From contig VGRW01000020.1 of the NCBI GenBank assembly GCA_016875225.1, positions 1 to 50,940 on the forward strand: a DNA stretch of 50,940 bases, in the 5' to 3' direction. This document shows, piece after piece, positions 1-50,940 of this stretch. The notes under the pieces are model-generated. The model was not told the DNA's origin and searched no databases. It saw only the letters and a program-made list of their open reading frames with translations. The stretch's first letter is position 1. Every line of letters begins with the position of its first letter. Origin of the DNA: Deltaproteobacteria bacterium (GTDB lineage: Bacteria > Myxococcota_A > UBA9160 > SZUA-336). The position numbers and the translations under genes are program-made.

Positions 1-152
1 TATGCTGATCACGAGCGGCGTCCTCCTGCGCCCGTCGACGTTCGACGAGCGTTCTGGTTTTCATCAACCAGGAGTGTACGCCGCTCTCCTTTCACCCTCG
101 CTCATACACACTCTATGCCGCAGGACCCTGGCCGCACGACGGAGAGAAGGTC

Positions 153-1601
153 GTGACGTACCCTGGCGGGGTGACGCGGGAGGTGGACTACGACGTGCGC
201 GGCCCGGTGTCGGAGATCCGGATCAAGCCGCCCGCGGGGACGCCCTTGATCGAGAAGTGGGCGTACACGTACACGGACGTCCTGAACGTGGCGACGCTGA
301 CCGACTCCGCGAGCCGCTTGACGACCTACGGCTACGACAGCCTGGACCGGCTCACCTCGGCCGATCACCCGACGCTGCCGCCGCCGCTGGACACGCTGCC
401 GGACCTGGAGACCTTCGCGTACGACGGGGTGGGGAACCGGACGATGAGCGGCTACGCGCACGATGCCAACCACCGGATGCGGACGAGCCCGGGGCACAGC
501 TACGACTACGACGACGACGGGAACACGAAGGTGCGGGACCCCGGGACGAGCGGCCAGGCGAGCTACACGTGGGACCTGGAGAACCGGCTCACGGCCTACG
601 CGAGCGGGGCGACGAGCGCGGCGTACACGCAGGATCCGTTCGCGCGGCGGCTGAGGAAGTCCGTCGGCTCGACGACGACGTGGTACCTGTGGTCGGGGGA
701 TCGGCTGCTGGCGGAGTACAGCGGCGCGGGCACGCGCACCACGCGCTACACGCCGCTCGACGGCTTCGCGCCGGCGCAGATGGCGGTGCCGAGCGGCGGA
801 AGCGAGCTGATCTACGACGTGCACGCGGATCGCTTGGACACGCCGCGGGTGATGACGTCGTCCGCCGGCGCGGTGGTCTGGCAGGCCGCGTACGAAGCGT
901 ACGGCCAGGCGCATCTCGCGACCGGACTCTCGACCCCGCTCAACGTCCGCCTGCCGGGGCAGTATCTCGATGCGGAGTCATCGCTGCACTACAACTTCTT
1001 CAGAACGTATGACCCGGGCACGGGACGCTACGTCTCCGCCGATCCCATCGGGCAGGCAGGCGGGATCAACGTCTATCGCTACGCGCGGAACAACCCGCTT
1101 CGCTTCTTCGATCCCTTCGGCTTGGAGGAAGGCAGCGCTTCCAATGTGAAGAAGAGGAAGGCGGTTGCTCAGTGGGCCCTCGATCAGAACGGGAGCACGG
1201 ACTTCTCCTACGACGCCAACCTGTCGCCACAGTACCCGGCGGGGTCCAACAAGTGCAGCGGGTTCACGTGCGCCGCAGCTGCTAGCTCAGGTGCTGACAC
1301 GACGGTCACCGTGCCCGACGGAGAGGGCGGCACCAAAGATCGTTGCCCCACTGCAGCAGAGTTGGGGAGAGGAAGCGTTCCGGATTGGAGGTTGCTTGGT
1401 CCCGGCGAATCACCGGAGGCCGGTGACATCATGGCGGACCCATTCACCGGCGGCGTACCGGGTGTGACGGGGCATGCGGCTGTCGTGGTGCCCGACGGCT
1501 CGGGCGGCACGACTACGCAAGGTGCGCATGCCAACCGAGTCGGTCCCCCCGGAGCTGACCACCCCTCGAACCCTCGCTACAGGCGATACACAGGAGACTG
1601 A
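153..1601 (+). CDS. RHS repeat-associated core protein with C-terminal NlpC/P60- or CHAP-like toxin domain (N-terminally short)
   Basis: YD-repeat shell fragments (YDSLDRLTS, FAYDGVGNRT, DLENRLTAY) run to the classic RHS core end, with NNPLRFFDPFGL closing at about residue 324. DPxGL marks the boundary where RHS proteins release a variable C-terminal toxin. The last 158 residues hold KCSGFTC (Cys368), then GDIMAD and GHAAVVV (His441). This Cys...GD...His order is that of NlpC/P60 or CHAP peptidoglycan hydrolases, so a cell-wall-degrading toxin is inferred. At 482 residues it is far shorter than full RHS proteins (usually over 1000). The frame is closed by a TGA at 6-8, and translation from there to the GTG at 153 does not look like RHS. 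It is therefore a displaced tip, a 5' frameshift, or a remnant. The toxin part is less GC-rich than neighbours. A signal-peptide gene follows after one base. No VgrG, Hcp or PAAR gene is visible. Confidence 0.8.
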   Translation: MTYPGGVTREVDYDVRGPVSEIRIKPPAGTPLIEKWAYTYTDVLNVATLTDSASRLTTYGYDSLDRLTSADHPTLPPPLDTLPDLETFAYDGVGNRTMSGYAHDANHRMRTSPGHSYDYDDDGNTKVRDPGTSGQASYTWDLENRLTAYASGATSAAYTQDPFARRLRKSVGSTTTWYLWSGDRLLAEYSGAGTRTTRYTPLDGFAPAQMAVPSGGSELIYDVHADRLDTPRVMTSSAGAVVWQAAYEAYGQAHLATGLSTPLNVRLPGQYLDAESSLHYNFFRTYDPGTGRYVSADPIGQAGGINVYRYARNNPLRFFDPFGLEEGSASNVKKRKAVAQWALDQNGSTDFSYDANLSPQYPAGSNKCSGFTCAAAASSGADTTVTVPDGEGGTKDRCPTAAELGRGSVPDWRLLGPGESPEAGDIMADPFTGGVPGVTGHAAVVVPDGSGGTTTQGAHANRVGPPGADHPSNPRYRRYTGD

Positions 1602-1602
1602 G

Positions 1603-2067
1603 ATGCGAGTTGTCGTCGGCGCGGCGGCTGTGGTCGGGTCGCTAGCGCTTCAGTTCGTTGTCTGCGCCTCCGCGGTCCCCGCCGAAGCTCCCGGGGTTGT
1701 CGTCGCCGTGGTCGAGCCGCACGCGAAGGGTTCCGAGTCAGGCGAACTCGGCTTCTCGGTCTCACTCGGAGAATCGGAGCTGACGAACGCGCTTACGATC
1801 CTGAACGGACTTGCCCGACCCGGCGGTGAGCGATTGACGCTGGAGAGCCAGCCCTTGGCGATTCTGATTCGCGAGGACGTTCCGATTGGCACCCTAGGAC
1901 TCCTCGTGTCGATGGCGACCAAGGCTGGCTACTCCGTCGACAACATCACGGTCTTTCTCTTCGACGCTGAACGGAGGTCGATGCAGCCGATTCCGGGCTA
2001 CCGCAGCGTCCAGTTCTCAATGGCCCCCGACGTGATCGCCGGTCTCCTCGGTCGTAGTGCAAGATAA
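1603..2067 (+). CDS. Exported hypothetical protein, putative immunity protein for the RHS toxin
   Basis: 154 residues with an N-terminal signal peptide (basic start, hydrophobic stretch, cut probably near residue 29 after ASAVPAEA). The ATG lies one base after the RHS stop, with AGGAG at 1592-1596 inside the RHS 3' end at good spacing, so the two genes are translated as a pair. I recognise no family. The mature part is a mixed alpha/beta sequence without Cys or catalytic motifs. Position directly after a polymorphic toxin domain is the usual place for an immunity gene, and a periplasmic destination fits protection against a peptidoglycan-cleaving toxin. G+C is lower than in the rest of the window (about 60 % in the stretch I counted), as expected for exchanged toxin/immunity cassettes. 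The immunity role is inference from context. Confidence 0.65.
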   Translation: MRVVVGAAAVVGSLALQFVVCASAVPAEAPGVVVAVVEPHAKGSESGELGFSVSLGESELTNALTILNGLARPGGERLTLESQPLAILIREDVPIGTLGLLVSMATKAGYSVDNITVFLFDAERRSMQPIPGYRSVQFSMAPDVIAGLLGRSAR

Positions 2068-2432
2068 CAGTGGGAGGATTCGCTGGGATCGCGAGGGGCG
2101 GTGCGGGGTTGGCGGGAGGCACAGCGCCGAGCACGATCGGCTCCAAGCGACGCCGATCGGTGTCTAGACGCTCTTCAGGCCATGGGGTGGGCATCCGGTG
2201 AGCGATCCGAAGACCGGCGAGACTTGGAGCCGTCGCGAGTATGGGCTCGCCGTCGCGCGGTTGCTTCTCGCAGTCGCGCTCATGGTCGTCCCGTTCTTCC
2301 CCTCCCCCTCGGTCGCGGGTGCACTTCCGGCGAGCGTGCGCTTGTCCGCGCGCTTCCGTGTGAAGCAGCAGGTCACGGCCGCTTCGGCCCGCGGCGTCGG
2401 GTGCCCGGCGATCGAACATCTGCCACCGCCCG
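2068..2432. other. Gap of about 365 bp, mostly non-coding
   Basis: The space lies between the convergent putative immunity gene and the beta-propeller lipoprotein gene. It holds one perfect 8-bp inverted repeat (2134-2159, listed separately) and one doubtful short reading frame (2198-2473). No RNA gene or insertion-sequence ends were recognised. Confidence 0.5.
2134..2159. repeat. Inverted repeat, possible terminator stem after the RHS/immunity unit
   Basis: CGATCGGC at 2134-2141 is exactly mirrored by GCCGATCG at 2152-2159 across a 10-base loop. It lies 67 bases after the putative immunity stop codon. No T-run follows, so a Rho-independent terminator is not assured; it could also be a protein-binding palindrome. 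Confidence 0.4.
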
Positions 2433-2473
2433 CTACTTCGCCAGCGTCACGCGGACGATCCGGTCGCCCTTGA
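2198..2473 (+). CDS. Doubtful small protein with one hydrophobic segment
   Basis: A GTG-started frame of 91 codons whose first 42 residues resemble a signal or membrane segment (LAVARLLLAVALMVVPFF). The rest is low-complexity Ala/Arg/Pro sequence typical of chance frames in GC-rich DNA, and it runs 41 bases into the 3' end of the opposite-strand lipoprotein gene. There is no clear ribosome-binding site. It is listed only because the gap is otherwise empty. Confidence 0.15.
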   Translation: MSDPKTGETWSRREYGLAVARLLLAVALMVVPFFPSPSVAGALPASVRLSARFRVKQQVTAASARGVGCPAIEHLPPPATSPASRGRSGRP

Positions 2474-3503
2474 AGCTGCCGATCACGAGCTCGTCGCCGA
2501 TTCGCAGCGCCGCCGTTCCGGCGCCCATCGGCGCGCCGCGATTCTCGTAGAGCGAGCGCGGAGCGAGTGACTCGGGGTCGAGCGCGAGGATCGAGAAATG
2601 GAACGGACAGGCGCCGCGTTCGATATCGCCGCAGGCGAGCATCTCGTTGAGCGGCGCGTTGTGCGAGGCGACCAGCAGGCTTCCGTCGGGGCTCCAGAGT
2701 ATGTTGTCGGGGCTTGCGATCTCGACCGAGGCGAGCGTCTCGCCGGTCTTCCGCGACAGCTTGCGCACCTCGTCGGCCAGGTAGAGGTCCACGTACAGGC
2801 TCTCGCCGTCCGCCGACACCTCGATCCCGTTCGGCATCGCAGCGTCGGTACCGGGCAGCTTCGAGAAGCCCGCGTCCGGGTGCCATTCGATCACCCAGCC
2901 GGTCGCCAGGCCGAGCGCTCCCTTCAGCATCGCGACCAGGCCGCCGCCCCTGGGCATCATGTTCGTGGCCACGAAGCCGCCGTCCGGCAGCGCTGCGACG
3001 TCGTTCAGCCAGGTCTTCTCCGGTGCGATCGCGCAGCCGCGCCAGCTGAGCGCCGGGCCGGCTTCCGAGTCACTGACTTCGAAGAACTCGATCGACTCCC
3101 GCCCGCCGTGATTCACGACCAGCAGCTGATGAGTCCCGTCGGGGCGCGTGGAGAGCGCGAGGCCGTGCGGGCTGAACGCGGCGTCGGGCGCGGCGGTGCA
3201 GCTCGCCTCGCCCCAGCCCGGAGCGGCCGCGCGGCGCTCCGCGGGCGTGCCGGCGAAGGCGGGCGATATGGCGTCGCTCGCGAGCTCGAAGAAGACCAGG
3301 CTTCCGGACTTGGAGCCGTCCATCTCGCCCATCTGGCTGATCACCAGGCTGCGCCCGCCGGGGAGCAGGGCGAGGTCCTCGGGGTTCTGGAAGCCGCAGA
3401 CCGGCCGCGCGTTTCCGACCGGCGCGCAGTCGACGATCGGATCGAGCGGAGACGAGCAGGCGCAGGCCAGGGCGACGGCTGCGAGCGCGAGGATCGGCCT
3501 CAT
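2433..3503 (-). CDS. SMP-30/gluconolactonase-like beta-propeller lipoprotein
   Basis: 356 residues starting MRPILALAA with a short hydrophobic leader ending in two cysteines (ALACACSS), which suggests a lipoprotein or exported protein. The mature part carries repeated blade-like segments (FSPHGLALS, LNDVAALPDGG, MPNGIEVSADGESLYV, SPDNILWSPDGSLLV) like SMP-30/gluconolactonase and arylesterase-type six-bladed propellers. Asn/Asp residues in such blades normally bind a divalent metal. The substrate cannot be told from sequence. The ATG overlaps the stop of the exodeoxyribonuclease III gene in a 4-base ATGA, so it is the second gene of that transcript by translational coupling. The pairing of a periplasmic propeller with a DNA-repair enzyme has no obvious functional logic. 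Longer upstream in-frame extension is not used because it runs through the xthA-like gene on the same strand. Confidence 0.8.
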   Translation of the reverse strand: MRPILALAAVALACACSSPLDPIVDCAPVGNARPVCGFQNPEDLALLPGGRSLVISQMGEMDGSKSGSLVFFELASDAISPAFAGTPAERRAAAPGWGEASCTAAPDAAFSPHGLALSTRPDGTHQLLVVNHGGRESIEFFEVSDSEAGPALSWRGCAIAPEKTWLNDVAALPDGGFVATNMMPRGGGLVAMLKGALGLATGWVIEWHPDAGFSKLPGTDAAMPNGIEVSADGESLYVDLYLADEVRKLSRKTGETLASVEIASPDNILWSPDGSLLVASHNAPLNEMLACGDIERGACPFHFSILALDPESLAPRSLYENRGAPMGAGTAALRIGDELVIGSFKGDRIVRVTLAK

Positions 3504-4279
3504 CGCAGCACCGCCAGCACCGGCGCGTGGTCGCTCGCTCCCTTTCCCTTGCGCTCGTCTCGATCGATCACGACGTCCTCCAGTCTCTCGATCAGCGGTC
3601 GCGAAAGCAGCACGTGGTCGATTCGCAGGCCGCGGTTCTTCGGGAAGCCGAGCTCCCGGTAGTCCCACCAGGTGAACGCGACACGCTCGGGATAGCGCGC
3701 CCGGAACGCGTCGACGAGCCCCCAGTCGAGCACCCGGGCCAGCGCGGCGCGCTCGGGCTCGGAGCAGAGCACCTGGCCGCGCCAGGCCTCGGGGTCGTGC
3801 ACGTCGGCGTCGGCCGGCGCGACGTTGAAGTCGCCGGCCAGCGCGAGCGGCTGCGACGCGTCGGCCTCGCGCTCGAGCATCCGGCGCAGCCGTTCGAGCC
3901 ACTCGAGCTTGTAGGCGTACTTCTCCGTTCCCACCGCCTGGCCGTTGGGCACGTAGGCGCAGATCACCCGCACGTCCGCGACCGTCGCCGCGATCAGGCG
4001 CGCCTGGCCGTCGTCCGCTCCGTCGCGAAAGCCGCACGTGACCTCGGCGGGCTCGCTCCTGGCCAGGATCGCCACACCGTTGTAGGACTTCTGTCCCGCG
4101 AACGCGGTCGCGTAGCCGGCTTCGCGGAGCGCGGCGACCGGAAAGTCGGCGTCGGTGACCTTCGTCTCCTGGAGGCAGACGACGTCGGGCGCGTGGCGAG
4201 CGAGCAGGGCGATCAGCCGCTCCAGTCGCTGCCGGATCGAGTTCACGTTCCAGGTAACCAGCTTCACGCTGGCGGGCAT
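3500..4279 (-). CDS. xthA: Exodeoxyribonuclease III (AP endonuclease, EEP fold)
   Basis: 259 residues from MPASVKLVTWNVNSIRQR. The exonuclease-endonuclease-phosphatase motifs appear in order: TWNVNSIR (metal-side Asn), VCLQETKV (catalytic Glu), ALAGDFNVAP (Asp and Asn), LRIDHVLLS and GASDHAPV (the terminal Asp-His pair). Length and motif spacing match the ExoIII/ExoA family, which cleaves DNA at abasic sites and trims 3' blocks in base-excision repair in the cytoplasm. An upstream in-frame start would add 12 residues without family resemblance, so the start at 4279 is preferred. The gene is divergent from the cyclase gene across 53 bases and coupled by ATGA to the following lipoprotein gene. 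Confidence 0.95.
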   Translation of the reverse strand: MPASVKLVTWNVNSIRQRLERLIALLARHAPDVVCLQETKVTDADFPVAALREAGYATAFAGQKSYNGVAILARSEPAEVTCGFRDGADDGQARLIAATVADVRVICAYVPNGQAVGTEKYAYKLEWLERLRRMLEREADASQPLALAGDFNVAPADADVHDPEAWRGQVLCSEPERAALARVLDWGLVDAFRARYPERVAFTWWDYRELGFPKNRGLRIDHVLLSRPLIERLEDVVIDRDERKGKGASDHAPVLAVLR

Positions 4280-4297
4280 CGTAGCCAAGAACCCCGC

Positions 4298-4326
4298 TTG
4301 ACGGGTCCGGAACACGGGCCGAAGGT
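4298..4326 (+). promoter_or_regulatory. Possible sigma-70-type promoter giving a leaderless or near-leaderless cyclase transcript
   Basis: TTGACG (4298-4303), a 17-base spacer and GAAGGT (4321-4326). The ATG follows 6 bases after the -10-like hexamer, leaving almost no 5' leader and no Shine-Dalgarno sequence. The -10 keeps only the A and final T of the consensus. Confidence 0.35.
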
Positions 4327-4332
4327 GATTGC

Positions 4333-7300
4333 ATGCTCTGCGCGAGCTGCGGGACGGAGCTCCTGCCCGGAAAGAAGTTCTGCCATGCGTGTGGCGCCCC
4401 GGCGGCGACCGCGTGCGCGTTCTGTGGCGCCAGGGTCGAGCCCGGCTGGCGCTTCTGTCCCGAGTGCGGGCGCGCGCAAGATGCGCCGGCGCCGGCGGCC
4501 CGCGAAGAGAGGCCCGCGCGGCGGATTCCGGAGACGCTCGCGACGCGAATCCGCGCCTCGCAAGCGGTGGCCGGGGAGCGCAAGCGCGCGACCGTCTTCT
4601 TCTGCGATCTGGTCGATTCGACCGCGCTCGCGGAGCGCCTCGATCCCGAGATCTACCGCGAGCTGCTCGACCGCTATCTCGAGCTCGCCTTCGCCCAGAT
4701 CTATCGCTTCGAGGGGATCGTGAATCAGCTCGCCGGCGACGGGTTGATGGCGCTCTTCGGCGCGCCGATCGCCCACGAGGACGCGCCGGAGCGCGCCGTC
4801 CGCGCCGCGCTGGCGATCCAGGCGTCGCTCGCGGATCTCTCCGATCGCCTGCTCGCCGAGCGCGGCGTCGAGCTCCGCGCGCGCATCGGCATCCACACCG
4901 GGATCGTCGTCGCCGGAACCGTCGGCAACGACCAGAAGATGGACTACACCGCGATCGGCGACACGACGAACCTTGCGGCGCGGCTGCAGTCCCTGGCCAC
5001 GCCGGGAACGATCCTGATCTCGGAGGCGACGCTCGCGCTGCTGCGCGGGGCGTTCGCGACCGAGCCGGCGGGCCCGTTCGAGGTGAAGGGCAAGAGCGAG
5101 CCGGTGAGCGCGCACCAGGTGCTCGGATTGGCCGCGCGCGAGCCGACGTTCAGCGGCGAGCGCGGCGAGCTCACGCCGCTGTTCGGGCGCGAGGCCGAGC
5201 TCGCGCAGCTCGAGGCCTGCTTCGATCGACTCCAGGCGGGGCTCGCGCAGGTCGTCTCGATCGTCGGCGAGGCGGGGATCGGCAAGTCGCGGCTCGTGCA
5301 CGAGCTGAAGAAGCGCCTCGCCGGCCGCGAGCTCGAGCTGCTCGAGACGCGCTGCTCCTCGCTCACGCGCTCGGTGCCGTACGCGCCCTGGGCGGCGATG
5401 CTGAAGCGCTGGTTCGACGTCGCGCCCGACGACGACCGCGCTTGCGCCTGCGAGAAGATCTCGTCGCGGCTCCGGGATCCGGACGGCCAGGTGGACGAGG
5501 GCTACGCAGATCTGTGCTGGCTGCTCTCGCTCCCGGCGGAGGGGCGAGAAGCCACGCCGGACGGGCCGGCGCACCAGCGCGGCTTCGAGGCCGTCTCGCG
5601 GCTGATCGAGAGCACCTCCCTGCGTGTGCCCGTGGTGATGATCATCGAGGATCTGCACTGGCTCGACGACGCCTCGCGCGAGGTGCTCGAGATGGCCGTC
5701 GCGCGCACCGACACCGCGCGCGTGATGATCGTGACGACGCACCGCCCAGATCACCGGCCGAACTGGCAGTCGAACGCCGCGCTCACGCAGCTGCGGCTGC
5801 GGCCGCTCGCCGAAGCCGACGCGGCGCGCATCGTGCGCGCGCGCGCGGGCGGCCCGGTTCCGCGCGAGGTCGAGAGCCTGATCCTGCGCAAGGCCGAAGG
5901 GAATCCCTTCTATCTCGAGGAGCTCACGCGCTCGCTGGTCGAGGACGGCACCCTGGTCGCGCGCGACGGGCGGGTCGTCGCGACGCGCCGCGCCGAAGAG
6001 ATCCGCATTCCCGACACGATCGGCGAGGTGCTCGGCGCGCGCATCGACCGCCTGCGGCCCGCCGCGAAGCGGGTGGCGCAGGTCGCCGCCGTGCTCGGCC
6101 GGCAGTTCCGCCTGCGGCATCTCGAAGCGCTGCTCGCGGGCGAGGCGATCGACGTCGAGTCGGAGCTCGGCGAGCTCGAGCGGCGCGGCGTGCTGCACCG
6201 GAACGGCGGTATGGCGCACGACGAGTTCCTCTTCGGCGAGAGCCTGACCCAGGAGGTCGCCTACGAGGGCCTGCTGCTGCGCGAGCGGCGCTCGCTGCAC
6301 GATCGCGCCGCGGCCCTGCTCGACGCCGAAGGCCGCGATCCGACACAGGTCGGTGACGCCCGCGGCGGGCTGGCGCTGGCGGCGCATCACCTGGCCCGCG
6401 GCGACGACCGCGTGGGGGGAATCCGCGCGCTGCTCGCGGCGGGGCAGCAGGCGCAGGCGCTGCCCTCGTACGGGGACGCGATGCGGCTCTACCGCGAGGC
6501 GTGGCGTCTGGCCGAGGGAACGCTCGACGAGTCGCGCAGCCCCACGCCCGAGCTGAAGCGCGTCGCGCTCGAGGCCGCGGTGGGGCTGTGCTCGGCCGCG
6601 GCGATCTACGGCGACTCCGAATCCGACGCGGACCAGCGCGCGGCGAGCCGCGGCATCTCGCTCGCGGAAGAGATCGGCGATCTCGAGCTGCACTCGAATC
6701 TGCTCGCCGCCTACGGTCTGTTGACCCTGAACGGCCCGCTGGAGCGATTCGACGAGGGCATGGCGATGGTCGAGCGCAGCGTCGAGATCGCGCGCCGCGC
6801 GGGCTCGCCGACCTCTCTGCTTCGAGCGGTTCGCGGGATGATCTTCGCCTGCGTGCTCGACGCGCGCTTTGCCGAGGCGGGCCGGCTGGCCGACGAGATC
6901 CTCGCCGCACTGGAGCGCAGCGGCGACGCCCGGCGCGGAACCGATCCCTACATGGGCGCGCGCTTCTTCCGCGCCCGACTGCTCGTCGACAGCGACGACT
7001 TCGCGACGGCCGTGCCCTGGGTCGCGGAGTCGTTCGCGCTCGCCGATCGCTTCGGGAACCGCACGGTGAAGGCCGCCTCGGCGTCGATGCTGGCCTGGAT
7101 CGCCTTCCTGCGCGGCGAGTACGCCGAGGCCGAGCGCTGGGCGAAGCTCGCGCTGCCGATCGCCGAGGCGATCGAGAGCCTGGCGGCGCTGCGCTCCGCG
7201 AGCGCGACGCTTCTGCTCGTGCGCGCGCAGCGCGGCGAGCGGGGCGTCTCCGGCGCCGAGATCGACCGGCTCGAACGCGGCCTTCTCTCCAGCGGGGATC

Positions 7301-7716
7301 TCGGCTCCGGCTCGGAGACGATCGTCGAGGCGCTGCTCGAGAACGGCGAGGTCTCGCGCGCCCGGCGCCTGGCCGAGGCGCGCGTGGCGCGTGCCGGCGG
7401 ACGGCTTCGCCAGGCGAAGGCCGCCCTCTCGCTGGGCATGGTCGCGCTGGCTTCCGGCCCCGACGAGCTCGACACCGCCGAGCGTCGCTTCGGAGAGGCC
7501 GTCTCTCGCGCGCGCGAGTGCGGACTCCGACAGGTCGAAGGCCGAGCCAGGCTCGGCCTGGCCGAGGTCGCCCGCGCGCGAGGTGACGAGGCGGCGAAGA
7601 TCGGTCACGCGAAGCAGGCGATCGCGCTGCTGCGTCCGCTCGGCCTGCAGCACTACGCGACGCGCGCCGCCGGCCTGCTCCTCGAACGGATCGAGGAGTC
7701 CTCGCCGAACGCATGA
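4333..7716 (+). CDS. Zinc-ribbon / class III nucleotidyl cyclase / AAA-type ATPase / TPR signalling protein
   Basis: 1127 residues, cytoplasmic. Residues 3-45 hold two Cys-x2-Cys zinc ribbons (CASC, CHAC, CAFC, CPEC). Residues about 83-265 are a class III cyclase homology domain: metal aspartates Asp92 (FFCDLVDST) and Asp136 (LAGDGLMA), then DYTAIGDTTNLAARL with the transition-state Asn213 and Arg217. All catalytic positions appear kept, so it should make cAMP or cGMP; which base is not clear. An ATPase module follows (Walker A GEAGIGKS at 312-319, Walker B IIEDLHWLDD near 436-445), then a helical C-terminus with TPR-like repeats. The architecture matches the large adenylate cyclases with AAA/TPR regions found in actinobacteria and myxobacteria. 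It stands alone on its transcript; the WS/DGAT gene follows after 75 bases. Confidence 0.9.
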   Translation: MLCASCGTELLPGKKFCHACGAPAATACAFCGARVEPGWRFCPECGRAQDAPAPAAREERPARRIPETLATRIRASQAVAGERKRATVFFCDLVDSTALAERLDPEIYRELLDRYLELAFAQIYRFEGIVNQLAGDGLMALFGAPIAHEDAPERAVRAALAIQASLADLSDRLLAERGVELRARIGIHTGIVVAGTVGNDQKMDYTAIGDTTNLAARLQSLATPGTILISEATLALLRGAFATEPAGPFEVKGKSEPVSAHQVLGLAAREPTFSGERGELTPLFGREAELAQLEACFDRLQAGLAQVVSIVGEAGIGKSRLVHELKKRLAGRELELLETRCSSLTRSVPYAPWAAMLKRWFDVAPDDDRACACEKISSRLRDPDGQVDEGYADLCWLLSLPAEGREATPDGPAHQRGFEAVSRLIESTSLRVPVVMIIEDLHWLDDASREVLEMAVARTDTARVMIVTTHRPDHRPNWQSNAALTQLRLRPLAEADAARIVRARAGGPVPREVESLILRKAEGNPFYLEELTRSLVEDGTLVARDGRVVATRRAEEIRIPDTIGEVLGARIDRLRPAAKRVAQVAAVLGRQFRLRHLEALLAGEAIDVESELGELERRGVLHRNGGMAHDEFLFGESLTQEVAYEGLLLRERRSLHDRAAALLDAEGRDPTQVGDARGGLALAAHHLARGDDRVGGIRALLAAGQQAQALPSYGDAMRLYREAWRLAEGTLDESRSPTPELKRVALEAAVGLCSAAAIYGDSESDADQRAASRGISLAEEIGDLELHSNLLAAYGLLTLNGPLERFDEGMAMVERSVEIARRAGSPTSLLRAVRGMIFACVLDARFAEAGRLADEILAALERSGDARRGTDPYMGARFFRARLLVDSDDFATAVPWVAESFALADRFGNRTVKAASASMLAWIAFLRGEYAEAERWAKLALPIAEAIESLAALRSASATLLLVRAQRGERGVSGAEIDRLERGLLSSGDLGSGSETIVEALLENGEVSRARRLAEARVARAGGRLRQAKAALSLGMVALASGPDELDTAERRFGEAVSRARECGLRQVEGRARLGLAEVARARGDEAAKIGHAKQAIALLRPLGLQHYATRAAGLLLERIEESSPNA

Positions 7717-7730
7717 ATTCGTCGAATCGA

Positions 7731-7759
7731 TTGACAGACCGCGACCCGCCGACTACCCC
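7731..7759 (+). promoter_or_regulatory. Possible promoter for the WS/DGAT gene
   Basis: A perfect TTGACA (7731-7736) is followed after 17 bases by TACCCC (7754-7759), which keeps only TA of the -10 consensus. It lies in the short gap before the acyltransferase gene, whose ribosome-binding site AGGAGA is at 7775-7780. Confidence 0.3.
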
Positions 7760-7791
7760 GGGTCGAGACACACCAGGAGAATGAGCCCCCC

Positions 7792-9255
7792 ATGCCACGC
7801 TACGCCTACGACCGACTCACTGCGCTCGACAACTCGTTTCTCATGCTCGAGAAGCCCAACTCGTACATGCACGTGGGCTCGACGCAGATCCACAAGACCG
7901 GCCCGCTGCGCACCGAGGGAGGCGGCGTCGACGCGGCTCGGATCCGCAAGCTACTCGCCGCGCTCCTGCACCGCATTCCGCGCTACCGCCAGAAGCTGGC
8001 CTGGATCCCGTTCGAGAACCATCCGGTCTGGGTGGACGACGACAACTTCAACCTCGACTTCCACCTGCGCCACACGGGGCTGCCGCGTCCCGGCACCGAC
8101 GAGCAGCTGAAGCGCCTGTCGGCGCGAATCCTCCAGCAGCACCTCGACCGCAACCGCCCGCTCTGGGAGATGTGGATCGTCGAGGGGCTCGAGGACGACC
8201 GCTTCGCGATCATCTCCAAGACGCACCACTGCATGATCGACGGCGCCTCCGGCGTCGACATCATGCGCGTCCTGATGTCGCCCGAGCCCGACACGCGCAC
8301 GCCCGACGAGCCCTCCTGGGTGCCGCGCCCCGCGCCGTCGGGATTCGAGCTGATGCGCCACGAGTTCCTGCGCCGCGCGGGCCTGCCGCTCGAGATCCTG
8401 CGCGGCGCGGTGAGCGCGATGCGCACCGCGGAGAGCGTGAGATTCGACGTGATGACTCGGGTGCGGGCGCTGACCGAGGCGATGGGCGGCAGCTTGCGCC
8501 TGCCGTCGGAGACGCCGTTCAACCGCGAGATCGGCCCGCACCGCCGCTTCGAGTGGCTGACGATGGACCTCGCCGACATCAAGAAGCTGCGCAAGAGCCT
8601 GGGCGGATCGCTGAACGACATCGTGCTCGCGATCGTGACCGGCGCGGTGCGCGACTTCCTGCGCGCGCGGCACGTGAATCCAGACAAGCTCGACTTCCGC
8701 GTGATGGCGCCGGTGTCGGTGCGCAGCGAGAACGAGCACGGGGCGCTCGGCAACCGCGTTTCCGCTTGGATCGTGCCGCTGCCGATCGGGACGGCCGACC
8801 GCCGCGTGCAGCTGGAACGGATCACCGAGCGCACGACCTGGCTCAAGGACTCCAAGAGCGCGGTCGGCGCGGAGGTGCTGACGCAGGCCGCGGAGTACAC
8901 GCCGTCGACGCTGCTCGCGCTCGGCGCGCGGAACATGACGCGCCTGCTCCCGTTCAACCTGGTGGTCACGAACGTTCCCGGCCCGCAGGCGCCGATGTAC
9001 ATGCTCGGCGCCGAGATGCTCGAGTGCTTCCCGAACGTTCCCCTCACCGACCGGCTCGGGCTCGGCATCGCGCTGATGAGCTACAACGGAAAGCTCTGCT
9101 GGGGCTTCAACGCCGACTACGACCTGGTTCCCGATCTGCGCAACTTCGTGACCGCGGTCGAGGGCTCGTTCGACGAGCTGATGAGCCTGGCGAGCGCCCG
9201 GCCGGCGCTCGTGGTCACGGGCGGTCGGGAGGGCGCGAGGAGCACGTCGGCCTGA
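7792..9255 (+). CDS. Wax ester synthase/diacylglycerol acyltransferase (WS/DGAT)
   Basis: 487 residues, a normal family length. The active-site motif HHxxxDG is HHCMIDG at residues 145-151. PLWEMWIVEGL just upstream and SLNDIVLAIVTGAVR in the second half are family signatures, and the C-terminal NVPGPQAPMYMLGA is the usual WS/DGAT C-terminal motif. The enzyme esterifies fatty acyl-CoA with fatty alcohols or diacylglycerol, giving wax esters or triacylglycerol as storage lipid at the inner membrane surface. AGGAGA lies 11 bases before the ATG. It has its own likely promoter and no co-directional partner, so it cannot be tied to a lipid operon from this window. Confidence 0.95.
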   Translation: MPRYAYDRLTALDNSFLMLEKPNSYMHVGSTQIHKTGPLRTEGGGVDAARIRKLLAALLHRIPRYRQKLAWIPFENHPVWVDDDNFNLDFHLRHTGLPRPGTDEQLKRLSARILQQHLDRNRPLWEMWIVEGLEDDRFAIISKTHHCMIDGASGVDIMRVLMSPEPDTRTPDEPSWVPRPAPSGFELMRHEFLRRAGLPLEILRGAVSAMRTAESVRFDVMTRVRALTEAMGGSLRLPSETPFNREIGPHRRFEWLTMDLADIKKLRKSLGGSLNDIVLAIVTGAVRDFLRARHVNPDKLDFRVMAPVSVRSENEHGALGNRVSAWIVPLPIGTADRRVQLERITERTTWLKDSKSAVGAEVLTQAAEYTPSTLLALGARNMTRLLPFNLVVTNVPGPQAPMYMLGAEMLECFPNVPLTDRLGLGIALMSYNGKLCWGFNADYDLVPDLRNFVTAVEGSFDELMSLASARPALVVTGGREGARSTSA

Positions 9256-9276
9256 GCCGCAGTCCGCGCGAGCCGG

Positions 9277-9777
9277 CTACTTCGCGACGGCCTCGACCGC
9301 GAACGTCTCACTCTGCGCGAAGTGGACCGGGCCAGCGTCGAAGTCGAGCTCGAGCGCGTAGACGCCGTCGCCTGCGTCGGGCGGCACGGCCACGAACACG
9401 TCGACCACCCAGCGTCCCGGGCGCAGGTCGTACTGCGGCTCGGGAACCGTGCCGATCGCCTTGCCGCGGTGCAGGATCTTCATCTCGAGCCGGCCCGTCA
9501 CCACCTCGGTCGGGGCGGTGGTGCAGAGCGCGTACACCATTCGGTGACCGACCTCGCCGCCGGGCCGCACGCGCTTGGGCCAGACCTCGACCCGCTCGAG
9601 CTTGAACCAGGGGAGCTTCTGCTCGGCGCAGAGGAACTCCGCCGCGACCTCCTCGGGGAAGTCTTCGAGCTTCTGTCCGGGCGTGCGGAACGGCCGGTCG
9701 AGCGGCGCGGGCAGCGACGCACACGCCGTGCAGGCGAGCGCGAGCAGAAGCGCGACTAGCGCCTTCGGATCACCCAA
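9277..9777 (-). CDS. Small hypothetical lipoprotein downstream of the Ser/Thr kinase
   Basis: 166 residues if started at the TTG at 9777, which has GAGGAG about 7 bases upstream and gives a leader (LVALLLALACTACAS) typical of an exported lipoprotein. The mature part has two further Cys (FLCAEQKL and YALCTTAP) that could form a disulphide, and an immunoglobulin-like beta pattern; I do not recognise the family. The start overlaps the last 22 bases of the kinase gene, so it is translated from the same mRNA. An ATG or GTG start in this frame would require starting far inside the kinase gene, hence the TTG choice. It is convergent with the WS/DGAT gene, with about 20 bases between stops. Confidence 0.6.
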   Translation of the reverse strand: MGDPKALVALLLALACTACASLPAPLDRPFRTPGQKLEDFPEEVAAEFLCAEQKLPWFKLERVEVWPKRVRPGGEVGHRMVYALCTTAPTEVVTGRLEMKILHRGKAIGTVPEPQYDLRPGRWVVDVFVAVPPDAGDGVYALELDFDAGPVHFAQSETFAVEAVAK

Positions 9778-11078
9778 CTCGCTTCTCCTCGCGGCGACTC
9801 TGCCGCGGGCTCCGTCGACTTGCTCGGCGCGGCCGCTGCGCGGGGTGCGGGCGCCGCCTTCCGGATCGGAGCCGCGCTGGCCGTCTTCGCGCCGCCGGCG
9901 CTGGGCGCGGCCACGACGGGCGCGGCCACGGCCGCTGCGGGCTGCGCCGCGCTCGGTCGCGTCGACGCCGCGGTCTCGACTCGCTTCTCGTGCCGCACCA
10001 GCCGCACCCCGAACAGGAACGCAATCAGGAGCAGCCCGCAGGCGGCGAGCGCGATCCGGCCGCGGCCGCGCTCCGGCCGCGCGGGCTCGCATTCAGACGC
10101 CGGGCTGCGGAGCTCGCGCGTGAGCGCGTGCGCGTCGACGCTTCGCACCGAGGTCGCCGGCGTGATGCTCCGCGTGCTGGCGAGCGCGATCTGCTCGGCC
10201 TCTTCGAGCGCGAGCTCGCGCGTCACCGGGGCCTCGCGCTCCGCACTCCTGCGCGCCAGCGCGCCGCGGCGCCACGCGTCCTGGAGCGCGTCTCCGAGTT
10301 CGCGCACCCCGGGGAAGCGCTGGCTCGGGTCCTTCGCGAGCGCGCGCAGCACGACGTCCTCGAGAGGCGCGGAAAGATCAGGGACGAGCGCTCGCAGCGG
10401 GCGCGGCGCGTCCTCGATCTGCGCGCGGCAGAGCTGGTAGTCGTTCTCGGAGTCGAACGGGAGCTCGCCGCCGAGCAGCTCGTAGAGCAGGACGCCGAGC
10501 GCGTACACGTCCGAGCGCGCGTCGGTCTCGTCGCCGCACCCCTGCTCGGGCGACATGTACTGCATGGTTCCGACCATGTGGCCCTGGCGCGTCGCGCGAT
10601 CCGTGCCGAGGCAGCGCGCGATTCCGAAGTCCATCACCTTCACGCCGCCGTTCGTCGCGAGCATCAGATTCGACGCCTTGATGTCGCGGTGCACGATCCC
10701 CGCCTGGTGCGCGTGGTCGATCCCGGCGATCGCCTGCTGCACGAGCGGAAGCGCGCGCTCGGGCTCGAGCCGCCCGGAGCTGGCGAGGATCTGCGCGAAG
10801 GTCCGCCCCTCTACGTACTCCATCACCATTCCCAGGTGCCGCTCCTCGCGGAGCAGGCAGTACAGAAGCGCGACGTTGGGGTGGATCAGCTTGGCCAGGG
10901 TGCGCGCCTCCGACTGGAAGCGCTCGACCACCTCGGGGCGATCGCCGAGCCCCTCGCGCAGGAACTTGATCGCCACATTGCGTCCGAGCAGCGGATCGCT
11001 CGCCCGGTAGACGTCGGCCACGCCCCCAGAGCCGATCTTCTCGGCGATCTCGTAGCTGCCGATGGTGATCCCGATCAT
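9756..11078 (-). CDS. Membrane-anchored Hanks-type serine/threonine protein kinase
   Basis: 440 residues from MIGITIGSYEIAEKIGSGG. A complete kinase domain: glycine loop at 16-24, VAIK with Lys38, HRDIKASN with Asp132, DFG at 150-152, GTMQYMSPEQ activation segment and SDVYALGV. Residues 270-340 are a charged linker, 342-361 a transmembrane helix (IALAACGLLLIAFLFG), then an Ala/Pro-rich tail on the far side of the membrane with no recognisable sensor domain. The catalytic domain is cytoplasmic. All catalytic residues are present. No strong ribosome-binding site precedes the ATG; the chosen start sits 7 residues before the first kinase strand. The substrate is unknown. The gene is divergent from the zinc-finger/histone-fold gene and overlaps the small lipoprotein gene. 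Confidence 0.93.
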   Translation of the reverse strand: MIGITIGSYEIAEKIGSGGVADVYRASDPLLGRNVAIKFLREGLGDRPEVVERFQSEARTLAKLIHPNVALLYCLLREERHLGMVMEYVEGRTFAQILASSGRLEPERALPLVQQAIAGIDHAHQAGIVHRDIKASNLMLATNGGVKVMDFGIARCLGTDRATRQGHMVGTMQYMSPEQGCGDETDARSDVYALGVLLYELLGGELPFDSENDYQLCRAQIEDAPRPLRALVPDLSAPLEDVVLRALAKDPSQRFPGVRELGDALQDAWRRGALARRSAEREAPVTRELALEEAEQIALASTRSITPATSVRSVDAHALTRELRSPASECEPARPERGRGRIALAACGLLLIAFLFGVRLVRHEKRVETAASTRPSAAQPAAAVAAPVVAAPSAGGAKTASAAPIRKAAPAPRAAAAPSKSTEPAAESPRGEASWVIRRR

Positions 11079-11223
11079 GTCGCGAGTGGTATCGGAAGCC
11101 CCCGGATGGCACTTGATCGCGCGCCCGTGCACGACGAGCGGGCGCGCTTGCGCCTGACCTGCCGGCGCGCTGCCGATCGCAGTATCCTCGCCGCGCGAAT
11201 TCCACTGGACGCGGAGGCACGGC

Positions 11224-11745
11224 ATGAGCGAGGCGAGCGCGAGCTTCTGGCGACGCTGCAGCAGCTGCAAGAAGGAGATCGGCTTCACGCGGACCTTCTG
11301 GGTCTGCAGCGTCTCGACCTGCAATCGCAAGCGCACGGGTCTCGTGTTCTGCACGACGTCGTGCTGGGACGTCCACCTGCCGCTGATGAACCACCGCGAG
11401 GCGTGGGCCGAGGAGCGGCGCGCGCCGACGCGCGAGGCCTGGCTTCGCGAGCAGGCGGAAGAGGCGGCGAGCGCGTCGTCGTCCGCGCCGGCCGCCGCGA
11501 GCCCGCCCGCGCGCGAGCCGCAGCGCCGCATCGCGTCCGCGGCGCGCGCGCCCGCGCCCCGGCCGCCGCGCGAGGTGCTGGTCGTCGTGTCCAAGCTCAA
11601 GGCCTACGTGCGCGAGCGCTCGGGAATGAGCACCTCCGACGCCGTGATCGAGCTGCTCTCCGACAAGCTCCGCGACCTCTGCGACGACGCGATCCAGAGC
11701 GCGATGCGCGACGGCCGGCGCACGGTGATGGAGCGCGACTTCTAG
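11224..11745 (+). CDS. Zinc-finger protein with C-terminal histone-fold-like domain
   Basis: 173 residues. Residues 12-57 carry Cys12, Cys15, Cys28, Cys33, Cys43, Cys47, His51 and His57, a pattern able to bind two zinc ions in a cross-brace (ZZ/MYND-like). A low-complexity Ala/Pro/Arg linker (about 80-116) follows. The last 57 residues, from EVLVVVSKLKAYVRERSG through STSDAVIELLSDKLRDLC to GRRTVMERDF, have the helix-strap-helix-strap-helix layout of the histone fold; GRRTVMERDF closely resembles the archaeal histone ending GRKTVKAEDI. GGAGG lies 6 bases before the ATG. The gene stands alone, divergent from the kinase. A DNA-binding or chromatin-like role is inference. Zinc-finger histones have been described among bacterial histone families, but membership was not tested. 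Confidence 0.75.
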   Translation: MSEASASFWRRCSSCKKEIGFTRTFWVCSVSTCNRKRTGLVFCTTSCWDVHLPLMNHREAWAEERRAPTREAWLREQAEEAASASSSAPAAASPPAREPQRRIASAARAPAPRPPREVLVVVSKLKAYVRERSGMSTSDAVIELLSDKLRDLCDDAIQSAMRDGRRTVMERDF

Positions 11746-11767
11746 CCGCCGCTGCGAATCTCCGCGC

Positions 11768-11797
11768 TTGACCCGACGGGGTGGCGGCGCAGACACT
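11768..11797 (+). promoter_or_regulatory. Possible promoter giving a leaderless hydrolase transcript
   Basis: TTGACC (11768-11773), an 18-base spacer and GACACT (11792-11797), then 6 bases to the ATG at 11804. No Shine-Dalgarno sequence lies before that ATG. The arrangement matches the one in front of the cyclase gene at 4333. Confidence 0.35.
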
Positions 11798-11803
11798 TGC
11801 CGC

Positions 11804-12700
11804 ATGCCGAAAATCGACGCGAACGGGATCCGGATCGAGTACGACAGCTTCGGGGATCGCGGCGCCGAGCCGCTGCTCCTGGTGATGGGCCTGGGCGGGC
11901 AGATGCTGCTCTGGGAGGACTCGTTCTGCGCGGCGCTCGCCGAGCGCGGTCACTTCGTGGTCCGCTTCGACAACCGCGACATCGGGCTCTCGACCCACTT
12001 CGATTCGCACGGAATCCCCGACCCGATCGCGCTGATGACCGCGGCGGCGAGCGGAGAGCCGGTGTCGGTGCCGTACACGCTCGACGACATGGCCGACGAC
12101 GCGGTCGGGCTCTGCGACGCGCTCGGGATCCGCGACGCCCACTTCGTCGGCGCTTCGATGGGCGGGATGATCGTGCAGACCGTCGCGATCCGGCATCCCG
12201 CGCGCGTGCGCAGCCTGGTCTCGATCATGTCCACGACCGGAAATCCCGCGCTCCCGCCGGCGCGGCCGGAGATCCTCGCGCTGCTGATGAGCCCGCCTCC
12301 GGTCGGACGCGAGGCCGCGATCGACGCCTCGGTCGAGATGTGGCGGAAGATCGGCAGCCCCGGCTTCCCGTTCGACGAAGCGCTGATCCGCACGCGAAGC
12401 GCTCTGCTCTACGACCGCGCGAATCACCCCGCGGGGCAAGCGCGCCAGCTCGCCGCGATCCTGGCGCACGGCAATCGCGCGCCCCGGCTCGCCGACGTCC
12501 GCGCGCCCGCGCTCGTGATCCATGGAACAGACGATCCGCTCGTGCCGGTCGAAGGCGGCCAGGACACGGCGGCCTCGATTCCGGGCGCCGAGCTGCTGCT
12601 GATTCCCGGAATGGGCCACGACATGCCGCGCGCGATCTTCGCGCGGCTCGTGGACGCGATCTCGAGCCACACCCACAAGGCCGCGGTCGCGCGCGCCTAG
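11804..12700 (+). CDS. Alpha/beta-fold hydrolase
   Basis: 298 residues starting MPKIDANGIRIEYDSFG. It shows the hydrolase elbow GASMGGM with nucleophile Ser118, the acid in HGTDDPLVP (Asp243) and the base in GMGHDMP (His272), giving a complete catalytic triad. LLLVMGLGGQ forms the oxyanion-hole strand. The sequence resembles the small esterases and RdmC-like methylesterases of the alpha/beta family; the substrate cannot be assigned. There is no ribosome-binding site, and a TTGAC-type promoter lies immediately upstream. The stop codon TAG shares the four bases CTAG (12697-12700) with the stop of the convergent topoisomerase-helicase gene. Confidence 0.9.
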   Translation: MPKIDANGIRIEYDSFGDRGAEPLLLVMGLGGQMLLWEDSFCAALAERGHFVVRFDNRDIGLSTHFDSHGIPDPIALMTAAASGEPVSVPYTLDDMADDAVGLCDALGIRDAHFVGASMGGMIVQTVAIRHPARVRSLVSIMSTTGNPALPPARPEILALLMSPPPVGREAAIDASVEMWRKIGSPGFPFDEALIRTRSALLYDRANHPAGQARQLAAILAHGNRAPRLADVRAPALVIHGTDDPLVPVEGGQDTAASIPGAELLLIPGMGHDMPRAIFARLVDAISSHTHKAAVARA

Positions 12701-15700
12701 CCGCTCCGAACGATCTCGAGCAGGGCAGGGCCGTATTTCGCGGCGAGCGCCGGGCCGATGCCCTTCACCGCGAGCAGCGCGCGCTCGTCGCGAGGCCGCG
12801 AGGCCGCGATGCCCTGCAGAGCCGCGTTGGTCATGACGCGGAACGCGGGAATCCGGCGGCGCTTCGCCTCGGCGCCGCGCCAGCGCATCAGCGCCCCGAG
12901 GAGCGCGCCGTCCAGGCTCTGATCGGCGTCGGACCCGGGCGCGCTGGCGCCTGCGCTGCCGCGCGCGCGCCTCGTCCGCGCCGGGACGGCCGCGGCATCG
13001 CGCGCGCCAGCGCGGCTCCGGGCGCGGCGCTTGCGCGGCGCGCGCTCCGCCTCGCTCTCGCGCTCGACGCGCACGGCCGCGAGCGCCTCGGCCCCGGCTT
13101 CGAGACCGGCTCGCGTCAGCCGCAGGCGCGAGAACGCGATCGTCTCGCCGTCGCGCTCGAACTCCGCGCTCTCCTCCACCGCGAGCCCTGCGCGCACCAG
13201 CCCCGAAACCAGCCGCCCGAACTCGCTTCGGTCCAGCGCCTCGCCGAACACCTCTCGGTGTAGCTTTCCCGAGGGCTGGCCGTTCCGCGCCCGGAGCGCG
13301 GCGACGATCCGCTCGAGCGCATCGCGCTGGCCCGGGTCGAGCGCGGCGAAGCCGAGCGCCTCGCTGCCCTCGGCGTTGCAGATGTCGCAGATCCCGCACT
13401 CGACGCCGGAGTCCGCCTCGTCGCCGAAGTGGCGCACGAGCTGGAGCATGCGGCAGGCGCGGCTTCCGGCGTAGCGGTGGATCTGCTCGAGCTGCGCCTT
13501 CTTGTGGCGCTGCTGCGCCAGGTACGGCTCGCGCCAACCGTCGCGCCCGCGCGAGGCGTTCTCGTCCGCGTCGACCAGCGCGCCTCCGTGCACCCAGAGC
13601 TTGTCGAGCACGCGCTCGAGCTCGTCGGGGTCCATGCGCAGGCTGCGCTGCAGCTCGGCGCGCGGCGCGGGCGCGGCGCCGAGCGCGCGGTAGACGCGCT
13701 CGAGCACCGCGACGTCGGGATAGTCGCGCGCGAAGAAGTGCTCGTGCGTGCGCAGGTCGACGAAGCCGTGGAAGAGAACCGCGCGCGAGAGCGCGCCGTC
13801 GCGCCCGGCGCGGCCGATCTCCTGGTAGTAGCTCTCGACGCTGCTCGGCAGCGCCGTGTGCACGACCGTGCGCACGTCCGCCTTGTCGATCCCCATGCCG
13901 AAGGCGATCGTGGCGACGATCACCTCGAGCGAGCCGGCCATGAAGCGGCGCTGCACCTCGTCGCGCTCGCGCGCGGGCATTCCCGCGTGATACGCGGCGG
14001 CGCGGAAGCTGCGGTCGAGCCGGGACGCGAGAAGCTCGGCCTTCTTGCGCGTCGGCGCGTAGACGATCGCGGGCCGGCGAGCGGGCGAGCGCAGCAGCCG
14101 CTCGCAGGCGGCGTCCCGCGCAGACGGCTTCGCCTCGACGAGCTCGATCGCGATGTTCGTGCGCCGGAAGCCGTGGATGTAGCGATGCGCCTTGTCGATC
14201 CCGAGCTGCGCGACGATGTCGCGCTGCACCAGCGGCGTGGCCGTCGCGGTCAGCGCGATGATCGGCGCGGGCCGCAGCGCCGGCAGGCGCTCGCGCAGCA
14301 TGCGGTACTCGGGCCGGAAGTCGTGCCCCCACTGCGAGATGCAGTGCGCCTCGTCGACCGCGACCAGCGCCGGCGTGCGCTGCGCCAGCTTCTCGGGGAA
14401 GCCAGGCACCGCCAGCCGCTCCGGCGCGATGAACAGGTAGTCGAGCTTCCCGTCGAGGTACGCGCGGAGCACCGCCTGCGACTCGGCGCGCGCGCGTCCG
14501 GAGTGGATCCGCTCGGCGCGAAGCCCCTGCGCCTGCAGCTTGGCGACCTGGTCGTCCATCAGCGCGATCAGCGGAGAGACGACCAGCGTCGTGCCGCCGC
14601 GCGCGAGCCCGGGAAGCTGGTAGCAGAGCGACTTTCCCGCGCCGGTCGGCATCACGAGCAGGGCGTCACCGCCGAGTGTCACCGACCGGCAGACCTCTTC
14701 CTGGAACGGGCGGAAGCTCTCGAAGCCGAAGCGGCGCCCGAGCAAGCCGAGCAGCTGGTCGGGCGCGGTCGCCGTCTGCGGCGCGTCGCGCTCGCGCTCG
14801 AAGGCGAACGGAAGCTGCGGCGCCGCGGCCGCCGGCCGTTCGGTCCGCACGCGCTTCACCACGTCGCTCACGTACGTCTCGATGTCGCGCATGAAGCTGT
14901 CGAGATCGCCCGAGCCGCGCTGGATGCGCTCGAGCCGCGCCTCCCACTGCCCGGTCATCAGCGGGCTCTTCACGTCGGGATGCACGATCTCGATCAGCTC
15001 CACGCCCTTGTCCGTCGCCGCGAGGGACTTTCCGTCGCGCGTGATGTACTTGCGCTCGAGCAGCGTCTCGATGATCGAAGCGCGCGTCGCCGGCGTCCCC
15101 AGGCCGGTCTCGCGCATCGCCTCGGAGAGCTCGCGGTCTTCGAGCGTGCGGCCCGCGGTCTCCATCGCCGTGAGCAGCGTCGCCTCGGTCAGGCGCCGGG
15201 GAGGGCGCGTGCGCTTGCGCTCGGCCCGGGCGTCGACGACGTCCTGCGGCTGTCCCGGCGCGAGCCCCGGGGGCAGGAGCGGCTCGGAGTCCGCGCTCTG
15301 CGCGCCCTCGAGCGCGCGCCAGCCGAGCGTCACGACGGCGCTTCCCTGGCTGCGATAGCGGTCGACGATCGGCGTCGGCTCCGAGCTCGTGATCGCGGTG
15401 ACGACGGTCGTGGTCGCGTAGACGTGATCCGCGTGCCAGGCCGCGAGCAGGCGCCGCGCGACCAGATCGAAGAGCCGCGCCTCGTCGGCGGAGAGGCCGG
15501 CCTTCTCGGGCGATTGCCCGGTCGGGATGATCGCGTGGTGGTCGCTCACCCGGGCGTCGTCGACGAAGCGCGGGCCGAGCGGCCGCTCGCCGGCTCCGGG
15601 CGCGAGCTGCTCGCGATACGGTCCGGAGATGGCGCTCGCGATCCTCGGCAGCGTAGCCGCGACCGACTTCGAGAGGTGCCGGCTGTCCGTGCGCGGGTAG

Positions 15701-16710
15701 GAGAGCAGCTTCTTCGACTCGTACAGGCTCTGCGCGACCTCGAGCGTGCGCGTCGCGCTCCAGCCGAAGATCCGGTTCGCCGCGCGCTGCAGCTCGGTCA
15801 GGTCGTAGAGCTGGGGCGGCGGGAGCCTGCGCCGCTGGGCCTCGACCGATTCGATCGCGGCGCGACCCGAACGCGCGCGCGCGACGATCCGCTCCGCCTC
15901 CTCGCCGTCGGCGGGCAGACGCCGCGCGAGCTCAAGGGTCTCGGGCTCGGCGCCGGGCGCGCCGGGGCGGAACCAGGTGCCGCGGTGGCCCGGCGCCGTC
16001 TCGGGCGCTCCGTGCGCTCGGAAGTCGGCGACCACCTCGACGTAGTCCTCGGGAACGAAGGACCGGATCGCGAGCTCGCGCTCGACCAGGATCGCCAGCG
16101 TCGGCGTCTGCACGCGCCCGACCGAGAGCAGCTCGCCGTGCGACGACGAGCGACGCAACAGCGTGTAGGCGCGCGAGAGGTTCATGCCGACCAGCCAGTC
16201 GGCGCGGCTGCGCCCGCGCGCGGCATCGGCCAGGCCGTCGACCTCCGACTGCGGGCGCAGTCCGGCCAGCCCCGCGCGGATCGCGTCGGGCGTGAGCGAG
16301 GAGATCCAGAGCCGCTCGACCGGCTTGGCCGCGCGCGGCGCGGCCAGCCCCGCGGCCTCCCAGATGTAGCGGAAGATCAGCTCGCCCTCTCGGCCTGCGT
16401 CCGTCGCGCAGATCACGCGCTCGACCTCGGGGTCGGCCAGGATCCGCCGCACGATCTCGAACTGGCTCTTCGTCTTCTCGTAGACCACGAGCGGCCAGCG
16501 CTCCGGGATCATCGGCAGCAGCGTCTGGCGCCAGGCGCGCCACTCGGGTCGGATCTCGTGCGGCTGCGCGAGCGCCACCAGGTGCCCGATCGCCCAGGTG
16601 ACGACGTAGCCGTTTCCGCGCAGGCAGCCGTCGCCGCGCGTTCCGGCGCCCAGCACTCGCGCGATGTCGCGCGCGACCGAGGGCTTCTCAGCGACGACCG
16701 CTATGCTCAT
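12697..16710 (-). CDS. Natural fusion: DNA topoisomerase III - RecQ helicase - HRDC
   Basis: 1337 residues in one frame without interruption. Residues 1 to about 625 are a type IA topoisomerase of the TopB kind: SIAVVAEKPSVA start, Toprim DAGREGE (104-110) and active-site Tyr338 in LLSYPRTDS. Residues about 650-1180 are RecQ: Walker A MPTGAGKS (687-694), DEAH box 786-789, TATATP, QEIGRAGRDG and the Cys-rich zinc site ending CGICDIC. After a basic low-complexity linker, an HRDC-like domain ends the chain (RDERALLAVKGIGPALAAKYG). RecQ/BLM/Sgs1 helicases and topoisomerase III act together to dissolve double Holliday junctions and undo recombination intermediates; here both are covalently joined. 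All catalytic motifs look intact. It is a monocistronic gene, convergent with the hydrolase. Confidence 0.95.
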   Translation of the reverse strand: MSIAVVAEKPSVARDIARVLGAGTRGDGCLRGNGYVVTWAIGHLVALAQPHEIRPEWRAWRQTLLPMIPERWPLVVYEKTKSQFEIVRRILADPEVERVICATDAGREGELIFRYIWEAAGLAAPRAAKPVERLWISSLTPDAIRAGLAGLRPQSEVDGLADAARGRSRADWLVGMNLSRAYTLLRRSSSHGELLSVGRVQTPTLAILVERELAIRSFVPEDYVEVVADFRAHGAPETAPGHRGTWFRPGAPGAEPETLELARRLPADGEEAERIVARARSGRAAIESVEAQRRRLPPPQLYDLTELQRAANRIFGWSATRTLEVAQSLYESKKLLSYPRTDSRHLSKSVAATLPRIASAISGPYREQLAPGAGERPLGPRFVDDARVSDHHAIIPTGQSPEKAGLSADEARLFDLVARRLLAAWHADHVYATTTVVTAITSSEPTPIVDRYRSQGSAVVTLGWRALEGAQSADSEPLLPPGLAPGQPQDVVDARAERKRTRPPRRLTEATLLTAMETAGRTLEDRELSEAMRETGLGTPATRASIIETLLERKYITRDGKSLAATDKGVELIEIVHPDVKSPLMTGQWEARLERIQRGSGDLDSFMRDIETYVSDVVKRVRTERPAAAAPQLPFAFERERDAPQTATAPDQLLGLLGRRFGFESFRPFQEEVCRSVTLGGDALLVMPTGAGKSLCYQLPGLARGGTTLVVSPLIALMDDQVAKLQAQGLRAERIHSGRARAESQAVLRAYLDGKLDYLFIAPERLAVPGFPEKLAQRTPALVAVDEAHCISQWGHDFRPEYRMLRERLPALRPAPIIALTATATPLVQRDIVAQLGIDKAHRYIHGFRRTNIAIELVEAKPSARDAACERLLRSPARRPAIVYAPTRKKAELLASRLDRSFRAAAYHAGMPARERDEVQRRFMAGSLEVIVATIAFGMGIDKADVRTVVHTALPSSVESYYQEIGRAGRDGALSRAVLFHGFVDLRTHEHFFARDYPDVAVLERVYRALGAAPAPRAELQRSLRMDPDELERVLDKLWVHGGALVDADENASRGRDGWREPYLAQQRHKKAQLEQIHRYAGSRACRMLQLVRHFGDEADSGVECGICDICNAEGSEALGFAALDPGQRDALERIVAALRARNGQPSGKLHREVFGEALDRSEFGRLVSGLVRAGLAVEESAEFERDGETIAFSRLRLTRAGLEAGAEALAAVRVERESEAERAPRKRRARSRAGARDAAAVPARTRRARGSAGASAPGSDADQSLDGALLGALMRWRGAEAKRRRIPAFRVMTNAALQGIAASRPRDERALLAVKGIGPALAAKYGPALLEIVRSG

Positions 16711-16822
16711 CTGCGCGCAACGGTCCCGATTTCCACGCGCACCTCACGCCACTCACGGGACCGAACGCCAGGGGTGAGAGAAGCATAGCGCCAAGCCGGT
16801 CCGCGCGGGTACCCTGGCGGAG

Positions 16823-18676
16823 ATGCGATGGCAGGGCACGCTCGCTGCAGCAGCGCTCCTCGCGCTGGTGGCGGTGTCGTTCGCGCCGGCTGCGCGTCTC
16901 GGCTTCGTCTACGACGACCACGAGCTGATCGTGGACCGCGAGGCGCCGCGCGGCCTCGAGATCGCGCGGGTCTTCGCGGAGCGGCACTGGCCGACGCTGC
17001 CGTACTACCGGCCGATTCCGCGCGCCAGCATGCTGGCGCAGAAGGCCGTGCACGGCGACGACCCCGCGCCGTACCATGTGGCCAACGTGTTGCTCGCTGC
17101 CGCGGTTGCGCTCGCGGCGCTCGCGCTGCTGCGAACCGCGGCGTTCGGGCTCACGTGGCCGCTCGCGCTCGCGGGCGCCTCGCTCTTCGCGCTGCACCCG
17201 ATCGCGTCCTCGTGCGTCTACCCGATCGCGTCGGGTCGCGAGACACTCTGGCCGACGTTCTTCGAGATCCTGGCGGTGATCGCGTACTTGCGGCCGCGCG
17301 GGCCTTCGCTTGGCCTCTGTCTCGCCGCGACCGGGGCCGCGCTGCTCTCGAAGGAGCACGCGGTGGTTCTGCCGCTGGTCTTCGTGGCGGCGGATCTCCT
17401 GGGCTTGTCGCGCGCGCCACGGCGCGAACCGTTGGCGTGGCTGCGCCGCCACGCGCGGTTCGCGCTGCTCGTGCTCGGCTACTTCGGCGTTCGCCAGCTG
17501 ATCTTCGCGGGCGAGCCTCGCGCCGAGCTCGCGCTGCTCTCGCAGCCGTTCGGGCCGCTGCTCTCGTTCGGCTACGCGCTGCAGGTCTTCTTCGCTCCGA
17601 CGCGCGATCTGGTCTACGAGCCGATCGCCGCGGTCTGGATCTCGCCGGTTCGGCTCGCGCTGGCGCTCGCCGCGAGCGCCGCGATCGGCCTCGGAATCGC
17701 CGCGCGCGATCCGGACGCGCAGCGCCGTGGTCTCTTCTGGCTGGCCTGGATCGCGCTCGGGCTGCTCCCGACCGCCAACGTCTTCGTCCAGGACGCGCGC
17801 TTCGACGAGCGCTACGTGTTCTTCTCGTCTCTCGGGCTCGTCGCGCTCGCGCTCACCGCGCTCGAGCCGCTCGGCCGGGCGCGCACGGGGCGCGCGATCA
17901 CGGCCGTCGGGCTCGCCGCCGGGATCGCGACTGCCGCGACCGTGAGCATCGAGCGAGCGAGCGCCTTCGCCGACGACGCGGCGTTCCTGGCGCGCTGGAT
18001 CGAGAGCGATCCCGAGCGCGCGCAGCCGCACCTCTCGCTCGGCAAGCTCGCCTACCGGGCCGGGGACTGGGCGGCAGCGATCGCGCACTTCGAGGCCGCG
18101 CTGGCGCGTTCACCCGAGCTCGCGGATGCGCACAATGGCCTGGGTCTGGCGCAGGAGGCCCTGGGTCGGATCGACCTGGCGGAGCAGCACTTCGCGCGCG
18201 CGATCGAGCTCGATCCCGCAAACGGCGCCGCGCACAACGACCTGGGCGTGCTCTACCTGGGGCGCGGCGAGCTCGCGCGCTCCGAGGCCGAGTTCGAGGC
18301 CGCGCTCGCCGGACGCGGCGATCACACCAGCGCGCGGATCAATCTGGCGCTGGTGCACGCGCGCGCGGGGGACCGTGCGACGGCGATCGCGGAGCTCGAG
18401 CAGGTGCTCGCCGCGCGTCCCGGTCACGCAGGGGCGTGTTTCAACCTCGGCATGCTCCTCGTCGACGCGGGCGACGACGCGCGCGCTCTCCCCTACCTGG
18501 AGCGCGCGGTCGATGCGCGCCCCGACTACGCGATCGCGCGCTTCCGGCTCGGCATCGCGCTGGTGCGACTCGGACGCGCGGGCGACGCAGAGACGGAACT
18601 CCGGCGCGCGCTCGAGCTCGACGCGTCGCTCGACGGAGCGCGAAGCGCGCTCGCCCAGCTCGGCGCGCAGCCCTGA
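16823..18676 (+). CDS. TMTC-like polytopic membrane glycosyltransferase (GT-C) with C-terminal TPR repeats
   Basis: 617 residues. About ten hydrophobic segments occupy residues 5-380. The first large loop carries FVYDDHELIVD with an acidic pair (Asp31, Asp32), as in GT-C enzymes where it binds lipid-linked sugar or metal. LHPIASSCVYPIASGRE and LLSKEHAVVLPL are typical of the TMTC/PMT-like family. From about residue 395 there are six or more TPR units (AQPHLSLGKLAYRAGDWAAA and similar), probably periplasmic. Eukaryotic TMTC proteins O-mannosylate target proteins; a protein O-glycosyltransferase role here is inference. A TACCCT hexamer at 16810-16815 ends 7 bases before the ATG and there is no good ribosome-binding site. 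The neighbours do not suggest a substrate. Confidence 0.8.
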   Translation: MRWQGTLAAAALLALVAVSFAPAARLGFVYDDHELIVDREAPRGLEIARVFAERHWPTLPYYRPIPRASMLAQKAVHGDDPAPYHVANVLLAAAVALAALALLRTAAFGLTWPLALAGASLFALHPIASSCVYPIASGRETLWPTFFEILAVIAYLRPRGPSLGLCLAATGAALLSKEHAVVLPLVFVAADLLGLSRAPRREPLAWLRRHARFALLVLGYFGVRQLIFAGEPRAELALLSQPFGPLLSFGYALQVFFAPTRDLVYEPIAAVWISPVRLALALAASAAIGLGIAARDPDAQRRGLFWLAWIALGLLPTANVFVQDARFDERYVFFSSLGLVALALTALEPLGRARTGRAITAVGLAAGIATAATVSIERASAFADDAAFLARWIESDPERAQPHLSLGKLAYRAGDWAAAIAHFEAALARSPELADAHNGLGLAQEALGRIDLAEQHFARAIELDPANGAAHNDLGVLYLGRGELARSEAEFEAALAGRGDHTSARINLALVHARAGDRATAIAELEQVLAARPGHAGACFNLGMLLVDAGDDARALPYLERAVDARPDYAIARFRLGIALVRLGRAGDAETELRRALELDASLDGARSALAQLGAQP

Positions 18677-18677
18677 C

Positions 18678-19502
18678 TCACTGGCTCATGTGCCAGCCGC
18701 CGTTCGGCGAGAGCACCTGGCCGGTCACGAACTTCGCCTCCTCGCTCGCCAGGTAGACGGCGGCCCAGGCGATGTCGTCGGACTCGCCGAGCCGGTGCAT
18801 CGGCGTCTGCATCGCGATCAGCCGCTTCATGTCGCCCAGGAACGCGGTCAGGTCGGTGTCGATCCAGCCCGGCGCGATCGCGTTCACGCGGATGTTCCGC
18901 GTCACGACCTCGCGCGCGAGCGAGCGCGTGAAGCCGAGGATGCCCGCCTTGGCAGCGCAGTAGGACGCGGCGCCCGCGCCGCCCGCGGTGCCCATGATCG
19001 AGCCCATGTTGATGATCGCGCCCGAGAGCTGCGGGTTCATGATCTTGAGCGCCTCGCGCGAGCAGAAGAACGTGCCGTCGAGGTGAACGCCGAGCATGCG
19101 GTGCCAGTCCTCGTCGGTCAGGGTCACGGTCGAGTCGAGGTGCGTCGCGATCGGCCCGCCCGCGGCCATCTCCATGCCCTGCGCGAGCTGACGGTCGCGG
19201 AACAGCGCGGCGCGCGCGGGATCGCTCTCGACGCCGTTGATGCCGGCGTTGTTCACGAGCACGTCGAGCCGGCCGCAGCGCCGGGCGACCTGCTCGAACA
19301 TCCGCGCGACCGCGCCCGAGTCCGAGACGTCCGCGGCGATCGCGATCCCGCCCAGCGGCGCGGCGGCCTTCTCGGCCAGGACCGGATCGAGATCGTTGAT
19401 CACGACGCTCGCTCCCTCCTCGACGAAGCGCTTTGCGATCGCGAGCCCGATTCCGCGCGCCGCTCCGGTGACCAGCGCGATCTTCCCCTGCAGGCGGTTC
19501 AT
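18678..19502 (-). CDS. Short-chain dehydrogenase/reductase
   Basis: 274 residues. The Rossmann cofactor motif TGAARGIG is at 12-19, followed by NNAG, INMGSIMG (catalytic Ser) and SYCAAKAG (Tyr-x3-Lys), and the C-terminal NAIAPGWIDTD and GQVLSPNGGW. It is a classical SDR, closest in style to 3-oxoacyl-ACP reductases and alcohol dehydrogenases of the FabG group. A 30-residue insertion after NNAGINGV (ARAALFRDRQLAQ region) is longer than in FabG and may shape substrate choice. The start is fixed by AAGGAGG six bases upstream. It is divergent from a GNAT gene and convergent with the TMTC-like gene (one base between the stops). NAD(P)-dependent oxidation or reduction of a hydroxyl or keto group is certain only at the family level. 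Confidence 0.92.
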   Translation of the reverse strand: MNRLQGKIALVTGAARGIGLAIAKRFVEEGASVVINDLDPVLAEKAAAPLGGIAIAADVSDSGAVARMFEQVARRCGRLDVLVNNAGINGVESDPARAALFRDRQLAQGMEMAAGGPIATHLDSTVTLTDEDWHRMLGVHLDGTFFCSREALKIMNPQLSGAIINMGSIMGTAGGAGAASYCAAKAGILGFTRSLAREVVTRNIRVNAIAPGWIDTDLTAFLGDMKRLIAMQTPMHRLGESDDIAWAAVYLASEEAKFVTGQVLSPNGGWHMSQ

Positions 19503-19532
19503 CTGCGTCCTCCTTGTCGGTGCGCGCCCATC

Positions 19533-19997
19533 ATGCCACGATCGGGCGTGTCGTTCAGCGCGCGCATCGCCACGCCTGCGGACCTCGACGTGCTGCTTCC
19601 GCTGGTGCGCGAGCTCTGGAAGCACGAGCACATGGAATGGCACGAGCAGCGCACACCGGAGGCGTTGTTGCGGCTGCTCGGCGACGCGAATCTCGGCCGG
19701 GTCTGGATCTCCGAGGACGCCGGGCGCGCGGTGGGCTACCTCGCGCTCTGCTTCGGCTACAGCCTGGAGTTCTTCGGCCGGGACGCCTTCATCGACGAGC
19801 TCTACGTCGCTCCCGCGTATCGGAATCACGGCCACGGCGTGCATCTGCTCGCGACGGTCGAGGCGGCTTGCGCCGAGCTCGGAGTCCGCGCGCTGCACCT
19901 CGAGGTCGACCGGGTGAACGAGCGCGCGCGGAACCTGTACCTGCGAGCGGGATTTCGCGAGCACGACCGCTTCCTGATGACGCGGCTGCCGCGCTGA
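19533..19997 (+). CDS. GNAT-family N-acetyltransferase
   Basis: 154 residues from the ATG at 19533; a GTG at 19548 is an equally plausible start and neither has a clear ribosome-binding site. The GNAT core is visible: FIDELYVAPAYRNHGHGVHLL gives the beta4 strand and the acetyl-CoA pyrophosphate loop (RNHGHG), then ALHLEVDRVNERARNLYLRAGF, the conserved beta5/alpha4 end. It transfers an acetyl group from acetyl-CoA to an amine; the substrate is not predictable. Likely first gene of a short + strand run with the dehydrogenase at 20036. Confidence 0.88.
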   Translation: MPRSGVSFSARIATPADLDVLLPLVRELWKHEHMEWHEQRTPEALLRLLGDANLGRVWISEDAGRAVGYLALCFGYSLEFFGRDAFIDELYVAPAYRNHGHGVHLLATVEAACAELGVRALHLEVDRVNERARNLYLRAGFREHDRFLMTRLPR

Positions 19998-20035
19998 TAT
20001 TCTCGCAGCGAACGACCTTGAGCGGAGGACGGGGC

Positions 20036-20776
20036 ATGACGGAGCTGCACGTCGGTGTGATCGGGGCGGGCGTGATGGGAAGCGGCATCGCGCAGACGCT
20101 GGCGGTCGCGGGCTACGAGACGGTCTGCTGCGATTCGGCGCCGGCCGCGCTGGAACGCGCGAAGCTCGGCGTCGTCTCGGGGCGCTTCGGGATGGAGTCG
20201 GCGGTCGCGCGCGGGAAGCTCTCGCGCGAGGCGATGGATGCGGCGCTCTCGCGGCTCACCTGGAGTGACTCGCTCGCGATGGCGGCGGTCGCCGACCTGA
20301 TCATCGAGTGCGTCCCGGAGCGTCTGGAGCTGAAGATCCGGATCTTCCGCGAGCTCGATCGGCTCGCCAAGCCGACCGCGATCCTGGCCTCGAACACCTC
20401 CGGCTTCCCGATCGCGGCGCTGGCGGCCGCGACGGATCGCGCCGAGCGCGTGGTGGGCTGGCACTGGGCCTCGCCGCCGTCCGTGATGAAGTTCGCGGAG
20501 ATCGTCGCGGCCGAGCACACCAGCCAGACCACGATCGAGACCGTCGTCGAGGTCGCGAACGCCTGCGGCAAGAACCCGGTGGTCGTGAAGGACACGCCGA
20601 TGGCCTGGGGCTTCGTCGCCAACCGTGTCTATTTCGCGATGATTCGCGAGGCGCAGCGGGTCGTCGACGAGGGCGTCGCGACGCGCGAGCAGGTGAACGC
20701 GCTCATGGTGGACTGCTTTCGCTGGCCGGTCGGCCCGTTCGCGATGGTGGAAGGCGCGCGGAGCGGCTGGAAGTGA
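20036..20776 (+). CDS. 3-hydroxyacyl-CoA dehydrogenase family protein, short C-terminus
   Basis: 246 residues. The NAD-binding motif GVIGAGVMGSGIAQ begins at residue 7, followed by IIECVPERLELK, ILASNTSGFPIAAL (the catalytic-region SNTS) and VGWHWASPPSVMKFAEIV in place of the usual HFFNP stretch, and VVVKDTPMAWGFVANRV entering the helical domain. Family members such as 3-hydroxybutyryl-CoA dehydrogenase run to about 280-300 residues. This one ends shortly after WPVGPFAMVEGARSG, so it lacks the last helices of the C-terminal domain that forms the dimer contact. It also has His-Trp-Ala-Ser where most have His-Phe-Phe-Asn. GGAGG lies about 7 bases before the ATG. Activity on 3-hydroxyacyl-CoA is therefore uncertain. 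Confidence 0.82.
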   Translation: MTELHVGVIGAGVMGSGIAQTLAVAGYETVCCDSAPAALERAKLGVVSGRFGMESAVARGKLSREAMDAALSRLTWSDSLAMAAVADLIIECVPERLELKIRIFRELDRLAKPTAILASNTSGFPIAALAAATDRAERVVGWHWASPPSVMKFAEIVAAEHTSQTTIETVVEVANACGKNPVVVKDTPMAWGFVANRVYFAMIREAQRVVDEGVATREQVNALMVDCFRWPVGPFAMVEGARSGWK

Positions 20777-20783
20777 GATCCGG

Positions 20784-21353
20784 TTGATCGCGGCGCGAAG
20801 CCTCGAGGGGCGGTCGGTGCGGCTGCGGCCGCTCCGCGTCGAGCACGCCGAGCTCGAGGCGGGCTGGCTCTCCGACGCAGAGGTGCGTCACTGGCTGCAC
20901 CGCTCCGAGGACGGCCCCGAGCAACGGACCCGGACCTCCGTGGCGCGCAAGATCGCGGAGGGGCTCGCGAGCCCGCTCGATCTGCGCTTCCTGATCGAGA
21001 CCGCCGAAGGCGTTCCGATCGGCCAGGTGGCGCTGCTCGGCATCCATCCGCACGGTCGCGCGGAGCTCTCGATCCTGATCGGCGAGCGCGAGTACTGGTC
21101 TCGCGGTCTCGGCGCCGACGCGATCCGGTGTCTGGTCGGCTTCGCCTTCGCCGAGCTCGGCCTGCGCCGCGTGATGCTGATCACCGATGCCGACAACGCC
21201 CGCGGCATCCGCTGCTACGAGAAGTGCGGCTTCCGCCACGAGGGCGTGCTTCGCGCCCACCGGCTGCGCAACGGCGCGCCGATCGACATGCTGGCGATGG
21301 CCGTGCTGCGCGGCGAGCTGCGCGGCGTCGCGGGCGAGCCCGGTGGAGGCTAG
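20784..21353 (+). CDS. RimJ/RimL-type GNAT N-acetyltransferase
   Basis: 189 residues from a TTG at 20784. The N-terminal LEGRSVRLRPLRVEHAEL is the conserved opening of this subfamily, so a later GTG start (20817) would cut into the fold. SILIGEREYWSRGLGADAIR holds the acetyl-CoA loop (SRGLGA) and DNARGIRCYEKCGFRHEGVLR the C-terminal signature. Relatives acetylate ribosomal protein N-termini, small amines or antibiotics; no substrate can be named here. It starts 7 bases after the dehydrogenase stop and its end overlaps the rhomboid start by 11 bases, so the three genes form an operon. Confidence 0.88.
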   Translation: MIAARSLEGRSVRLRPLRVEHAELEAGWLSDAEVRHWLHRSEDGPEQRTRTSVARKIAEGLASPLDLRFLIETAEGVPIGQVALLGIHPHGRAELSILIGEREYWSRGLGADAIRCLVGFAFAELGLRRVMLITDADNARGIRCYEKCGFRHEGVLRAHRLRNGAPIDMLAMAVLRGELRGVAGEPGGG

Positions 21354-22215
21354 CGGCCCCGAGCTCCGGCTGGAGGCCGCGAGCCGCGCGCAGGCCGAGG
21401 CGTGGGCGCTCGTGCTCGCCGCCGAGGGCATTCCACACGCGCTGGTCGCGAGCGAGGGGCGCTTCGCCGTCGCGATCGACGTGGACTTCGGCGCGCGCGC
21501 CGAGGCGCTGATCGCCAGCTGGACCCGCGAGAACGAGCCGCCCGCGCGAGCCGCGCCCGAGCCCGAGCCCGACCTGCCGACGAACGCGGGAATCTGGATC
21601 GGGCTCGCGCTCGCCGCGTTCTTCGCGGTCACGGGGGCCTGGAGCGAGACCAGCCCCTACTTCGCGCGCGGAACCGCCGACGCGCGGCGGATCGTGAACG
21701 GCGAGCTCTGGCGCAGCGTCACCGCGCTCACGCTGCACTCCGACGCCGCGCACGTGCTGGGCAACGCATTCTCGTGTGGGGTCTTCGGAACGCTGCTGCT
21801 GCGCCGCTGGGGCGTGGGGGTCGGCGCCTGGATCCTGCTCGGCTCGGGCACGCTCGGAAATCTCGCGACCGCGCTCTGGCACGGCTCACAGCACCGATCG
21901 GTCGGCGCGTCGACCGCGCTCTTCGGCGCGATCGGCGCGCTCGCCGCCACCGAGCTGGTGCGCCGGCGGCGCCAGAAGCTCGGCTGGAGCCGCGCCTGGC
22001 TGCCGCTCGCGGGCGGAACAGGGCTGCTGGCGATGCTCGGCACGGGCGCCGGCAGCGACCTGACCGCGCACGCGCTGGGTCTGCTCGCGGGCGCTGCGCT
22101 CGGCCTGCTCTCGGCGCGCGCGATCTCGGAGCGCCCGCCGGCGACCGCGCAGGCGGCGCTCGCGTTCGGTGCGATCGGCGCGATCGCGCTGGCCTGGTTC
22201 GCCGCGCTCGCCTGA
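21343..22215 (+). CDS. Rhomboid-family intramembrane serine protease
   Basis: 290 residues from a GTG at 21343 overlapping the GNAT stop. An approximately 80-residue soluble N-terminus precedes six or seven membrane segments. The rhomboid features are LWRSVTALTLHSDAAHVLGN (loop 1 and the Asn/His of TM2), SVGASTALFGAIGAL with nucleophile Ser190 (GxS), and DLTAHALGLLAGAALG with the base His243. Both residues of the Ser-His dyad are present, so an active protease cutting within membrane segments is expected in the inner membrane. No substrate is suggested by the neighbours. The last codon lies one base from the convergent UspA gene; the stops flank a CCTGA-T-TCAGG palindrome. Confidence 0.9.
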   Translation: MEASGPELRLEAASRAQAEAWALVLAAEGIPHALVASEGRFAVAIDVDFGARAEALIASWTRENEPPARAAPEPEPDLPTNAGIWIGLALAAFFAVTGAWSETSPYFARGTADARRIVNGELWRSVTALTLHSDAAHVLGNAFSCGVFGTLLLRRWGVGVGAWILLGSGTLGNLATALWHGSQHRSVGASTALFGAIGALAATELVRRRRQKLGWSRAWLPLAGGTGLLAMLGTGAGSDLTAHALGLLAGAALGLLSARAISERPPATAQAALAFGAIGAIALAWFAALA

Positions 22216-22216
22216 T

Positions 22217-23098
22217 TCAGGCGGGATCGGGGCGCGTCTTCAGCGTCACGACCGGCAGCTGCGAACGGCGCAGGACGCGCTCCGCGGTGCTGCCCATGAG
22301 CACGTGCGCAAGGCCCGTGCGCCCGCGCGTGCCCATCACGATCAGCTCGGCCCTGGCGGTCTGCGCGGCCTCGAGAATCGCCGTATCGGCGCGGCCGCTC
22401 GCCACGATCGTCTCGACGGCGCAGCCCGCGATCGAGCTCCGGATCCGCTCGAGCTTCTCGCGCGCGGAGCGATCGAGCGCCTTCTCGATCGCCGCGCGCG
22501 TGAGCTCTGCGCTGCCCGACAGAAGCGGGGGGATCTCGCAGCTGTGCTGGACGATCAGGGTCCCGCCGGTCTTCTCCACCAGCAGGCGCGCCCAGGCCAG
22601 CGCGAGGTCGGCGTCCGGCGAGAAGTCGCTGGGCACGAGCACGCGGCGGTAGAGGCCGGGCGCGGGCGAGTCCGCGTGCGCCGTCAACACCGGACTGTGT
22701 GCGCAGCGCGCAACGCGCTCCGCGACGCTGCCGAAGACCGCGTGCGCGACGCCCGTCCTGCCGCGGGTGCCGGTCGCGACGAGATCCGCGGCGATCTCGT
22801 CCGAACGCGCGCAGATGGCGGTCGCGGGCTCCTCGGTCGAGCTCGAGGTCGTGACCGACACGCCCTCGGCCCCGAGTCGCGCGGCGAGCGCCTCGAGCTG
22901 CTGCGAAGCCTGGTCGCGCGCTTCCTGGAGCCAGTTCGGAGACATTCCGGTCGCGACCGCGGCGACGAGATACGGAGGGATGTACGCCGAGCTGAACAGC
23001 TCGATTCGCGCAGAGAGGAGCTTGGCCAGCGCACAGGCGTGCGCGAGAGCGCGTTCGGCGTGCTCGGAGAAATCCGTCGCGACCAGGAACGTGCTCAC
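22217..23098 (-). CDS. Tandem universal stress protein (two UspA domains)
   Basis: 293 residues with a GTG start. Two UspA domains lie head to tail: STFLVATDFSEHAERAL opens the first and YRRVLVPSDFSPDADLAL the second. Each carries the ATP-binding Gly-rich signature (GTRGRTGVAHAVFGSVAERV and GTRGRTGLAHVLMGSTAERV), so both halves are predicted to bind ATP. Such tandem proteins are cytoplasmic stress or energy-status responders; the partner is unknown. The GTG overlaps the stop of the upstream CxxCH gene in a 4-base GTGA, so the two are translationally coupled. Confidence 0.92.
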   Translation of the reverse strand: MSTFLVATDFSEHAERALAHACALAKLLSARIELFSSAYIPPYLVAAVATGMSPNWLQEARDQASQQLEALAARLGAEGVSVTTSSSTEEPATAICARSDEIAADLVATGTRGRTGVAHAVFGSVAERVARCAHSPVLTAHADSPAPGLYRRVLVPSDFSPDADLALAWARLLVEKTGGTLIVQHSCEIPPLLSGSAELTRAAIEKALDRSAREKLERIRSSIAGCAVETIVASGRADTAILEAAQTARAELIVMGTRGRTGLAHVLMGSTAERVLRRSQLPVVTLKTRPDPA

Positions 23099-24273
23099 GG
23101 TCTGGCTCTCCCGGGCTGGCTCGCATCGACGAGCTGGCGCAGCTCGCCGAGGCGCCGCTCGACGTCGGGCGGAACGGTTGCGCCCGATGCGCCGCCGAAC
23201 GCCAGCACAGTGTACTGCTCGAGCACCACGTAGGCCTTCTCCGCGAACGGCCCGCCGGGATCGGTGCGGATCGAGCTCTCGAGGTGCTGCTCGGTCTCCG
23301 ACACCCAGCTTCCCTGCTCGAGCCGCGCTTCGATCGCGCCCAACAAGTAGTAGGCCTCGGCCAGCTCGGCGCGCGAGGAGGAATGGCGCGCGACCAGGCG
23401 GTGCAGGTCGCTCGAGGCCGAGAGGTCGTAGACCAGCGCCGCGCGATCGGCCGGGAACTCGGAGAGCGTGCGGCCGCGCTCGAGCTGCGCGCGCGCGCTG
23501 GCCAGCGTCGGCTCCGCCTTTCCGGATCCGGCGATCTCTCCGAGCTGCGCGATCCAGGCGCGCACGTCGCTGGCGAGGTAGCGCGGCATGTCGGGACGAG
23601 CGGCCAGCTTGGCGAGCGTGCCGCGCGCCCGCTCGAAGTCGCGCTGAACGCGGATGCAGACGACCAGGTACGAGAGGAGCTCGCCGTCGAGGTCCAGCTC
23701 CGCGGGCGCGAGCGACGGGTCGGCGAAGCGCGACTCCCAGAGCGAGAGGGCCGGATCGAACTGCCGGGTCGCGACGTACAGGCGGGCCCGGGCGCGCGGC
23801 TCGAGCGTCGCAACGGCCGGATCGGCCGTGAGCTTCTCCGCGAGCGGAAAGTCGCGCGCCTTGGGCAGCCGGGAGTGGCAGGCGACACAGTTCTCGGTCA
23901 GCTGCGAGACGTAGAACTGGGCTTCGACCATGCGCCCGAGCGCGAAGCGCTGGCGGATCTCGGCGACGTCGCGGGAGAGCGAGCGCGAGATCTGTCCGAA
24001 TCCCGGGTCGCGCGCGCCCGTGTGCCGCTCGACGTCGCTCGACGCCGCGGCCAGCGTCGAGAGCCAGGCCTCGATCCGGGGCCGCGCCGCGGGGGAGGCG
24101 AAGCGCTCGTCGTCGAGGCTCATGGGGAGCAGCTGCGAGAGCGCCTCGAAAACCTGTCCCATCGTCGCGCGCAGGCGGGCGGCCTCTTCGGCGTCCGCGG
24201 CGGACGCGGCGAGCGCGCCGGACGGGGCCGAGATCGCGAGCGCGAGGAGCAGCGAAGAAACTCTCATGGACAT
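23095..24273 (-). CDS. Exported protein with one c-type heme motif (CxxCH)
   Basis: 392 residues. A signal peptide (MRVSSLLLALAISAPSGALA) directs export. A single CVACH at residues 129-133 (Cys129, Cys132, His133) is a covalent heme c site, in a region (FYVSQLTENCVACHSRLP) that resembles cytochrome c' or cytochrome-type helix bundles. The remaining 250 residues are helical and TPR-like, without a second heme site. The ATG at 24273 is chosen over one two codons later because GGGAGGG precedes it at good spacing. The function is unknown; a periplasmic electron-transfer or redox/gas-sensing role is inference. It is coupled to the UspA gene by GTGA. Confidence 0.75.
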   Translation of the reverse strand: MSMRVSSLLLALAISAPSGALAASAADAEEAARLRATMGQVFEALSQLLPMSLDDERFASPAARPRIEAWLSTLAAASSDVERHTGARDPGFGQISRSLSRDVAEIRQRFALGRMVEAQFYVSQLTENCVACHSRLPKARDFPLAEKLTADPAVATLEPRARARLYVATRQFDPALSLWESRFADPSLAPAELDLDGELLSYLVVCIRVQRDFERARGTLAKLAARPDMPRYLASDVRAWIAQLGEIAGSGKAEPTLASARAQLERGRTLSEFPADRAALVYDLSASSDLHRLVARHSSSRAELAEAYYLLGAIEARLEQGSWVSETEQHLESSIRTDPGGPFAEKAYVVLEQYTVLAFGGASGATVPPDVERRLGELRQLVDASQPGRARP

Positions 24274-24364
24274 CCCTCTCCCTCCCTTGCCGAGAGTTGT
24301 AGTAGCGGACTCGCGAACGCGCGCGAGAGTGGCGATCGGCCACACTCGCAGCGGAGAGCCTTCG

Positions 24365-25210
24365 CTAGTCGGGCTTGATCTCGATCTTCGCGACCACCGG
24401 AAGGTGGTCGGAGGCGCGTCGGGCCGCGGCGCTCTGGTGCGTGCGGACGTGTGTCACCAGCACGCCGCGAGCGTAGATCCGGTCGAGCGCGAGCACCGGC
24501 CGCGCCGCGGGCCAGGTCGGCGGCCAGGCCTCGTTGTGGTGCCGCTGGGTGAGCTCGTCCTCGAGCCTGCGGGTCGCGGGGCAGCGGCGCCAGGCGTTCA
24601 TGTCGCCGAGCAGGACGGTCGGCCCCTGGAGTTGAGGGTGATCGAGGAGCTGGTGGACCTGCCGCTCGCGCGTCCGGTCGACGAGCGCCAGGTGGGTGGC
24701 GACCACCGACACGTGGTTCTCGTCGCGCGCGAACTGCGCGGCGATCGCGGAGCGGCGCTCCAGGCGCGAGGCGGAGAGGTCGAGCGTGAAGACCGAAGTG
24801 AGCGGCCAACGGGAGAGGATCGCGTTGCCGAGCTCGCCTCGGCGGTGCACGCGCGTGGAGACGAAGGCCAGGTACAGCCCGAGTGAGTCCGCGAGCTGCG
24901 GCAGCGGATCCTCGGCCTCGAACGGCCGCAGGGCCTCCTGGAGCGCGATCACGTCGCTGTCGAGCTCCGCGATCACCTCGGCAGCCATCTCTGGCGCCCA
25001 TGCGGTGCCCCCGCGCGGGCCGGTCCAGCGGTGGACGTTGTAGGTCGCCACCTCGAGCACGTCGCTCGGGCCGGGGCTCTCGCGCGGCTCGCCGGGCGCC
25101 AGCACCGAGGCCAGGTACGGCACGCGGGCCTGCAGGCGACTGCGCCGCTCCGCGAGCGGGTCCCGCTCGCGCTTCGATCTCGATCCCAGGATTCGCACGG
25201 ATTTCTTCAT
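24365..25210 (-). CDS. Endonuclease/exonuclease/phosphatase (EEP) family protein
   Basis: 281 residues. After a basic 50-residue N-terminus without a signal peptide come the EEP motifs: EVATYNVHRW (Asn), VIALQEALRP (catalytic Glu), VVATHLAL (His), VLLGDMNAWR (Asp, Asn), ALDRIYAR and ASDHLPVVAK (terminal Asp-His). The spacing is that of the phospholipase/sphingomyelinase/nuclease-like EEP group rather than ExoIII. A divalent-metal phosphodiesterase is expected; whether the substrate is nucleic acid, lipid or inositol phosphate is not clear. It is separated from the CxxCH gene by 91 bases and may head that transcript. Confidence 0.88.
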   Translation of the reverse strand: MKKSVRILGSRSKRERDPLAERRSRLQARVPYLASVLAPGEPRESPGPSDVLEVATYNVHRWTGPRGGTAWAPEMAAEVIAELDSDVIALQEALRPFEAEDPLPQLADSLGLYLAFVSTRVHRRGELGNAILSRWPLTSVFTLDLSASRLERRSAIAAQFARDENHVSVVATHLALVDRTRERQVHQLLDHPQLQGPTVLLGDMNAWRRCPATRRLEDELTQRHHNEAWPPTWPAARPVLALDRIYARGVLVTHVRTHQSAAARRASDHLPVVAKIEIKPD

Positions 25211-25301
25211 CGTCCGACCGGCGACGATAGGTTACGCCGGGCAGGGGTGCCCGTCGCGAGATCCCGTGGCATGGTTGGGGCGAACGGAAGGAGATCTGTG
25301 C

Positions 25302-25862
25302 ATGTCCGATGAGCTGGAGCGGCGCCGGCGCGCGCTCGAAGAGGCGTTCTTCAACAAGTACAACGACGAGCTGCTCGCGAAGCTGCGCGCCAAGGAAGCG
25401 GCAGCGCAGCGGAAGAAGGGGCTGGCCGAGAAGACCGGCATCCGCGACGAGAAGGTGCTCGACGATCTTCTCGGCGCTGGCGTCGAGCCGGAAACCCTGG
25501 CGGCGCTGGCGCTCGCGCCTCTGATCCTGCTGGCGTGGCGCGACGGCGTGCTCGAGGACCGCGAGCGGAACGCGATCCTGCGCGCCGCCGACGAGCAGGG
25601 CGTCTCGCACTCCGGCACCGCGTACCAGCTGCTCGAGAAGTGGCTGAACGAGCGCCCGGGCGACGAGCTCGTCGCCGCCTGGAAGGGCTACGTCGGGGCG
25701 CTGCGAACGAATCTCTCCGCGCCCGCCTACGCGGCGCTGCGCAAGGACATCCTCGACCGCACCACCAAGGTCGCGCGCTCCGCCGGGGGCTTTCTCGGCT
25801 TCGGCCGCGTGACCAAGGAAGAGAAGGAGCTGCTCGCGCGAATCGAGGCCATCCTGGCGTGA
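25302..25862 (+). CDS. TerB-like domain protein coupled to a PolB-type exonuclease
   Basis: 186 residues. The middle (residues about 55-125) reads like the TerB/DUF533 helical fold: LAPLILLAWRDGVLEDRER with an acidic pattern DGxLExxER that in TerB proteins can bind metal, followed by paired helices. The ends are charged and helical. No signal peptide or membrane segment. The start has AAGGAG 8 bases upstream. The stop overlaps the next gene's GTG (GTGA), so the two proteins are made together. TerB proteins are linked to stress and phage-defence systems, but a function for this one is not established. Confidence 0.65.
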   Translation: MSDELERRRRALEEAFFNKYNDELLAKLRAKEAAAQRKKGLAEKTGIRDEKVLDDLLGAGVEPETLAALALAPLILLAWRDGVLEDRERNAILRAADEQGVSHSGTAYQLLEKWLNERPGDELVAAWKGYVGALRTNLSAPAYAALRKDILDRTTKVARSAGGFLGFGRVTKEEKELLARIEAILA

Positions 25863-26719
25863 TCAAGAACGTGAAGGAGCGCGTCTGGGCGTTCGACCTC
25901 GAGTGGGTCCCCGATCCGCTCGCCGGCCGCCTCCTTCACGGCATTCCGGACTCGGTCGAGTCGCCGCGCGAGATCATGCAGGCGATGTGGCGCGCGGGCG
26001 GCGCGAGCGACGAGGACCCGACGCCGTTCCTGAAGACCGTGCTGTGCCGGATCGTGTCGATCGCGGTCGTCGAGCGGCGCGTGAAGGGCGAGGACGAGGA
26101 GCCGACGCTCGCGCTGCTCTCGCTGCCGCGCGACCCGCGCAGCGACGACGAGGCGCGCGAGGCCAGCCTGGTCGCGACCTTCCTCGAGGCGGTCGGAAAG
26201 CACCGGCCGCAGCTGGTCGGCTTCAACTCGCAGGACTCCGACCTCAAGATCCTGATCCAGCGCGGTGTCATCCTGGGCGTGCAGGCGGCGGGGTTCGCGC
26301 GCCGGCCCGAGAAGCCCTGGGAGGGGATCGACTACTTCGCGCGCGGCAGCGACTGGAACGTCGACCTGAAGGAGATCCTCGGCGGCTGGGGCAAGTCCGT
26401 CCCGTCGCTGAACGAGATCGCCGTGCAGGCGGGAATCCCCGGCAAGCTCGGCGTCGACGGAAACGACGTCGCCGAGATGTGGCTGCGCGGGCGGCTCGCC
26501 GAGATCGTGGCGTACAACGAGTTCGACGCGCTCACGACCTATCTGGTCTGGCTGCGGATGGCGCACTTCGCGGGCTTCTTCACCGCCGAGCAGTACGCGC
26601 GCGAGCAGCAGCACGTGCAGGCGCTGATCGAGCGCGAGAGCACGACCGGCGGCAAGCCGCACCTGGCGCGGTACCTGAAGGAGTGGGATCGGCTGCGCGC
26701 CGCGATCGCGACGCGCTAG
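25859..26719 (+). CDS. Predicted 3'-5' exonuclease, PolB-like (DEDD)
   Basis: 286 residues from a GTG that overlaps the previous stop. Residues 10-14 VWAFDLEW give the first Asp-x-Glu, QLVGFNSQDSDLKIL the second Asp, and VAYNEFDALTTYLVW the third with a Tyr-x3-Asp arrangement. This is the DnaQ/PolB proofreading type (DNA_pol_B_exo2). It is a stand-alone exonuclease without a polymerase domain and is expected to remove nucleotides from 3' ends using two metal ions, in the cytoplasm. In this window it is only paired with the TerB-like protein. Confidence 0.88.
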   Translation: MIKNVKERVWAFDLEWVPDPLAGRLLHGIPDSVESPREIMQAMWRAGGASDEDPTPFLKTVLCRIVSIAVVERRVKGEDEEPTLALLSLPRDPRSDDEAREASLVATFLEAVGKHRPQLVGFNSQDSDLKILIQRGVILGVQAAGFARRPEKPWEGIDYFARGSDWNVDLKEILGGWGKSVPSLNEIAVQAGIPGKLGVDGNDVAEMWLRGRLAEIVAYNEFDALTTYLVWLRMAHFAGFFTAEQYAREQQHVQALIERESTTGGKPHLARYLKEWDRLRAAIATR

Positions 26720-26742
26720 CGCCAGGCGCCACGCGCTCCGGC

Positions 26743-27306
26743 CTAGACGCGGCCGTGCGACTCGCCGCGCACCCACGCGGTCGCGATCAGGTGCGCGATG
26801 CGAAGCGGCTCGGGGAGCTTGGCCTTGCCCTGGGTCGCGCGCAGCAACTCCAGCGCCTGCTCCGGATCGCAGCCCGCGTGCGCCAGGTAGAGCCCGTCGT
26901 CGGTGCGCAGCGCCGCCGGCGATCGCTCCGCGATTGGAAAGCGCTCGAGCAGGTTCGCGGCCGCGAGCGCCTGCTGCAGCCGGGCGTTGTCGGGCGGGCG
27001 CCGCGTCACGACCAGGACCGGCGTCGCGAGCGCGTCCGACAGCGCGCGCACGTCGATGATCCCGAGCCCGGCGAACGTGATCCCGCCGAGCGCGATCGCC
27101 TGCAGCGAAGCCGCCGCGCGCAAGGCCCCGATCCACTCGATCAGGAACTCGGTCGCGCCCGCGCCGTCGACCGGGAAGTCGCTGCGCGCGACCGCTTCGA
27201 GCAGGCTCGCGCCCTCGCAGAGCGCGCCCACCACCGGCACGCGCTCGCTCTGGCCCTTCACGAACGGCCCCTCGTCGATGCCGAGCACGTGCGGGCCTCG
27301 CTTCAT
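26743..27306 (-). CDS. DUF99 family protein (endonuclease V-like fold)
   Basis: 187 residues beginning MKRGPHVLGIDEGPF, the conserved DUF99 opening (VLGIDDGPF) with an acidic residue that lies at the endonuclease V active site. LQAIALGGITFAGLGIIDV and PVLVVTRRPPD are further family blocks. The Pfam family is described as 'endonuclease dU'; most members are archaeal, with scattered bacterial ones. A nuclease acting on deaminated bases is possible but not shown by the sequence. The start overlaps the phosphofructokinase stop in ATGA, so it is the second gene of that transcript. Confidence 0.8.
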   Translation of the reverse strand: MKRGPHVLGIDEGPFVKGQSERVPVVGALCEGASLLEAVARSDFPVDGAGATEFLIEWIGALRAAASLQAIALGGITFAGLGIIDVRALSDALATPVLVVTRRPPDNARLQQALAAANLLERFPIAERSPAALRTDDGLYLAHAGCDPEQALELLRATQGKAKLPEPLRIAHLIATAWVRGESHGRV

Positions 27307-28544
27307 CCCCCGAAGCGCGCGCGCAGATCGGCCGCCGTCGTCTTGCCCGCGTCGGCGAGGGTCTGCAGCCAGAGCGGGTCGGCCAGGTCCGTGGGGCCGA
27401 GCCGGATCATGTACTGGCGCGCGACGGCGTACGACTCGGAGCGCATGTCGACCAGGCGCACGCGCGTGCGGCCGGTCTTCGCGTCCATCAGATCGGCGAA
27501 CGGCATCGCGACGATCTTGCCGTCCTGGCGCGTGATCATGCAGGAGCTTCCGCCCTCGAGGATCGTGCGCGCGGCGCCGTAGCCGAGGTCGCGCGTGTAC
27601 TCGCTGTCGAACGGGATCGGGTCCGCGCAGCGCAGCTCGTAGCCGATGTCCTTGGCGACGAGCTTGACCGAGATGCCGCGCGCGGCAAAGCGCTCGCGAA
27701 GCTCGTTCTTCAGCACGTTGCCGAGCGGCAGCTCGGAGAGCCGCACGTGGCCGTGGTCGTCGCGCTCCGCCGTCTCGATGCCCTCCAGGTCGGCGGGGTC
27801 GAGCAGCTCGGCGATGCCCTCCGCGAGCACGACCGTGCCGTTCTCGTCGCCGAGCGCGCGGCGCTTGATGATCGAGCCCTCGATCACGTCGGCCAGGCGC
27901 GCGAGCTTCAGCCGCTCGCCGGCGAACTCCTCGGGGATCAGAGTCAGCGTGGCACCCGCGGCCTTGCCGATGCCCAGCGCCAGGTGCCCGGCCTTGCGGC
28001 CCATCGCGACCAGCAGGTACCAGCGGCTGGTCGCGCGCGCGTCCTCCATGATCGTCTCGACCAGCGACACACCGACGTGTCGCGCCGTCTCGAAGCCGAA
28101 GGTCACGATCCCGCCCGGGAGAGGCAGGTCGTTGTCGATCGTCTTGGGCACGTGCACGACCGAGAGCCCGCCGCCGGCCTGTGCCGCGACGCGGCTGGCG
28201 GAGAACGCCGTGTCGTCGCCGCCGATCGTCACCAGCCAGCGCACGCCGAGCTCGCGCAGCGACGCGACCACGTTGTCGAGCTTTCGCGCGTCCTTGGTCG
28301 GATTCGAGCGCGAGGTGCGCAGGATCGACCCGCCGCGGAAGTGGATGCGCGAGACGTCGCGGATCTCGAGCGGGGCCACCTTGGAGGTGTCGAGCTCGGC
28401 CAGGTGCTGGAAGCCGTCGAGCACGCCGAGCACGCGGACGCCCCGGTTTCGCGCCTCGATCGTGGCGGCCGAGATCACGCCGTTGATCCCGGGGGCCGGT
28501 CCGCCACCGACGAGCAGGGCCAGGGCTTGCGAGTTGTCCGTCAT
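27303..28544 (-). CDS. 6-phosphofructokinase, pyrophosphate-type signature
   Basis: 413 residues from MTDNSQALALLVGGGPAPGING. The phosphate-donor loop has GGDDT at 108-112, where ATP-dependent enzymes have GGDGS/T, and PKTIDND at 133-139, where ATP enzymes have PGTIDND. Both substitutions (Asp for Gly and Lys for Gly) are established marks of pyrophosphate-dependent phosphofructokinases. The enzyme phosphorylates fructose 6-phosphate to fructose 1,6-bisphosphate, reversibly if it uses pyrophosphate. The start is preferred over an upstream in-frame codon because MTDN leads directly into the first strand. It is divergent from the AAA ATPase gene and coupled by ATGA to the DUF99 gene. Confidence 0.9.
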   Translation of the reverse strand: MTDNSQALALLVGGGPAPGINGVISAATIEARNRGVRVLGVLDGFQHLAELDTSKVAPLEIRDVSRIHFRGGSILRTSRSNPTKDARKLDNVVASLRELGVRWLVTIGGDDTAFSASRVAAQAGGGLSVVHVPKTIDNDLPLPGGIVTFGFETARHVGVSLVETIMEDARATSRWYLLVAMGRKAGHLALGIGKAAGATLTLIPEEFAGERLKLARLADVIEGSIIKRRALGDENGTVVLAEGIAELLDPADLEGIETAERDDHGHVRLSELPLGNVLKNELRERFAARGISVKLVAKDIGYELRCADPIPFDSEYTRDLGYGAARTILEGGSSCMITRQDGKIVAMPFADLMDAKTGRTRVRLVDMRSESYAVARQYMIRLGPTDLADPLWLQTLADAGKTTAADLRARFGG

Positions 28545-28596
28545 GCGTGGACCGTGCCCCAGGCGGATCGGGGGCACAAGGCTCGCCGACAACGTC

Positions 28597-28602
28597 TAGA
28601 AT
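28597..28602 (+). promoter_or_regulatory. Possible -10 element for the AAA ATPase gene
   Basis: TAGAAT matches the -10 consensus at four of six positions, including the key TA and final T, in the 81-bp divergent gap. No convincing -35 is seen 16-18 bases upstream. Confidence 0.25.
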
Positions 28603-28625
28603 GGGCCGGCGAGGGGATGCGAGCC

Positions 28626-29546
28626 ATGAACGAGATCGAGCGCAAGCGGGCGGCGAACCTGTGGGAGCCGTTCGTGCGGAAGTTCCCGCCGGTGGCGAAG
28701 TCCTGCGATTTCACCGCGTCGCCGGAGATCGGCTTCGGCGACATCGGCGGCTTGGAAGAGGCGAAGGACGAGCTGCTCACCTACGCCTGCGCCGCGACCG
28801 ACCCCGACGTCTACGAGCGCTGGGGCACGTTCCCTCCATCGGGCCTGCTGCTGATCGGCCCGAACGGCTCGGGCAAGACGCTGCTCGCGGCGGCGCTCGC
28901 CACGCGCACCGAGACACCGTTCCTGGTGATTCGCGCCCCGCGACTTGCGCTGCAGATCCTGCACGCGGGCGGAAAGATCGGCGACCTGCTCCAGGCCTGG
29001 CAGGAGACGCTGGCCGAGATCCGGCGCATCACCGTCTACTTCGACGAGCTCGACTTCGCGCACGACCCGTCGCTCGGTGCGCCGCGGCCCGACCTGCCGG
29101 CCTCTCAGCTCGGCGATTTCCTGCTCGAGCTGATCGACGTCACGATCGGCGTGACCGAGACGCTGATGCTGGGCTCGACCAGCCGGCCCGACACGCTCTC
29201 GCCGATCTACTTCGAGCCGGGCCGGTTCGAGCGGATCGTCTCGGTGAATCCGATCGTGCCGGGCGACGTGATTGCGGCGATGGCGATCCACTCGATGGCG
29301 GCCGAGAAGCGCGCCGGGCGCAAGCTCTTCGAGAGCGTCGATTGGACGCGCGTGATCGAGCAGAATCGCGAGTCCTCGATCGGGAACTGGGTGCGGCTGG
29401 TGCACGCGGTGCTGCGCCGGAAGGCGCGCTGCGACGCCGCCGACGACAAGCCCGGCGTGGTGACGACCGAGGATCTGATGAGCGAGGTCGCGCGCTTCAA
29501 GAAGGCGACCGGCCGGCTGCCGGTCGCGAGCGGTCGCTACCTGTAG
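28626..29546 (+). CDS. Stand-alone AAA ATPase of the FtsH/Cdc48-like class
   Basis: 306 residues with one classical AAA module: DIGGLEEAKDELLTY (the conserved entry helix), Walker A GPNGSGKT, Walker B ITVYFDELDF, sensor-1 region MLGSTSRPDTL, and the arginine-finger motif FEPGRFERIV. There is no transmembrane segment, protease domain or second AAA ring. GAGGGG lies 9 bases before the ATG at 28626; an ATG three codons earlier is too close to it. A TAGAAT hexamer at 28597-28602 may be its -10. The partner and substrate are unknown. The glycosidase-like gene follows after 11 bases. Confidence 0.88.
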   Translation: MNEIERKRAANLWEPFVRKFPPVAKSCDFTASPEIGFGDIGGLEEAKDELLTYACAATDPDVYERWGTFPPSGLLLIGPNGSGKTLLAAALATRTETPFLVIRAPRLALQILHAGGKIGDLLQAWQETLAEIRRITVYFDELDFAHDPSLGAPRPDLPASQLGDFLLELIDVTIGVTETLMLGSTSRPDTLSPIYFEPGRFERIVSVNPIVPGDVIAAMAIHSMAAEKRAGRKLFESVDWTRVIEQNRESSIGNWVRLVHAVLRRKARCDAADDKPGVVTTEDLMSEVARFKKATGRLPVASGRYL

Positions 29547-29557
29547 ACGGGAAGGCG

Positions 29558-30379
29558 ATGCTCCTGATTGCAGTTCTTCTGGGGCTCGTCGCCGGCGATC
29601 CGGCGTCCGCTAGCGCCGATTGGCGGCCGATCGCTCCCGGTGTGGAGTCATTGCGGATCTCGATCGAGCCGTCCGATCCGCGCGGCGCAGCCCGGATCGT
29701 CGTGGTCCGGGTCGATCCGCGCTCGTTCGAGCTCGTGCTCGTCGGCCAGGCCGCGACGGGTGAATCGACCGGGCTCTCGGCGCGGGAGTGGGCGCAGGGC
29801 CACGAGCTCGCGATCGCGACGAACGCGGGGATGTTCGGCCAGGACTACACGACGCACGTGGGGTACATGGAGTACCGCGGGAGGATCGACAGCAGCCGGA
29901 TCAACCCATACCAGTCGGTCGCGGCATTCGACCCGCACGACCCGGCGAAGCACCCGCCGTTCCGGATCTTCGACCTCGACGAGCCGGGCGTGAGCGTCGC
30001 GAGCATCCGCAAGGACTACGCGTCGCTGCTGCAGAACCTGCGGCTGATCAAACGCCCGGGTGTGAACCGCTGGAGCGAGCAGGACCAGAAGTGGAGCGAG
30101 GCGGCGCTCGGCGAGGACGAGGCGGGGCGGATCCTGTTCGTGTACGCGCAGACGCAGCACTCGATGCCGGATCTGGTGCGCGTGCTGCTCGCTTCCGGAA
30201 TCGGGATCGTCGCGGCGCAGCACCTCGAAGGCGGGCGCCTGGCGCAGCTCTACCTGAAGCTCGGCGACGTCGAGCTCGAGCTCTTCGAGGGGAGCGAGAC
30301 CGCGTCGGGCAAGACCCGAGCCACGGCCTGGCCGATCCCGAACGTGCTCGGCGTCCGGCGCAGGGCGGCCGCGAAGTAG
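29558..30379 (+). CDS. Exported phosphodiester glycosidase-like (NAGPA/DUF2233) protein
   Basis: 273 residues with a signal peptide (MLLIAVLLGLVAGDPASA). The core carries ELAIATNAGMFGQDY and THVGYMEYRG, the central signature of the DUF2233/NAGPA fold, whose animal members remove N-acetylglucosamine from phosphodiesters and whose bacterial members occur in polysaccharide and spore-cortex biology. Catalytic residues were not checked beyond the NAGMF block. GGGAAGG lies just upstream of the ATG. It follows the AAA gene by 11 bases and probably shares its transcript. Its stop lies three bases from the convergent beta-helix gene's stop. Confidence 0.82.
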   Translation: MLLIAVLLGLVAGDPASASADWRPIAPGVESLRISIEPSDPRGAARIVVVRVDPRSFELVLVGQAATGESTGLSAREWAQGHELAIATNAGMFGQDYTTHVGYMEYRGRIDSSRINPYQSVAAFDPHDPAKHPPFRIFDLDEPGVSVASIRKDYASLLQNLRLIKRPGVNRWSEQDQKWSEAALGEDEAGRILFVYAQTQHSMPDLVRVLLASGIGIVAAQHLEGGRLAQLYLKLGDVELELFEGSETASGKTRATAWPIPNVLGVRRRAAAK

Positions 30380-30393
30380 CGGCTAGCGCCGCT
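30378..30393. terminator. Short hairpin between convergent genes
   Basis: AGCGGC (30378-30383) pairs with GCCGCT (30388-30393) across a TAGC loop, spanning both convergent stop codons. There is no T-run on either strand, so this is at best a weak two-way terminator. Confidence 0.25.
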
Positions 30394-31546
30394 CGTACGC
30401 ACCGACGTCGTAGCCGGCGCCCTGCGGCCGCGGGTTTCCGTCGTGGTCGAACGGCGCCGCGTCGAGCGGCTCGCCGGCGTCGATCGCCGCGCTCGACTCC
30501 ATGAGCCGAACGTCGAAGGTGGCGGCGTCGAGCACGCCGGGATCGACGTTCACGAGATTCGAGGAGATCACGGTGGCCTCGCCCGCGTCGAGGATCGCCG
30601 ATGGATTCGCGAAGACCAGGTTGTTGCGGATCTCGGTGTCGACCGCGCCGTCGTTCACGTCGATGCCCGCGCCCTTCTGGGAGAAGACGGTGTTGTTGTA
30701 GACGCGCGCGCGACGCGCGGTTCGCCCGATCTGGACACCGACGCGATTGCCGAAGATCACGTTGTTGAGCGCGATGTTCTCCTCGCCGCTCGAGAGGATC
30801 ACTCCCGCGCCGCGCCGGCCGATCCGCGCGTTGTCGTAGATGCGGCTGTTCCGCACCACGTTGCGATCGGCGTCGCTCGCGTCGCCGTCGTACACGTGCA
30901 CGCCCCAGCCGGCGTTGCGGTACACGTCGCAACCGTCGATCAGGTTGTCGGCGCCGGTGATGTACAGCCCGTGGTCGAAGTCGCTGCGTCCGTTGTCGTG
31001 AACGCGCAGGCGCAGGAACTCGTTGTGGTGGCCGCCGACGAGGATTCCCTGGCGGCGCGCGTTCATCACCTCGGAGTTCTCGATCCGGATGTGGTGGGAC
31101 GCGTTGCTCGGGCCGAACGTCGACCAGGTGATCTTCACGCCATCGAACTTCACACTGCGCGCGTCGAGCACCAGCCCGCGAAACACGATGAAGCTCGCCT
31201 CCGGACGGGCCAGCGTGATCACGCGCGGCGTGCCCTTGCGAGGCCGGAGCACGACGGTGTCGCCGGGCCAGGCCGCGATCGTGAGCGCGTCCGCCCAGGA
31301 GGTGCCGCCCTGGATCGGCCCGTCCTCGGTGCTCACGCCCTCCGCGTACACTCCCGCGTGCAGGTAGATGGTGTCGCCGGCGCGCGCCGCGTCGAGGCCG
31401 CGGCGGATGGTTCGGAACGGCGCAGCGGCGTCTCCCGGCGCTTGATCGTCTCCGTTCGTCGCGACGTGGAGCTCGGCGGCCGCTGCCGGACGCGCGGCCT
31501 GCAAGAGCAGCAGAGCTGCGGCGATTCCAATCCCGACTCGTCCCAT
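30383..31546 (-). CDS. Exported right-handed parallel beta-helix protein
   Basis: 387 residues. A signal peptide (MGRVGIGIAAALLLLQAARPAAAA) is followed by ELHVATNGDDQAPGDAAAPFRTI, the usual first rung of polysaccharide-lyase-like beta helices ('DGS..NPFxTIxxA'). Repeating rungs follow: HHIRIENSEVMNARRQGILV, NLIDGCDVYRNAGWGVHVY, VRNSRIYDNARIGRRGAGV, NIALNNVIFGNRVGVQIG, RVYNNTVFSQKGAGIDV and IRNNLVFANPSAI. This is the PbH1/Beta_helix (pectate-lyase-like) fold. Possible roles are carbohydrate binding or cleavage in the periplasm or outside the cell; no catalytic set was recognised. A TTG eight codons upstream could extend it but the ATG sits correctly before the signal peptide. Confidence 0.88.
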   Translation of the reverse strand: MGRVGIGIAAALLLLQAARPAAAAELHVATNGDDQAPGDAAAPFRTIRRGLDAARAGDTIYLHAGVYAEGVSTEDGPIQGGTSWADALTIAAWPGDTVVLRPRKGTPRVITLARPEASFIVFRGLVLDARSVKFDGVKITWSTFGPSNASHHIRIENSEVMNARRQGILVGGHHNEFLRLRVHDNGRSDFDHGLYITGADNLIDGCDVYRNAGWGVHVYDGDASDADRNVVRNSRIYDNARIGRRGAGVILSSGEENIALNNVIFGNRVGVQIGRTARRARVYNNTVFSQKGAGIDVNDGAVDTEIRNNLVFANPSAILDAGEATVISSNLVNVDPGVLDAATFDVRLMESSAAIDAGEPLDAAPFDHDGNPRPQGAGYDVGAYERR

Positions 31547-31562
31547 GGCGTGAGCAATCAGG

Positions 31563-32150
31563 CTAGTCAAGCTCGACTCGCTCCACGAGCACGAGCTCGC
31601 ACGCGCCGGCTCCGGAGTCTCCGCGGGAGAGTGAGCTGCGCCACTTCCAACCGTCGCTCGCGCGCGCCTCGATCAGCCAACCGGCGAGCCGCACCAGGTT
31701 GCCGCGCCGGGCGTCCAGAAGCGTCGCGCGCACGTCGTCGTCGAGCGGAACCATGTGCATGTTCGCGCTGTGCCGCGAGATCTCGCCCGGCGCGATCATC
31801 GGCTCGCGACTCCACCAGTGGAAGAAGCGCCCGCCCTGCGAGATGTCGAGTGTGTCGATCACGGCGTTGGCCGACATCGGCCCCCAGCCCAGCGCCAGGT
31901 CCACCGGCGCGAGCTCCGCCTCGCGGTCGAACCGGTAGCGCTCCGCGGACAGCACCCGCGCCTCGAGCTCGAAGCGCGCGAGCGCCTGCACGTCGTACCC
32001 GCCGAGCCGCCAGTGTGGTCCTTCGGTCAGGTTCTGCTGGACCGGCTCGCCGGGCGCGAGCACCCCCGGCGACCGCGCGATGGGACGCGCGTCCCAGACG
32101 GCGTATCCGACCCAGACCACGGCCAGCAGCGCCACGAGATATCGCGCCAT
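31563..32150 (-). CDS. Hypothetical protein with N-terminal membrane anchor
   Basis: 195 residues beginning MARYLVALLAVVWVGYAVW, an uncleaved anchor or signal peptide, after which the chain is predicted to lie in the periplasm. WRLGGYDVQALARFELEARVLSAERYRFDREAELAPVDLALGWGPMS continues into DISQGGRFFHWWSREP and ISRHSANMHMVP, with several conserved-looking Trp, His and Arg residues; similar proteins occur widely in proteobacteria without known function. No catalytic motif or Cys pair is apparent. It lies 16 bases upstream of the beta-helix gene on the same strand, so they may form one transcript. Confidence 0.75.
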   Translation of the reverse strand: MARYLVALLAVVWVGYAVWDARPIARSPGVLAPGEPVQQNLTEGPHWRLGGYDVQALARFELEARVLSAERYRFDREAELAPVDLALGWGPMSANAVIDTLDISQGGRFFHWWSREPMIAPGEISRHSANMHMVPLDDDVRATLLDARRGNLVRLAGWLIEARASDGWKWRSSLSRGDSGAGACELVLVERVELD

Positions 32151-32211
32151 GCCTCGAAGTATCGGTGCCCGGGCGGGACGGGTTTAGGACGCCCGTCACA
32201 CGAAGACGGCA

Positions 32212-33123
32212 TCACGCGGGAACGACCCAGAACCCGGCGCGCGGGAAGTGCACCACGACCTCGGCGACGTCGGGATGCTCGCGGCGGATCGCGATCTCGT
32301 GAGCCGAGGACGCGACCAGCACGCCCGAGACCGGGTCCTTGCCGTAGTCGTCCGGAACGACGCTGACTCTCTGCCCGGGCACGAGGTTGTTGGGCTCGTT
32401 CGGATCGACCTGCTCGCGCGTCGCCGGCGTCGCGGCCAGGGCCACCGCGATCGCGGCTTCCGGCGCCATCGGCTCGGGCCGGCCGTAGCCGAGCGCCTTC
32501 ATCCGCGCGGCCCAAGCGCGCACGCGTGCGAACTCGCGGAGCAGCGGCTCCGCCACCTGCGGTACGAAGCTCGTGAGGAACCAGATGTTCATGTGGGCCT
32601 GCGCGTCGAGCACGCTCGGCGTTCCGGTGAGGAAGTCGCCGTTTTTCGCGAGCTGCTCCTCGATGAAGCCGGTGTGGGCGCGGAACTGCTCGCGCATGAT
32701 CGGAACGGCGCGCGCCATGCGCTCGGTGTCGAACGGCGCGCCCGACAGAGCCTCGCGGTCCTTCTTGAAGTCCTCGCCGACCGAGTCCTCCAGCGCCGAG
32801 AAGATCAGCGGGATTCCCGCCGCAAAGAAGGCGCGATCGGCCCAGAAGCCGAGCGGCGCCGAGAGGCCGTTCGCTTCGGATTTCGGGCCGGGGAAGCGCC
32901 GCTCGATCTCGCGAAGAATGAGCTGGCTGTCGCAGTACACGTCGGCGCCGATCTGCAGCACGGGGATCTTGCGGTAGCCGCCGGTCAGCGGGATCAGGTG
33001 CGGCTTGGGCAGGATGGTCGGCTGCTCGACGGAGCGCCACGCGATGCCCTTCATGCCGAAGACGTTGCGCACCTTCTCGCTGAACGGCGACGTCCAGTAG
33101 TGGTGGAAGATGATCTCCGACAT
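32212..33123 (-). CDS. Glutathione S-transferase family protein with C-terminal beta-rich extension
   Basis: 303 residues. The N-terminal thioredoxin-like GST domain is clear: HHYWTSPFSEKVRNVFGMKG, then GYRKIPVLQIGADVYCDSQLI with the cis-Pro (IPVL) and the Ser of the glutathione site (CDSQ). A helical GST C-domain follows to about residue 225. The last 80 residues (VPGQRVSVVPDDYGKDPVSGVLV to the end) are strand-rich and not part of canonical GSTs. It is transcribed after the second GST gene, 9 bases away, so the two are a tandem pair. A Ser/Tyr catalytic residue is not certain, and the physiological substrate is unknown. Confidence 0.88.
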   Translation of the reverse strand: MSEIIFHHYWTSPFSEKVRNVFGMKGIAWRSVEQPTILPKPHLIPLTGGYRKIPVLQIGADVYCDSQLILREIERRFPGPKSEANGLSAPLGFWADRAFFAAGIPLIFSALEDSVGEDFKKDREALSGAPFDTERMARAVPIMREQFRAHTGFIEEQLAKNGDFLTGTPSVLDAQAHMNIWFLTSFVPQVAEPLLREFARVRAWAARMKALGYGRPEPMAPEAAIAVALAATPATREQVDPNEPNNLVPGQRVSVVPDDYGKDPVSGVLVASSAHEIAIRREHPDVAEVVVHFPRAGFWVVPA

Positions 33124-33132
33124 CGCGCCGCC

Positions 33133-33951
33133 CTACTTGAACTCGAACGAGAACCGGATCGAGCGGTTCTTCATGCCGTCGAGCACGATCTCCGCGCCGC
33201 CGGAGCGCATCATCCACTCCAGCCGGTGGTCGCGGTACTCGCGTTTGAACAGGCCCTGCTTCACCAGCGCCGCCACGTCGGTCATCGGGATCTTCACGTT
33301 GCGGATGTCCTCGACACATCTCTGCACGCTCGGCCGCTCGTTCGCGCGCGCGTGCCACGCTTCGAGCTTCGAGCCCTTCGCCGGGCCGTGGAAGGAGCTA
33401 GCGCCGTTCACGAACGGGATGACGGCGAGGTCGCCCCAGCCGAAGGCGTCGCCGCCAAACCAGGGACGGTCGCCGAGCTGGCGCTCGAGCCAGGTGTGCA
33501 TTCCGTCGAGCTGCTCTCTCGCGCGCGCCTGCAGCTCTTCGGCCTTGCGGCCCTCAGCGCGCCGGAACACGCCGACCTCGCCCATCGCCCAGGTGATCGC
33601 CTCGTACTGCGTGTCCATCACGTCTTCGAGCGTGCGCGCCCGTGCGCGCGCGAAGGGATCGCTCGGCAGGAGCGCCGGATCCGGCCAGCGCTCCTCGATG
33701 AACTCGCAGATGATCGTGGAGTCGAAGAGCGTGAAGCCGCCGTCCACCACCAGCGCGGGCACTTCCGCGCGCGGATTCGCCGCGAGAAACGCGTCGTCCG
33801 CCTGTCCACTGCCGATCGCGTTCGGCATGCCCGCCTCGAACGGCACTCCCTTCTCGTGCAGCGCGATCTTGCACTTCTGCGCGTACGGGCTGAACGGATG
33901 GTCGTAGAGAAACAGGGCCAAGGAGTCCTCCGTCGGTGCTTCACTCGCCAT
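33133..33951 (-). CDS. Glutathione S-transferase family protein
   Basis: 272 residues from MASEAPTEDSLALFLYDHPFSPYAQKCKIALHEKG, the GST N-domain opening. NPRAEVPALVVDGGFTLFDSTIICEFIEERW holds the cis-Pro (VPALV) and the Ser (DST) that contacts glutathione. GDRPWFGGDAFGWGDLAVIPFV is the C-domain motif. The chain ends with about 30 residues containing a conserved HRLEWMMRSGG and a Phe-rich tail. It is the first gene of the two-GST unit and is divergent from the HlyIII gene. Cellular role not assigned; detoxification or thiol chemistry is the family expectation. Confidence 0.9.
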   Translation of the reverse strand: MASEAPTEDSLALFLYDHPFSPYAQKCKIALHEKGVPFEAGMPNAIGSGQADDAFLAANPRAEVPALVVDGGFTLFDSTIICEFIEERWPDPALLPSDPFARARARTLEDVMDTQYEAITWAMGEVGVFRRAEGRKAEELQARAREQLDGMHTWLERQLGDRPWFGGDAFGWGDLAVIPFVNGASSFHGPAKGSKLEAWHARANERPSVQRCVEDIRNVKIPMTDVAALVKQGLFKREYRDHRLEWMMRSGGAEIVLDGMKNRSIRFSFEFK

Positions 33952-34089
33952 CGTAACAGGGTCCGCTCGGCGTTCTCGGATCATCTCCGGGTCGAAGCGT
34001 TCGTATTCACACAACTTCGACAGACTTCGGATTCCCGCGGGCGCGCAGTTCGCGTAGCCTCGACCGCCGTGACCGAAGCCGGCGCGCGA

Positions 34090-34755
34090 ATGACTCTCGG
34101 CCGCATGCAGAACCCAGTGCGGGGCTTGCTCCACGGCGCGGCGGCGCTGGTGTCGATCGCGGGCGCGGCGCTGTTGTGGATGCACAGCTCCGGCGACCTC
34201 TCGACGCGCACCTCACTGCTCGTCCTCGGGCTGACCCTCGTGGGCCTCTACACCGCGAGCAGCCTGTACCACTCCGTGCCGTGGCGTCCGCTCTGGAAGC
34301 AGCGCCTGCAGCGCCTCGATCACGCCATGATCTTCCTGCTGATCGCCGGCACCTTCACCCCGGTGGCCGTGATCGTGCTCGAAGGCGCGCTGCGCACCGT
34401 CGCCCTCTCCGCCGTCTGGGGCATCGCCGCACTTGGCGCCGCGCAGAAGCTCTTCTGGCCCCGTTTGGGGCACGCCTGCTCGGTGTCGCTGCAGGTGCTG
34501 CAGGGATGGCTCGCGCTTCCCCTGCTGCTGCCGCTCTCGGACCGGCTCTCGGGCCCGGCCCTCGCGCTGCTCGTCGCGGGCGGCCTGCTCTACACCGTCG
34601 GCATGATCGCGTATGCCACGCAGCGCCCGCGTCTCTGGCCGCGCGTCTTCTCCTACCACGAAGTCTTCCACGTCTTCGTCGTCGCCGGCAGCGCCAGCCA
34701 CTGGATCATGGCCTTCGCCTACATCGCGCCCTACGCGCGTCCGCTCGCGGGCTAG
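34090..34755 (+). CDS. Hemolysin III/PAQR-family membrane protein
   Basis: 221 residues with seven hydrophobic segments. Family motifs are present: SSLYHSVPWRP in the second segment region, RLDHAMIFLLIAGTFTP, and FSYHEVFHVFVVAGSASHWI at the end, carrying the His residues that in PAQR proteins bind zinc. The start at the ATG (34090) is adopted; a GTG at 34069 would add seven residues without a better ribosome-binding site. HlyIII proteins are inner-membrane proteins of the PAQR (adiponectin receptor-like) superfamily; 'hemolysin' is historical and hydrolase activity on lipids is only proposed. Confidence 0.9.
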   Translation: MTLGRMQNPVRGLLHGAAALVSIAGAALLWMHSSGDLSTRTSLLVLGLTLVGLYTASSLYHSVPWRPLWKQRLQRLDHAMIFLLIAGTFTPVAVIVLEGALRTVALSAVWGIAALGAAQKLFWPRLGHACSVSLQVLQGWLALPLLLPLSDRLSGPALALLVAGGLLYTVGMIAYATQRPRLWPRVFSYHEVFHVFVVAGSASHWIMAFAYIAPYARPLAG

Positions 34756-34764
34756 CCGCGGCCC

Positions 34765-34793
34765 GCGGCGTCGGGGTTCGCCCCCGTCGCCGC
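34765..34793. terminator. GC-rich hairpin with TTCG loop after HlyIII gene
   Basis: GCGGCG then CGGGG pair with CCCC-G and CGCCGC around a TTCG loop (34777-34780), with one T-T mismatch and one bulge. A UUCG loop is unusually stable in RNA. It lies 10 bases after the HlyIII stop and 42 bases beyond the 3' end of the convergent tRNA-Glu, so it could end both transcripts. No T-run follows. Confidence 0.45.
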
Positions 34794-34834
34794 GATTCCC
34801 GAGCGGACCCAGCGACACCGAATCGCGTAAGTCT

Positions 34835-34910
34835 TGGTGGTCCCTACGGGAGTCGAACCCGTGTCTCCAGGGTGAGAACCTGACATCCTAGGCCACTAGA
34901 CGAAGGGACC
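34835..34910 (-). tRNA. tRNA-Glu (anticodon CTC), with encoded CCA
   Basis: 76 bases on the minus strand. The acceptor stem GGTCCCT/AGGGACC is perfect, the D-arm has TAGTGGCCTAGG, the anticodon stem TCAGG/CCTGG encloses TTCTCAC with CTC at positions 34-36, and the T-stem ACGGG/CCCGT encloses TTCGACT. CCA is encoded. The anticodon reads GAG, by far the commonest Glu codon in this GC-rich window. A TTGACG-17-TAATCT promoter lies immediately upstream. Confidence 0.97.
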
Positions 34911-34925
34911 GACCAGAGGTCGCGC

Positions 34926-34954
34926 AGATTAGGTGGGGTGGTGGCGGGCGTCAA
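34926..34954 (-). promoter_or_regulatory. Promoter of tRNA-Glu
   Basis: On the minus strand, TTGACG (34949-34954), a 17-base spacer and TAATCT (34926-34931), ending 15 bases before the tRNA 5' end. This is the clearest sigma-70-type promoter in the window and uses the same -35 (TTGAC) and -10 (TAATC) core as the yceD-fab promoter. Confidence 0.7.
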
Positions 34955-35047
34955 CCAGAGGGGCGCCGATCCGGCGGCTGCGCGCGCGCTGGAGCCCGGA
35001 CTTCGCGCGGCTAGCATGGTGGCCGAAGAGGCGAAGAGGGGAGGGCG

Positions 35048-35842
35048 ATGGGCGAGAGCGACGAGGTGGGGCAGCCGATCACGGGGCTGCGGCGCGGGGC
35101 GGTCGGCGAGAACGTGTTCCTCTGCGGGGATCCGGCGCGCGTGGCGCGGATCGCGAAGTCGTGGTCGAACGTGCGCGAGGTGCTGAACCTGCGCGAGTAC
35201 CGCGTGGCCGTGGGGGAGCGCGACGGCGTCCGGCTCGCGGCGGCGTCGACGGGGATCGGCGCGCCGAGCACGGCGATCCTGGTCGAGGAGCTGGCGAAGA
35301 TCGGCGTGCGGCGGATGATCCGGGTCGGGAACAGCGGCGGGCTGCAGCCGGAGCTTGGACTCGGGGACCTGGTGATCACGACCGGCGCGGTTCGCGACGA
35401 CGGCACCTCGCGCAGCTACGTGCAGCCGGAGTATCCGGCGGTGGCGGACTGGTCGGTCGTGGCGGCGCTCGTCGCCGCGGCGCGCGCGCGCGGCGTGCGA
35501 CACGCAGTCGGCGTGACCTGGTCGCTCGACGCGTTCTACGCGCGGAACGGCGTGCTCGAAGCGGACGGGACGATCGGGACGATGAGCTTTGCGGGGTACC
35601 GGCCGCCGGGGCTCGCGGAGAGCATCTCGCAGATGCGCGCCGCGCGGGTGCAGAACTGCGAGATGGAGAGCGGGATCCTGCTGACGCTGGCGGGGCTGTT
35701 CGGGCTTTCGGCCGGATCGATCTGCGTGGTGTCGGATCGCGCGCCGTGGCCGGGGCCGGCCGAGCTCGACATCGACAAGAACATGGACGCGTGCATCGGC
35801 GTGGCGACCGACGCGATGATCGCGCTGGCGAAGGGCGCGTGA
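35048..35842 (+). CDS. Nucleoside phosphorylase (uridine/purine nucleoside phosphorylase family)
   Basis: 264 residues. CGDPARVARIAKSW, RLAAASTGIGAPSTAILVEEL and RMIRVGNSGGL are the phosphate and ribose-binding segments of the trimeric/hexameric PNP-UDP family, and VQNCEMESGILLTLA is the conserved Met-Glu segment that contacts ribose. The sequence fits uridine phosphorylase (Udp) best; substrate base cannot be set from motifs alone. It splits nucleosides with phosphate into base and ribose 1-phosphate for salvage in the cytoplasm. GGGGAGGG precedes the ATG. The stop overlaps the GTG of the next gene (GTGA). Confidence 0.88.
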   Translation: MGESDEVGQPITGLRRGAVGENVFLCGDPARVARIAKSWSNVREVLNLREYRVAVGERDGVRLAAASTGIGAPSTAILVEELAKIGVRRMIRVGNSGGLQPELGLGDLVITTGAVRDDGTSRSYVQPEYPAVADWSVVAALVAAARARGVRHAVGVTWSLDAFYARNGVLEADGTIGTMSFAGYRPPGLAESISQMRAARVQNCEMESGILLTLAGLFGLSAGSICVVSDRAPWPGPAELDIDKNMDACIGVATDAMIALAKGA

Positions 35843-37026
35843 CGGTCTCGCTCTGGGCCGCCTCCGCGCTGCTGCCGGAGGGCGAGCGGGCGCGCGTGCG
35901 CGTGCGCTGCGAGGCGGGCCGGATCGCGTCGATCGAGACCGGCGTCGATCCGCGCGCCGGCGACGTGCGACACGAGAATGCGACGCTCGCGCCGGGCCTC
36001 GTCGACCTGCAGGTGAACGGCGGCGACGGCGCGAGCTACGACGACGCCGACGCCGCGACCCGCGCGCGCGCGACCGCCTACCACCTGCGCTCCGGCACGA
36101 CCGGCCTGCTCGCGACGCTGGTGACCGCTCCGCTCGCGCACCTGGAGCGAGCGCTCGCGCGGCTGCGCGCAGACGTAGCGGCGGACGGGCCGGTGCTCGG
36201 CATCCACCTCGAGGGCCCGTTCCTGGCCGAGCCCAAGCGCGGTGCGCACGCGGGCGCCGACCTCTGCGATCCGACACCGGATCGTGTCGAGCGGGTGATC
36301 GCCGCGGCCCGGCCCGCGCTGCGCATGGTCACGCTCGCGCCGGAGCGCGCGGGCGCGCTCGAGGCGATCTCGAAATTCGCCGCGAGCGGCGCGGTGGTCG
36401 CGGCCGGCCACTCGCTGGCCACGCTCGCGCAGCTTCGCGAGGCGATCCCGCGCGGCCTCTCCTTCGTCACCCACGTCGGAAACGCGAGCGACTGGCCGAG
36501 CCGGCCCTTCGACGCGCAGGCGGGTTTCAGGCGCAGCGAGCCGAACGTCGTCGGCGCGTTCCTGGTCGAGCGCCGGCTTCGCGGCAGCGTGATCCTCGAC
36601 GGCCACCACCTGCACCCGGAGCTCGCGCGCGCGCTGGTCGAGCTTCGCGGGCCGGAAGCCGTGGCGCTGGTCTCGGACTCGACTCCCGCCGCGGGGCTTC
36701 CCCCGGGCCGGTACCGGATGGGCGGGCTCGACGCCGAGATTCGCGCCGAGGGCTACGCGACGACCGGTGAATCGCTGGCCGGAAGCGTCGTCACGCTGCT
36801 CGACTGCGTTCGCGCGGCGGTCCGGCTGGCGGGTATTCCGCTCGCGACCGCGCTGCGAATGGCCAGCGCCACCCCAGCCGCGGTGCTGGGGCTCTCGGAC
36901 AAGAAGGGCAGCCTTCTCGCGGGCGCGGACGCGGACCTGCTGGTTCTCGGACCCGCTCTCGAGCTCGAAGCGATCTACCGAATGGGCGTTCAAGTGCGCG
37001 CGGCTGCAGGCCGATCGGGTCGGTGA
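35839..37026 (+). CDS. nagA: N-acetylglucosamine-6-phosphate deacetylase
   Basis: 395 residues from a GTG overlapping the phosphorylase stop. The amidohydrolase fold is complete: LAPGLVDLQVNGGDG opens the barrel; metal ligands Glu125 (HLEGPFL), His191 (AAGHSLA) and His212 (THVGNA) and the catalytic Asp280 (VSDSTP) are all present, and HxH is replaced by QVN as in typical NagA. It removes the acetyl group from GlcNAc-6-P, feeding amino-sugar recycling (peptidoglycan or chitin). NagB and a sugar transporter are not beside it; its partner is a nucleoside phosphorylase, an unusual pairing. Confidence 0.92.
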   Translation: MTVSLWAASALLPEGERARVRVRCEAGRIASIETGVDPRAGDVRHENATLAPGLVDLQVNGGDGASYDDADAATRARATAYHLRSGTTGLLATLVTAPLAHLERALARLRADVAADGPVLGIHLEGPFLAEPKRGAHAGADLCDPTPDRVERVIAAARPALRMVTLAPERAGALEAISKFAASGAVVAAGHSLATLAQLREAIPRGLSFVTHVGNASDWPSRPFDAQAGFRRSEPNVVGAFLVERRLRGSVILDGHHLHPELARALVELRGPEAVALVSDSTPAAGLPPGRYRMGGLDAEIRAEGYATTGESLAGSVVTLLDCVRAAVRLAGIPLATALRMASATPAAVLGLSDKKGSLLAGADADLLVLGPALELEAIYRMGVQVRAAAGRSGR

Positions 37027-37040
37027 CGCAGGAGGACCCC

Positions 37041-37367
37041 ATGCGCAAACTGATCCGCTCTACGTTCGCAGCCGTTGCACTCGTCGCCGCTCTCGGGCTG
37101 GTTCCGAGCCACGCGGGCGCCGTCGGCTACGAGGATTCGCTCGACGACTGCGCGTACCCGAAGGTTTTCGACGCGCTCGTGATGCGGCCGCTCTCGTTCG
37201 CGACCATGCTCGTCGGTGCGGGGAGCCTGGTCGCCTTCGCCCCGATCTGGCTGCCGGTCGTGAACAAGGACACACCGCAGTTCGCCTCGATGATGGTCGT
37301 GCCCGCGGCGAAGTTCGCGTTCGTGCGGCCGCTCGGGCAGTGCGTCGCGGTCTCCTCGGGCTACTGA
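37041..37367 (+). CDS. Small exported hypothetical protein with one membrane segment
   Basis: 108 residues. The start at 37041 is set by AGGAGG at 37030-37035; a GTG at 37023 overlapping the nagA stop is possible but would place that sequence inside the coding region. A signal peptide (MRKLIRSTFAAVALVAALGLVPSHAGA) precedes a short DDCAYPKVFDALVMRP segment, a hydrophobic stretch (SFATMLVGAGSLVAFAPIWLPV) and a C-terminal tail with a second Cys (GQCVAV). Two cysteines (CAYPKV, GQCVAV) could form a disulphide. The short membrane-plus-FVRPLG pattern resembles small proteins of unknown function in deltaproteobacteria. It closes the nucleoside phosphorylase-nagA operon just before a strong terminator. 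Confidence 0.75.
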   Translation: MRKLIRSTFAAVALVAALGLVPSHAGAVGYEDSLDDCAYPKVFDALVMRPLSFATMLVGAGSLVAFAPIWLPVVNKDTPQFASMMVVPAAKFAFVRPLGQCVAVSSGY

Positions 37368-37396
37368 CCCGACGCCCTCCGCGGCACGGACCCTTG

Positions 37397-37452
37397 AAAC
37401 ACAAGAAGCGGGAGACCCGGGATGAACCCCGGATCTCCCGCTCTCGTGTTTT
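37397..37452. terminator. Strong stem-loop terminator, probably two-way
   Basis: AGCGGGAGA (37407-37415) pairs with TCTCCCGCT (37434-37442), with inner CCGGG/CCCGG pairing; the outer arms AAACAC (37397-37402) and GTGTTT (37446-37451) pair too. GTGTTTT follows on the + strand and TTGTGTTT on the - strand. It ends the nagA operon and may also end the convergent gltX/tRNA-Gln transcript. Confidence 0.75.
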
Positions 37453-37648
37453 GGAGGGAGAGTCAGATCGGAAGACCGTACCCGGGGGGCCCGCGAGCTT
37501 CGACCGGTAAGGAGGGTGGGAGTCTGACCGGCCTACCGCGTCCGGCTTGCGCCTTCTGCGGGCTCGCGGACCCGGGTGGGTGCGTGTCGCCGATCGTTAC
37601 GACGCCGGCCCCGCGGGGCCTATTCGATGGGGCGCCGACGGGGCGCCG
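37453..37648. other. Intergenic region with nested palindromes
   Basis: About 200 bp between the terminator and tRNA-Gln. It has a perfect 14-bp palindrome (GGCCCCGCGGGGCC, 37607-37620) and two copies of GGGGCGCCG close to the tRNA 3' end. No convincing protein frame. A processed or structured RNA downstream of the tRNA is possible but nothing identifies one. Confidence 0.4.
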
Positions 37649-37722
37649 TGGTTGGCGGACTAGGATTCGAACCTAGATTAACGGGGCCAGAACCCGTCGT
37701 CCTGCCGTTAGACGATCCGCCA
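37649..37722 (-). tRNA. tRNA-Gln (anticodon CTG), with encoded CCA
   Basis: Minus strand, 74 bases including CCA. The acceptor stem TGGCGGA/TCCGCCA is perfect; the anticodon arm ACGGG-TTCTGGC-CCCGT shows CTG at positions 34-36, decoding CAG; the T-arm CTAGG-TTCGAAT-CCTAG is perfect. It begins 36 bases after the gltX stop on the same strand with no clear promoter of its own, so it is probably read as part of the gltX transcript. Confidence 0.96.
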
Positions 37723-37758
37723 GAGCCGGCTCGCAATATACCGGGCGATTGCCCGGGC

Positions 37759-39177
37759 TCAATGGATCGCCGCGAGAGCGTCGGCCAGGCGGGCGATCGA
37801 GCGCTCGTGGCCGAGCACCTCCAGCGTCTCGAAGATCGGCGGGCTCACGGTCCCTCCCGTAATCGCGACGCGCACCGGCTGTGCGAGCGCGCCGAGCTGC
37901 AGGCCGTGCTTCTCGATCACGGCGTGGAAGGCCGACTCGAGCGCGCCGCGCTCCCAGCTCGGAACTTCCGCGAGCGCCGCGCGAAGCTCGCCGAGCGCCG
38001 CTGTGATCTCGGGGCGCAGGAACTTCGCGCTGGCCTTCGCGTCGCGCGTGAGCTCGTGCACGAAATAGAAGCGCGCGAGCTGCGCCATCTCGACCAGCGT
38101 CTTGCTCCGCTCGCGCAGCAGGTCGACGAGTCTTCGCAGCCCCTCGTCGACCGTCACGGGCGCGCCGGCCTCGGCGTCGAGGAAGCGCTGCAGGTGGCCG
38201 AGCAGCACCTCGCGCGGGAGCGTCTTGATGTAGTGCTGCGAGAGCCAGAGCAGCTTGTCGTCGTGAACCTGGGAAGGCGACGAGCCCACGCCCTCCAGCG
38301 TGAAGAGCTCGACGAGGTCCTTCTGAGAGAAGATCTCCAGATCCCCGTGCGACCAGCCCAGGCGCGCGATGTAGTTCAGCACCGCTTCGGGCGTGAAGCC
38401 GCGGTCGCGGTAGCTCTGGACCGAGACAGAATCCTGTCGTTTGGAGAGCTTCTTCCCGCCCGGCTCGACCAGGAGCGGCACGTGCGCGAAGAGCGGGGCT
38501 TCCCAGCCGAGCGCCTGGTAGAGCAGCAGCTGCCGCGGCGTGCTGGTCATGTGCTCGCGGCCGCGGATCACGTGCGTGATGCCCATGTCGTGGTCGTCCA
38601 CGACGACCGCGAAGTGGTAGATCGCGGACCCGTCGCTCCGTGCGATCACGAAGTCGTCGAGCTCGCTCGCATCTTCGCCGGCGGGGCCCGAGATCAGGTC
38701 GTCCCAGCGCGTGAGGCCGCCGACGTCGGGCACGCGAAGCCGCACGCAGAAGGGCCTGGCGCTGTCGGCGCCGATGTTCCGGCTGCGGCAGCTTCGGTCG
38801 TAGCGGGGCTTCGCGCCCTGCGCCTTCGCGCGCTCGCGCATCGCCTCGACGTCCGCCTCGCTGCAGGTACAGCGGTAGGCGTGGCCGTTCGCGAGCAGCT
38901 CGTCGACCGCCTCGCGGTAGCGAGCGCCGCGCTCGGACTGGCGCGGGTTCCCGGCGAACCCGGGCACCGGATCCCAGTCCAGGCCGATCCAGGCCAGCGC
39001 CTCGAGCACGAGCTTTTCGGACTCGAGCGTCGAGCGCTCGCGGTCGGTGTCCTCGATGCGCAGCAGGAAACGGCCGCCGTGGTGGCGCGCGAACGCCCAG
39101 CTGAACAGCGCCGTGCGCGCGCCGCCGATGTGGAGCGCGCCGGTCGGGCTCGGAGCGTAGCGGGTGACCACCGTCAT
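37759..39177 (-). CDS. gltX: Glutamyl-tRNA synthetase
   Basis: 472 residues, normal length. The class I signatures are present: APSPTGALHIGGART (HIGH-type at 16-19) and GGKKLSKRQDS (KMSKS-type KLSKR at 243-247). The Cys-x-Cys...Tyr...Cys zinc site is kept (CTCSEA ... RYDRSC). It charges tRNA-Glu, and in bacteria without GlnRS also tRNA-Gln, which GatCAB then amidates. The start at 39177 is chosen because MTVVTRYAPSPTG is the family N-terminus; earlier in-frame codons give no resemblance. tRNA-Gln follows 36 bases downstream. Discriminating versus non-discriminating type cannot be told by eye. Confidence 0.97.
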   Translation of the reverse strand: MTVVTRYAPSPTGALHIGGARTALFSWAFARHHGGRFLLRIEDTDRERSTLESEKLVLEALAWIGLDWDPVPGFAGNPRQSERGARYREAVDELLANGHAYRCTCSEADVEAMRERAKAQGAKPRYDRSCRSRNIGADSARPFCVRLRVPDVGGLTRWDDLISGPAGEDASELDDFVIARSDGSAIYHFAVVVDDHDMGITHVIRGREHMTSTPRQLLLYQALGWEAPLFAHVPLLVEPGGKKLSKRQDSVSVQSYRDRGFTPEAVLNYIARLGWSHGDLEIFSQKDLVELFTLEGVGSSPSQVHDDKLLWLSQHYIKTLPREVLLGHLQRFLDAEAGAPVTVDEGLRRLVDLLRERSKTLVEMAQLARFYFVHELTRDAKASAKFLRPEITAALGELRAALAEVPSWERGALESAFHAVIEKHGLQLGALAQPVRVAITGGTVSPPIFETLEVLGHERSIARLADALAAIH

Positions 39178-39221
39178 GGGCCGGGAATCTACGCGAAGTC
39201 CCGCGCAGCCGCAGGCGCGCG

Positions 39222-39250
39222 TTGACAAGCCCGGAGGCGAGGCGTAATCG
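39222..39250 (+). promoter_or_regulatory. Promoter of the yceD-rpmF-fab gene run
   Basis: TTGACA (39222-39227), a 17-base spacer and TAATCG (39245-39250). A start near 39257 would leave a 50-base leader before the first ATG. It shares TTGAC and TAATC with the tRNA-Glu promoter. Confidence 0.55.
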
Positions 39251-39305
39251 TCCCGGAAGCTCGTCGGACCTGCGACAAGTTCGCGTCGGGGCGGGGGATT
39301 TCCGC

Positions 39306-39881
39306 ATGGCCGGGCTCCACATCCGGATCCAGAGCATCGACGAGACCCCGCGGCCGTTCCAACTCGTCTCCGACGCCGCTTTCTGGGAGGGCATGCGCAC
39401 GGCCTTCCGGGACCGCGAGGCCGAGCTGGTCGAGCCGTTCGTGGCCGAGGTCGAGGCCTACCGCCTGGGAATGCGGCTGCTCTTTCGCGGCAGGATCACA
39501 GGCACCGGGCGGTTTCTCTGCTCCCGCTGCGGCGAGCCGATCGCGATCGCGTTCTCGGAGCCGCTGGAACTCCTGCTCGAGCCCGCGCAGAATCCCGCGT
39601 CGATTCCAGAGGGTGGAATCGAGCTGGACGCGGAGGACCTGGAGCTCGGGCGATATGCGGGTGACGAGCTAGACTTCGCCCCCGTCATTCAGGAGATCGT
39701 GGCGCTCGCCTGGCCGGTGCAGCCGCTCTGTTCGGAGGACTGCGCCGGGCTGTGTCCGATCTGCGGAGCAGTGCGGAGTCGGCAGGTCTGCTCGTGCGAG
39801 ACTCGCCAAACGACTCGGCCCTTCGCCGGCCTTGGCCGGCTGCTCGAGGAATCCGGGAAGAAGGTCCGCAGGGGCACGTAG
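39306..39881 (+). CDS. DUF177 (YceD-like) protein, 23S rRNA-associated
   Basis: 191 residues. The central CSRCGEPIAIAF zinc-type pair, then CSEDCAGLCPICG and CSCE, form a multi-Cys C-terminus characteristic of DUF177. Position directly before rpmF is the standard bacterial arrangement (yceD-rpmF). YceD affects 23S rRNA accumulation in E. coli and plants; the molecular role is not settled. The ATG at 39306 follows GGGGGA at good distance and avoids a spurious extension into the promoter. Twelve bases separate it from rpmF, so they are co-transcribed. Confidence 0.9.
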   Translation: MAGLHIRIQSIDETPRPFQLVSDAAFWEGMRTAFRDREAELVEPFVAEVEAYRLGMRLLFRGRITGTGRFLCSRCGEPIAIAFSEPLELLLEPAQNPASIPEGGIELDAEDLELGRYAGDELDFAPVIQEIVALAWPVQPLCSEDCAGLCPICGAVRSRQVCSCETRQTTRPFAGLGRLLEESGKKVRRGT

Positions 39882-39892
39882 GAGATCGATTC

Positions 39893-40084
39893 ATGGCCGT
39901 ACCGAAGAAGAAGATGTCCAAGTCGCAGACCCGCCAGCGGCGCGCACACGACGCGCTCGGCGAGCCCGCGCGCTCGACCTGCTCGAAGTGCGGGGCCGTG
40001 AAGCTGCCGCACCGCGTCTGCAAGGAGTGCGGTCACTACCGCGACCGGCAGATCGTCGAGGTCGCGGCGGAGGAAGAGGTTTAG
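39893..40084 (+). CDS. rpmF: 50S ribosomal protein L32
   Basis: 63 residues, MAVPKKKMSKSQTRQRRAHDAL, the invariant L32 start. Four Cys (30, 33, 43, 46 in CSKCG and CKECG) give the zinc-containing type. GGAG lies 8 bases before the ATG. It links ribosome assembly to the fatty-acid genes on the same transcript, a very common bacterial order; here plsX and fabH, which often follow rpmF, are absent and fabD comes next. Confidence 0.97.
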   Translation: MAVPKKKMSKSQTRQRRAHDALGEPARSTCSKCGAVKLPHRVCKECGHYRDRQIVEVAAEEEV

Positions 40085-40114
40085 GCCTGGTCCGTCCAGG
40101 CCCGAGCTGCGCGG

Positions 40115-41050
40115 ATGCTGGCCGTCGTCTTCCCGGGGCAAGGGTCACAGGCCATCGGCATGGCGATGGACTTCGTGCGGGCGCACGCCGAGGCGCGCGC
40201 CGCCATCGACGAAGCCGACGCGGCCTTCGGCGGCGGGCTGCGCCAGCTGCTCGAGAGCGGGCCGGAATCGGAGCTCGCCCGCACCGAGATCACGCAGCCC
40301 GCGATCCTCGCCGCGTCGATCGCGATCTGGCGCGTCGTGGAGCCGCGCCTGCCCTGCCAGCCTCTGCTCTTCGCGGGGCACAGCCTTGGTGAGTATTCGG
40401 CGCTGGTCGCTTCGGGCGGGCTTCCGCTGGCGGACGCGATCCGGCTGGTGCGACGGCGCGGGGCGCTGATGCAGGAAGCGGTTCCCGCAGGCGAGGGCGC
40501 AATGGCCGCGGTCGTGGGTCTGGACCCGGCCGAGGTCGCGCGGATCTGCGCCGAGGTGGACGGCGTGGTCGCGCCCGCGAACTTCAATTCCCCGGTCCAG
40601 ACCGTGATCGCGGGCCGACACGCGGCGGTGTCGACGGCCTGCGAGCGAATGACGGCCGCCGGTGCCAAGCGGGTGGTCGCGCTCGACGTCTCGGCGCCAT
40701 TCCACTGCGAGCTGATGGCGCCCGCGATGGAGAAGCTCGCGCCCGAGCTCGAGGCCGCGCGCTTCTCCGCGCTGCGGATTCCGGTGGTCTCCAACGTCGA
40801 TGCCGAGCCCTACGCGGACGCGGCGACCGCGCGCTCGAGGCTTCGCGAGCAGGTCTGCGCGCCGGTGCGCTGGGTCGATTGCGTGAAGCGGCTGATGTCC
40901 GCCGGTGCGAAGCTCGAACTCGAGGTCGGTCCGGGAAAGGTGCTCTCGGGGCTCGCCGCGAAGATCGACCGCAGCTTCGCGCGCGCGAACGTGGAGAAGC
41001 TCGAGGATCTCGATCCGGCGCTCGCGCGCGCTGCTGAGGCCTGCGCATGA
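40115..41050 (+). CDS. fabD: Malonyl-CoA:ACP transacylase
   Basis: 311 residues. FPGQGSQAIGM at the N-terminus and FAGHSLGEYSALVAS with nucleophile Ser90 are the FabD signatures; SAPFHCELM carries the catalytic His near residue 200, and NFNSPVQTVIAG the Asn/Gln pocket. It moves malonyl from CoA to ACP to supply fatty-acid elongation in the cytoplasm. Thirty bases separate it from rpmF, and its stop overlaps the fabG start in ATGA. Confidence 0.97.
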   Translation: MLAVVFPGQGSQAIGMAMDFVRAHAEARAAIDEADAAFGGGLRQLLESGPESELARTEITQPAILAASIAIWRVVEPRLPCQPLLFAGHSLGEYSALVASGGLPLADAIRLVRRRGALMQEAVPAGEGAMAAVVGLDPAEVARICAEVDGVVAPANFNSPVQTVIAGRHAAVSTACERMTAAGAKRVVALDVSAPFHCELMAPAMEKLAPELEAARFSALRIPVVSNVDAEPYADAATARSRLREQVCAPVRWVDCVKRLMSAGAKLELEVGPGKVLSGLAAKIDRSFARANVEKLEDLDPALARAAEACA

Positions 41051-41796
41051 CCGATCTCTCGCTCGCCGGCAGGGTCGCGCTCGTGACCGGCGGCTCGCGC
41101 GGCATCGGCCGCGCGATCGCGAGCGAGCTCGCGCGCGCCGGCGCGATCGTCGAGTTCACCTACGTTTCGAATCCGGCCGCCGCGGCCGAGACCGAGAAGG
41201 CGATCGCCGAGGCAGGCGGCCGCGCCCGCGGGAGCCTCTGCGACGTCTCGAACCACGAGGCCGTCGAGGCGCTCGTGGCGAAGGTCGTGCAGGAGCACGA
41301 TCGCCTCGACATCGCGGTCAACAACGCGGGCATCACGCGCGATCAGCTGATCCTGCGCATGAAGCCGGAGGACTTCGACGCGGTGCTGGCCACGAATCTG
41401 CGCGGCGCGTGGAGCGTGTGTCGCGCGGTGGTGCGGCCGATGATGAAGCGCAGGGCCGGCCGGATCATCAATCTCTCGTCGGTGGTCGCCGAGATGGGCA
41501 ACGCCGGCCAGACCAACTACGCCGCGAGCAAGGGCGGGCTCGAGGCGCTCACGCGCTCGCTCGCGCGCGAGATCGGCAGCCGTGCGATCACCGTGAACGC
41601 GGTGGCTCCGGGCTTCATCGAAACCGACATGACGAGCGAGCTTTCCGAGCAGGTGCGGTCCGCGCTGCTGGAACGCATTCCGCTCGGCCGGCTCGGCTCG
41701 GTCGCCGAGATCGCCGCCGTCGTCCACTTCCTGGCGAGTGACGCGGCGGCCTACATCACCGGCCAGGTAATCCACGTGAACGGGGGGCTGGACTGA
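41047..41796 (+). CDS. fabG: 3-oxoacyl-ACP reductase
   Basis: 249 residues. TGGSRGIG at 14-21 binds NADPH; NNAG at 102-105, catalytic Ser155 (INLSSVV), Tyr168 and Lys172 (NYAASK), and the end [20 protein letters not shown] are all FabG marks. It reduces 3-oxoacyl-ACP in the elongation cycle. It is coupled to fabD by ATGA and its stop lies one base before the acpP ATG. Confidence 0.97.
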
Positions 41797-41797
41797 T

Positions 41798-42043
41798 ATG
41801 GCGGTCGAGGACAAGATCCGGGAGATCATCATCGAGCAGCTCGGCGTCGCCGCCGAGGAGGTCGTTCCCGAGGCGTCGTTCATCGACGATCTCGGCGCCG
41901 ACTCGCTCGACATCGTCGAGCTGGTGATGGCGATCGAGGAGGAGTTCGGGCTCGAGATCCCGGACGAGGACGCCGAGCGCATGCAGAACATCGGCGACGC
42001 GATCAGCTACGTGGAGGAGCGCACGGCGGAGCGGGACGACTAG
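41798..42043 (+). CDS. acpP: Acyl carrier protein
   Basis: 81 residues, acidic, with the phosphopantetheine attachment [10 protein letters not shown] (Ser36) and [16 protein letters not shown], the invariant helix II-III segment. It carries growing acyl chains. The ATG follows the fabG stop by one base. The C-terminus [11 protein letters not shown] is slightly longer than in E. coli. Confidence 0.98.
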
Positions 42044-42047
42044 GCCG

Positions 42048-43322
42048 ATGCCGCGCCTCACCTCGCGCACGATCGATCTGAACCGCGTGGTGATCACGGG
42101 GATGGGAACGCTGAATCCGCTCGGAAACGACGTTCCGACCAGCTGGAGCGCGCTTCTGAAGGGCGTATCCGGCATCCGCCCGCTCGAGGGCTTCCAGGTC
42201 GACGACCTGGCCGTCCGCTTCGGCGGGCAGATCCGCGGCTTCGATCCCGAGAGCGTGCTCGAGAAGAAGGACGCGCGCCGATACGACCCGTTCCTGCAGT
42301 TCTCGATGGCGGCCGCCGTCGAGGCGATGACCGACTCGGGCTGGGTGGTGCCACCCGAGCGCTGCGAGCGGACCGGCGTGCTGATCGGCTCGGGAATCGC
42401 GGGGCTCGCGACCATGCTCGAGGACTGCGAGACGCTGGTGACGCGCGGCCCGCGCCGGGTCTCGCCGTTCTTCGTGCCCTACACGATCGCGAACATGGCC
42501 TCGGGCATCGTCTCGATGCGCTACGGCGCGCGCGGCCCGAACACATGCGTGGTCACGGCCTGCACCACGGGCACGCACGCGATCGGCGACGCCTTCCGGA
42601 TCATCCAGCGCGGCGAGGCGGACGTGATGATCGCGGGCGGCGTCGAGGCGCCGGTGAATCGGCTCGGACTCGCGGGCTTCGCGAGCATGCGCGCGCTCTC
42701 GACACGAAACGACGATCCGCAGCGCGCCAGCCGCCCGTTCGACCGCGGCCGGGACGGCTTCGTGATCGCCGAGGCGGCGGGCGTCGTCGTGCTCGAGAGC
42801 CTTGCGCACGCGCTCGCGCGCGGCGCGCGGATCCACGCCGAGGTCGTCGGCTACGGAATGTCCGGAGACGCGAACCACATGACCGCGCCGCCCGAAGACG
42901 GGATCGGCGCGCAGCTCTCGATGCGAGCGGCGCTTCGCGACGCGGGGCTTCGGCCCGAGGACGTCGCGTACGTGAACGCGCACGGCACCAGCACCGAGCT
43001 GAACGACAAGATCGAGAGCCACGCGATCCGGCAGGTCTTCGGAGCTCACGCGGCAAAGCTCGCGGTATCCTCGACGAAGTCGATGACCGGACACGCGCTC
43101 GGAGGAGCAGGCGGAATCGAGGCGATCTTCTGCGCGCTGACCGTGGCGCAGGGCAAGATCCCGCCGACGATCAACTACACCGACCCCGACCCCGAGTGCG
43201 ATCTCGACTACGTGCCCAACGTCATGCGCGAGGCTCCGGTGCGCGTGGCGATCTCGAACTCGTTCGGCTTCGGCGGGACGAACGGCACGCTCGCGATCGC
43301 GCGCTGGGACGCGGAGCCGTAG
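42048..43322 (+). CDS. fabF: 3-oxoacyl-ACP synthase II (KAS II)
   Basis: 424 residues. The Cys-His-His triad of KAS I/II is complete: Cys172 ([13 protein letters not shown]), His312 ([11 protein letters not shown]) and His349 ([11 protein letters not shown]). [14 protein letters not shown] ends the chain. It condenses malonyl-ACP with acyl-ACP. A 12-residue N-terminal extension ([12 protein letters not shown]) precedes the usual RVVITGMG start. It follows acpP by 4 bases, and glyA follows by 8 bases. KAS III (fabH), needed for chain initiation, is not in this cluster. Confidence 0.97.
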
Positions 43323-43330
43323 GGGGAAAC

Positions 43331-44575
43331 GTGAAGCTTCTGCATTCGGATCCGGAGATCGCCGCGGTGATCGCGCGCGAGGTGGAGCGCCAGCAGTCGG
43401 GGATCGAGCTGATCGCGAGCGAGAACTTCACCTCGCCCGCGGTGCTCGAGGCGATGGGCACCGCGCTCACCAACAAGTACGCCGAGGGCTACCCGGGCAA
43501 GCGCTACTACGGCGGCTGCGAGTTCGTGGACGAGGCCGAGTCGATCGCGATCGAGCGCGCCAAGCGCCTGTTCGGATCCGAGCACGCGAACGTCCAGCCG
43601 CACTCCGGCTCGAACGCGAACATGGCGGCGTACTTCGCGCTGCTCGAGCCCGGCGACCGGATCCTGGGCATGGAGCTCTCGCACGGCGGGCACCTCACGC
43701 ACGGCTCGCCGGTGAACTTCTCGGGCCGCTTCTTCGAGTTCGTGCGCTACGGCGTCGTGGGCGCGGACCAGCGCATCGACTACGACCAGGTGCGGCGGCT
43801 CGCGCGCGAGCACCGGCCCAAGCTGATCCAGACCGGCTACAGCGCCTACTCGCGCACGATCGACTTCGCGGCCTTCGGCGCGATCGCGCGCGAGGTCGGC
43901 GCGGTGCTCTTCGCGGACATCGCGCACATCGCGGGGCTGGTCGCGGCGGGCGTGCACCCCTCGCCGGTCGGACACGCCGGGGTCGTCGCGACGACCACGC
44001 ACAAGACGCTTCGCGGCCCGCGTGGCGGCATGGTCCTGTGCGATCGCGGCCATGCCGAGGCGATCGACAAGGCCGTCTTCCCGCAGACGCAGGGCGGCCC
44101 GCTCGAGCACGTGATCGCGGCCAAGGCGGTGGCCTTCGCCGAGGCGCTGCGCCCGGAGTTCAAGGACTACGCCGCGCAGATCGTGCGCAATGCGCAGGCG
44201 CTCGCCGAAGCGCTGCTCGCGCGCGGCTTCACGCTGGTCTCGGGCGGCACCGACAACCATCTCTTCGTGATCGACTTCAGCGAGCGCAACATCACCGGCA
44301 AGAAGGCGCAGGACGCGCTGGACCGCGCGGGCATCACGACCTCGAAGAGCACGGTGCCGGGCGAGAAGCGCTCGCCCTGGATCACCAGCGGCCTCCGGGT
44401 CGGCACGCCCGCGGTCACCACGCGAGGCATGCGCGAGCCGGAGATGCGCGAGATCGGCGGCTGGATCGCCGACGTGCTCGAGCGGCCCGAGGACGAGGCG
44501 CTCGCCGCGCGGATCCTCGGGCGCGTGGCGGAGCTCGGGCGGCGCTTCCCGCTGCCGTACCAGCCGCCGGCCTGA
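43331..44575 (+). CDS. glyA: Serine hydroxymethyltransferase
   Basis: 414 residues from a GTG at 43331 preceded by [46 protein letters not shown] and the PLP-lysine motif [13 protein letters not shown] (Lys225) are all canonical. It converts serine and tetrahydrofolate to glycine and methylene-THF. Length and N-terminal match confirm the start. It sits between fabF and nrdR on the same transcript; glyA-nrdR-ribD order is common in deltaproteobacteria-like genomes. Confidence 0.97.
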
Positions 44576-44590
44576 CGGGACGAGGGGCCG

Positions 44591-45052
44591 ATGCGTTGCC
44601 CGTTCTGTGATCACCCCGACACCAAGGTGATCGACGCCCGGAACCAGCGCGACACGCCGGTGAAGCGGCGCCGCCGCGAGTGCTCCGAGTGCCAGCGCCG
44701 CTTCACGACCTACGAGCGCATCGAGGATCTGCTGCCGATGGTGGTGAAGACCGATGGCCGCCGCGAGCTCTTCGACCGCCTGAAGATCATCACGGGAATG
44801 CAGAAGGCGTGTCAGAAGCGGCCCGTCTCGGCCGACGCGATCGAGCAGGCGGTGGTCCGGATCGAGCGTTTCGTGCTCGATTCGGGCGAGCGCGAGATCC
44901 CGAGCACGAAGATCGGCGACGAGGTGCAGGCGGAGCTGCGCGTGCTCGACCCGGTGGCCTGGCTGCGCTTCATGTCGGTGTACCTGAACTTCCGCACCAT
45001 CGAGGACTTCCGCAGGGCGATGGGCGAGCTCAATCCCGAGGACGGCAATTAG
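44591..45052 (+). CDS. nrdR: Transcriptional repressor of ribonucleotide reductase genes
   Basis: 153 residues. The N-terminal zinc ribbon MRCPFC...ECSECQRRFTTYERIE has Cys3, Cys6, Cys31, Cys34, followed by the ATP-cone domain (VKTDGRRELFDRLKIITGMQKAC). NrdR senses dATP/ATP and represses nrd operons through NrdR boxes. GAGGGG precedes the ATG. No nrd gene or convincing NrdR box was noticed in the window, so targets lie elsewhere. Confidence 0.97.
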   Translation: MRCPFCDHPDTKVIDARNQRDTPVKRRRRECSECQRRFTTYERIEDLLPMVVKTDGRRELFDRLKIITGMQKACQKRPVSADAIEQAVVRIERFVLDSGEREIPSTKIGDEVQAELRVLDPVAWLRFMSVYLNFRTIEDFRRAMGELNPEDGN

Positions 45053-45074
45053 CGCCGATGCGGACGAGCGCTTC

Positions 45075-46142
45075 ATGCGCGAGGCGCTCGCGGTCGCCGC
45101 GCGCGCGCGCCTGCGAACCGCGCCCAATCCGACGGTAGGGGCGCTCGTGGTCCGGGGCGGCCGCGTGATCGCGCGGGGCGCGACGCGGGGCCTCGAGGCG
45201 CATGCGGAGGCGATCGCGCTCGCCCGCGCAGGCTCCGCCGCGCGCGGCGCCACGCTCTACGTCACGCTCGAGCCGTGCGCGCACTGGGGGCGCACACCGC
45301 CGTGTGTCGAGGCCGTGATCGCGGCACGCCCCAGGCGAGTCGTGATCGGGCTGGTCGATCCCGATCCGCGCACGCGCGGCGCGAGCATCCGGGCGCTGGC
45401 GCGCGCCGGAATCGACGTGAGCGCCGGCGTACTCGCCGACGCGTGCGCGCGCCACCACGAGGGCTTCGTCTCGCGCGTGCTTCGCGGCCGACCCTTCACG
45501 AGCCTGAAGCTCGCCGCGAGCCTGGACGGTCGGATCGCGACCGCGAGCGGCGAGTCGCGCTGGATCAGCTCCGGGGCCTCGCGCGCCCTCGTGCAGCGCC
45601 TGCGCGCGCGCACCGACGCGATCGTGGTCGGCTCGGAAACACTCCTGGCCGACGACCCGGAGCTCGCCGCGCGGCGGGCAGGGGGCGTGGTCCACCGCCC
45701 GCTTCGGGTGGTCGTCGACTCGCGCCTTCGCACGCCGCCGCAGGCGCGCATCTTGGACGTGGAGCGGCCGGAGAGCGCCTGGATCCTCTGCGCTCGCGAT
45801 GCGCCGGCTCGCCGGCGCGCACGGCTCGAACGCGCCGGAGCACGTACGATCGACGTGCGCCGGAGCGGCGGCCACCTCGACCTCGGTGCTGCCTGGCGGG
45901 AGCTCGGCCGGCTCGGCGTGAACGAGTGCCTGGTCGAGGGCGGCGGAGGACTCGCGGCCGCGCTGCTTCGCGCCGGGCTGGTCGACCGTATGCATTTCTT
46001 TCTCGCTCCGTTACTTATTGGGGCCGACGGCCGCGCGGTGCTGGCCGGCCTGGGGGTCGGCCGGCTCTCCGAGGCGCTGCGCCCGAAGCGCTTCAGCGCG
46101 CGCCGAGTCGGGCCGGATCTCTACTGCCTCGCGGAGTGGTAG
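45075..46142 (+). CDS. ribD: Bifunctional riboflavin biosynthesis deaminase/reductase
   Basis: 355 residues. The deaminase half has LEAHAEAIAL (His-Ala-Glu) and PCAHWGRTPPC (two zinc Cys); the reductase half begins FTSLKLAASLDGRIATASGESRW and has CLVEGGGGLAAALL. It carries out the second and third steps from GTP-derived pyrimidine to 5-amino-6-ribitylamino-uracil phosphate. In-frame codons directly upstream read ADADERF, matching the usual DERFM N-terminus, but contain no ATG, GTG or TTG, so either the ATG at 45075 or a rare start (ATT at 45048) is used. No FMN riboswitch is possible in the 22-base gap after nrdR. Confidence 0.95.
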   Translation: MREALAVAARARLRTAPNPTVGALVVRGGRVIARGATRGLEAHAEAIALARAGSAARGATLYVTLEPCAHWGRTPPCVEAVIAARPRRVVIGLVDPDPRTRGASIRALARAGIDVSAGVLADACARHHEGFVSRVLRGRPFTSLKLAASLDGRIATASGESRWISSGASRALVQRLRARTDAIVVGSETLLADDPELAARRAGGVVHRPLRVVVDSRLRTPPQARILDVERPESAWILCARDAPARRRARLERAGARTIDVRRSGGHLDLGAAWRELGRLGVNECLVEGGGGLAAALLRAGLVDRMHFFLAPLLIGADGRAVLAGLGVGRLSEALRPKRFSARRVGPDLYCLAEW

Positions 46143-46149
46143 AAAGGCC

Positions 46150-46629
46150 ATGATGCAAACGCTCGAGACACGCCTGGATGGACGCGGCGTCCGCGTCGGC
46201 GTGATCGTCGCGCGCTTCAACCACCTGATCACCTTGCGCCTGCTCGAGGGCTGCCTGGCGCGGCTCGCCGAGCTCGGCAGCGATGGCGTCGACGTGCTCT
46301 GGGTGCCCGGCGCGTTCGAGATCCCATGGACCGCGCAGCGCGCCGCGCGCAGCGGACGCTACGACGCTCTGGTTGCGATCGGCGTGGTCGTGAGGGGCGA
46401 CACACCCCATTTCGAGTACGTCTGCCAGGGTGTGACCGACGGCGTCGGCCGGGTCGCGCTCTCCGAGAACGTGCCGATCGCGTTCTGCGTCCTCACCACC
46501 GAGACGGTCGAGCAGGCGCTCGTGCGCGCGGTGAAGCCCGGCGAAGCCGGCTGCAACAAGGGCGCGGAAGCGGCCGAGGTCGCGGTCGAGCTGGTGAGCC
46601 TGGGTCGAGCGCTGGGCGGAAGGAGCTAG
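46150..46629 (+). CDS. ribH: 6,7-dimethyl-8-ribityllumazine synthase
   Basis: 159 residues. VGVIVARFNHLIT, WVPGAFEIPWTAQ and VVRGDTPHFEYVCQG with the catalytic His87 are lumazine synthase blocks; PIAFCVLTTETVEQAL and NKGAEAAEVAVEL follow. It condenses ribitylaminouracil with dihydroxybutanone phosphate. Two ATGs stand in tandem (46150, 46153); GAAAGG is better spaced for the second. ribE and ribBA, usually between ribD and ribH, are absent here. It is 7 bases after ribD and 2 bases before nusB. Confidence 0.95.
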   Translation: MMQTLETRLDGRGVRVGVIVARFNHLITLRLLEGCLARLAELGSDGVDVLWVPGAFEIPWTAQRAARSGRYDALVAIGVVVRGDTPHFEYVCQGVTDGVGRVALSENVPIAFCVLTTETVEQALVRAVKPGEAGCNKGAEAAEVAVELVSLGRALGGRS

Positions 46630-46631
46630 GC

Positions 46632-47081
46632 GTGGGCACGCACGGTCCGCGGCGCATGGCGCGCGAGGCAGCCCTGCAGGTGCTCTTCGCGGCCGACCAC
46701 GTCCACCCGGAGCTCGAAGTCGAGGCCGCGCGAAGCGCGTTCGAGGAGGTCTGCGAGGAGTTCAAGCTGCCGCGTCGCACGCACGTGCGCGCGCTCGAGC
46801 TGGCCGTCGGCGTCGCGCGCAACCGAAAGGACATCGACCTGGCGATCGGCCGCGCGAGCGAGAATTGGAAGGTCGAGCGCCTGGCCGCCGTCGACCGCGC
46901 CGTGCTGCGCATCGCGACCTACGAGCTGCTCCACGAGCCCGAGACTCCGCCGGAGGTCGTGATCGACGAGGCGGTCGAGATCGCGCGCCGCTTCGGCGGC
47001 GAGCGCTCGCCGGCGTTCGTGAACGGCGTGCTCGACGTGATCGCGCGGCAGGTTCACGGCGCGCGAGAGTCGCGCGCGTGA
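46632..47081 (+). CDS. nusB: Transcription antitermination factor
   Basis: 149 residues from a GTG set by AGGAG six bases upstream; an ATG at 46656 would lose the RRMAREAALQVLFA start helix. NWKVERLAAVDRAVLRIATYELL and VVIDEAVEIARRFGGERSPAFVNGVLD are the NusB signatures. It binds boxA RNA with NusE (S10) in rRNA antitermination. The ribH-nusB order is very common. Its stop overlaps the next gene's GTG. Confidence 0.96.
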   Translation: MGTHGPRRMAREAALQVLFAADHVHPELEVEAARSAFEEVCEEFKLPRRTHVRALELAVGVARNRKDIDLAIGRASENWKVERLAAVDRAVLRIATYELLHEPETPPEVVIDEAVEIARRFGGERSPAFVNGVLDVIARQVHGARESRA

Positions 47082-47668
47082 GTCGGCTGGAGCTCTCGCT
47101 CTTTCCCGGCTCGGTCGCCGAGGCGCCCGCGAACACGATCCTGGCTCTGGTCCCGGAGGACGAGCGCCCGCTTCGCGGCGACGCCGGCCTGGTCGACTGG
47201 CGCCTCTGCGGGCTGATCTCGAAGCACCTCCGGAGCGGCTACGTCACCGGTCAGCTCGGCGAGGCCGTTCTGCTTCCCGGCGATCGACCGCTCTCACCCG
47301 CGCGAATTCTGCTCGTCGGCGCCGGCGCGCAGACCGCGCGCGGCGGCCGCCCGGTGCTCCGCGCGATGCGCAGCGCCGCGGCGAAGCTGCTGATGATGCG
47401 CAGCCCGGTGGCGCTGCTGGCGTGTCCGGGCTCCGTCGACTTCTGCCAGGAGGCCGTGCCCCTGCTTCGAGGCCTCGTCCACGGACTGGCCGAGAACCAG
47501 ACCGAGGCGGGGCTGCACCTGGTGCTTCCGCAGGGTGCGAGCAAGGAACGGGCGCTTCTGGCGGCGCTCTCGGAGGTGGTGCCCGGTGCGCACAGCTGGG
47601 GTATCTCGGTGAACGTCTCGTGGGTCGACGTGGATGGCGAGGAGCTGCCGATTCCGCAGCGGGCGTAA
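47078..47668 (+). CDS. M17 aminopeptidase N-terminal-domain-like protein without a catalytic domain
   Basis: 196 residues from a GTG overlapping nusB (GTGA). VPEDERPLRGDAGLVDWRLCGLISKHLRSGYVTGQLGEAVLL continuing into ARILLVGAGAQ resembles the Peptidase_M17_N (macro-like) domain that precedes leucyl aminopeptidase catalytic domains ('F.G..G....G....V.G.G'). The catalytic domain with its Lys/Asp zinc ligands is missing, so it cannot be an aminopeptidase by itself. The C-terminal half (PVALLACPGSVDFCQEA...) is a mixed alpha/beta region. Its function is not known; ligand binding is the most that can be inferred. Confidence 0.65.
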   Translation: MSRLELSLFPGSVAEAPANTILALVPEDERPLRGDAGLVDWRLCGLISKHLRSGYVTGQLGEAVLLPGDRPLSPARILLVGAGAQTARGGRPVLRAMRSAAAKLLMMRSPVALLACPGSVDFCQEAVPLLRGLVHGLAENQTEAGLHLVLPQGASKERALLAALSEVVPGAHSWGISVNVSWVDVDGEELPIPQRA

Positions 47669-47703
47669 GGTCGCCGCCCGTCCGATCCGATCGATAGTCG
47701 GGG

Positions 47704-48612
47704 ATGAGCCTTGCCGGGAATCTCTCCGATCTGAGCCTGCCCGAGCTGCTGCAGGTGATCGCCATGTCTCGCAAGACAGGGGCGCTGGAGATTTGCTCCG
47801 AGCGCGGCGGCGTGGCGTGGCTGGGCGTGCGCTCCGGCAGCATCGTGCGGGTGGCGCTCGGCTCGGGGGATCTCGAGCGCGAGCCCATCCTGAAGCGAGC
47901 CGGTCTGGCGCAGGATGCGCCTTCGGATCTCGTGGAGGCGGCGCTCTGGGAGGCGGCCGTCCACGCGACCCTGCGCATCTTCGAATGGACCGATGGTGAC
48001 TTCACGTTCGAGCCGCTCGCCGACCCCACGCTTTCGTGGCGCGGGCCGGCGGGCGTGATCCTGCGCAGCCCCCTCTCCTCCGATTTCCTCGCGCTCGAGG
48101 GCGCGAGGCTCGAGGACGAGAGCTCGAGCGCAGCGGCGAGCGCACGCGAGCTCGAGCGCGCGACACCTCCCGAGGCGGTCTGCTCGCCGGTCTCGGCGCC
48201 GACTGCGCGCCCGTCCTCGCTGATCTGTGTCGATGCCGAGCTTCCCGTGCTCGAACGCCTGAAGCGCGGCCTGCAATCCGACGGCACGCGCATCCACATC
48301 TTTCAGAGCGCGGCGGACGCGCTGAAGCGCTTCAAGCAGTATCTCGCCAGCGGAGAGACGCCCGCTCTGATCGTCGGAAGCATGATCGACGATCCGTTCG
48401 AGGCGCACCGAGGGCTGGGCTGGCGGCGCTTCGCCGGACGGGTGCTCGGCATCGCCCCGCGGGCGCGCGTGATCATCGTCGCGCGGTCGGGCGAGCGCGT
48501 CGCTGCGCCCGGCTTTGCGGTCGTGGCCCGCCCCGCTCCCCAGGGTGCCAGCGAGCGCGACCAGCAGAGGTTCCTGGAGGAAGTCGAGAGCGCGCTCACC
48601 GGCCGTGCGTAA
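47704..48612 (+). CDS. DUF4388 (PATAN-like) protein with degenerate receiver-like domain
   Basis: 302 residues. Residues 1-112 open MSLAGNLSDLSLPELLQVIAMSRKTGAL, a standard DUF4388/PATAN beginning, and contain GVAWLGVRSGSIVRV. After a low-complexity linker, residues about 172-300 look like a response-regulator receiver (SSLICVDAELPVLERLKRGLQ, PALIVGSMIDDP) but without the phospho-acceptor Asp in its usual position. DUF4388 domains are found with two-component proteins, often in gliding and developmental control. It is cytoplasmic. A GATAGT hexamer ends 5 bases before the ATG, so a near-leaderless mRNA is possible. Confidence 0.8.
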   Translation: MSLAGNLSDLSLPELLQVIAMSRKTGALEICSERGGVAWLGVRSGSIVRVALGSGDLEREPILKRAGLAQDAPSDLVEAALWEAAVHATLRIFEWTDGDFTFEPLADPTLSWRGPAGVILRSPLSSDFLALEGARLEDESSSAAASARELERATPPEAVCSPVSAPTARPSSLICVDAELPVLERLKRGLQSDGTRIHIFQSAADALKRFKQYLASGETPALIVGSMIDDPFEAHRGLGWRRFAGRVLGIAPRARVIIVARSGERVAAPGFAVVARPAPQGASERDQQRFLEEVESALTGRA

Positions 48613-48680
48613 AGCGCCTCGGCTCCGCGTCCGATAGGTGCGGCGTATTCGCTTGGGACTTGCGCACCGAGGAGTCGCGC

Positions 48681-49619
48681 TTGATCGCAGCCTGCCCCCA
48701 GTGTCAGACACGTTTCCGACTCGCGCGGGAGAAGCTCGGCCCGCAGGGCGCGCGCATCCGCTGCAGCCAGTGCCAGACGGTGTTCCGCGTCCAGGCGCCC
48801 GATGCGGCAGGACCGCTCACCCCCGCCGAGTCCCGGCCGAGTCCGGTCGCTGCGCCGGCCGCGCCCGCGCCGGCGGCACCACCTGCGCCCCCGAAACCGC
48901 AGCCCCCGATCGCGCACGCGCTGATCGCGGAGCCGGATGCGGAGCTCGCGAAAGGCATCGCCGATCTCTGCGCGCGCTGGCGCATCTCGTCGGAAATCGT
49001 CGAGGATGGTGCAGACGCGCTGCTCGCGATCTTCCGGAGCCCGCCCAAGCTCGCGCTGCTCGGCGCCGGGCTTCCGTCGTTCTCGGCCGAGAAGCTGTGC
49101 GAGATCGTGCGGCGATCCGGCACTCCCGAGGCTCCGAAGCTGGTCCAGGTCGCGGTGGCCTCGGAGCCGCCCGTGTCCGGCTTCGAAGCCGACGCGATGC
49201 TCGAGCCCGCGGATCTGCCCGCGGGCCTGGCCGCCGTTCTGGAGCGGCTCGGCATCGGCGCCAAGCCGGTCGAGGCGCCGCTGAAGCCGGCGCCCGTAGC
49301 CGTCGCGGCTCCGCAGCCTGCGGCCGCCGCAGCGCCCGCGCCGCCCGCGCCGGCGAAGCCGACGCGTCCCGCACCTTCGAGCGATCCCGAGATCGCGGCC
49401 GCCGAGCGACTCGCGCGCATCGCCGTCTCGGACGTGATCCTCTACAACGAGCAGAAGTTCGCGGCCGCAGCGCAGGCTGGAAACGCGGCGAAGGCGCTCG
49501 CGACCGAGCTCGAAGAGGCGCGGCAGCACTTCAACTCGCGCGTTTCGCCGATCGTGCGCCAGAACCGCGACTTCCTGCGCGAGGAGCTCGAACGGCGCGC
49601 GGCCCAGCGCAAGGCCTGA
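48681..49619 (+). CDS. MJ0042-type zinc-ribbon protein with pseudo-receiver domain
   Basis: 312 residues from a TTG at 48681 set by GAGGAG six bases upstream, which makes the N-terminus MIAACPQCQTRFRLAREKLG. Cys5, Cys8, Cys28, Cys31 form the MJ0042 zinc ribbon. A Pro/Ala linker leads to a receiver-like domain (about 78-190) whose Asp position is Gly128 (LLGAGLP instead of LLDxxLP), so it cannot be phosphorylated there. Another Pro/Ala linker precedes a charged coiled helix (about 240-312). It sits after the DUF4388 protein, which has its own degenerate receiver. The function is unknown; a scaffold or regulator is inference. Confidence 0.8.
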   Translation: MIAACPQCQTRFRLAREKLGPQGARIRCSQCQTVFRVQAPDAAGPLTPAESRPSPVAAPAAPAPAAPPAPPKPQPPIAHALIAEPDAELAKGIADLCARWRISSEIVEDGADALLAIFRSPPKLALLGAGLPSFSAEKLCEIVRRSGTPEAPKLVQVAVASEPPVSGFEADAMLEPADLPAGLAAVLERLGIGAKPVEAPLKPAPVAVAAPQPAAAAAPAPPAPAKPTRPAPSSDPEIAAAERLARIAVSDVILYNEQKFAAAAQAGNAAKALATELEEARQHFNSRVSPIVRQNRDFLREELERRAAQRKA

Positions 49620-49651
49620 GTCCGGGCGGGCGGGACGCGCGCGACTCCCGC

Positions 49652-49657
49652 TAGAAT
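49652..49657 (+). promoter_or_regulatory. Possible -10 element just before lptE
   Basis: TAGAAT ends 8 bases before the lptE ATG. No -35 and no ribosome-binding site are clear, so if used it would give a leaderless lptE-holA mRNA. It may equally be chance. Confidence 0.25.
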
Positions 49658-49665
49658 CCGCCGCG

Positions 49666-50214
49666 ATGCGCGAGCGGTCGAGGTGGGACAGAACGGGCGG
49701 TGCGATCGCCGTGTCGATCGCGTGTCTGCTCGCAAGTTCCGCGTGCGGCTATCGGCCGCTCGACGGCAGATCCGCCTTCGGGCCGGGCGTGCGCACGATC
49801 GAGCTCTACGCCTTCGAGAACGCCTCGCGCGAGCCCGGCTTCGAGCAGCAGGTCGCCGACGCCATGGTCGAGGAATTCGCGCGCCGGGCCTGGCTCGAGC
49901 CCGTGCTCCAGGGCCAGGTCGTGCGCCCCGACCTGATCATGACCGGACGGCTGCGCAGCGCGGACGTGCGCTCGAACTCGTACTCGGCCGGGGGCCTCGC
50001 TCTCGAGCAGCGCGTCGAGGTGGTCTTCGACGTGAGCGTTCGCGAGCGGGAATCCGGGAAGGTCGTCTATCGTCATCCGGACTTCCGTCTCCGCGAGATC
50101 TTTCAGTCGAGCGCCGATCCGCAGGTCTCCGCCAGCAACAAGGAGCAGGCGCTGCGCCGGGTCGCGAGTTCGATCGCAGAGCGCGTGCACGATGAGCTCT
50201 TCCAGAGGTTCTGA
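49666..50214 (+). CDS. lptE: LPS-assembly lipoprotein LptE
   Basis: 182 residues. A signal peptide ends in a lipobox (LLASSACGYRPL) with Cys27 as lipid-attachment site; ACGYRPL is the usual LptE mature start. TIELYAFENASREPGFEQQVADAMVEEF and VVFDVSVRERESGKVVYRH match LptE. It is the outer-membrane plug protein of LptD, inserting LPS, and therefore indicates a diderm, LPS-bearing cell. The stop overlaps the start of the next gene (holA), the standard lptE-holA order. Confidence 0.92.
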   Translation: MRERSRWDRTGGAIAVSIACLLASSACGYRPLDGRSAFGPGVRTIELYAFENASREPGFEQQVADAMVEEFARRAWLEPVLQGQVVRPDLIMTGRLRSADVRSNSYSAGGLALEQRVEVVFDVSVRERESGKVVYRHPDFRLREIFQSSADPQVSASNKEQALRRVASSIAERVHDELFQRF

Positions 50215-50940
50215 ATCGAAGTCCTCCCCTGGGGCCGAGCCTCCGGGGGCTCGAGCGCCGATCGCCCCGGTCGTGCTGATCGAGGGTCCCGAGGCGAGCT
50301 TGCGCGATGCTGCGCTCGCCGAGCTTCGCGAGCGGGCTCTCGCCGACGCGCCACGCGACTTCAACGAGGACCGCTTCGACTTCACCGTCTCGGGGACCGA
50401 GCCGGCCGCGATCGTCGGCGCCGCGCGCACGCTGCCCATGATGGCGCGGACGCGTCTGGTGCTCGTGCGCGGCATCGGCGAGAAGCGTGCGCAGGCCTTC
50501 ACCGAGGGCGCGCTGCTCGAGTACCTGGAGGCGCCGCTCGAGAGCACCTGTCTCGTGCTCGAGGCGGCGAGCGTCGATAAGCGCCAGCGTTGGGTGAAGC
50601 GGATCGCCAAGATCGGGCAGGTGATCGACTGTACCGGACCGAGCCGACCGGCCGACGTGCGACGCTGGATCGACGCTCGCCTCGCCGAACGGAGCCTGCG
50701 CTGCGGAGGCGGCGTGGCCGCCGCGATCTTCGATCTGGTGGGCCCGGATCTCGACCGGCTCTCGCTCGAGATCGAGAAGCTCTGCCTGCATGCAGGAGAG
50801 AGCCGGAGCATCGACGTGGATGCGGTCGGCGAGCTGGTCGGGCAGGTGCGGCCGCGGGCGCTCTACGAGCTCACCGATGCGATCGGCGAGCGCCGGCTGG
50901 CGAGCGCGCTGCGCCTGGTCGCGGAGCTCTGCGCGCAGGG
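50192..50940 (+). CDS. holA: DNA polymerase III subunit delta (partial, runs off the window)
   Basis: Starts at the ATG at 50192, inside the lptE 3' end (overlap 23 bases), and stays open to 50940 (249 complete codons). VVLIEGPEASLRDAALAELRERAL is the delta N-terminal beta strand and helix, followed by LVLVRGIGEKRAQAF and LEAPLESTCLVLEA, VDKRQRWVKRIAKIG, DVRRWIDARLAERS and LVGPDLDRLSLEIEKLCL. Delta opens the sliding clamp in the clamp-loader complex. Its N-terminus is longer than usual by about 25 residues of Ser/Pro/Gly/Glu. The C-terminal domain is outside the window. Confidence 0.93.
   Translation, partial: MSSSRGSESKSSPGAEPPGARAPIAPVVLIEGPEASLRDAALAELRERALADAPRDFNEDRFDFTVSGTEPAAIVGAARTLPMMARTRLVLVRGIGEKRAQAFTEGALLEYLEAPLESTCLVLEAASVDKRQRWVKRIAKIGQVIDCTGPSRPADVRRWIDARLAERSLRCGGGVAAAIFDLVGPDLDRLSLEIEKLCLHAGESRSIDVDAVGELVGQVRPRALYELTDAIGERRLASALRLVAELCAQ

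What the first reader, a model, noticed from the sequence alone, without database searches (positions are those of the whole stretch)
11224..11745. Bacterial protein joining a two-zinc cross-brace finger to a histone fold
Eight Cys/His ligands (12, 15, 28, 33, 43, 47, 51, 57) form a likely cross-brace finger, and the last 57 residues follow the histone-fold helix and loop plan, ending in GRRTVMERDF, very like the archaeal GRKTVKAEDI. Histone folds are uncommon in bacteria. The finger could bring the DNA-binding or dimer domain to another protein, giving a chromatin-like or signalling link. The finding rests on the C-terminal alignment by eye; a related 'zinc-finger histone' class has been described in bacteria, so novelty may be limited to this lineage.
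Basis: partly seen in the sequence, partly recalled or inferred. Interest (0 to 1): 0.8.

Follow-up and report, generated by a model that had tools for sequence, protein, structure and literature searches.

The report
Bacterial histone with zinc-finger arm
This bacterial gene encodes a DNA-binding histone with a two-zinc finger at its front end, a member of the already described "ZZ histone" family; the less ordinary points are that its finger also exists as a free-standing protein in relatives and that the same genome carries a second, archaeal-type histone.

Summary
Window 11224-11745 (+) encodes 173 aa: a finger (residues 9-68; ligands C12 C15 C28 C33 C43 C47 H51 H57), a variable linker, and a C-terminal histone fold (117-172). 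The histone part matches the crystallised Bdellovibrio histone HBb (E 5e-10; AlphaFold/Foldseek rmsd 0.7 A). All eight ligands are invariant in 62 of 62 relatives. The protein is a ZZ histone, a class named in 2024, so it is a new member of a known kind.

Most likely mechanism: a dimer grips DNA as HBb does (8 of 10 DNA-contact residues kept or conservatively replaced), and two tethered fingers bind a partner. The acidic pocket of eukaryotic ZZ domains is absent here and replaced by a conserved basic loop, so histone-tail reading is unlikely.

New points:
- The Pfam ZZ profile does not match the finger.
- The finger occurs alone as 63-73 aa proteins in at least 21 of 380 genomes of the phylum, some beside a Fam20C-like kinase gene.
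- Three relatives carry two histone folds behind one finger.
- In this class 41 of 41 ZZ-histone genomes also have another histone: 17 HBb-type, and 24 (this one included) an archaeal-nucleosomal-like 70-aa type reported as archaea-only. The two never co-occur.

The parts
11213..11217 (+). ribosome-binding site GGAGG, 6 nt before the ATG
   Evidence: read directly
11224..11745 (+). ZZ histone gene, 173 aa
   Evidence: relatives (48 of 60 nearby genomes match at E<=0.001; 164 stretches)
11248..11427 (+). cross-brace zinc finger, residues 9-68; Zn1 C12 C15 C43 C47, Zn2 C28 C33 H51 H57 (pairing inferred from the ZZ fold)
   Evidence: ligands invariant in 62/62; AlphaFold2; Foldseek best match p62 ZZ 5yph, prob 0.96, E 0.068
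11428..11565 (+). flexible linker, residues 69-114, with a conserved RR(I/L) motif at 101-103
   Evidence: 18% mean pairwise identity; R101 in 43 of 62, 30 of 30 in the nearest set
11572..11739 (+). alpha3-type histone fold, residues 117-172 (a1 122-133, a2 140-162, a3 170-172)
9756..11078 (-). divergently transcribed Ser/Thr protein kinase, 145 bp between the two start codons; context only, shared by the same-genus genome but not by other relatives

Best explanation
The gene encodes a ZZ histone. Two chains pair through the HBb-like histone fold, and the dimer binds (probably bends) DNA without sequence preference through minor-groove backbone contacts. Each chain carries, on a flexible 45-residue arm, a two-zinc cross-brace finger whose conserved basic loop binds a partner. 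The protein therefore acts as an accessory chromatin adaptor that tethers that partner to DNA already organised by the cell's second histone. Shown by computation: the fold, the ligands, retention of DNA-contact residues, the flexible linker, and the second histone in the genome. Inferred: dimerisation, DNA bending, zinc content, that the finger binds a protein, and the tethering role.
For: Histone fold. Of HBb's ten main DNA-contact residues (PMC11317129) the window protein keeps six (S123, K124, K126, S138, T167, R171) and has two conservative changes (R130, R166); two differ (V122 for T8, S136 for N22). The RD clamp R165-D172 is invariant in 62/62, and the dimer-core positions are hydrophobic. 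Finger: ligands invariant, mean pairwise identity 61% against 18% in the linker, lowest dN/dS of the three parts, ZZ folds are the top Foldseek hits. The finger also exists without any histone, so it has a binding function of its own. Linker pLDDT falls to about 63 between the two confident domains. The genome has a second histone.
Against: No experiment exists on any ZZ histone's DNA binding or finger partner in the papers read here. In Bdellovibrio the ZZ histone is weakly expressed (PMC11390915). Net charge of the histone domain is 0, less favourable for DNA than typical histones. No conserved neighbouring gene points to a partner. The AlphaFold work was on monomers only.
Confidence: 0.55

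Rival explanations
1. The finger is a second nucleic-acid-binding site. Its basic loop (N34 R35 K36 R37) and R58 contact DNA or RNA, so each dimer bridges or clamps two stretches.
For: Finger net charge +6. K16, R35 and R58 are basic in 59-62 of 62 relatives, R37 in most; p62's acidic pocket residues are not present. Stand-alone fingers keep the CNxxR loop and RHR.
Against: ZZ, MYND and RING cross-brace fingers, the closest folds, are mostly protein binders. Doublet relatives manage with one finger per two histone folds, which does not demand a bridging pair.
Confidence: 0.3
2. The finger reads the tail or end of the second histone, as eukaryotic ZZ domains read histone H3.
For: In this class all 41 ZZ-histone genomes also carry another histone.
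Against: That histone is present in 52 of 53 genomes whether or not a ZZ histone is, so the co-occurrence is uninformative. The acidic pocket needed for N-terminal recognition (D129, D147, D149 in p62) is not conserved, as Schwab et al. also found. The 70-aa partner histone begins only 3-4 residues before its fold and has no long tail. Fingers persist in f45 genomes in which no histone was found.
Confidence: 0.08
3. The histone fold is only a dimerisation module, as in TAF or NF-Y subunits, and the protein does not bind DNA itself.
For: Neutral net charge of the domain; TAF-like uses of the fold exist in eukaryotes.
Against: DNA-contact residues of HBb and the RKT/RD-clamp loop are kept across 62 relatives, which dimerisation alone would not require.
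Confidence: 0.07

Closest known systems
ZZ histones (alpha3 histone family; Schwab et al. 2024, PMC11390915; type example D0LYE7 of Haliangium ochraceum; Bdellovibrio also has one)
   Same: N-terminal two-zinc finger with C4 and C2H2 sites, disordered linker, C-terminal bacterial-dimer-like histone with truncated alpha3; Myxococcota/Bdellovibrionota distribution
   Different: Only lineage-level divergence. The paper's text lists D0LYE7 ligands C51/C53, while every sequence here has C-x3-C at that place, which would put the sixth ligand at C55 (possibly a misprint; D0LYE7 itself not examined). The paper counts a second histone in 50% of ZZ proteomes; in this class it is 41 of 41 genomes.
Bacterial dimer histone HBb (Bd0055), PDB 8cmp/8fvx/9ezz/9f0e
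   Same: Histone domain: 48% identity, rmsd 0.7 A, same a2 length, three-residue a3, same DNA-contact set
   Different: HBb has no finger and no linker; in a tree of 64 histone domains ZZ domains lie apart from stand-alone HBb-type ones (support 88/96, below the tool's strong mark; few columns)
Eukaryotic ZZ zinc fingers (p62, p300, HERC2, BIG)
   Same: Six Cys then two His in cross-brace order; best Foldseek matches
   Different: Pfam ZZ (PF00569) does not match the window genome even at E 10; spacing C-x4-C, C-x3-C and H-x5-H is longer than the C-x2-C pairs usual in ZZ (recalled), partly MYND-like; acidic peptide pocket not conserved, basic loop instead

Membership tests
ZZ histone | N-terminal finger with eight ligands forming C4 and C2H2 sites | tested here: met
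   62/62 invariant
ZZ histone | ZZ-like structure of the finger | tested here: met
   AlphaFold2; Foldseek ranks 1-5 all p62 ZZ, best prob 0.96 but E only 0.068
ZZ histone | C-terminal bacterial-dimer-like histone fold with 3-4 residue alpha3 | tested here: met
   a3 = residues 170-172
ZZ histone | binds two zinc ions | not testable with these tools
   needs metal analysis
Pfam ZZ domain (PF00569) | sequence match to the curated profile | tested here: not met
   none at E<=10 in own genome; window protein no Pfam match; not among the 25 listed families for 62 relatives
Eukaryotic ZZ reader | acidic pocket for N-terminal residues (D129, D147, D149 of p62) | tested here: not met
   by alignment order S13 stands in place of D129 and N34-R37 in the D147/D149 loop (p62 residues; equivalence by eye)
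DNA-binding histone (HBb type) | minor-groove contact residues and RD clamp | tested here: met
   6 of 10 identical, 2 conservative, clamp invariant
DNA-binding histone (HBb type) | dimer in solution, binds and bends DNA | not testable with these tools
   monomer prediction only
Face-to-face histone | tetramer via conserved R and N of alpha2/L2 | not tested
   closest relative by sequence is HBb (dimer), not HLp; no multimer prediction available

The most novel reading that the evidence does not exclude
The finger is an autonomous bacterial chromatin-adaptor domain, not recognised by the Pfam ZZ model, that exists alone (63-73 aa), fused to one histone fold, or fused to two, in bacteria whose main histone is otherwise either HBb-type or an archaeal nucleosomal-type protein. 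ZZ histones would then be dedicated adaptor histones of a bacterial chromatin with interchangeable core histones.
Probability: 0.3. Interest if true: 0.7.

Novelty: new member of a known kind. Interest (0 to 1): 0.4.

Why it matters
Bacterial histones have only recently been shown to organise chromosomes, and the finger of ZZ histones has no known partner. The stand-alone fingers give a small, separable protein on which the partner can be sought, and their charge pattern argues against the obvious histone-tail-reader idea. The observation that a whole bacterial class keeps either an HBb-type or an archaeal-nucleosomal-type histone, never both among 53 genomes, makes the interchangeability of the two chromatin types testable.

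Tried and rejected
Conserved operon partner for ZZ histones: all-against-all of ORFs from 78 loci plus the window found none outside close clades; the divergent kinase is shared only by the same-genus genome. Pfam ZZ as the finger's family: no match. The finger profile against PDB sequences gave nothing significant. A first search suggested that the ZZ histone was the only histone of the genome; a PF00808 search corrected this. MAG contamination as the source of the second histone was rejected because it is in 31 of 53 near-complete genomes of the class, in eight families.

Full report
What was checked. The ORF at 11224-11745 (+) encodes 173 aa, has a GGAGG site 6 nt before its ATG, 96.5% GC at third positions, and is under purifying selection: dN/dS 0.40, 0.26, 0.39 and 0.63 against four relatives, with the finger lowest in each comparison (0.09-0.33) and the linker highest (0.47-1.3). 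The synonymous differences are large in some pairs, so these ratios are rough.

Histone part. phmmer against PDB sequences matches residues 116-172 to HBb of Bdellovibrio bacteriovorus (8cmp, E 5.4e-10; 8fvx) and residues 113-173 to HLp of Leptospira (9qt0, E 1.5e-6). The AlphaFold2 model from 62 relatives has helices 122-133, 140-162 and a three-residue 170-172, and Foldseek ranks HBb first (rmsd 0.7 A over 56 residues, target-normalised TM 0.88), then HLp and the archaeal HTkC, then eukaryotic nucleosome histones. A truncated alpha3 of 3-4 residues is the defining mark of the alpha3 histone family (PMC11390915). Of the ten residues that contact DNA most in HBb (PMC11317129), six are identical here and two conservative, and the R165-D172 clamp is invariant in 62 relatives.

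Finger part. All eight proposed ligands are invariant in 62 relatives, and 78 of 80 loci fetched by name fit the exact spacing. The finger modelled alone is closest to ZZ domains of p62 (prob 0.96 but E 0.068), with p300, BIG and MYND domains further down. Pfam's ZZ model gives no match at E 10 in the own genome, so the name rests on structure and ligand order, not on sequence homology. The p62 pocket that holds N-terminal residues uses D129, D147 and D149 (PMC6197226). By ligand order these places hold S13 and the N34-R35-K36-R37 loop here, a charge change that argues against reading of N-terminal or histone-tail peptides. Schwab et al. also report that the pocket is not conserved.

Family. 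The protein is a ZZ histone. Relatives are in 48 of 60 nearby genomes (including matches to histone-only proteins) and in 164 stretches of the 84,980-species collection, of which 80 were fetched, nearly all labelled Myxococcota, Bdellovibrionota, Deltaproteobacteria or unnamed proteobacteria, one Binatota. Labels such as Klebsiella and Spirochaeta there are MAG names and look mistaken. In a tree of histone domains the ZZ domains, including those of doublets, lie apart from stand-alone HBb-type domains (support 88/96, rough because of 56 columns), compatible with one fusion event. No gene neighbour is conserved.

Beyond the known family. (1) At least 21 of 380 genomes of the phylum, in ten families, carry the finger in an open frame too short for a histone; eleven such proteins of 63-73 aa were read. 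In several families they lie next to a Fam20C-like kinase gene and a TlpA/AhpC-type redoxin gene. In family f45 the protein ends just after the finger, and the searches found no histone of either type in those genomes. (2) Three relatives, in three families, have finger plus two histone folds in one chain (L115, L116, L117). (3) The window's genome has a second histone of 70 aa on contig C40 (PF00808 47.4 bits). Its best solved relative is archaeal HPhA (E 9e-6), its L1-to-RKT spacing is four residues longer than HBb's, and its tail runs nine residues past the clamp Asp, so by both length criteria of PMC11390915 it is nucleosomal-type, which that paper states is found only in archaea. It is in 31 of 53 genomes of the class that are at least 90% complete; HBb-type stand-alone histones are in 21 others (all in family f4); none has both, and one has neither. 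All 41 ZZ-histone genomes of the class have one or the other, but since 52 of 53 genomes do anyway, this is not evidence of a functional link.

Mechanism. Best supported: a DNA-gripping histone dimer with two fingers on flexible arms that bind a separate partner. DNA gripping is well founded by conserved contacts; dimerisation is expected from the fold; the nature of the partner (protein, or DNA/RNA through the basic loop) is open. The free-standing fingers show that the finger's task does not need the histone fold.

Verdict. Observation confirmed, interpretation supported, novelty limited to a new member of a known kind. The stand-alone fingers, the doublets and the class-wide nucleosomal-type histone are the parts a specialist may find new; I did not find them described in the papers searched, which do not include subscription journals or preprints.

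Noticed in passing
G000:C40:28644-28853 (+), outside the window (L113 1498-1710): A second histone, 70 aa, with full-length alpha2 and alpha3 like archaeal nucleosomal histones (closest PDB HPhA). Present in 31 of 53 near-complete genomes of this bacterial class, mutually exclusive with HBb-type histones; nucleosomal histones are described as archaea-only.
   Followed up: partly
L118-L128 (eleven loci, ten families): Free-standing versions of the ZZ-histone finger, 63-73 aa, without any histone fold; no Pfam match for the one tested (L126).
   Followed up: partly
L118-L122, L126, L127: Several stand-alone finger genes lie next to a Fam20C-like kinase gene and/or a TlpA/AhpC-type redoxin gene, a neighbourhood kept across families.
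   Followed up: partly
L115 989-1735, L116 992-1702, L117 1014-1823: ZZ histones with two histone folds in one chain (237-270 aa), likely intramolecular pseudodimers with a single finger.
   Followed up: partly
window 12697-16710 (-): One 1337-aa protein joining a topoisomerase III-type enzyme (Toprim + Topoisom_bac) to a RecQ helicase with HRDC domain, reminiscent of the eukaryotic Top3-Sgs1/BLM pair; partly seen in the same-genus genome.
   Followed up: no
window 9756-11078 (-): Ser/Thr protein kinase transcribed divergently from the ZZ histone with 145 bp between the starts; retained in the same-genus genome only.
   Followed up: yes

Follow-up and report, generated by a model that had tools for sequence, protein, structure and literature searches.

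A TopB-RecQ fusion protein in two bacterial phyla, a candidate single-chain RecQ-topoisomerase III dissolvase

Do bacterial RecQ helicases and topoisomerase III act as a unit? This has been disputed for two decades, and the question is posed in a new form by a gene found in the window, i.e. the whole 50,940-nucleotide stretch of deltaproteobacterial DNA analyzed here, in which both enzymes are encoded as one polypeptide. The preliminary description of this DNA, made from the letters alone, had assumed that the two enzymes cooperate in bacteria. As far as E. coli is concerned, this holds in part: in vitro, RecQ does stimulate topoisomerase III, yet a physical interaction between the two has not been observed, and the genetic data are contested (PMC7140829, PMC13244152).

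The open reading frame is uninterrupted, and all six of its Pfam domains (Toprim, Topoisom_bac, DEAD, Helicase_C, RecQ_Zn_bind and HRDC) score above their cut-offs. Pfam and NCBIfam thereby bear out that topoisomerase III, RecQ and HRDC share one chain, on the minus strand, and the Toprim domain, Tyr338, Walker A, DEAH and HRDC that had been described as intact are all present by Pfam and alignment (Table 1).

Table 1. Features of the TopB-RecQ fusion gene, in window coordinates.
Feature	Position	Strand	Details
TopB-RecQ fusion gene	12697..16710	-	1337 aa; ATG at 16710; stop codon 12697-12699
Toprim domain, residues 5-138	16297..16698	-	Pfam; catalytic Glu8, Lys9, Asp104, Glu108
Topoisom_bac (type IA topoisomerase core, TopB type), residues 158-607	14890..16239	-	Pfam
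Active-site Tyr338 within YPRTDS motif	15697..15699	-	Alignment; corresponds to E. coli TopB Tyr328
Low-complexity linker, about residues 626-645	14776..14835	-	~21 aa
RecQ helicase domain 1 (DEAD), residues 667-825	14236..14712	-	Pfam; Walker A Lys693, DEAH 786-789, aromatic-rich loop S792-Y802
RecQ helicase domain 2 (Helicase_C), residues 869-972	13795..14106	-	Pfam; motif VI Arg967, Arg970
Helicase_C-to-zinc interval, residues 973-1064	13519..13794	-	Alignment; ~90 residues, exceeds its E. coli RecQ counterpart
RecQ_Zn_bind, residues 1065-1112	13375..13518	-	Pfam PF16124, above cut-off; Cys1086/1105/1108/1111
HRDC, residues 1269-1334	12709..12906	-	Pfam PF00570, 65 bits

The topoisomerase half reaches 650 bits against the NCBIfam model for DNA topoisomerase 3 (NF005829, cut-off 597) and 562 bits against TIGR01056 (cut-off 516), and shares 35% identity with E. 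coli TopB across ~610 aa. The helicase half scores 394 bits against the RecQ-family model TIGR00614 (cut-off 219.8) and 469 bits against TIGR01389, the canonical bacterial RecQ equivalog, which is below the cut-off of 640. It is a member of the RecQ family and not a canonical RecQ equivalog, with a core that is 48% identical to E. coli RecQ. No Pfam match to an RQC winged-helix domain was obtained at E 0.001, though some 100 residues, a suitable length, are present, and the interval between Helicase_C and the zinc-binding domain possibly comprises an extra winged-helix-like insert. Among the PDB matches listed, no single chain covered both halves; those to the topoisomerase half were topoisomerases and reverse gyrase, while all 60 listed for the RecQ profile were helicases.

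At its 3' end the gene shares four bases (12697-12700) with the 3' end of a convergent alpha/beta-hydrolase-like ORF (11768-12700, plus strand), and upstream a divergent ORF for a TPR protein begins at 16823. Given these neighbors, it is apparently a monocistronic gene. In-frame candidate starts from which the RecQ half could be released separately (TTG 656, GTG 677, GTG 686 and ATG 687) lie at or just ahead of Walker A, and inspection by eye revealed no convincing ribosome-binding site for any of them.

The expectation that related bacteria have similar fusions was confirmed by homologue searches and trees, which extend the family to two phyla and point to a single origin. At least 49 complete fusions were read in all, namely that of the window, one in a lake Acidobacteria MAG (L012) and 47 others, while a further few end at contig edges. 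In the class of the window, 13 of the 59 sampled genomes have the fusion, including one (G058) with the gene split over two contigs. The sample of the window's phylum, probably Myxococcota (377 genomes), contains at least 42 complete fusions in addition to G058, from at least 11 families, and that of a second, Acidobacteria-containing phylum (297 genomes) contains complete fusions in the lake MAG and six more genomes. With so patchy a distribution, both in the class and in the phylum (at least about 43 of 377), the fusion is not essential to the lineage, and horizontal transfer may contribute to its scattered occurrence in two phyla. Plasmids gave 337 records matching the fusion, none over 80% of the query and the best to the topoisomerase half alone, and no fusion was seen among them. 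Viral contigs yielded only RecQ relatives with no adjoining topoisomerase III match, which leaves an origin from mobile elements unsupported.

The topoisomerase halves of the fusions form one clade with a support of 100, both in a first tree (45 rows in the clade) and in a larger one (55 rows), and no intact stand-alone topoisomerase falls within it in either tree. Each of the 55 rows is either a fusion, one of two degenerate fusions, or an ORF running off the contig end. In the RecQ tree, the sister group of the fused clade consists of stand-alone Acidobacteria RecQs (L015-L018), and two further stand-alone RecQs with HRDC, L013 (1879-3993) and L014 (5917-7983), are nested within the fused clade; these are best read as cases of later loss of the topoisomerase half. 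Since every topoisomerase half belongs to a single fully supported clade without intact stand-alone members, the simplest account of the trees is one fusion event with partial losses afterwards.

The topoisomerase halves have diverged down to about 47-52% identity. E8, K9, D104, E108, Y338 and R340 are invariant in 43 out of 43 aligned fusions, as are K693, D786, E787, R967, R970 and the four zinc-binding cysteines of the RecQ half in 42 out of 42. The position of E. coli Asp105 is Gly throughout the fusions, and likewise in L001, a stand-alone topoisomerase of the window genome. Also retained is the aromatic-rich loop, which in RecQ couples ATP hydrolysis to unwinding. Where E. coli has its decatenation loop (around residues 241-255), the alignment places a loop of comparable length, without sequence conservation.

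Far less constant is what lies between and behind the catalytic parts. The linker varies between 16 and 281 aa, mostly composed of A, P, G, S, T, E, Q, D, R and K, the longest being the 281 low-complexity residues of L272 (G363). A low-complexity linker of such variable length makes rigid coupling unlikely, and the two halves are probably flexibly tethered. An HMM made from the HRDC of the window fusion and applied to 43 fusions detected this domain in 31; two of the other 12 run off the contig end, and ten are complete fusions without HRDC (L180, L186, L262, L264, L265, L266, L268, L274, L280 and L294). Most of these ten have Lys/Arg-rich C-terminal tails that may bind DNA in its stead. In L304 (1378-4071) and L308 (1435-4059), the topoisomerase half is followed by no more than the first RecA-like domain, in degenerate form and with EEAE in place of DEAH, and then a stop; judged by their sequences, these are decayed fusions in which the topoisomerase half persists. 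The suggestion in the preliminary description that the fusion makes strand passage obligatory is not supported, in view of the variable linker, the ten losses of HRDC, the two decayed RecQ halves and the free L013 and L014, whereas the 1:1 stoichiometry that it also proposed follows directly from the covalent link.

As contig 20 of 182, the window belongs to an assembly of 3.87 Mb (97.8% complete), in which only two type IA topoisomerases were identified, the fusion and L001 (G000 contig 21:21538-23466), neither of which attains the TopA cut-off. L001 is a 920-aa topoisomerase III-type enzyme with Toprim_Crpt repeats, of the PRK08173/PRK14724-like kind; its TopB-type core is 41% identical to the topoisomerase half of the fusion, but it stands alone, has C-terminal repeats in place of RecQ, and belongs to a separate clade. 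Two RecQ-family proteins are likewise above cut-off, the fusion and L004 (G000 contig 9, 976-2991), a 672-aa frame without HRDC and with a long Arg-rich, low-complexity N-terminus. Separate relatives of both halves, the presence of which had been put forward as a check, are consequently found alongside the fusion, and most relatives of the window genome are fusion-free. If separate enzymes being the rule is held against the fusion, this applies only in part, as L001 and L004 fall in clades other than that of the fusion in the topoisomerase and RecQ trees, i.e. they represent other subfamilies.

In the family of the window and a number of its sister families (L001, L161-L172), the sole type IA enzyme found besides the fusion is a topoisomerase III-type protein of ~950 aa with Toprim_Crpt repeats. 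These families appear, in draft genomes, to be without TopA, while topoisomerase I has been reviewed as present in all bacteria (PMC7140829). Another family of the same class (f3; L152-L160 and others) harbors instead a TopA with an identity of 63-67% to that of E. coli over ~875 residues, which is unusually high for so distant a class, possibly as a result of horizontal transfer.

Canonical RecQ is scarce where the fusion occurs. Counting as full-length those with a profile coverage reaching about position 450 or beyond, we found canonical RecQ in the draft assemblies of 5 of the 13 class genomes with the fusion versus 42 of the 46 without it (Fisher p = 2e-4, shared ancestry ignored). For genomes that are at least 85% complete, the numbers are 3 out of 10 versus 37 out of 38 (p = 1e-5, again ignoring shared ancestry). 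Two members of one genus (g8) show opposite states, canonical RecQ being absent from G010, which has the fusion, and present in G008, which does not. Together, this scarcity and this contrast suggest that the fusion frequently replaces RecQ in function.

From these data we consider it fairly probable that the fusion acts as a covalent RecQ-topoisomerase III 'dissolvase', which would correspond to Sgs1/BLM-Top3 in a single chain. The C-terminal RecQ motor would unwind or branch-migrate joined DNA, such as double Holliday junctions, converging forks and precatenanes, and thereby expose single strands; the flexible linker would keep the N-terminal topoisomerase III within a few nanometers, where it would cut one strand via Tyr338, pass a second strand and reseal. 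Both halves would have to be active, and on one DNA molecule, with the dissolution of junctions as their main task over other hemicatenane-type substrates. This reading draws on the family cut-offs passed, the invariant catalytic residues, the single topoisomerase clade, the scarcity of canonical RecQ and a precedent from yeast, where Top3-Sgs1 fusions engineered by Bennett and Wang (2001) reportedly were functional. Speaking against it are the patchy occurrence of the fusion, the loss of HRDC in some members, an RQC domain that escapes Pfam, and the findings in E. coli (PMC7140829). The variable linker would, in this case, provide a high local concentration instead of a rigid machine.

Different explanations deserve consideration. 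The least credible is that the fusion is an artefact of a frameshift, a missed stop or a chimeric contig. The preliminary description had named an error near residue 630-650 as a possible refutation, and the window assembly is indeed fragmented. GC by codon position is however steady over the junction, with 0.92-0.96 at the third position in blocks covering residues 501-800, and the same in-frame fusion is found in 48 other genomes, in one case inside a contig of 13,235,919 bp, from a phylum-sample genome that consists of two contigs; these independent genomes rule out an assembly artefact. Very improbable, too, is a mode of action like that of reverse gyrase, the textbook case of an SF2 ATPase fused to a type IA topoisomerase (PMC8185306), with ATP use by the helicase half directly driving supercoiling or gating of the topoisomerase half in one rigid machine. 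The order of the halves is the opposite, with the topoisomerase first, the helicase is a full RecQ with zinc-binding domain and usually HRDC, the score against the reverse gyrase model (TIGR01054) is 102.7 bits where 471.7 are needed, and neither the linker lengths nor the decay of the helicase half in two relatives agree with tight coupling.

The flexible, variable linker, the decayed helicase halves of L304 and L308, and the free RecQs inside the fused clade are, on the other hand, what one would expect if the two enzymes worked independently and the covalent link served for co-expression only. We find this improbable, as the link has been retained across deep divergence in at least 49 genomes, and the fused clade is without any intact free topoisomerase half. 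A somewhat stronger competitor, albeit still an unlikely one, is that the fusion mainly clears precatenanes or unlinks converging replication forks, and not recombination junctions. In vitro work with purified E. coli RecQ and topoisomerase III showed the resolution of converging forks (Suski and Marians 2008, as cited in PMC13244152), and topoisomerase III of E. coli works at forks and not in recombination (PMC7140829). That no TopA-type enzyme was found in the window genome also agrees with such a role. Sequence gives no means of distinguishing between the substrates. RecQ with HRDC is classically associated with junction substrates, yet the ten complete fusions mentioned above do without this domain.

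Returning to the dissolvase, a wider proposal, which we put forward tentatively and regard as possible but doubtful, is that the fusion is an ancient single-chain bacterial enzyme of this kind that displaced canonical RecQ, and that in the window's family, without topoisomerase I, free and RecQ-fused topoisomerase III-type enzymes would cover all type IA functions as a natural 'toposome'. If true, this would be a toposome such as E. coli has been argued to lack. Independently of this, a natural fusion maintained over deep divergence constitutes strong evolutionary 'Rosetta stone' evidence for RecQ and topoisomerase III as a unit, at least in these phyla. It also offers a single-component system for dissecting dissolution by separate mutation of helicase and topoisomerase, with no need for assembling Sgs1-Top3-Rmi1, and the usual lack of canonical RecQ together with the apparent lack of TopA makes the division of labor among type IA enzymes testable.

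No description of a TopB-RecQ fusion was found in the open literature searched, subscription papers being outside the search. Both families, as well as SF2-topoisomerase IA fusions in the form of reverse gyrase (PMC8185306), are already known, and it is their combination as TopB-RecQ that is apparently undescribed in the open literature. Like the fusion, reverse gyrase links an SF2 ATPase to a type IA topoisomerase within a single chain, but it has the helicase first, a non-RecQ ATPase, and a tight coupling that introduces positive supercoils. The proposed toposome of E. coli comprises the same two families as the fusion, although as separate polypeptides without observed physical interaction (PMC7140829, PMC13244152). 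Similarly, the dissolvasomes Sgs1-Top3-Rmi1 of yeast and BLM-TOP3A-RMI1/2 of humans combine a RecQ-family helicase bearing HRDC with a topoisomerase III-type enzyme. Pfam identified no Rmi1 (OB-fold) domain in the fusion chain, which differs also in being of the bacterial TopB type and in forming one covalent chain. Yet the placement is the same: the disordered N-terminus of yeast Sgs1 binds Top3/Rmi1 (PMC3905885), and in the Sgs1/BLM dissolvasome, as in the fusion, the topoisomerase sits on the N-terminal side of the helicase via a flexible region.
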